Below are positions 1 to 20,293 of a DNA stretch of 20,293 nt, piece by piece. Each line of letters begins with the position of its first letter. Position 1 is the stretch's first letter. Origin of the DNA: a virus. Both the position numbers and the translations under genes were made by a program. The notes beneath the pieces were generated by a model, which was not told the origin of the DNA, did no database searches, and saw nothing but the letters and a program-made list of their open reading frames with translations. The stretch covers positions 1-20,293 of IMG/VR virus record IMGVR_UViG_3300006334_000115, one strand, 5' to 3'.

Positions 1-344
1 GTTTCAAGTTGGGTTTTGGTTAGAAGACTTACTGCGACCTTCGCTTTCTCATTACTATATCCATAGTGTTTTTTAACTAGATCCAAGTCATCGACTTGTT
101 CCTTCTTCAACCAAGGGGAGAATCTTTTTCTCTTCCTCAAAGTATATAGGAAGAAAGAATACTGCATGTCCTTATCAAGGTTACTGTACTTGTTCATTTC
201 ATTTGCAAACAGTACAGTGTCTAGATGTCCTGACAAACACCTATTGACAATGTATGGAGGGTAGGATGATATTGCTTCTGGATCTTCTTCTATCAGATTG
301 TTCTTGTTAAAGTTGATAGAGTTTAACCAATCTTTTAGTTCCAT
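1..344 (-). CDS. 62: Clamp loader small subunit gp62, C-terminus cut off by window edge
   Basis: This is the non-ATPase subunit of the T4-type clamp loader. With gp44 it opens the gp45 ring and places it on primed DNA. The ORF starts with ATG at 344 and stays open to base 1, giving 114 codons of the N-terminal part. Features I recognise from cyanophage gp62 are the opening MELKDWLNSINF, SSYPPYIVNRCLSGHLD, RKRKRFSPWLKKEQ and KKHYGYSNEKA. Resemblance to T4 gp62 itself is weak, so the call rests on the cyanophage form and on its place after gp45 and gp44. The ATG shares a base with the stop of the upstream 69-aa gene (TAATG), which suggests coupled translation. Unusually, four genes lie between it and gp44; in T4 the two are adjacent. 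Confidence 0.85.
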   Translation of the reverse strand, partial: MELKDWLNSINFNKNNLIEEDPEAISSYPPYIVNRCLSGHLDTVLFANEMNKYSNLDKDMQYSFFLYTLRKRKRFSPWLKKEQVDDLDLVKKHYGYSNEKAKVAVSLLTKTQLE

Positions 345-553
345 TAGAATGTTCTGATAGGACCTACGACACCAGTTCTAGAATTATTGACACGATATAT
401 CTGTGTTCTTCCAGACTTAGTTTGAACATGGACTTCTTCACCCATGATAATTGCTGATTGTGATTCTGGTGCGAATGTAGATAGACCTCCTCTACGTGTA
501 TTGTAGAGTTGGCAGTATCCACTAGGCAACACTCTGACTCCTATACTTTCCAT
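344..553 (-). CDS. Small hypothetical protein (69 aa)
   Basis: No function recognised. The 69-residue product contains the stretch EEVHVQTKSGRTQIYRVNN followed by SRTGVVGPI, which looks like a small beta-rich fold and is slightly basic. It has no signal peptide, membrane segment or cysteine. The start codon lies 32 bases inside the 3' end of the methyltransferase gene, and the stop shares a base with the gp62 start (TAATG), so it is stitched into one transcript between dam and gp62. I see no good Shine-Dalgarno sequence, and translation probably depends on ribosomes coming from the methylase gene. That tight packing, rather than any family match, is the main reason for calling it real. Confidence 0.6.
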   Translation of the reverse strand: MESIGVRVLPSGYCQLYNTRRGGLSTFAPESQSAIIMGEEVHVQTKSGRTQIYRVNNSRTGVVGPIRTF

Positions 554-1355
554 AATTAAGACAAATTAGTTCACGACGTTTTGTTTGATCTATCATGTAT
601 GTACCTGTAGATCTCATTGTATAAGTATGAGCAAAGTCATACTGATACCACTCCTCGAATCTATGAATGATATCGGGGTGGTTATTATATGATATCATAA
701 CATTGCACAAATGTGCATCCATGATATCGGCAAATAATGCATGGTCAAAACCTTTATGCATTTCACCTTTATAACCATAGAGGTTATCTTTTACATTATA
801 AGGTGGATCTGCATATATGAATACATCACTCTCATCAGATTGTAACTCACTGTAATCTAAACTTGTAATCTTCCAATTCTTTATTAACTTAGAATAGTAT
901 TTGAGATTATTGATACCACGTATGGAGAAGTTGGAATCACTTGCTTGTGGTGAGAAGGAAGAAGATTCAGTAAGACCAGAGAAACTACACTTGTTAATGA
1001 TATAAAAAGCAACCGCTTTATCTTTGTATCCAATATCCAATTCATTTACTTTCTCCTTAGCATCTAAAAATAATTGTCTAGCAGACCCTTGATCAGGATG
1101 TCTCTGTTTTAATTGTATGAGTTGATCATACAGGTAGTCTCCATCGTCTCTCAATACTAACCAGAAATTATATAATGGTTTGTATAAATCATTAACCCAG
1201 ATAGGTAGATCAGGATAACGTTTTGTCATCTCGATTGCCATACTACCACCACCTAAAAATGGTTCACGATATTCTGTAATGTTCTCAGGCAACCACTGAC
1301 ATAACTTAGGAACTGCTCTTGACTTACCGCCAGGATATCGTAGTGGTGTTTTCAT
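522..1355 (-). CDS. dam: DNA adenine N6-methyltransferase, D12 class (Dam-like)
   Basis: Transfers a methyl group from S-adenosylmethionine to N6 of adenine in DNA. The 277-aa length is normal for the Dam/D12 family (T4 Dam is about 259 aa). The motifs are in the alpha-class order: RYPGGKSR at residues 6-13, the AdoMet-binding EPFLGGGS at 31-38, and the catalytic motif ADPPYN at 182-187. A target-recognition region lies between the last two. No restriction endonuclease gene is visible nearby, so a solitary methylase is likely, protecting phage DNA or marking it for packaging or replication. The target site (GATC or other) cannot be read from the sequence. Its ATG overlaps the TGA of the upstream 56-aa gene (ATGA). 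It lies inside the clamp-loader gene cluster, between gp44 and gp62. Confidence 0.92.
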   Translation of the reverse strand: MKTPLRYPGGKSRAVPKLCQWLPENITEYREPFLGGGSMAIEMTKRYPDLPIWVNDLYKPLYNFWLVLRDDGDYLYDQLIQLKQRHPDQGSARQLFLDAKEKVNELDIGYKDKAVAFYIINKCSFSGLTESSSFSPQASDSNFSIRGINNLKYYSKLIKNWKITSLDYSELQSDESDVFIYADPPYNVKDNLYGYKGEMHKGFDHALFADIMDAHLCNVMISYNNHPDIIHRFEEWYQYDFAHTYTMRSTGTYMIDQTKRRELICLNYGKYRSQSVA

Positions 1356-1522
1356 TCTGTTTCTACTGACTCTAGTTCTTCTATTGCATCTACTGGCACT
1401 TCATTGCCATCTATACTATACCAGTGCTGATCATCTCTTATGCCTAGGTATGCTAGATCACTAAAGGTATGCTCTCTTAGCATTGCCTGTAATCTCCAAT
1501 GTATTAGTTCAGACTTTTTCAT
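1352..1522 (-). CDS. Small acidic hypothetical protein (56 aa)
   Basis: No family recognised. The ORF starts with ATG at 1522 (MKKSELIHWRLQAML) and reads 56 codons to TGA at 1352-1354. It has an amphipathic N-terminal half and an acidic tail ending DAIEELESVETE. The start overlaps the stop of the membrane-protein gene by ATGA, and its own stop overlaps the methylase start by ATGA. Without it there would be an unexplained 163-base hole in an otherwise gapless operon. The packing at both ends and the biased, protein-like composition support a true gene. The pattern MLREHTFSDLAYLGIRDDQHWYSIDG could be a compact helical regulator, but this is a guess. Confidence 0.65.
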   Translation of the reverse strand: MKKSELIHWRLQAMLREHTFSDLAYLGIRDDQHWYSIDGNEVPVDAIEELESVETE

Positions 1523-1779
1523 TCTATTATTGTCATCCCATAATCTTCTGGTCTAGGAACAGGCATGTAGTATCCATCAGGTGCAGTTCTTCTTCTTTGT
1601 GGCATTTGTATAAGATCAATAGTTTCTTCAAACCACCTGTTCATTGATCTTGCCATAGCACGATAAGATGTGCCGACATAAAGTTGTCCGCTTACAACAG
1701 CAACGGTTGCTGCACCCCAGAACATATAATAAAATCTAGATTTCATTTGTGCTCTAATTTTTTCACGTTTGTTAGTCAT
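1519..1779 (-). CDS. Small membrane protein, unknown function (86 aa)
   Basis: The product has a basic N-terminus (MTNKREKIRAQMKSR), one hydrophobic segment at about residues 17-37 (YMFWGAATVAVVSGQLYVG), then a polar C-terminal half containing PQRRRTAPDGYYMPVPRP. By the positive-inside rule the N-terminus should be cytoplasmic. A GTG at 1791 would add four residues, but I chose the ATG at 1779. That ATG overlaps the TGA of gp44 (ATGA) and has a TGGAG about ten bases upstream, whereas the GTG has no usable spacing. The next gene again overlaps by ATGA. I recognise no family with certainty. A membrane protein in the clamp-loader operon is odd: it may have nothing to do with replication, or may anchor something to the membrane. 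Confidence 0.75.
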   Translation of the reverse strand: MTNKREKIRAQMKSRFYYMFWGAATVAVVSGQLYVGTSYRAMARSMNRWFEETIDLIQMPQRRRTAPDGYYMPVPRPEDYGMTIIE

Positions 1780-2717
1780 TTGAATTGACACTCCACCATA
1801 ATTTCAGTTAATGCTGCCAAGAGATTTATTTCCTGATCAGCAACAAATGCTGATTGGTATTGATACTTGGCAATAATCAATACCGCTTGAGGTATGCTAG
1901 TAGGAGAAAGAGAATCATACAAACTATCATAAACAGTTCGTAAGATAGTGTTAGGATCATTGTCTAAGTTAGCAACAATCCACTTGCGTGTTGCACCAAA
2001 GTCTTTACCCTTCAATGCACCTACAAGTTTTTCTAATCTGATCTGACTTATCTGTGCCAGAATGCCAGTGTCGATAACCCCTGACGCTGCATACCTTTGC
2101 AGTTCGTTGAGAGTACGTCTGAAGTCTGGGAAGAACTTCTGGACGACCTCAGCGACCACAGCATCAGTAAATTGTATATTCTCTGCAGTAAGTATTCCAC
2201 GACACCTCTCAAAAAATTGTGTAGCAATTTGTTGTTTCTGTTTTCCACGAGTATTGCAATCAATAACAGTTGTTCTTGAATGAAGAGGTTGTATAATTTT
2301 ATTTTTAAAATTACATGTAAATATAAATCTACAATTGTTTTGAAACTCTTCTATAGATGCACGCAATAACAACTGAACATCATGTGTAGTGTTGTCTGCT
2401 TCATCTATAATAATAACTTTATGTTTTGCACTAGACGTAAGAGAAACAGTAGATGCAAATTGCTTTGCACTATTTCTTACAGTGTCTAGAAATCTACCTT
2501 CGTCAGATCCATTGATAACAATAGAATCTACACCTAGTTCATGACACAGTGCTTTTGCAACTGTAGTCTTACCGATCCCTGCTGTGCCACACAAGAGAAG
2601 ATTAGGAACTTCTCCTGCATCAACAAAAGACTTGAAGGTCTTCTTCAAATCATCAGGAAGGATACAATGTTCAATATTCTTAGGGCGATACTTTTCTACC
2701 CAAAGAAATTCATTCAT
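1776..2717 (-). CDS. 44: Clamp loader ATPase subunit gp44
   Basis: AAA+ ATPase of the T4 clamp loader; a gp44 tetramer with one gp62 loads the gp45 clamp onto DNA. The 313 aa compare with 319 in T4. Visible motifs are the RFC-type N-terminus WVEKYRPKNIEHCILP at residues 6-21, Walker A GTAGIGKTT at 44-52, Walker B IIIDEAD at 102-108, sensor 1 TCN at 134-136, and a LHSRT segment at 145-149 in the position of the SRC/arginine-finger motif. The C-terminal part is helical, as expected for the collar. It starts three bases after the stop of the 170-aa gene and overlaps the next start by ATGA. Confidence 0.95.
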   Translation of the reverse strand: MNEFLWVEKYRPKNIEHCILPDDLKKTFKSFVDAGEVPNLLLCGTAGIGKTTVAKALCHELGVDSIVINGSDEGRFLDTVRNSAKQFASTVSLTSSAKHKVIIIDEADNTTHDVQLLLRASIEEFQNNCRFIFTCNFKNKIIQPLHSRTTVIDCNTRGKQKQQIATQFFERCRGILTAENIQFTDAVVAEVVQKFFPDFRRTLNELQRYAASGVIDTGILAQISQIRLEKLVGALKGKDFGATRKWIVANLDNDPNTILRTVYDSLYDSLSPTSIPQAVLIIAKYQYQSAFVADQEINLLAALTEIMVECQFK

Positions 2718-2720
2718 AAT

Positions 2721-3233
2721 TTATAACCAATGTGGTTTTCTGGATGGGTCGCGTAGATAATTATCTGCTGCCCATGGTTTACTAGCAATATAATACTTGT
2801 ATGCAGTAAAAATGTCAATAGTTGTATCGTACTTGAACTGGTCAGGACCTGCAAATACAAAAGGTGTATGCTTGGTGTAGTCTGCTGATGGTAATAGATC
2901 TCTTGCTTCTAGTAGTGGTCTATGACAAGAATGTATTTTGCCATAGCGATGAGTATATTCTAGAGACAATGCAATACCATGCGTGAGTAACCACCATGCA
3001 TTTGCTAGAGTATCATTTGCCCATATGGTACAGGGATGATTACGAAATGCACCTTTGGATGTCTTGTATGGTTGTCCGTCATTACGATGTATTTTGCCAT
3101 AACTATGACCCCACTCGTCAGAGCAAACAATAGAAAGCATTTGACATGTTTCTAGTGGCATCTTGACAATATGTTTGTCAGGAAGCACTCTTGCTGAGAG
3201 AGTAGGGTCAGGGTCGGTAACAAATATATTCAT
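2721..3233 (-). CDS. Conserved phage protein of unknown function (170 aa)
   Basis: I recognise the N-terminal pattern MNIFVTDPDP, then DKHIVKMPLETCQML, then NHPCTIWA and a WWL...LEYTHRYGK block, as a type found in many tailed phages. I cannot attach a proven function. It is rich in His, Trp, Tyr and Cys, which could mean a metal site or a nucleic-acid enzyme; a distant link to pyrimidine-dimer glycosylases is possible but not shown. The motif H-x-YGKIH occurs twice, at residues 43-49 and 95-101, exactly 52 codons apart. The gene lies between gp45 and gp44, which are adjacent in T4: 15 bases after gp45 and 3 before gp44. It has no signal peptide or membrane segment. Confidence 0.75.
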   Translation of the reverse strand: MNIFVTDPDPTLSARVLPDKHIVKMPLETCQMLSIVCSDEWGHSYGKIHRNDGQPYKTSKGAFRNHPCTIWANDTLANAWWLLTHGIALSLEYTHRYGKIHSCHRPLLEARDLLPSADYTKHTPFVFAGPDQFKYDTTIDIFTAYKYYIASKPWAADNYLRDPSRKPHWL

Positions 3234-3248
3234 AGCATAAAGGGTGTC

Positions 3249-3917
3249 TTACCCATTATACACAGAGTCTGGTTCTAATGCAATAAGATATTCTAAATCT
3301 TTGTTCGGATCTCTGAACAATGCTGCATTATGTTTGCTAATCGTTACTTCATAATCTGCAGGAAGAAGTTTTAAATATTCTACCTTAAAATTAAATGTAA
3401 ATTTAGCATCAGTAGTTCCCACTCTTACAGAGTAGTTGTTTGATGTATCATTCTTTTTGTCACGTACAACAAGATTGATTTCACTACCATCACCTACAAC
3501 TGCTAGATCAGTAACACTGTAAATAGATGCTGCTCTAATAAGATTGTTTAGATCATTCCATGCAACAATAAAACAAACATCCTTACTAGGAATCTCTGCT
3601 CTTTGTTCTGGTGGTGTAGTAATTGTTGATGGATCTGCAAAGAAATATCTTGATTGACATTTTCTATCTTTGATGATGACATAGTTGTCATTCTGAAAAT
3701 CAAAGTCAGGATTGTCAAAGAGTGATAGACCAGATAGGAATTCTCCCAGATCATATATTGCAAAGTCTTTTGGAAACTTTTCTTCTACAACTGCACGAGA
3801 GAGAATGTTTCTCTGGATTGATAGTGTAGATAATTCCTGTCCTTCCTTAAAGGTTATTGACGGATTAATATTGGAAAAGTTCTTCAGTATGTCAAGTGTC
3901 CCTTTAGACAGTTTCAT
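3249..3917 (-). CDS. 45: DNA polymerase sliding clamp gp45
   Basis: Trimeric ring that tethers the replicative polymerase to DNA; in T4 it is also the mobile activator of gp55-dependent late transcription. The 222 aa compare with 228 in T4. Recognisable features are the opening MKLSKGTLDILKNFSNINPS, the AIYDLGEFLSGLSLFDNPDF stretch at about residues 53-72, and the C-terminal LEYLIALEPDS. The protein is acidic with alternating beta-strand patterns, as expected for two clamp domains. The start overlaps the DUF3310 gene stop by ATGA. Clamp-loader genes follow downstream with insertions, keeping the T4 order 45-44-62. Confidence 0.93.
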   Translation of the reverse strand: MKLSKGTLDILKNFSNINPSITFKEGQELSTLSIQRNILSRAVVEEKFPKDFAIYDLGEFLSGLSLFDNPDFDFQNDNYVIIKDRKCQSRYFFADPSTITTPPEQRAEIPSKDVCFIVAWNDLNNLIRAASIYSVTDLAVVGDGSEINLVVRDKKNDTSNNYSVRVGTTDAKFTFNFKVEYLKLLPADYEVTISKHNAALFRDPNKDLEYLIALEPDSVYNG

Positions 3918-4324
3918 TTACTTGCTTCCTCCATAGTATAGAAGTAATATAATAATACACAATAGTGCATTGCTTTCTTTATGTCAAGTGTAGGTGTCCC
4001 TTTCTTGTCATAACGACTTAAGTATTTCATAGCATTACCTCGGCAGAACCCTTTGGCATCACCGAGTGCTTGAATAAAATCTAGAGTTTGGAACTTGCCC
4101 TTACTCACATAATGCTTGGTGTAAGTCTCACCAATGTAATCTTTCATAAGATCAAGAACCACGTCCTCATCAAACTTGAATTGGGGTCGTTCTGTATTGA
4201 TCTCAATGTTGCCAGTAATTTCTGGGGGAGAGTAGTATGGAACATCGTCCCCCAGTGAGGGGAAACCATATTCTCCGAGTAGTCCTTCTTCTTCCAAAAT
4301 GTCATAGAGTAACCAGTATGCCAC
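3914..4324 (-). CDS. DUF3310-type protein (136 aa)
   Basis: The C-terminal half carries the DUF3310 pattern seen in many phages: HY at 71-72, LDFIQALG at 81-88, then CRGNAMKYLSRYDKKG at 94-109 followed by DIKKAMHY at 114-121. The biochemical role of this domain is not established to my knowledge; it is sometimes annotated as a nucleotide-kinase-like or nucleotide-related protein. The N-terminal 65 residues are acidic and specific to this gene. The start is GTG at 4324, with GAGG seven bases upstream and no in-frame ATG nearby. It begins two bases after the CobS-like stop and overlaps gp45 by ATGA, so it belongs to the same transcript. Confidence 0.82.
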   Translation of the reverse strand: MAYWLLYDILEEEGLLGEYGFPSLGDDVPYYSPPEITGNIEINTERPQFKFDEDVVLDLMKDYIGETYTKHYVSKGKFQTLDFIQALGDAKGFCRGNAMKYLSRYDKKGTPTLDIKKAMHYCVLLYYFYTMEEASK

Positions 4325-4326
4325 TA

Positions 4327-5391
4327 TTATACCTCAAAGGATACGTCAGCGTCAACCTTATCGTAAAGTTGCTGAAACGCTTCCTTGGTTTCTTCGTCAA
4401 AACGTGAGATACAAGTAGTGATTGCCTTAGCACGATTGCCAAAGATCTCGTATGCTTTTACGATGTGAACAAGTCTACGTGTTGAGATAACCTCGTCGAT
4501 ACCACCGTCAAAGAATGTCTTACGGATGATGTCTGCCCAGTCGCAAAGTCTCTTGTTGAACTCTTTGTCTGTTGACAATAGATCGAGCATCTTCTGCTCT
4601 GTCTGTGGATGAGGATAGTTCTGCTCAAAAGTAACAGGGAATCTCTCAAGGAATGCTTCGTTAAGAACGTTAGTGCCTACGAATCTGCCATCCTCAGAAC
4701 CTTTACCTTTTGTGTTAGCAGTAGCAACAACAGTAAATCCTGATGCAGGTTTTACATACTTACCGATCTTCTTAAGGAAGACACCTTTACCTTCAAGAAT
4801 AGATTGTAAACATAGTATCTTGTTAGATGCTAGGTCGATCTCGTCAAGTAATAGAACTGCACCTCTTTCAAGTGCTTCGACTACAGGACCGTTGTGCCAT
4901 ACTGTGTTGCCATCAACAAGTCTGAATCCACCGATAAGATCATCTTCGTCTGTCTCGATAGAGATGTTGACTCTGATCAACTCTCTGTTTGCTTTGGCAC
5001 ATGCCTGTTCTACAGAGAATGTCTTACCGTTACCAGATAGACCTGTGATGAATGCAGGATAGAAGATACCTGATTGAATAATTTTTTTGACATCGCTGAA
5101 GTTACCGAATGGAACAAAGGTATCAACTATCTCTGGAACAAGGTTCTGTTCAACTGAGGGGATTACAGAGGGTGCTGAGAGTGCTTTTGTAAGGATCTCT
5201 CTGCCTTCTTGTATAGTTAAATTCCATGTACCTTTCTTGACTTGGAAGTTTTTTAGTTTGCGAGATACAGTTGCGTATCCTACAGAATACTTTGTTGCAA
5301 ACTTTTTGACATGTGATGCGTCGATGTTATTACCGAACTCGTCACGTAACTCGTCTACGAAGTTGACTGGTAGTTTTCTCTCAAATGGCAT
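4327..5391 (-). CDS. cobS: CobS-like AAA+ ATPase (cobaltochelatase subunit / MoxR type)
   Basis: AAA+ ATPase related to CobS, the motor subunit of aerobic cobaltochelatase, and to MoxR ATPases that work with VWA partners. The 354 aa show Walker A GLSGNGKT at residues 117-124, Walker B LLLDEID at 180-186, sensor 1 ATAN at 223-226, and LERFPV at 248-253 near the expected arginine finger. Residues 26-60 look like a small helix-turn-helix (KKFATKYSVGYATVSRKL), a form I recall from cyanophage CobS. CobS genes are a known accessory gene of cyanomyoviruses. No CobN is visible, so a full cobaltochelatase would need the host's CobN, or the protein remodels something else with the CobT-like neighbour. 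There is no clear Shine-Dalgarno before the ATG. Confidence 0.88.
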   Translation of the reverse strand: MPFERKLPVNFVDELRDEFGNNIDASHVKKFATKYSVGYATVSRKLKNFQVKKGTWNLTIQEGREILTKALSAPSVIPSVEQNLVPEIVDTFVPFGNFSDVKKIIQSGIFYPAFITGLSGNGKTFSVEQACAKANRELIRVNISIETDEDDLIGGFRLVDGNTVWHNGPVVEALERGAVLLLDEIDLASNKILCLQSILEGKGVFLKKIGKYVKPASGFTVVATANTKGKGSEDGRFVGTNVLNEAFLERFPVTFEQNYPHPQTEQKMLDLLSTDKEFNKRLCDWADIIRKTFFDGGIDEVISTRRLVHIVKAYEIFGNRAKAITTCISRFDEETKEAFQQLYDKVDADVSFEV

Positions 5392-5416
5392 GATAATGAA
5401 GTTGTGTGATTTGTAT

Positions 5417-5422
5417 ATTATA
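5417..5422 (-). promoter_or_regulatory. Possible -10 element before cobS-like gene
   Basis: A TATAAT hexamer stands 26 bases before the CobS-like start, directly downstream of an 11-bp inverted repeat. No good TTGACA-like -35 is present at 16-18 bases, so as a sigma70 promoter it would be weak or need an activator. Confidence 0.3.
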
Positions 5423-5429
5423 ATGATGC

Positions 5430-5462
5430 CACATCATATAGGACTTTGCAATATATGATGTG
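5430..5462. repeat. 11-bp perfect inverted repeat between CobT-like and CobS-like genes
   Basis: The arms cacatcatata (5430-5440) and tatatgatgtg (5452-5462) are exact reverse complements around an 11-base loop, in the only notable gap of this region. On the transcribed strand the hairpin is not followed by a T run, so it is unlikely to be a simple terminator. It could be an mRNA processing or stability hairpin, or an operator next to the TATAAT at 5417-5422. Confidence 0.6.
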
Positions 5463-5480
5463 ACACTAATTTGATTGGCA

Positions 5481-7706
5481 CTATGCAATCTGGTCGATGA
5501 AGGAAGATAAGATCTTCTTGTTCATCTTCTTTCCTTTTAGAGACTTAACGAATGCTCTCTTGATATCTGCTTTTGAATCTGACTTAGGTTCAAACTCAGA
5601 GTCAGTGTTTAGTGCTGATGCTGCTAGACCATACTGAACTGTCCAGTATGAAGATGCACAGATGAATGATTTTGTTTTCTTCCACTCTGCATTTGCACGT
5701 GATACGTTCTCTTCTGTGTAGTCGTCACCGAAGCAATCTACTTTGAATCTGTGCCACTCACCTGATCCTAGTAGTCTGATATTCATGAAAGAACACTCAG
5801 GGAATCTGTCACGTAAGTAAGATACAAACTGTCTTGTTTGTCCTGAGTAGTAGTCTCCTGAGAACTTATACATTCTACCTGTCTTGCGGTCACGTAGGAT
5901 GTATCCGTTACCCATGTGTGATGCGAAGAGTGACTCTGTTCCGTCTCTGTCAACATACTTCTTACCCGCACGTAATGGATTGCCATCGCCATCAGTTAGA
6001 CATACAACATGAACCTTCTGTGCTCCTGTTCTTGACTTGAACTCAGGGATGATGTCATTCATAGCGATCAAAGACTCATTGAGTGGAGTGCCACCTAGTC
6101 TTAGTTTCTGAGGAACAGCAGCACCACCGTAATTGACAATAGATGATGCAAGACGGTATAGATTTTGTTGCTGTCTGTCTGCAACTCTCTTGTTTGTTTT
6201 ACTTGATAGAACATTGATCATGTTGAAGTTGTCAAGGATAACTTTACCGTTGATCAAAGACTCTTCTGCAACATCGTGGTAACTTCCATGATACTCATAT
6301 GCATCAGTGAAAAGATATACATCATAGTCAATACCAACCTTGCGACAGAATGATACAAGTGTCAATGTCTGTTTGATAGTATCAAGAACCTGATGATGCA
6401 TGGAACCAGACCAATCAACATTGAAGATTAGACCGTGACTCTTAGCATCAGGGATTGTTGTGATCTTCTTGAATAGATCATCATTGTATTTGTATGTGTG
6501 AAGATTAGCAGTATCAAGAATACCAGTTCTAGATGTAGTAGCACGTGCATAACCATCTGCTGCTTTCTTCATCTCAAACTCTTTTACAAGATAATTAACT
6601 TCTTTGTTAGAAGATGTCTTGAATGCTTTGTATGCTGCATCTGATGCATCAAGATCTTGAACTCTCCACTTTGCTTGCTCAAGATCATACTCGTCAGCAA
6701 AGTCTGTTTGACGTCTAAATGCATCTGTCTTAGCATAATGATCTGAAAGATAGTCTTGGATATCTTTGTTAGAAACCATGTAGTTGATAGGAATCTTAGG
6801 AACCTCAACATAGATGTTCTCTCCTGCTTCCTTATTAACAAGTTTCTTCTGTGATTGTGTTGCTGCCTGTGCAGTAGATACTTGTGGAGTATCATCAGTA
6901 GGACCGTTCTGACGTCCTGCTTGTGTAGTTGGATTGCCATGCCACTCTTCTTGCTCATCAGTAGGTTGTGCATCTCTGTCCTTAAGAATGTCAATTGGTT
7001 GTAAGTCTGTTGCTTCTTCCTGACCTTCTTCTTCTCCTGCTTCTGTAGGAGCATTAGATGACTCTACAGTGTTGTTGTTTTCTGACTTACCTGTAGATAG
7101 ATCTTCTAGAGGATTGTTTGAGTCTAGAGCGTCATCTTGCTGAGGTGCTTCTTCTTTCTGTTGCTTGTCAAGTTGCTCTTGGCAGAATACAAAGATCTCT
7201 TTAGCAAGTGCAACTGCATCGTCAAATGTTTCTAGAGCATCACACTTAGGAAGGAATGCTGCTTCCTCTGTTGTGAATGGGATGTCTCTGTAGTTGCCGA
7301 TCTTGTATTGTAGATTGATCTTGTCTGCAAGATTGAGTTGTGTAAGATCTTTGTTGTTAAGACCGAAGAACTCGTCAATGTCAAGTGCTTGGTAACCTTT
7401 GAAGAATGTCTTAGGAAGACCTTCGTATCTACGCTTGATAAGTTTCTCGATACGGATATCTTCTGTTACGTTTAAGAACATCTGTGGAACTTCGTCTAAC
7501 CACTCGTTATCTTCTGGTGTGTATAATGCATGACCTACCTCATGTGCGATGAACATGTCGATAACATCATTACACTCATGCTCCCATGTAGGTAGAGTTA
7601 GGACTCTGCTGTATACTTCAAACTGTGCTGTCTCTACAGGACGATGCTCTACAATAAGATTCTCTGTGGCAAGTAGTTTAGCAAGTGATTCTTTGACGAT
7701 GTTCAT
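5481..7706 (-). CDS. cobT: CobT-like VWA protein with an HExxH metallopeptidase-like N-terminus
   Basis: Large protein (741 aa from this ATG). In CobT the VWA domain partners the CobS ATPase in inserting cobalt into the corrin ring. The C-terminal VWA domain has the MIDAS residues DWSGS (431-435), the Thr of LGGTPL (about 538-543) and LTDGDGN (about 570-576). A low-complexity acidic/Gln linker covers about residues 180-290, as in CobT. The N-terminal region contains AHEVGHALYT (HExxH at 55-59), followed 20 residues later by NVTEDIRIE. This resembles a gluzincin zinc site with a downstream glutamate, so proteolytic activity is possible but unproven. An upstream ATG at 7733 would add nine residues; I prefer 7706 because the added residues sit against a terminator-like hairpin. 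Neither start has a clear Shine-Dalgarno. Confidence 0.85.
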   Translation of the reverse strand: MNIVKESLAKLLATENLIVEHRPVETAQFEVYSRVLTLPTWEHECNDVIDMFIAHEVGHALYTPEDNEWLDEVPQMFLNVTEDIRIEKLIKRRYEGLPKTFFKGYQALDIDEFFGLNNKDLTQLNLADKINLQYKIGNYRDIPFTTEEAAFLPKCDALETFDDAVALAKEIFVFCQEQLDKQQKEEAPQQDDALDSNNPLEDLSTGKSENNNTVESSNAPTEAGEEEGQEEATDLQPIDILKDRDAQPTDEQEEWHGNPTTQAGRQNGPTDDTPQVSTAQAATQSQKKLVNKEAGENIYVEVPKIPINYMVSNKDIQDYLSDHYAKTDAFRRQTDFADEYDLEQAKWRVQDLDASDAAYKAFKTSSNKEVNYLVKEFEMKKAADGYARATTSRTGILDTANLHTYKYNDDLFKKITTIPDAKSHGLIFNVDWSGSMHHQVLDTIKQTLTLVSFCRKVGIDYDVYLFTDAYEYHGSYHDVAEESLINGKVILDNFNMINVLSSKTNKRVADRQQQNLYRLASSIVNYGGAAVPQKLRLGGTPLNESLIAMNDIIPEFKSRTGAQKVHVVCLTDGDGNPLRAGKKYVDRDGTESLFASHMGNGYILRDRKTGRMYKFSGDYYSGQTRQFVSYLRDRFPECSFMNIRLLGSGEWHRFKVDCFGDDYTEENVSRANAEWKKTKSFICASSYWTVQYGLAASALNTDSEFEPKSDSKADIKRAFVKSLKGKKMNKKILSSFIDQIA

Positions 7707-7878
7707 GATAATTGCTTTGTTGTATATACCCATAATAACAAGAAAACCGTCCCTTGGGACGGTTGAGTAGACACTTTATCAACTGTCTACTTCGTTTTCT
7801 TGCTTGACGTAATGCTTGTGGTTTAAGGTGGCGTTTCTTTTCCTTCTTGGAATGATGCTGCCAGTTAGGGGTTGTCAT
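7678..7878 (-). CDS. Small basic protein of unknown function (66 aa)
   Basis: The ATG at 7878 overlaps the gp46 stop (TAATG) and has an excellent AAGGAGG five bases upstream, one of the best ribosome sites in the window, so translation here is very likely. Residues 9-33 are strongly basic (HSKKEKKRHLKPQALRQARK), suggesting nucleic-acid binding. The C-terminal half is encoded through two hairpins, one terminator-like, and the ORF then runs into the start of the CobT-like gene by 29 bases. It is therefore unclear whether the last 30 residues (from about NRPKG) matter. If transcription stops at the hairpin, the mRNA would lack a stop codon. No family recognised. Confidence 0.6.
   Translation of the reverse strand: MTTPNWQHHSKKEKKRHLKPQALRQARKRSRQLIKCLLNRPKGRFSCYYGYIQQSNYHEHRQRITC
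7741..7764 (-). terminator. Rho-independent terminator-like hairpin after gp46 and small basic ORF
   Basis: On the minus strand AACCGTCCC pairs with GGGACGGTT: nine paired bases with a very short loop, or eight with a CAAG tetraloop. It is followed by TTCTTG, giving TTTTCTT across the stem end. A second hairpin, GTAGACA/TGTCTAC at 7767-7790 with a ten-base loop, stands directly upstream. Together they separate the gp46 transcript from the CobT-like gene. Confidence 0.65.
7767..7790. repeat. 7-bp inverted repeat upstream of the terminator
   Basis: The arms gtagaca (7767-7773) and tgtctac (7784-7790) are perfect inverse complements, with the loop ctttatcaac. This is a second hairpin in tandem with the terminator-like one, inside the small basic ORF. 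It may assist termination or protect the 3' end of the gp46 transcript. Confidence 0.5.
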
Positions 7879-9599
7879 TATTCCTCCTTAGTTATGACCG
7901 AGAAGTTTTGTTTTTTCTCCACAGATAATGTGGATGCAAATTTATCCTGTAAGGATTCTGTTTTATGAGAGATAACAAACACATTTGTTTTATCAGAAAC
8001 AGTGTGTAGAATTTTGAGGAAGTCATCAGTACCAGATACATCTAAACTACTATCAAAGATTTCATCTAAGATAAGAAGATTAGTGTTAGCACTGTTCTTC
8101 ATCTTAGCAATAGTTCTCCATGTAAACAAGAGTGCTAAGTCTATTCTCATTTTCTCTCCTTCAGAAAAGGATGCGTATGAGAACTCATCTCTAAATCTGG
8201 ACTTGATAGTTTCTAAGAAATTCTCATCAAGTTCAAAGGACACATAGAAATCTAGTTCCTTGAGATACCTATTTATGAGTTGATTCATAATTGGTAGGTA
8301 TTTCTTTATTATTGTACTCTTGATTCCTGTATCTCGGAGCATATTTGTGACAGTATTGTAATTGTCACGCACTCTTTTTTCGTCAAGTAGGGATTCCTCT
8401 ACCTTCAATCCATCTTTTGCAAGTTGTTTTAATTTATCTTTCTCTTTCTTTAAACTACTATTACTACCAGTTGCTTCGTCTATCTTCTTTTCTATTGCTT
8501 TTATCTGACGTTTACGATATTGTATCTCTCTTTGTGCTTCGCTGATTGCTTGCTGTGTCGTAGATAACTCTTGTACAATTTCATTCTTATTAGATATCTT
8601 AACTAGGATATCATCTAACTCTCCTTTGAGTTGTTCTGTTGCTGTTTCGATTTGCGTGAGTTGATCAGTAATTCCAGATTTCTTATTAGTTCTAAGTTCT
8701 TCTGTGATTGCTTGCTGACAAGTCGGACAATGTTCATTGGATTCAAAAAATTTGTACTCTTTCTTAAATGCCTTCTGTTTATCTTTGAATCTACTTTCAT
8801 AGATACGAAGTTGCGACAGACTAGCATCAACGTTTGCATATTCCTTTAGGGAGTCTTCATATGATTTAGACAACTCAAGGTCTTCATCTACACTCTTTGT
8901 AATATCTTTTATTTCTATTTCAAGATTTTCTATTTCTGCTTTACGTCTAGAGGTATTGGCATTTGATTGTTCTTTAAGATGTTCAATCAATGCTTGTTGT
9001 GTTTCAACTTTGTTCTTTGCTAGTTCAAACTGATACTCAACCTCTCTAATACTTTCTCTTATGAGTTTACATTTTTCTTTTAAGATGCCATTCATAGTAG
9101 AGAAGATACGAATGTCTAAAAGATCTTCAATAACTTCTCTTCTATTTGGTGGGGTAAGTTGCATAAATGGAACAAAGCAAGATGATCCTAAGACCACCAC
9201 CTGAGTAAATGATTTATAATTCAACCCCAGAATACTTTGCTCCAGATATTTTTGCTGCTCCACAGAGGATGCCTCCTCTTTGGTTTTTGTGCCATTGAGA
9301 TAGATTTCAAACACATTAGGTTTTCGCCCTCTGCGTACCATGTATTCACGTGAACCAATAGTAAAGTCTAACTCGACGAGTAGATCCTTTTCGTTTACAG
9401 CGTTGACCAATTGTGAAATTGTAATCTTACGAAAAGGTTTGTTGAATAACGCATAGCACATGGCATCCAAGAATGTGGATTTACCAGCACCATTTGCTCC
9501 AACAATCAAAGTAGCAGGACTTGCATCAAGTCTTATTTCACTAAAAGCATTACCAGTTGAAAGGAAATTCTTCCAACGAATCGACTTAAAAATAATCAT
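7878..9599 (-). CDS. 46: Recombination nuclease ATPase subunit gp46 (Rad50/SbcC-like)
   Basis: SMC-type ATPase subunit of the gp46/47 complex. It resects DNA ends for recombination-dependent replication and degrades host DNA. The 573 aa compare with about 560 in T4. Features in order are Walker A GANGAGKST at residues 34-42, a Q-loop region around 133-150, long coiled coils at about 175-285 and 300-410, a zinc-hook CPTC at 291-294 between them, the ABC signature SFSEGEKMR at 477-485, Walker B LLILDEIFD at 508-516, and the switch histidine in VISHK (His545). The gene starts 11 bases after the DUF3110-like stop, and its 3' end supplies the Shine-Dalgarno for the next ORF. Confidence 0.96.
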   Translation of the reverse strand: MIIFKSIRWKNFLSTGNAFSEIRLDASPATLIVGANGAGKSTFLDAMCYALFNKPFRKITISQLVNAVNEKDLLVELDFTIGSREYMVRRGRKPNVFEIYLNGTKTKEEASSVEQQKYLEQSILGLNYKSFTQVVVLGSSCFVPFMQLTPPNRREVIEDLLDIRIFSTMNGILKEKCKLIRESIREVEYQFELAKNKVETQQALIEHLKEQSNANTSRRKAEIENLEIEIKDITKSVDEDLELSKSYEDSLKEYANVDASLSQLRIYESRFKDKQKAFKKEYKFFESNEHCPTCQQAITEELRTNKKSGITDQLTQIETATEQLKGELDDILVKISNKNEIVQELSTTQQAISEAQREIQYRKRQIKAIEKKIDEATGSNSSLKKEKDKLKQLAKDGLKVEESLLDEKRVRDNYNTVTNMLRDTGIKSTIIKKYLPIMNQLINRYLKELDFYVSFELDENFLETIKSRFRDEFSYASFSEGEKMRIDLALLFTWRTIAKMKNSANTNLLILDEIFDSSLDVSGTDDFLKILHTVSDKTNVFVISHKTESLQDKFASTLSVEKKQNFSVITKEE

Positions 9600-9610
9600 T
9601 CAGACAAAAA

Positions 9611-9877
9611 TTATTCTCTTACATAAGGAGGTACGACTATATCATCAGGAGAGACAACATAATACTCGTGTCCATGTTTAACACAAGAGTGAATAATCTC
9701 TCGATCATCCACTTCTACTACAGACATATCTGGAAAATTATCAGCTTCCAGAAGTCCAGCATAGCGTACTGCGTCGTCTTTGTCAAGGAACATGTAAACC
9801 ATACGTTTATTATTATCAGTTTCTATAGCATATGCACCTTCTCTTTCTTTGCCAGCTACCGCTAAAATATACATCAT
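9611..9877 (-). CDS. DUF3110-like protein (88 aa)
   Basis: Resembles DUF3110, a small family of cyanobacteria and plastid-bearing plants that also occurs in cyanophages. The diagnostic pieces are EGAYAIET at residues 13-20, VYMFLDKDDAVRYAGLLEAD at 27-46 and the VDDREIIHSC block at 56-65. Family function is unknown. The presence of a cyanobacterial family inside the gp47-gp46 pair supports a cyanobacterial host and an acquisition from it. Two ATGs in tandem start the gene; the first (9877) overlaps the gp47 stop as ATGATG, and the second (9874) would remove one residue. There are no membrane segments. Confidence 0.8.
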   Translation of the reverse strand: MMYILAVAGKEREGAYAIETDNNKRMVYMFLDKDDAVRYAGLLEADNFPDMSVVEVDDREIIHSCVKHGHEYYVVSPDDIVVPPYVRE

Positions 9878-10920
9878 ACTAACTCCAATGCCTCAACGTA
9901 TAAGGATTTTAAAATATTTTTGAGTGCATCTTTGTCAGAATGTTCCATATCATCAACATACCTTTCTAGTATTGTTAAAGTATCTTCCTTTTCAATATCT
10001 ATCTCTTCGTTAAGGTCTTGTTCAAATGATGGATCTTCTATAACTTTGATCTCGTGAACTCCTGCAGCATACAATTGACTAATAAATCTTTCAAATTTAT
10101 CTGTATTAGTTTTCTTTTCTACAATAATTTTTATAAAACTCTGAGCATACTCGTGATACTTAAAAATACCTGGTTGTATATTGTCCTCATTGTAATATAT
10201 CTTTTGATATATCTCATATGGGTTTTGGATATACTCTAGTTCTAATGTCTCGGTGTCAAAAATATGAAACCCACGTCTATCTCTATAGTCATTCCAATAG
10301 ATCTGATATGGATTGCCAAGATAAGATATATTACCTCTAGTGCTTTTACGATGGAAGTGACCTGAGAATACTTTTTTAAATCTTCTGTATGGGTCAGTGG
10401 GATTACCATGATCCATAATATATCCTTTATGTGCTTCAAAACCATTGAGTTCTAAGTGACCCATTACAATAGAACACTTAGTTTTATCAAGGAGAGCATA
10501 TGTTTCGTCTGAATTATTTTGATTAATCCATGGCACAAACAATATGGGTAGTCCACCTATCTCTACTTCTGTTGCTTTATCGTAGATATGAATATTATTA
10601 TACTCGCCAATAATACCATCAAGAGTATTGATGTCATTTGTATCTTTAAAATATGCTGTGTGATTACCTACAAGAGAATGAACTGTAATATTCATTTCTC
10701 TTAACTTATCAAAGTATTCTGTCTTACTCCAGTTTGCTGCCCAGAGATCTAGAGTTCTACGATTATCATAAGTATCTCCTAAATCTAATACTGTGTCGAT
10801 CCCGCGTTTTTTTAGGGTAGGAAAGAATACATTCTTATAAAATTTATTAAAGAAATCATGGAACACACGACTAGATTTCCTTGCACCAAAGTGCTGATCA
10901 GTTATTATTGCTACCTTCAT
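9874..10920 (-). CDS. 47: Recombination nuclease subunit gp47 (Mre11/SbcD-like)
   Basis: Metallophosphoesterase nuclease that works with gp46 in end resection and recombination-dependent replication. The 348 aa compare with 339 in T4. The phosphoesterase motifs are all present: DQH at residues 8-10, LGD at 47-49, GNH at 85-87, GH at 154-155 and GHFH at 187-190. These ligate two metal ions. The C-terminal 120 residues are acidic and should hold the capping and gp46-binding regions. Its ATG overlaps the TGA of the oxygenase gene (ATGA). Between gp47 and gp46 only the small DUF3110-like gene is inserted. Confidence 0.95.
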   Translation of the reverse strand: MKVAIITDQHFGARKSSRVFHDFFNKFYKNVFFPTLKKRGIDTVLDLGDTYDNRRTLDLWAANWSKTEYFDKLREMNITVHSLVGNHTAYFKDTNDINTLDGIIGEYNNIHIYDKATEVEIGGLPILFVPWINQNNSDETYALLDKTKCSIVMGHLELNGFEAHKGYIMDHGNPTDPYRRFKKVFSGHFHRKSTRGNISYLGNPYQIYWNDYRDRRGFHIFDTETLELEYIQNPYEIYQKIYYNEDNIQPGIFKYHEYAQSFIKIIVEKKTNTDKFERFISQLYAAGVHEIKVIEDPSFEQDLNEEIDIEKEDTLTILERYVDDMEHSDKDALKNILKSLYVEALELV

Positions 10921-11561
10921 CTAGACCTCATAATAGGAGGAAGTTTACCAGACATACCCATACCAAAAAAGTTTAGAGTTAGTCTTGGTTTGTTACCAAA
11001 TGTTTTTACACCGTGATAAGTTTTACTGTTGAATAGAACTAATCTATTGTAAACGTTTTCTACTGTTACTGTCTCTACAAATTGATCCATCATAGCATTA
11101 AATGCCTCATCATATTCTTCATCAGGTATGTCTTCTCCTAGGTAATGTCTTTCTTTAATTTTTAATTCACTTAGATACTGGGTGCAATATCCTTGTTTTG
11201 TTTTGTATATAGATGTCCCAGTATTAGGTTCGGGGTTCTTTGATAAGTATACTATACCACCAAAGTGTGTGTCAATATCTTGATGTACCCAACCACGGTT
11301 TTTGTTACCCTTGGCAAATGGTCTGATATTCTGGAAATGACATTGCATTGTCCATTGGTCTGGGCAGTTATCATGGAATAGAAGATGAATCTTCTGTCCA
11401 AAGTATGTAAAGAAACGATGATCCTCAAGGTGCATCTGTTTCGTTCTAGTACCTGGCCAGTTGCCTGTATCGGGAGAATAGTATTTAAAACTCTCTGCTA
11501 GTTCTACTATATCGTCAGGGTTATCAAAAAAATTATCTACAATAGTTATAGGGTAGGTCAC
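10917..11561 (-). CDS. 2-oxoglutarate/Fe(II)-dependent oxygenase
   Basis: Predicted non-haem iron dioxygenase of 214 aa. The iron-binding triad is visible as HQD (His93, Asp95) and His183 in TYHGVK. Arg193 in PRLTLNFF is placed to bind 2-oxoglutarate. The spacing fits the double-stranded beta-helix fold. 2OG oxygenases are frequent in T4-like cyanophages, and their substrates are mostly unknown; base, protein or small-molecule hydroxylation are all possible. The start is GTG at 11561, overlapping the gp55 stop as GTGA, with no upstream ATG available. It sits between the late sigma factor and gp47, so it is probably expressed with replication and recombination genes. Confidence 0.85.
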   Translation of the reverse strand: MTYPITIVDNFFDNPDDIVELAESFKYYSPDTGNWPGTRTKQMHLEDHRFFTYFGQKIHLLFHDNCPDQWTMQCHFQNIRPFAKGNKNRGWVHQDIDTHFGGIVYLSKNPEPNTGTSIYKTKQGYCTQYLSELKIKERHYLGEDIPDEEYDEAFNAMMDQFVETVTVENVYNRLVLFNSKTYHGVKTFGNKPRLTLNFFGMGMSGKLPPIMRSR

Positions 11562-12028
11562 TTAATTTTTATCTGCACGTTCTCCTTAATAGTATTATAG
11601 TCAGAGGATCCAGTTTTGTCATCTGTATGGAAAGCAACCTCATATCCTGACTTGTCTAATATTTTATTCTTAATTTCTAGTTGACGTTTTTCTTTTTGTA
11701 TCCTTCTTAGAAATGCATAGTATATAATCTGAGTAAAGTAAGCAAAAGGATTCTTACTTTTGTCTGGATTAAAATTTTGAATATATTGTACGCAGTTCTC
11801 AATGCCATCACATATCATATCCTCACGGAACATGTAGTTGACAAAATTTGGTTTGTATGACAAGTGTGTTGCTATCTTTAAAAAACACTCGCCAATGTAA
11901 TTACTAATCGGTGGACGCTTTTCTCCCGCTTCTTCTGCTCTAAGACACTGTGCTTTGAAAATTACTAGTGCTTCTAGAAACTCTTTATTATTGACATAGT
12001 GCTCACTCTGTACTCTTTTTCTTACCAT
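11558..12028 (-). CDS. 55: Late-transcription sigma factor gp55
   Basis: Divergent sigma factor that directs host RNA polymerase to phage late promoters, with help from the gp45 clamp and a coactivator. The 156 aa are shorter than T4 gp55 (185 aa) but fit my memory of the cyanophage form. The sigma region 2-like core is at about residues 64-120: MFREDMICDGIENCVQYI, then FNPDKSKNPFAYFTQIIYYA and the basic FLRRIQKEKRQ that should touch promoter DNA. A classic Shine-Dalgarno is not visible. A well-formed sigma70-like promoter lies 23-51 bases upstream, so it is likely transcribed early by unmodified host polymerase. Its predicted targets, TATAAATA elements, occur in the capsid region of this window. 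Confidence 0.9.
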   Translation of the reverse strand: MVRKRVQSEHYVNNKEFLEALVIFKAQCLRAEEAGEKRPPISNYIGECFLKIATHLSYKPNFVNYMFREDMICDGIENCVQYIQNFNPDKSKNPFAYFTQIIYYAFLRRIQKEKRQLEIKNKILDKSGYEVAFHTDDKTGSSDYNTIKENVQIKIK

Positions 12029-12050
12029 CTTGGAGGTCTTTGTTAGTTAT

Positions 12051-12079
12051 ATTTTATAGGAAATATTAGCGATTGTCAA
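12051..12079 (-). promoter_or_regulatory. Sigma70-like promoter upstream of gp55
   Basis: TTGACA (-35) at 12074-12079, a 17-base spacer, and TAAAAT (-10) at 12051-12056 on the minus strand, in a 101-base gap before gp55. The -35 is a perfect match, the -10 has one mismatch and the spacing is ideal. It is the best host-type promoter I see in the window and fits early or middle expression of gp55, the oxygenase, gp47 and gp46. Confidence 0.7.
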
Positions 12080-12097
12080 TAGGGACTTGACAAATCG
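12070..12097. repeat. Inverted repeat overlapping the gp55 promoter -35
   Basis: The left arm cgattgtcaa (12070-12079) and right arm ttgacaaatcg (12087-12097) are inverse complements apart from one extra base, around a seven-base centre. The left arm contains the -35 hexamer. A dyad placed there could be an operator for a repressor or activator, or could come from chance duplication of the -35. Confidence 0.55.
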
Positions 12098-12129
12098 TAA
12101 AATTGCCTGTAGACTCTGAGTGTGCTCTT

Positions 12130-12516
12130 TCAAGGATTGGTCTGGTCCTTATTATAAGACTTCTCTAGAGAGACTCTTGCTTCATCGACTGTAGATATTC
12201 TTCCTTTACCTTCGGGTATTAGATCTCCGTTTAGTTTACGTAGAGACATAGCATAGAATACTTGAACCTCTGCGTCAACTTCTACTATAGTAATAATTTT
12301 ATCTTTAGGTATTATAAACTGTTCTTCCTTAGAGAACTTCATCCATGGAGAGACCTTTGCTCCCGCTTTATTGCCTTGCATAACAACCTCTTCAACTTCT
12401 ATAGGGTTGTCTACAATTAGATAGTCTCCGTTGTCATCTCTCACAGAGGTAACTATAGAGAGAATCTCCTCTCCAGACACTAACTTTAATGCTGCTAAGA
12501 ATTCTTCTTTATCCAT
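12130..12516 (-). CDS. Probable Sm-like (LSm/Hfq-fold) protein
   Basis: The 128-aa product opens MDKEEFLAALKLVSGEEILS and continues with SIVTSVRDDNGDYLIVDNPI. This matches the Sm1 pattern, a short helix, then strands with L-x-SGE and a conserved Asp and Asn-Pro. The second part, IIPKDKIITIVEVDAEVQVF, could be the Sm2 strands. From memory, an Sm-like protein of probable cyanophage origin has been described structurally from marine metagenomic data; this gene may belong to that family. RNA binding is inferred only. An upstream start at 12588 exists, but ATG 12516 has a strong AGGAGT five bases ahead. It overlaps the UvsW 3' end by eight bases. Confidence 0.75.
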   Translation of the reverse strand: MDKEEFLAALKLVSGEEILSIVTSVRDDNGDYLIVDNPIEVEEVVMQGNKAGAKVSPWMKFSKEEQFIIPKDKIITIVEVDAEVQVFYAMSLRKLNGDLIPEGKGRISTVDEARVSLEKSYNKDQTNP

Positions 12517-13987
12517 TTTTACTCCTGATGGGGACATCAATGAATTCATAATCAAAGTTTTCTTCATTATATATTTTGACTCGCTCAACTAAATGATTTA
12601 ATGTGTAATTTCTATTGCGACCCTTAGAGATATCATCAGCGATATCATACAGAGTAGCTTTGGTTTTGTGGTCGCCCTTCCTAAGAACACGACCAATGCT
12701 CTGAAGGTTTCTTATTTTGCTTTTACTAGGCGATGCAAAGACAACATTATGTAAATTCCTAATATTAATACCAGTGCTGAAAGTCCCATAAGATGCAACT
12801 ATAATAGAATCATTTGTAGTTTCGGCAATTTGTCTTGCCTGTTCACGGTCTTCAGTATCTATACCACCATGGACAAGGAACACTTTACGGTTATCCTCTA
12901 CTTTATTATTTATCAACTCAAAAAGTGGCATTCCATGCCGTTCAACGTAGTTGAACAGGACGAGTGTATTACCAGATAGGTCACAAACTAGGTTGCGTAT
13001 AAATTTATTTCTTCTCTCGTGTTCTACAAGGTAGTCCATCTCCTCTTGATAGGTATCAAATGGTTTTCTACCGTGTTTAAGTATGAGGACTTTGATCTGA
13101 AACTCAGATAGATGTCCATCTCTAATAAGTTTTTCTGTCTTAGTGACTTTGTTTACACTACCAAATACACCTTCGAGCACTAAGCGATTTGTTTCTGTAC
13201 CATCAAGCGTACCTGTAAAACCAACGCGGTATTTACAGTCATACAATTTATTCATAATACTAGTCAAAGACTTTGCTTTGAATAGATGTGCTTCGTCACC
13301 TATGATAGCACCGAAGTCCTCAAAGAACTGTCTTGGTAGTTTGTACACTGACTGCCATGTGGTTATTGTCACATCTTTGTCAGTAGCGGGTTCTATACCA
13401 CCACGGACTCTATGACAATGTTCTTTGACATTCCAACCATACTCTTTGAAGTCCTGATACATCTGCTCTACTAGAGATGTAGTAGGAACTACTATGATTG
13501 TTTTTAAATTTTTAAGTGTCCAGAACCTAGTCAATGCATAGATCATCAATGACTTACCAGATCCAGTAGGAGAAAGTAATAGTTTTCTTTTGTTTCTTAA
13601 TGCCTCGTAGATCCCTTTATACTGGTAGTCTCTGACTTTATGCGGTAGGTTGAGTGTTTTAACGTAGTCTCCTATTCCTTGAGGGGTAACGAATTCATCC
13701 ATCTCTGATGGAAGACCATAGAATTCATTGTCTCTATGGATAACCTCGTATCCTCTTTCTTGACAAAACGCAATAATGTAAGGTAGAAGACCAACATATA
13801 TCTCACCTGTAGCAGGACTGAAGAGTTTGATTTTTCCATCCCAATACCTCTTTTTGTAAGCTGACATAAATTTCGCAGCTGGTACCTCAAAGGTAAATTT
13901 ATCTGCAAGTTCGTGACTCACGTGTGGTTCACATTGAACTGTTAGATATACTTCGTTCTTTTTTTGTATAACGACGTTAGATTTCAT
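12509..13987 (-). CDS. uvsW: DNA/RNA helicase UvsW
   Basis: Superfamily 2 helicase, functionally like RecG. In T4 it unwinds R-loops, branch-migrates recombination intermediates and switches replication from origin to recombination mode. The 492 aa compare with about 500 in T4. Motifs are the Q-motif region KVRDYQYKGI at 117-126, Walker A SPTGSGKS at 139-146, GDEAH at 230-234, FTGT at 257-260, and motif VI QSIGRVLRKG at 429-438. The N-terminal 100 residues correspond to the small DNA-binding domain. A TTG at 14014 would add nine residues without a ribosome site, so ATG 13987 is preferred; it overlaps the UvsY end by 11 bases. Confidence 0.94.
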   Translation of the reverse strand: MKSNVVIQKKNEVYLTVQCEPHVSHELADKFTFEVPAAKFMSAYKKRYWDGKIKLFSPATGEIYVGLLPYIIAFCQERGYEVIHRDNEFYGLPSEMDEFVTPQGIGDYVKTLNLPHKVRDYQYKGIYEALRNKRKLLLSPTGSGKSLMIYALTRFWTLKNLKTIIVVPTTSLVEQMYQDFKEYGWNVKEHCHRVRGGIEPATDKDVTITTWQSVYKLPRQFFEDFGAIIGDEAHLFKAKSLTSIMNKLYDCKYRVGFTGTLDGTETNRLVLEGVFGSVNKVTKTEKLIRDGHLSEFQIKVLILKHGRKPFDTYQEEMDYLVEHERRNKFIRNLVCDLSGNTLVLFNYVERHGMPLFELINNKVEDNRKVFLVHGGIDTEDREQARQIAETTNDSIIVASYGTFSTGINIRNLHNVVFASPSKSKIRNLQSIGRVLRKGDHKTKATLYDIADDISKGRNRNYTLNHLVERVKIYNEENFDYEFIDVPIRSKNG

Positions 13988-14390
13988 ATCCTTTAAGGAA
14001 CTTGGCGAACTCAACCGCGTTCTTTATATGGAACGAACGGTTATTAATTGCCGAGAGAATGGTCTTGATTGACTCGACCATCTGGTTTAAATACTTTGCC
14101 TTAAGGACACTCTTTTGATATTCTTGATCTGCTTCCAGATATATTGCTACATCTGTTTTGATCAGTTTGACTGGAAAAGGTTTTTCCGATTTCCCTGTAT
14201 AGTATTCCCACCTGTCACGGTAAGTACGCTTCACATCTAACTCTGCTTGATCCCGAAGGGTAGTAAAGTTATTGTAAAGTCTTAAATATTTAGCATGTAA
14301 TTTGGGGATTGCTAGAGAGTCATGATCTAATTTTTCATCATCTAATTGTGAGTCTTTGTCCCACATGTCATTCAAAGTTTCTAGATTCAT
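13977..14390 (-). CDS. uvsY: Recombination mediator UvsY
   Basis: Mediator that loads the UvsX recombinase onto gp32-coated single-stranded DNA. The 137 aa equal the T4 length. The resemblance is clearest in the DRWEYYTGKS segment (residues 60-69; T4 has a similar D-YY-G-G stretch) and in the C-terminal ALSAINNRSFHIKNAVEF-type sequence at about 112-129, which T4 UvsY also ends with. The protein is helical with mixed charges, as expected for the oligomeric mediator. The start overlaps the tail-protein stop by ATGA and uvsW follows with an 11-base overlap. No late promoter lies directly in front of it. Confidence 0.9.
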   Translation of the reverse strand: MNLETLNDMWDKDSQLDDEKLDHDSLAIPKLHAKYLRLYNNFTTLRDQAELDVKRTYRDRWEYYTGKSEKPFPVKLIKTDVAIYLEADQEYQKSVLKAKYLNQMVESIKTILSAINNRSFHIKNAVEFAKFLKGYEI

Positions 14391-14944
14391 ACTTTATCTT
14401 GGTCTTTATCTGTGATCTCGTATATAGTATAGCGGAAATTGACCTCTGCTGTAAAGTAATTGATGTCAGTTGCTGACGCATCAAACTCCAGTGTTGTCAA
14501 TGATGTTGGGAATATATTATAAAAATTTATCGTCGCGATACTATTGTAGTTGCTGTTGAGAACTAGTAGTCTTGCATCACTCATAGTCTTCATAAACTGT
14601 GAGGATCTACCCTTCTCATCAACAGTAGCAATATACTTATTAAAAGTTGCTTGTTCTTTTGGATTGGTAAGACCTTTCAACCACTTGTATATTTCAAAGT
14701 AGTTGTCCATGTCTTCGTTAACTAAGAACCTTAGATTCAAATCACCAAAGGTCATCTTGTCGCCAGGCACTGAATAGTCCTTGACTGGTGTAGGTATCTC
14801 CCTTACACCAATACTTACTTCTGGTATAGAAGCAGCTTGACAAAAATAATCTACATTAGGTGTCCTACCAATAACAAACTTAAACCCTACAGGAGAGAGA
14901 AAGTTTTTATTGCTAGGAGAAAATAATGTTCCGTCGTATGCCAT
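14387..14944 (-). CDS. Tail-tube-fold structural protein (gp19/gp3-like)
   Basis: The 185 aa show features of T4-type tail tube-like proteins: PVGFKFVIGRTPNVDYFCQA at 18-37, SIPEVSIGVREIPTP at 39-53, SVPGDKMTFGDLNLRFLVNE at 58-77, then MDNYFEIYKWLKGLTNP at 79-95. Related blocks occur in gp19 (tail tube) and in the tube-like proteins of the baseplate. In cyanophages the gene between gp23 and uvsY is, as I recall, often annotated as gp3, tail completion and sheath stabiliser. I cannot decide between a minor tube or terminator protein and gp3 from sequence alone. It overlaps the membrane protein gene stop by TAATG. Confidence 0.75.
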   Translation of the reverse strand: MAYDGTLFSPSNKNFLSPVGFKFVIGRTPNVDYFCQAASIPEVSIGVREIPTPVKDYSVPGDKMTFGDLNLRFLVNEDMDNYFEIYKWLKGLTNPKEQATFNKYIATVDEKGRSSQFMKTMSDARLLVLNSNYNSIATINFYNIFPTSLTTLEFDASATDINYFTAEVNFRYTIYEITDKDQDKV

Positions 14945-15525
14945 TAGCAGTTTTTGTTTAAGTCCTCAGCCATGTTGCCACCTATGTTAGCACCTTGTTC
15001 TCCACCGAACATTGCTACCCATCCTGCTGCTACCCATCCTACGAATGGTATAGTGCTAAGAGTAGGTGCTGCAGCTGCACCAACAGATGTGCCAACCAGT
15101 CTTCCAGTTCCTTCTGCACTTCCAACTGCCTTGATACAGGCAAGGTCTTTCTGTGACAGTTCTGGGTTATTCTTGACAAATGTGTCAAGGTCTGAAATCC
15201 ATGATCTTGCATTAGATACTGGTGCACCTTGGTTGATCTGACCATCCATAAAGTATTCTTCTGTAATTACAGTAGTCTCATTTGCAAGCCCTAAGAAACC
15301 ACCTTTCTCCTTAATATCCTTAGTGATAAAGGCTGTCTTAGGATCATTTGCTTTGTATGAAATAGCATATCCATCTTCCGATACACTTACTTTATATGAT
15401 GTGTAGTCACCTACAGGAATATCTACTGATGGTAATTTACTTTCTCTATTGGCAAGCATACCAATCATACCGATATGTCCAATACCGATAACTGCACCTA
15501 AACTAAGACCTATCCACTTTTTCAT
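14944..15525 (-). CDS. Membrane-anchored protein of unknown function (193 aa)
   Basis: It starts MKKWIGLSLGAVIGIGHIGM: a short basic stretch followed by a hydrophobic segment at about residues 4-25, which is a signal anchor or an uncleaved signal peptide. No lipobox cysteine is seen. A middle domain (about 30-140) is polar, and the C-terminal part (about 144-183) is rich in Gly/Ala/Trp with a second hydrophobic stretch PFVGWVAAGWVAMFGG. Cysteines stand only at 130 and at the last residue, 193. I recognise no family. The gene lies between late genes, so it may be a virion-associated or host-envelope protein. A weak late-promoter-like CTAAATAA occurs 21 bases upstream of the ATG. Confidence 0.8.
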   Translation of the reverse strand: MKKWIGLSLGAVIGIGHIGMIGMLANRESKLPSVDIPVGDYTSYKVSVSEDGYAISYKANDPKTAFITKDIKEKGGFLGLANETTVITEEYFMDGQINQGAPVSNARSWISDLDTFVKNNPELSQKDLACIKAVGSAEGTGRLVGTSVGAAAAPTLSTIPFVGWVAAGWVAMFGGEQGANIGGNMAEDLNKNC

Positions 15526-15545
15526 TGTTGATCACTAATGCGTTT

Positions 15546-15553
15546 TTATTTAG
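15546..15553 (-). promoter_or_regulatory. Weak late-promoter-like element before the membrane protein
   Basis: CTAAATAA on the minus strand, two mismatches from TATAAATA, 21 bases upstream of the ATG at 15525. A 7-bp inverted repeat (tatgtta/taacata, 15558-15579) lies just before it. The position fits a late promoter but the match is imperfect. Confidence 0.35.
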
Positions 15554-15586
15554 TCTCTATGTTACCTTATCATAACATAAAAATAC

Positions 15587-15766
15587 TTATTTGTCAATTT
15601 TTCTTGGATTGCTTAAAAACCAAGAAGGAGACTCCATAATAACATCAATACATACCCATTTTGCGTAATGTATTCCACGATAACATAGGAGAGCAAAGAC
15701 CTCCTCTATATCATGTTTATCTTCGTCCCATTCTGGTGCTTGTCCTTTACCTAATAAATGTAACAT
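15587..15766 (-). CDS. Small hypothetical protein (59 aa)
   Basis: An ORF of 59 codons from ATG 15766 to TAA at 15587-15589, in what would otherwise be a 270-base gap. It has an AGGAGG Shine-Dalgarno nine bases upstream, and a good late-promoter match (AATAAATA, 15789-15796) ahead of that. The product begins MLHLLGKGQAPEWDEDKHDI and continues with EEVFALLCYRGIHYAKWVCI, then ends SPSWFLSNPRKIDK. It is rich in Trp, Cys and His and soluble-looking. No family recognised. Promoter, ribosome site and reading frame fit together well, so I consider it a real late gene. Confidence 0.75.
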   Translation of the reverse strand: MLHLLGKGQAPEWDEDKHDIEEVFALLCYRGIHYAKWVCIDVIMESPSWFLSNPRKIDK

Positions 15767-15788
15767 TTGTCTTTACCTCCTGTAACAT

Positions 15789-15796
15789 TATTTATT
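15789..15796 (-). promoter_or_regulatory. Late promoter (AATAAATA) for the 59-aa gene
   Basis: AATAAATA on the minus strand, one mismatch from the T4 late consensus TATAAATA, ending 22 bases before the ATG at 15766. The predicted leader would include the AGGAGG ribosome site. It overlaps the end of the deformylase gene only by its outermost bases. Confidence 0.6.
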
Positions 15797-15797
15797 G

Positions 15798-16259
15798 TTA
15801 GGGAATCTTAACAATATCTTTACTTCTTTGAGTGAAGTCAATACCCTCCATATGGTCATATTCATGTTGAAATACTCTAGAAGCAAGTCCTTCTAACTTC
15901 ATTTTATGAGTTTTCTTATCCTCATCTTCATACTTGACTACAATTTTATCTGGTCTTTTAACCTTTAAGAAAACATCTGGATATGATAGACAACCTTCTT
16001 CCATTTCAACCTCTTCATTATATGACTTAATAATACGAGGATTGAAACATACTATGATTTCATTGTGTTCTAAATCTCTTATCATTGCAAAAGCTCTTTC
16101 CCATATACCAATTTGATTTGCTGATATACCAATACCTTTGTAATGTATCATATTTTCAACTAAAGTATTGGATAAAAATTGACGATCTAATTTATAGCTG
16201 CACGAATCAATACGATGATGAAATAATTGATGTTCTGGTTTTACGAGTTCTCTGATCAT
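15798..16259 (-). CDS. def: Peptide deformylase
   Basis: Removes the formyl group from the N-terminal methionine of new proteins. In cyanophages it is thought to help process photosystem proteins such as D1 during infection. The 153 aa are shorter than the roughly 168-aa bacterial enzymes. All three motifs are present: GIGISANQ at 42-49 (GxGxxAxQ, with Ile-Ser instead of the common Leu-Ala), EGCLS at 88-92 with the metal-binding Cys90, and QHEYDH at 131-136 with two histidines and the catalytic Glu. No Shine-Dalgarno precedes the ATG. Instead an AATAAATA element ends four bases upstream, after the gp23 terminator, so the mRNA may be nearly leaderless. Confidence 0.93.
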   Translation of the reverse strand: MIRELVKPEHQLFHHRIDSCSYKLDRQFLSNTLVENMIHYKGIGISANQIGIWERAFAMIRDLEHNEIIVCFNPRIIKSYNEEVEMEEGCLSYPDVFLKVKRPDKIVVKYEDEDKKTHKMKLEGLASRVFQHEYDHMEGIDFTQRSKDIVKIP

Positions 16260-16263
16260 GATA

Positions 16264-16271
16264 TATTTATT
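16264..16271 (-). promoter_or_regulatory. Late-promoter-like AATAAATA directly before peptide deformylase
   Basis: AATAAATA on the minus strand, lying between the gp23 terminator and the deformylase ATG. Only four bases (TATC) separate it from the start codon, so transcription from the usual distance would begin at or inside the start codon. Confidence 0.45.
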
Positions 16272-16277
16272 CTAACA

Positions 16278-16306
16278 TAAAAAAAGAGACCCATCAAGGG
16301 TCTCTT
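16278..16306 (-). terminator. Rho-independent terminator after gp23
   Basis: A nine-bp stem, 16284-16292 with 16298-16306 (AAGAGACCC paired with GGGTCTCTT on the minus strand), a five-base loop, and a run of T residues at 16278-16284. It follows the gp23 stop by about 22 bases and is the clearest terminator in the window. It allows gp23 to be expressed as the last gene of a strong transcript. Confidence 0.9.
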
Positions 16307-16328
16307 AGAAAAATATGTAATATCCGAA

Positions 16329-17741
16329 TTACATGAGGTTAGTAACTTTAACTCTTCTGTAGTAACGGTTTGCGTTCTGAGTAAGAGCACCAAGTCCTTG
16401 AGTTGTTCCCTCTGCGAATGGGTTTGCAACCATACCATATCTGGTCTTAAATCCAATCTTTGGCTGGAAGCTGTTCTCTCCCACAGCACGAACCATCTGT
16501 AATGGAACGTAAGGGCAGTAGAATAAACCAGCATCATAAGGTGAAGAACCTTTGTATCCTACAACGTAGAAGTGATTAGCTTCACCACCACCAGAAGCAG
16601 CATAAGGATCGATGTATACTCTGTACTTACCATTGATTGTACCAGCAAATGTGTTACCAGTGTCATCAACGTTAAGGTTAGCATTAAGTGCAGGGGTGTA
16701 ATCTAGAACACCAGCCATTGTTAATGCAGAAGCAACGTCAGCGGAAGTAACGATAATGTTACCCTTTCCTCTACGAGTTCTTTGTGCAATTGCGTTTGCA
16801 TCTCTTTCGATCTGGAATAGAAGTCCTTTGAACTTCTCAACTGACCATCTTCCGTTTGAGTCGGTGTCTAGGTCAAATGTTCCAGCAGTTGTTGTGTTTG
16901 CTTGAGCACCAGACTCAGCAACTTTATAGATTGTACGAACAACTTCTCTGTTGATTTCAGCAAGTATCTCAGTTGATAGAATATTTGCTAACTCGGCCTC
17001 AGCGTTCAATCCGTGGATTGCCTTAAGGTCTTGAGCAAGTTCTAGTGAGTACTCTGCTTTTAACGCTCTGGATTTCGCAGTAACAGTAACTTTCTCGATT
17101 GAGAATGCCATCTGTTGGAATGCAGCTGCACCTGTACCATCAAGTGCTTCTGAATCAGAAGTCTTCATTCCTTGACCTACGGTGTAGATGTCGGATTGAA
17201 CTGATGTGCCTGTAGCAGATGGATCTAGTAGACCTGGGTTTGAACCTGTTTGTCCAGTTGTACCCAAACCAACACTACCATCAACCATTCCACCAGTTAG
17301 ACTTCTTCCTTTATTCTGACCAGAGAATGCGGAATCTACCTCGTTGTAGAAGGTCTCATCTCCTTGAGGACCATCAATACGAGATCTCATTGCGAATATA
17401 AGTCCTGTTGGACCATTCATTGGTTGTACACCTGCAAGGTCATATGCCACTAAGTTAGGCATTGCTCTTCTAATCAATGAGATTAGAACAGGGTCGAAAC
17501 CTGCGACTGGTGATGCTGCAGAACCACTAAAACCTGCATTGCCTGTTCCAGATGGGTCTGTGTTTACTGTAGGTTGCTCAGTTAAGAACTCCCTCTCTTC
17601 TCTTAATGCTTTTTCTTGGTTTTCCAAGAGAACTGCTGTAACCATTCTACGATGGGGGTCAGAAATTTTTTCCTGTCCTTCTGCATTCAGTAGTGGTGCC
17701 CATTTCTCTTGTAAAGCCTCAGTATTAATAGGGGCTTGCAT
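16329..17741 (-). CDS. 23: Major capsid protein gp23
   Basis: HK97-fold major capsid protein; 470 aa, shorter than T4 gp23 (521 aa) as usual for cyanophages. Recognisable blocks are the N-terminal delta region ending around residue 65, then FDPVLISLIRRAMPNLVAYD at 79-98, LAGVQPMNGPTGLIFAMRSR at about 99-118, and KIGFKTRYGMVANPFAEG near the C-terminus. A possible prohead protease site fitting L-x-E is LTE at 53-55. The ATG has GAGG eleven bases upstream and a degenerate late-promoter-like CATAAATT about 33 bases ahead. The gene follows gp22 by 50 bases, and a strong terminator lies behind it. No gp24 vertex gene follows. Confidence 0.97.
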   Translation of the reverse strand: MQAPINTEALQEKWAPLLNAEGQEKISDPHRRMVTAVLLENQEKALREEREFLTEQPTVNTDPSGTGNAGFSGSAASPVAGFDPVLISLIRRAMPNLVAYDLAGVQPMNGPTGLIFAMRSRIDGPQGDETFYNEVDSAFSGQNKGRSLTGGMVDGSVGLGTTGQTGSNPGLLDPSATGTSVQSDIYTVGQGMKTSDSEALDGTGAAAFQQMAFSIEKVTVTAKSRALKAEYSLELAQDLKAIHGLNAEAELANILSTEILAEINREVVRTIYKVAESGAQANTTTAGTFDLDTDSNGRWSVEKFKGLLFQIERDANAIAQRTRRGKGNIIVTSADVASALTMAGVLDYTPALNANLNVDDTGNTFAGTINGKYRVYIDPYAASGGGEANHFYVVGYKGSSPYDAGLFYCPYVPLQMVRAVGENSFQPKIGFKTRYGMVANPFAEGTTQGLGALTQNANRYYRRVKVTNLM

Positions 17742-17773
17742 TTGAAATTTTACCTCGTTAAAAGTTTAGTTTG

Positions 17774-17781
17774 AATTTATG
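17774..17781 (-). promoter_or_regulatory. Degenerate late-promoter-like element before gp23
   Basis: CATAAATT on the minus strand, two mismatches from TATAAATA, in the 50-base gap between gp22 and gp23 and about 33 bases before the gp23 ATG. Position is right for extra late expression of the capsid gene; the sequence match is only fair. Confidence 0.4.
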
Positions 17782-17790
17782 ATATAAAAA

Positions 17791-18924
17791 TCATTTTTTA
17801 GAAACTCTAGTCAGAGTCTTAAGGTAAGCTTCCATTGTAGGACTTACACTAGAAGTGTAGTCTGTGGAACCTGTTTCCTCTGTTAGATTCTCTGATTTGT
17901 TTCTTTGAGCTGTTTTTGTTGGGAAATAAGATTCCTTCAACGTTTCTAGCTTCTCACGGTATGCTGTTTCACTTTCAAACTCAACATTTTCTACTAAACC
18001 AGCCAACTTGTCCTTTTGTGTTTGGGCAAGTCCATCAGTTACTTCTGCAAATACTACATCGGATACCGATTCGGCTAATCTCTTATTAAGAGCAACATTC
18101 TTCTCGATTTGCTCGTTGAGTTTACCTTCCATTTCATCAAGTTTATCTACCATGCTCTCGATGACATCATATTTGTCTTCAGGTACAGATACATAATGTT
18201 CTTCAAAAAGACTCTTCATTCCTGTTAAGAATGAATCAGTCATTTCTGACTTGAGACCGGATTCAACAGCAATTTCATTGTCTGTCATCCACTCGTCTGC
18301 CACATACTCAAGGTATGCGTCAACTCTTTCTTCAAGTTCAGATTTAATTGCAGCAACTTCTTCTACAAGTTGCTCTTCGTATTGAGCTTGAACACTCTCT
18401 TTAACTTCAGCAAGTTTTGCATTAATTGCTGCTTCAAAGATTGTTCTTGCTTTATTTTGAAACTCTTCAGAAAGTTCTTCGCCTTCAAAGAGTGCTTGTA
18501 CATCTGCTTCGATGTCAATTTGCTCTTCTTCAACAACTTCTTTCTCTTCAGAAGTTTCTTCAGTTGTTTCTTCTTCAGCAACGACTTCCTGAGTTTCCTC
18601 AGTTTCAGTTGTTTCTTCTTCAGAAACTACCTCATCTGTCTTTGCTTCATCTTCGGCAACAACTTCGCCTTCGGAAGACTCCTCTTCTTCCTTCATACCC
18701 GCTGGCATTGGATCTGCAGGTTTTGCACCTTTAGAGACAATATCCTTAACCTGTTTTAAGGTTGTTCCGGGTGTTTTCAATTTGTTTGAATCATCATCTG
18801 GTTTTGAGTTCTCAGGAGTTGGGCCTCCTAAATCCTCATACGCACCAGATTGACCGGGAGTTGTTAAGGACAATTTTGGCATTGGATCTGCCGATTTAGC
18901 CCCTTTGGTTACTACATTTTCCAT
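17791..18924 (-). CDS. 22: Prohead scaffold (core) protein gp22
   Basis: Internal scaffold around which the prohead forms; it is later cut to peptides by gp21. The 377 aa are longer than T4 gp22 (269 aa). The extra length is an N-terminal Pro/Asp-rich part, with a 12-residue repeat V-T/S-KGAK-x-ADPMP at residues 5-16 and 63-74, and a Glu/Thr-rich acidic tract at about 80-135. From about 140 onward it is helical and coiled-coil-like, as a scaffold should be. Acidic composition, position between gp21 and gp23, and the late promoter ahead all fit. There is no clear Shine-Dalgarno before ATG 18924. Confidence 0.88.
   Translation of the reverse strand: MENVVTKGAKSADPMPKLSLTTPGQSGAYEDLGGPTPENSKPDDDSNKLKTPGTTLKQVKDIVSKGAKPADPMPAGMKEEEESSEGEVVAEDEAKTDEVVSEEETTETEETQEVVAEEETTEETSEEKEVVEEEQIDIEADVQALFEGEELSEEFQNKARTIFEAAINAKLAEVKESVQAQYEEQLVEEVAAIKSELEERVDAYLEYVADEWMTDNEIAVESGLKSEMTDSFLTGMKSLFEEHYVSVPEDKYDVIESMVDKLDEMEGKLNEQIEKNVALNKRLAESVSDVVFAEVTDGLAQTQKDKLAGLVENVEFESETAYREKLETLKESYFPTKTAQRNKSENLTEETGSTDYTSSVSPTMEAYLKTLTRVSKK
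18704..18891 (-). repeat. Direct repeat pair in gp22 encoding KGAKxADPMP
   Basis: The 14-base sequence ggcattggatctgc occurs exactly at 18704-18717 and 18878-18891, and the similarity extends on both sides at protein level to 12 residues. The copies lie 174 bases (58 codons) apart and in frame, so this is an internal duplication of a short linear motif in the scaffold N-terminus. Confidence 0.7.
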
Positions 18925-18980
18925 TTCGTGTTAATTTTGACCAGCGGACATTTAATATTAGATTTAAAATAATCTGTATT

Positions 18981-18988
18981 TATTTATA
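18981..18988 (-). promoter_or_regulatory. Late promoter (TATAAATA) before gp22
   Basis: An exact TATAAATA on the minus strand, immediately followed by a second overlapping ATAAATA-type copy (AATAAATA, 18977-18984), between the gp21 stop and the gp22 start. It lies 56 bases before the ATG and matches the T4 late consensus used by gp55-programmed polymerase. Confidence 0.75.
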
Positions 18989-18991
18989 ATG

Positions 18992-19645
18992 TTACAGATT
19001 TGCTAAGAAATCTTGGAATAAACCAAGTTTATGTTCTTCTAATCTGTTTTGATCAACTAGAGTGTTGATTTTCTTTTTTGTTTGAGAAGCAATTTGCTCA
19101 CGAAGGATTCCTCCTTCCCAAACCCATTCCTTTCCTTCCATAATTCCTGAGACAAAAGCATCAGGTGCTGATGGATCAGCAACGATATCTGCAGCAGTTG
19201 CTAACATAAAATCTTCACCAACTACTTTACATCCAGATGCAGTATCTTCTTTAAGAGATCCGACACCACGAGAAGAAACTCCAAGAGTGACTCCTTCCGA
19301 GATAAGATTGGATGCTATCTTACCCATAGGTGTTGAAAGTATTTGTGCTTTACCAACAAAGTTTTTTCCTTCTTGACGAAGTGATGTAATCTTATGAGAT
19401 ACACGATCTAAATTTACAGTTGGGCCATCTGGATGTCCAAGTTCTCCAAGTGCTCTTCCCTTCTTAACAAAACTTTCATTGTATCTTCCAACTTCTCTTG
19501 CAAGAGTGCTTACAGGATATAATCTTCCATTACGATTTTTGATATCTCCTTGTAAGAAAACACCTTCAATGTACATCTTTTTATTTGCACCTCTGCCCTC
19601 AGTTATAAACTTAACTTTTTGGACTTCTTCTGTAATTAGTTTCAT
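18992..19645 (-). CDS. 21: Prohead core protease gp21
   Basis: Serine protease inside the prohead that cuts scaffold and capsid proteins during maturation, then itself. The 217 aa compare with 212 in T4. It belongs to the herpesvirus-assemblin-like U9 group. The probable catalytic His is His71 in LGELGHPDGP, and the Ser lies in LGVSSRGVGS (Ser124 or 125). A conserved Asp-rich stretch, ADIVADPSAPDAFV, spans 152-165. The N-terminus MKLITEEVQKVKFITEG-type start is typical. It begins four bases after the 91-aa gene and ends before the late promoter of gp22. Confidence 0.94.
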   Translation of the reverse strand: MKLITEEVQKVKFITEGRGANKKMYIEGVFLQGDIKNRNGRLYPVSTLAREVGRYNESFVKKGRALGELGHPDGPTVNLDRVSHKITSLRQEGKNFVGKAQILSTPMGKIASNLISEGVTLGVSSRGVGSLKEDTASGCKVVGEDFMLATAADIVADPSAPDAFVSGIMEGKEWVWEGGILREQIASQTKKKINTLVDQNRLEEHKLGLFQDFLANL

Positions 19646-19649
19646 TTGA

Positions 19650-19925
19650 TTAACCGGTAAATCCTACTTTTGCACCTTTCACAGCAGCATTGGCAGCAAA
19701 TACAGCTTGTTCTGGATTTTTTTCCAAAAACTCTACAGTGCCTCTTAGTAATGTAAAGGATCCTACAGTGCTACCACTAACTGCAGATGCAAGAGTCACT
19801 AAGTGATCTGCACCAGTAGCAGTATTAACTAAACGAACAACTGTTGCTCCAGAAAATGTTTTTGCTGCTCCAGCATTTGTTCCAAGTGCTTCCTCTGCTC
19901 CCTTTACAAGAGTTCTTTGAGTCAT
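19650..19925 (-). CDS. Small hypothetical protein in the head gene cluster (91 aa)
   Basis: No family identified with certainty. The product is rich in Ala, Gly, Thr and Val with beta-strand patterns (FSGATVVRLVNTATGADHLV, then VGSFTLLRGTVEFLEK). Composition and length resemble a small capsid-associated or decoration protein, but this is inference. It takes the position that gp68 has in T4, yet it is shorter than T4 gp68 (141 aa) and I see no similarity. The start has GAGG seven bases upstream and shares a base with the gp67-like stop (TAATG); gp21 follows after four bases. It is expected to be a late gene. Confidence 0.72.
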   Translation of the reverse strand: MTQRTLVKGAEEALGTNAGAAKTFSGATVVRLVNTATGADHLVTLASAVSGSTVGSFTLLRGTVEFLEKNPEQAVFAANAAVKGAKVGFTG

Positions 19926-20113
19926 TATTCTTCCTCTTGTGGTTCAGTGTCTACCTCATTTTCATCTTCAGTTTCATCAAACATAGCATTACCAACTGAG
20001 GGTCGAAGATCTTCGATCCTTTTAGCAGCTTTTTGATATAGTAGATCCTTTAATTCATCTGAAACTTTTGCGGGCTCAGAATCCTTTGCAATCATATCAA
20101 TAATGTTTTCCAT
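19925..20113 (-). CDS. 67: Prohead core protein gp67-like (62 aa)
   Basis: The product opens MENIIDMIAKDSEPAKVSDE, has a helical middle with DLLYQKAAKRIEDLRPSVGN and an acidic tail ending in EPQEEE. T4 gp67 (80 aa) is also a small helical protein with an acidic C-terminal tract, encoded between gp20 and gp21. Length, charge pattern, the MEN/MEG-type start and position agree, but real sequence identity is low. It would be a minor scaffold component cleaved by gp21. A perfect late promoter precedes it at 20135-20142. No Shine-Dalgarno is obvious before the ATG. Confidence 0.7.
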   Translation of the reverse strand: MENIIDMIAKDSEPAKVSDELKDLLYQKAAKRIEDLRPSVGNAMFDETEDENEVDTEPQEEE

Positions 20114-20134
20114 ATTTTAAATAGGTATATATTT

Positions 20135-20142
20135 TATTTATA
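20135..20142 (-). promoter_or_regulatory. Late promoter (TATAAATA) before the gp67-like gene
   Basis: An exact TATAAATA on the minus strand, overlapping the stop codon of the portal gene and lying 21 bases before the gp67-like ATG. It matches the T4 late consensus and would start a transcript covering gp67, the 91-aa gene and gp21. Confidence 0.75.
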
Positions 20143-20293
20143 TCTCGGCCGATTTGGTATCTTTTGATAGTTCTGCATCTGTTACTGCACCTTGAGATTC
20201 TAAATCATCTTCAACTGGTGTATCTCCTAAATCAGTGCCTCCAATTGGTTCTCCTGTAATTGGGTCAACTTGTGATGGATCTGGTAATATTCC
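20138..20293 (-). CDS. 20: Portal vertex protein gp20, C-terminal end only
   Basis: An open frame enters from the right edge and stops with TAA at 20138-20140, giving the last 51 residues. It is rich in Asp, Gly, Pro and Thr: LPDPSQVDPITGEPIGG, then DTPVEDDLESQG, ending in TKSAEI. The DP-Q-DP-TGEPI type of tail is as I recall for cyanophage gp20, and the order 20-67-(68)-21-22-23 of T4-like phages demands the portal here. The catalytically or structurally diagnostic parts lie outside the window, so the call rests on context. Confidence 0.7.
   Translation of the reverse strand, partial: GILPDPSQVDPITGEPIGGTDLGDTPVEDDLESQGAVTDAELSKDTKSAEI

Follow-up and report, generated by a model that had tools for sequence, protein, structure and literature searches.

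AAA+/VWA pairs and the cyanophage locus

Among the closest described systems, CobST inserts cobalt, and cobS, the AAA half of the phage pair, is widely counted as a vitamin B12 auxiliary metabolic gene. The characterised relatives CobST and NorQD act in metal insertion, and neither is known to cleave proteins. CobT (PF06213 and PF11775; PDB 9uka and 21vu) combines an N-terminal domain, an acidic linker and a VWA domain with a metal-ion-dependent adhesion site (MIDAS); it also carries an ED/EQ-x-R-x-E motif and has a CobS-type AAA+ partner, and all of these features recur in the phage protein studied here. In the cryo-EM structure of NorQD, which inserts iron, a finger of the VWA protein enters the AAA+ pore, the N-terminal domain docks on the small AAA+ subdomain of the ring, and ATP turnover was proposed to twist the linker between the NorD domains (PMC13036017). 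The N-terminal domains of NorD and CbbO have been described as unrelated (PMC9976466). For phages, the CobS/CobT-like pair was proposed to be a cobaltochelatase, with "peptidase" regarded as a misannotation (PMC8651126).

The window analysed here, a stretch of 20,293 bases, originates from a T4-like cyanophage of the Prochlorococcus P-HM1/P-HM2 group; its closest relatives, Prochlorococcus phages MED4-213, P-HM1 and P-HM2, share 87–91% DNA identity with it across most of its length. The CobT-like open reading frame starts at an ATG at 7706 or, in a longer version, at 7733, and the P-HM2 annotation begins at the equivalent of 7706. An earlier note on this DNA had described HEVGH at residues 55–59, an acidic linker, a VWA domain with a MIDAS and a CobS-like AAA+ partner. 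The minus-strand translation bears out each of these elements, with NVTEDIRIE at residues 79–87, the linker at about 190–275, the MIDAS residues D431/S433/S435, T540 and D572, and a tightly linked MoxR-clade gene at 4327–5391 (Table 1).

Table 1. Features of the CobT-like gene and its AAA+ neighbour (window positions).
Feature	Residues	Position	Strand	Basis
CobS-like MoxR-clade AAA+ ATPase, presumed motor partner	354 aa	4327..5391	-	AAA_5 (E 4e-18), CbbQ_C; phrog_249; PDB matches CobS, NorQ, CbbQ
CobT-like VWA/zincin protein	741 aa	5481..7706	-	Translation; PHROG 459 "peptidase" (E 5e-252); T4-GC 146; "peptidase" in P-HM2
N-terminal zincin-like domain	1-190	7137..7706	-	AlphaFold2 pLDDT 89.8, pTM 0.85; Foldseek zincins; CobT N-domain homology via intermediates
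HEVGH, predicted zinc-binding/catalytic motif, on predicted helix 46-62	55-59	7530..7544	-	H, E, H invariant (83/83 and 82/82)
NVTEDIRIE ("glutamate helix"), on predicted helix 75-93; E82 candidate third ligand	79-87	7446..7472	-	N79, E82, D83, R85 invariant
Acidic low-confidence linker	191-275	6882..7136	-	pLDDT about 30 (30-36); sequence
TGILDTANLHTYKYNDDLFKK, conserved, precedes VWA core; co-linear with CobT "EGYLDSARL..."	394-414	6465..6527	-	Profile alignment
VWA domain	421-741	5484..6446	-	Alternating strands and helices in model; hhalign P 2.8e-7 to phage CobT_C-type VWA
MIDAS motif DWSGS	431-435	6402..6416	-	D431/S433/S435 invariant (82/82)
MIDAS Thr540	540	6087..6089	-	Invariant where aligned (80/80)
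MIDAS Asp572	572	5991..5993	-	Invariant where aligned (78/78)

Homologues of the CobT-like protein were found in 463 phage records, cyanophages nearly throughout, and T4-like viruses that infect marine cyanobacteria almost always carry the gene. Both the label "peptidase", which is the existing family name in PHROG 459 and GenBank, and the claimed CobT homology are already known. The gene has been filed either as a "peptidase" or as part of a vitamin B12 enzyme, and both appear to apply. The P-HM2 transcriptome paper mentions neither peptidase nor cobalamin genes in its main text. A Pfam search with the window protein matched no family, neither PF06213 nor PF11775 appearing at E ≤ 1, and PDB and Pfam relatives of P0001 were looked for and none found. 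The partner ATPase scored 68.9 bits against the CobS model TIGR01650, far under its cutoff of 558.55.

Conservation and predicted fold of the N-terminal domain

H55, E56, H59, N79, E82, D83 and R85 were identical across all 83 full-length homologues. The same seven residues were also identical in all 82 rows of a second alignment, which comprised 79 far homologues, the query and two reference phages and had a median pairwise identity of 31%; the far homologues had been retrieved from viral contigs by peptide patterns that did not contain HExxH. The HExxH motif thus held in both alignments of the conservation check suggested in the earlier note, and the MIDAS residues D431, S433 and S435 were likewise fixed in 82/82 rows of the second. 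As regards the downstream glutamate of the gluzincin site named in the earlier note, a conserved glutamate does lie nearby, but residue 87 is variable (E in 53 rows and D in 29 of the second alignment), and the best candidate for the third ligand is E82 rather than E87. E82 is retained in relatives that lack both histidines, so its invariance alone is no proof of metal binding.

The N-terminal domain (residues 1–190) was modelled with AlphaFold2 using 74 relatives. The model contains three short strands, a helix (46–62) bearing HEVGH, a helix (75–93) bearing N79–E87, and then further helices, placing HEVGH and E82 on consecutive predicted helices. Near the top of a Foldseek search of the PDB were selecase, ArdC, abylysin, jannalysin, collagenase ColH, the cold aminopeptidase/LTA4H and IrrE. 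In this comparison with gluzincin folds, which the earlier note had proposed, the leading matches were mostly gluzincin-type zincins, none of them individually significant (best E 0.11, probability 0.92). Against viral models, CobT/VWA phage proteins ranked first, followed by IrrE-like, SprT-like and other metalloproteases. The minigluzincins (selecase, abylysin and jannalysin) and the ArdC/IrrE zincins resemble the predicted phage domain in having HExxH and then a glutamate on the next helix; they differ in that their individual fold scores are weak and that the small ones have neither a VWA domain nor an AAA+ partner.

The full-length model showed two ordered regions separated by a disordered linker. 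By analogy with NorD (PMC13036017), the TGILDTANLHTYKYNDDLFKK segment ahead of the VWA core is possibly a pore-inserting finger.

Homology to CobT and probable loss of the site

Profile comparisons linked the cyanophage family to CobT in steps. The cyanophage N-domain profile matched a set of phage and plasmid CobT-like proteins (P 2.5e-14), this set matched the N-domain of 91 true bacterial CobTs (P 1.8e-12), and the cyanophage VWA domain matched CobT_C-type phage VWA domains (hhalign, P 2.8e-7). A direct comparison of the cyanophage and CobT N-domains was borderline (P 0.0015), and the intermediates are therefore needed. The bacterial scan used a CobT fragment as bait, and only sequences retrieved with it entered the analysis; the resulting set includes Sinorhizobium CobT, which matches the PDB CobT chain at 1e-296. 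The A1–A3 comparison was left aside because A3 includes the sequence of the window itself. Judged by these profiles, the cyanophage protein is a distant homologue of CobT, co-linear with it along the whole length.

None of the 91 true bacterial CobTs has HExxH in the N-domain. In the profile alignment, the phage-type DHEVAH lies opposite a block that reads DSMALR or a variant in CobT; this pairing supersedes a hand alignment of HEVGH with CobT "CHDAKVH". Bacterial CobTs sharing the motif, which the earlier note had named as evidence against its own reading, were thus not encountered (0/91). A further difference is that the phage protein has no Pfam match. HExxH followed by NxxED does occur in CobT-like proteins encoded by SSU5/Cyrano phage-plasmids, by Rhizobium phages and one Roseobacter phage, by an IncC plasmid and in several bacterial genomes, and several of the HExxH-bearing proteins exceed the Pfam CobT cutoffs. 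The "CobT" proteins of the SSU5/Cyrano-type phage-plasmids and Rhizobium phages share with the cyanophage protein the HExxH and NxxED motifs, an adjacent CobS-like AAA+ gene and a neighbourhood of replication genes. Unlike the cyanophage protein, part of them score above the PF06213/PF11775 cutoffs, they lie in a DnaE/ligase context, and some have lost HExxH.

The cyanophage protein is thus best described, at the level of sequence, as a CobT homologue retaining a putative zinc-peptidase site that CobT lost. Homology combined with a retained site means that "peptidase" and "CobT" are not alternatives and that each label has a basis. The 2021 paper that judged the peptidase label mistaken misses this combination. 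The earlier note's contrast of a peptidase rather than a cobalamin enzyme stands as regards the retained HExxH and the missing CobN, but it separates the two too strictly, given that the protein is distantly homologous to CobT along its whole length. We found no account in the open-licence PMC literature of the CobT N-domain as a zincin relative whose lost site is retained in phage forms.

An unrooted tree of the N-domain, from which the trait columns had been left out, placed true CobT in one clade and the cyanophage family in another, and required four changes at the site: one in CobT and about three in phages. The phage lineages without HExxH are nickie (DSEISK), ANB28 (DREVST) and an Acinetobacter group (DQEVAK); all three keep the AAA/VWA pair, which indicates that the pair can work without HExxH. 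Loss is the most probable direction of change, judging from how widely the intact site is distributed and from the zincin-like fold. N79 and D83 accompanied HExxH in 68 of 70 rows and occurred as a pair in 0 of 31 rows without it, although only three to four of these contrasts are phylogenetically independent. E82 was present in 99/99 tree rows, the histidine-less ones included, which implies a role for E82 beyond zinc; its retention together with its neighbours where the histidines are lost indicates that part of the motif is non-catalytic.

Several deviating forms were also seen. A bacterial genome (L270) encodes a relative whose zinc motif, HEIVCH, contains one extra residue; NILEDPRGE nonetheless follows it. 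The CobT-like protein of Vibrio phage ICP2 (L204, 3981–5723) has HECYH, and Val replaces the conserved Glu of its ED motif. On Methylobacterium plasmid pAMS5a (L090, 1064–3492) the CobT-like protein is split, its N-domain being fused to sigma-70 region 4 and its VWA domain lying on the next open reading frame.

NorD/CbbO-like VWA proteins from bacterial genomes (L357–L381, open reading frames of about 750–770 aa) aligned RYRASLAHMAAH...FEDSRVEYLAMQRYPGLRK with the HExxH/ED site, the position of the catalytic Glu being substituted; hhalign gave P 9.7e-7 to the phage/plasmid set and 1.4e-5 to the cyanophage set. The NorD/CbbO-type partners of NorQ/CbbQ resemble the phage protein as members of a MoxR AAA+/VWA machine, the phage AAA partner matching NorQ and CbbQ, and in the alignment of "LAHMAAH...FEDSRVEY" to the phage zinc site. 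They differ in the replaced catalytic Glu and in a much longer N-terminal region.

Genomic context and proposed function

In most loci a CobS-like gene lies beside the CobT-like gene; one was found in 70 of 80 cyanophage, 67 of 79 far and 75 of 78 SSU5-type loci, despite short flanks. In cyanophages the pair neighbours gp46/gp47, sliding clamp and clamp-loader genes, and in SSU5-type elements it adjoins DNA ligase and DnaE. On the IncC plasmid, pair-type genes lie beside ssb, bet and exo: a single cluster (L089, 1804–9797) encodes an AAA ATPase and a CobT-like VWA protein with HExxH together with ssb, bet, exo and DUF3150. From position only, a function of this cluster in plasmid recombination is suggested. 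The IncC VWA protein is like the phage protein in its HEAAH...NVLEDCRIE, the AAA+ gene in its cluster and its recombination context; unlike it, it has a different VWA subtype (PF00092) and is not phage-borne. Searches of viral contigs with the IncC protein found no relatives, and tblastn of plasmids gave no match to the Ochrobactrum phage protein. A PADLOC search returned no defence match for the pair, and a weak match to AcrIIA26 was judged to be chance. Separately, the window contains a peptide deformylase-like gene (15798–16259), and 24 of the 79 far loci also have a deformylase gene close to the pair.

We propose, with a probability of roughly 0.55, that the pair carries out ATP-driven remodelling and cleavage of a protein at the replication/recombination stage, as an AAA+/VWA machine with a built-in zincin. 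Such a machine would act on a phage or host protein and would not be a cobalamin enzyme. Its architecture would be that of NorQD, with a zincin as the N-domain: the AAA+ ring would grip the VWA module, as shown for NorQD and CobST, the linker would serve to remodel the bound protein, and this protein would be cut by the N-terminal zincin, presumably with zinc bound. Against the proteolytic part of this reading speak the three phage lineages that keep the pair without HExxH, the metal-inserting role of the characterised relatives CobST and NorQD, the weakness of each single zincin match and the retention of E82 where the histidines are lost. The three lineages are consistent with a remodelling chaperone whose zincin fold serves to dock a substrate or the AAA+ protein, the HExxH zinc being only structural or a relic: phages that retain the pair have lost the site about three times, E82 and the ED motif persist in relatives without the histidines, and the NorD N-domain is seen docked on the small AAA+ subdomain by cryo-EM (PMC13036017). 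We nevertheless regard such a chaperone as rather unlikely, since the catalytic Glu E56, which a structural zinc does not need, is invariant in both alignments, and N79/D83 go with HExxH in the pooled set (three to four independent pairs).

That the pair is a cobaltochelatase, inserting cobalt together with host CobN and thereby boosting cobalamin synthesis, with "peptidase" a misannotation (PMC8651126), seems improbable. It accords with the distant CobT homology in both domains and with the CobS-like partner; CobN is possibly supplied by the host, and a CobN-family protein is present in Synechococcus elongatus, the cyanobacterial genome used as a control. Weighing against it are the scores, namely the lack of PF06213/PF11775 in the window protein and the partner's shortfall against the CobS model, and the fact that the cyanophage family keeps without exception the HExxH that 91/91 true CobTs have lost. 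No CobN is encoded in the window, as the earlier note had remarked, nor in any of the 16 complete phage or plasmid sequences examined, and related pairs reside on E. coli, Salmonella and Acinetobacter phage-plasmids and on the IncC plasmid with no CobN on the same record. To our knowledge, the hosts of these elements are not known for aerobic B12 synthesis. More doubtful still is a metal-insertion chaperone whose HExxH/Glu site holds a metal for delivery to a metalloprotein such as a reductase, oxygenase or deformylase. CobST, a characterised relative, inserts a metal, and 2OG-oxygenase and deformylase genes lie near the pair in some loci. NorQD, too, inserts a metal, iron (PMC13036017). However, CobT, itself a metal-inserting relative, lost the site, and an invariant general-base Glu would be unexpected in a carrier.

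The pair belongs to the core gene set of T4-like cyanophages. Should the partner of the CobS-like ATPase prove to be a conserved zincin, a very abundant marine viral gene has probably been misread as a B12 gene. We further suggest, tentatively and at somewhat less than even odds, that the CobT/NorD/CbbO VWA co-chaperones descend from AAA+-coupled zinc peptidases, with phages and plasmids keeping the intact, replication-stage proteolytic form and the cellular metal-insertion chaperones being relics in which the zinc site was lost. If true, this would give the poorly understood CobT N-domain, and possibly those of NorD and CbbO too, an evolutionary origin as an inactivated peptidase.
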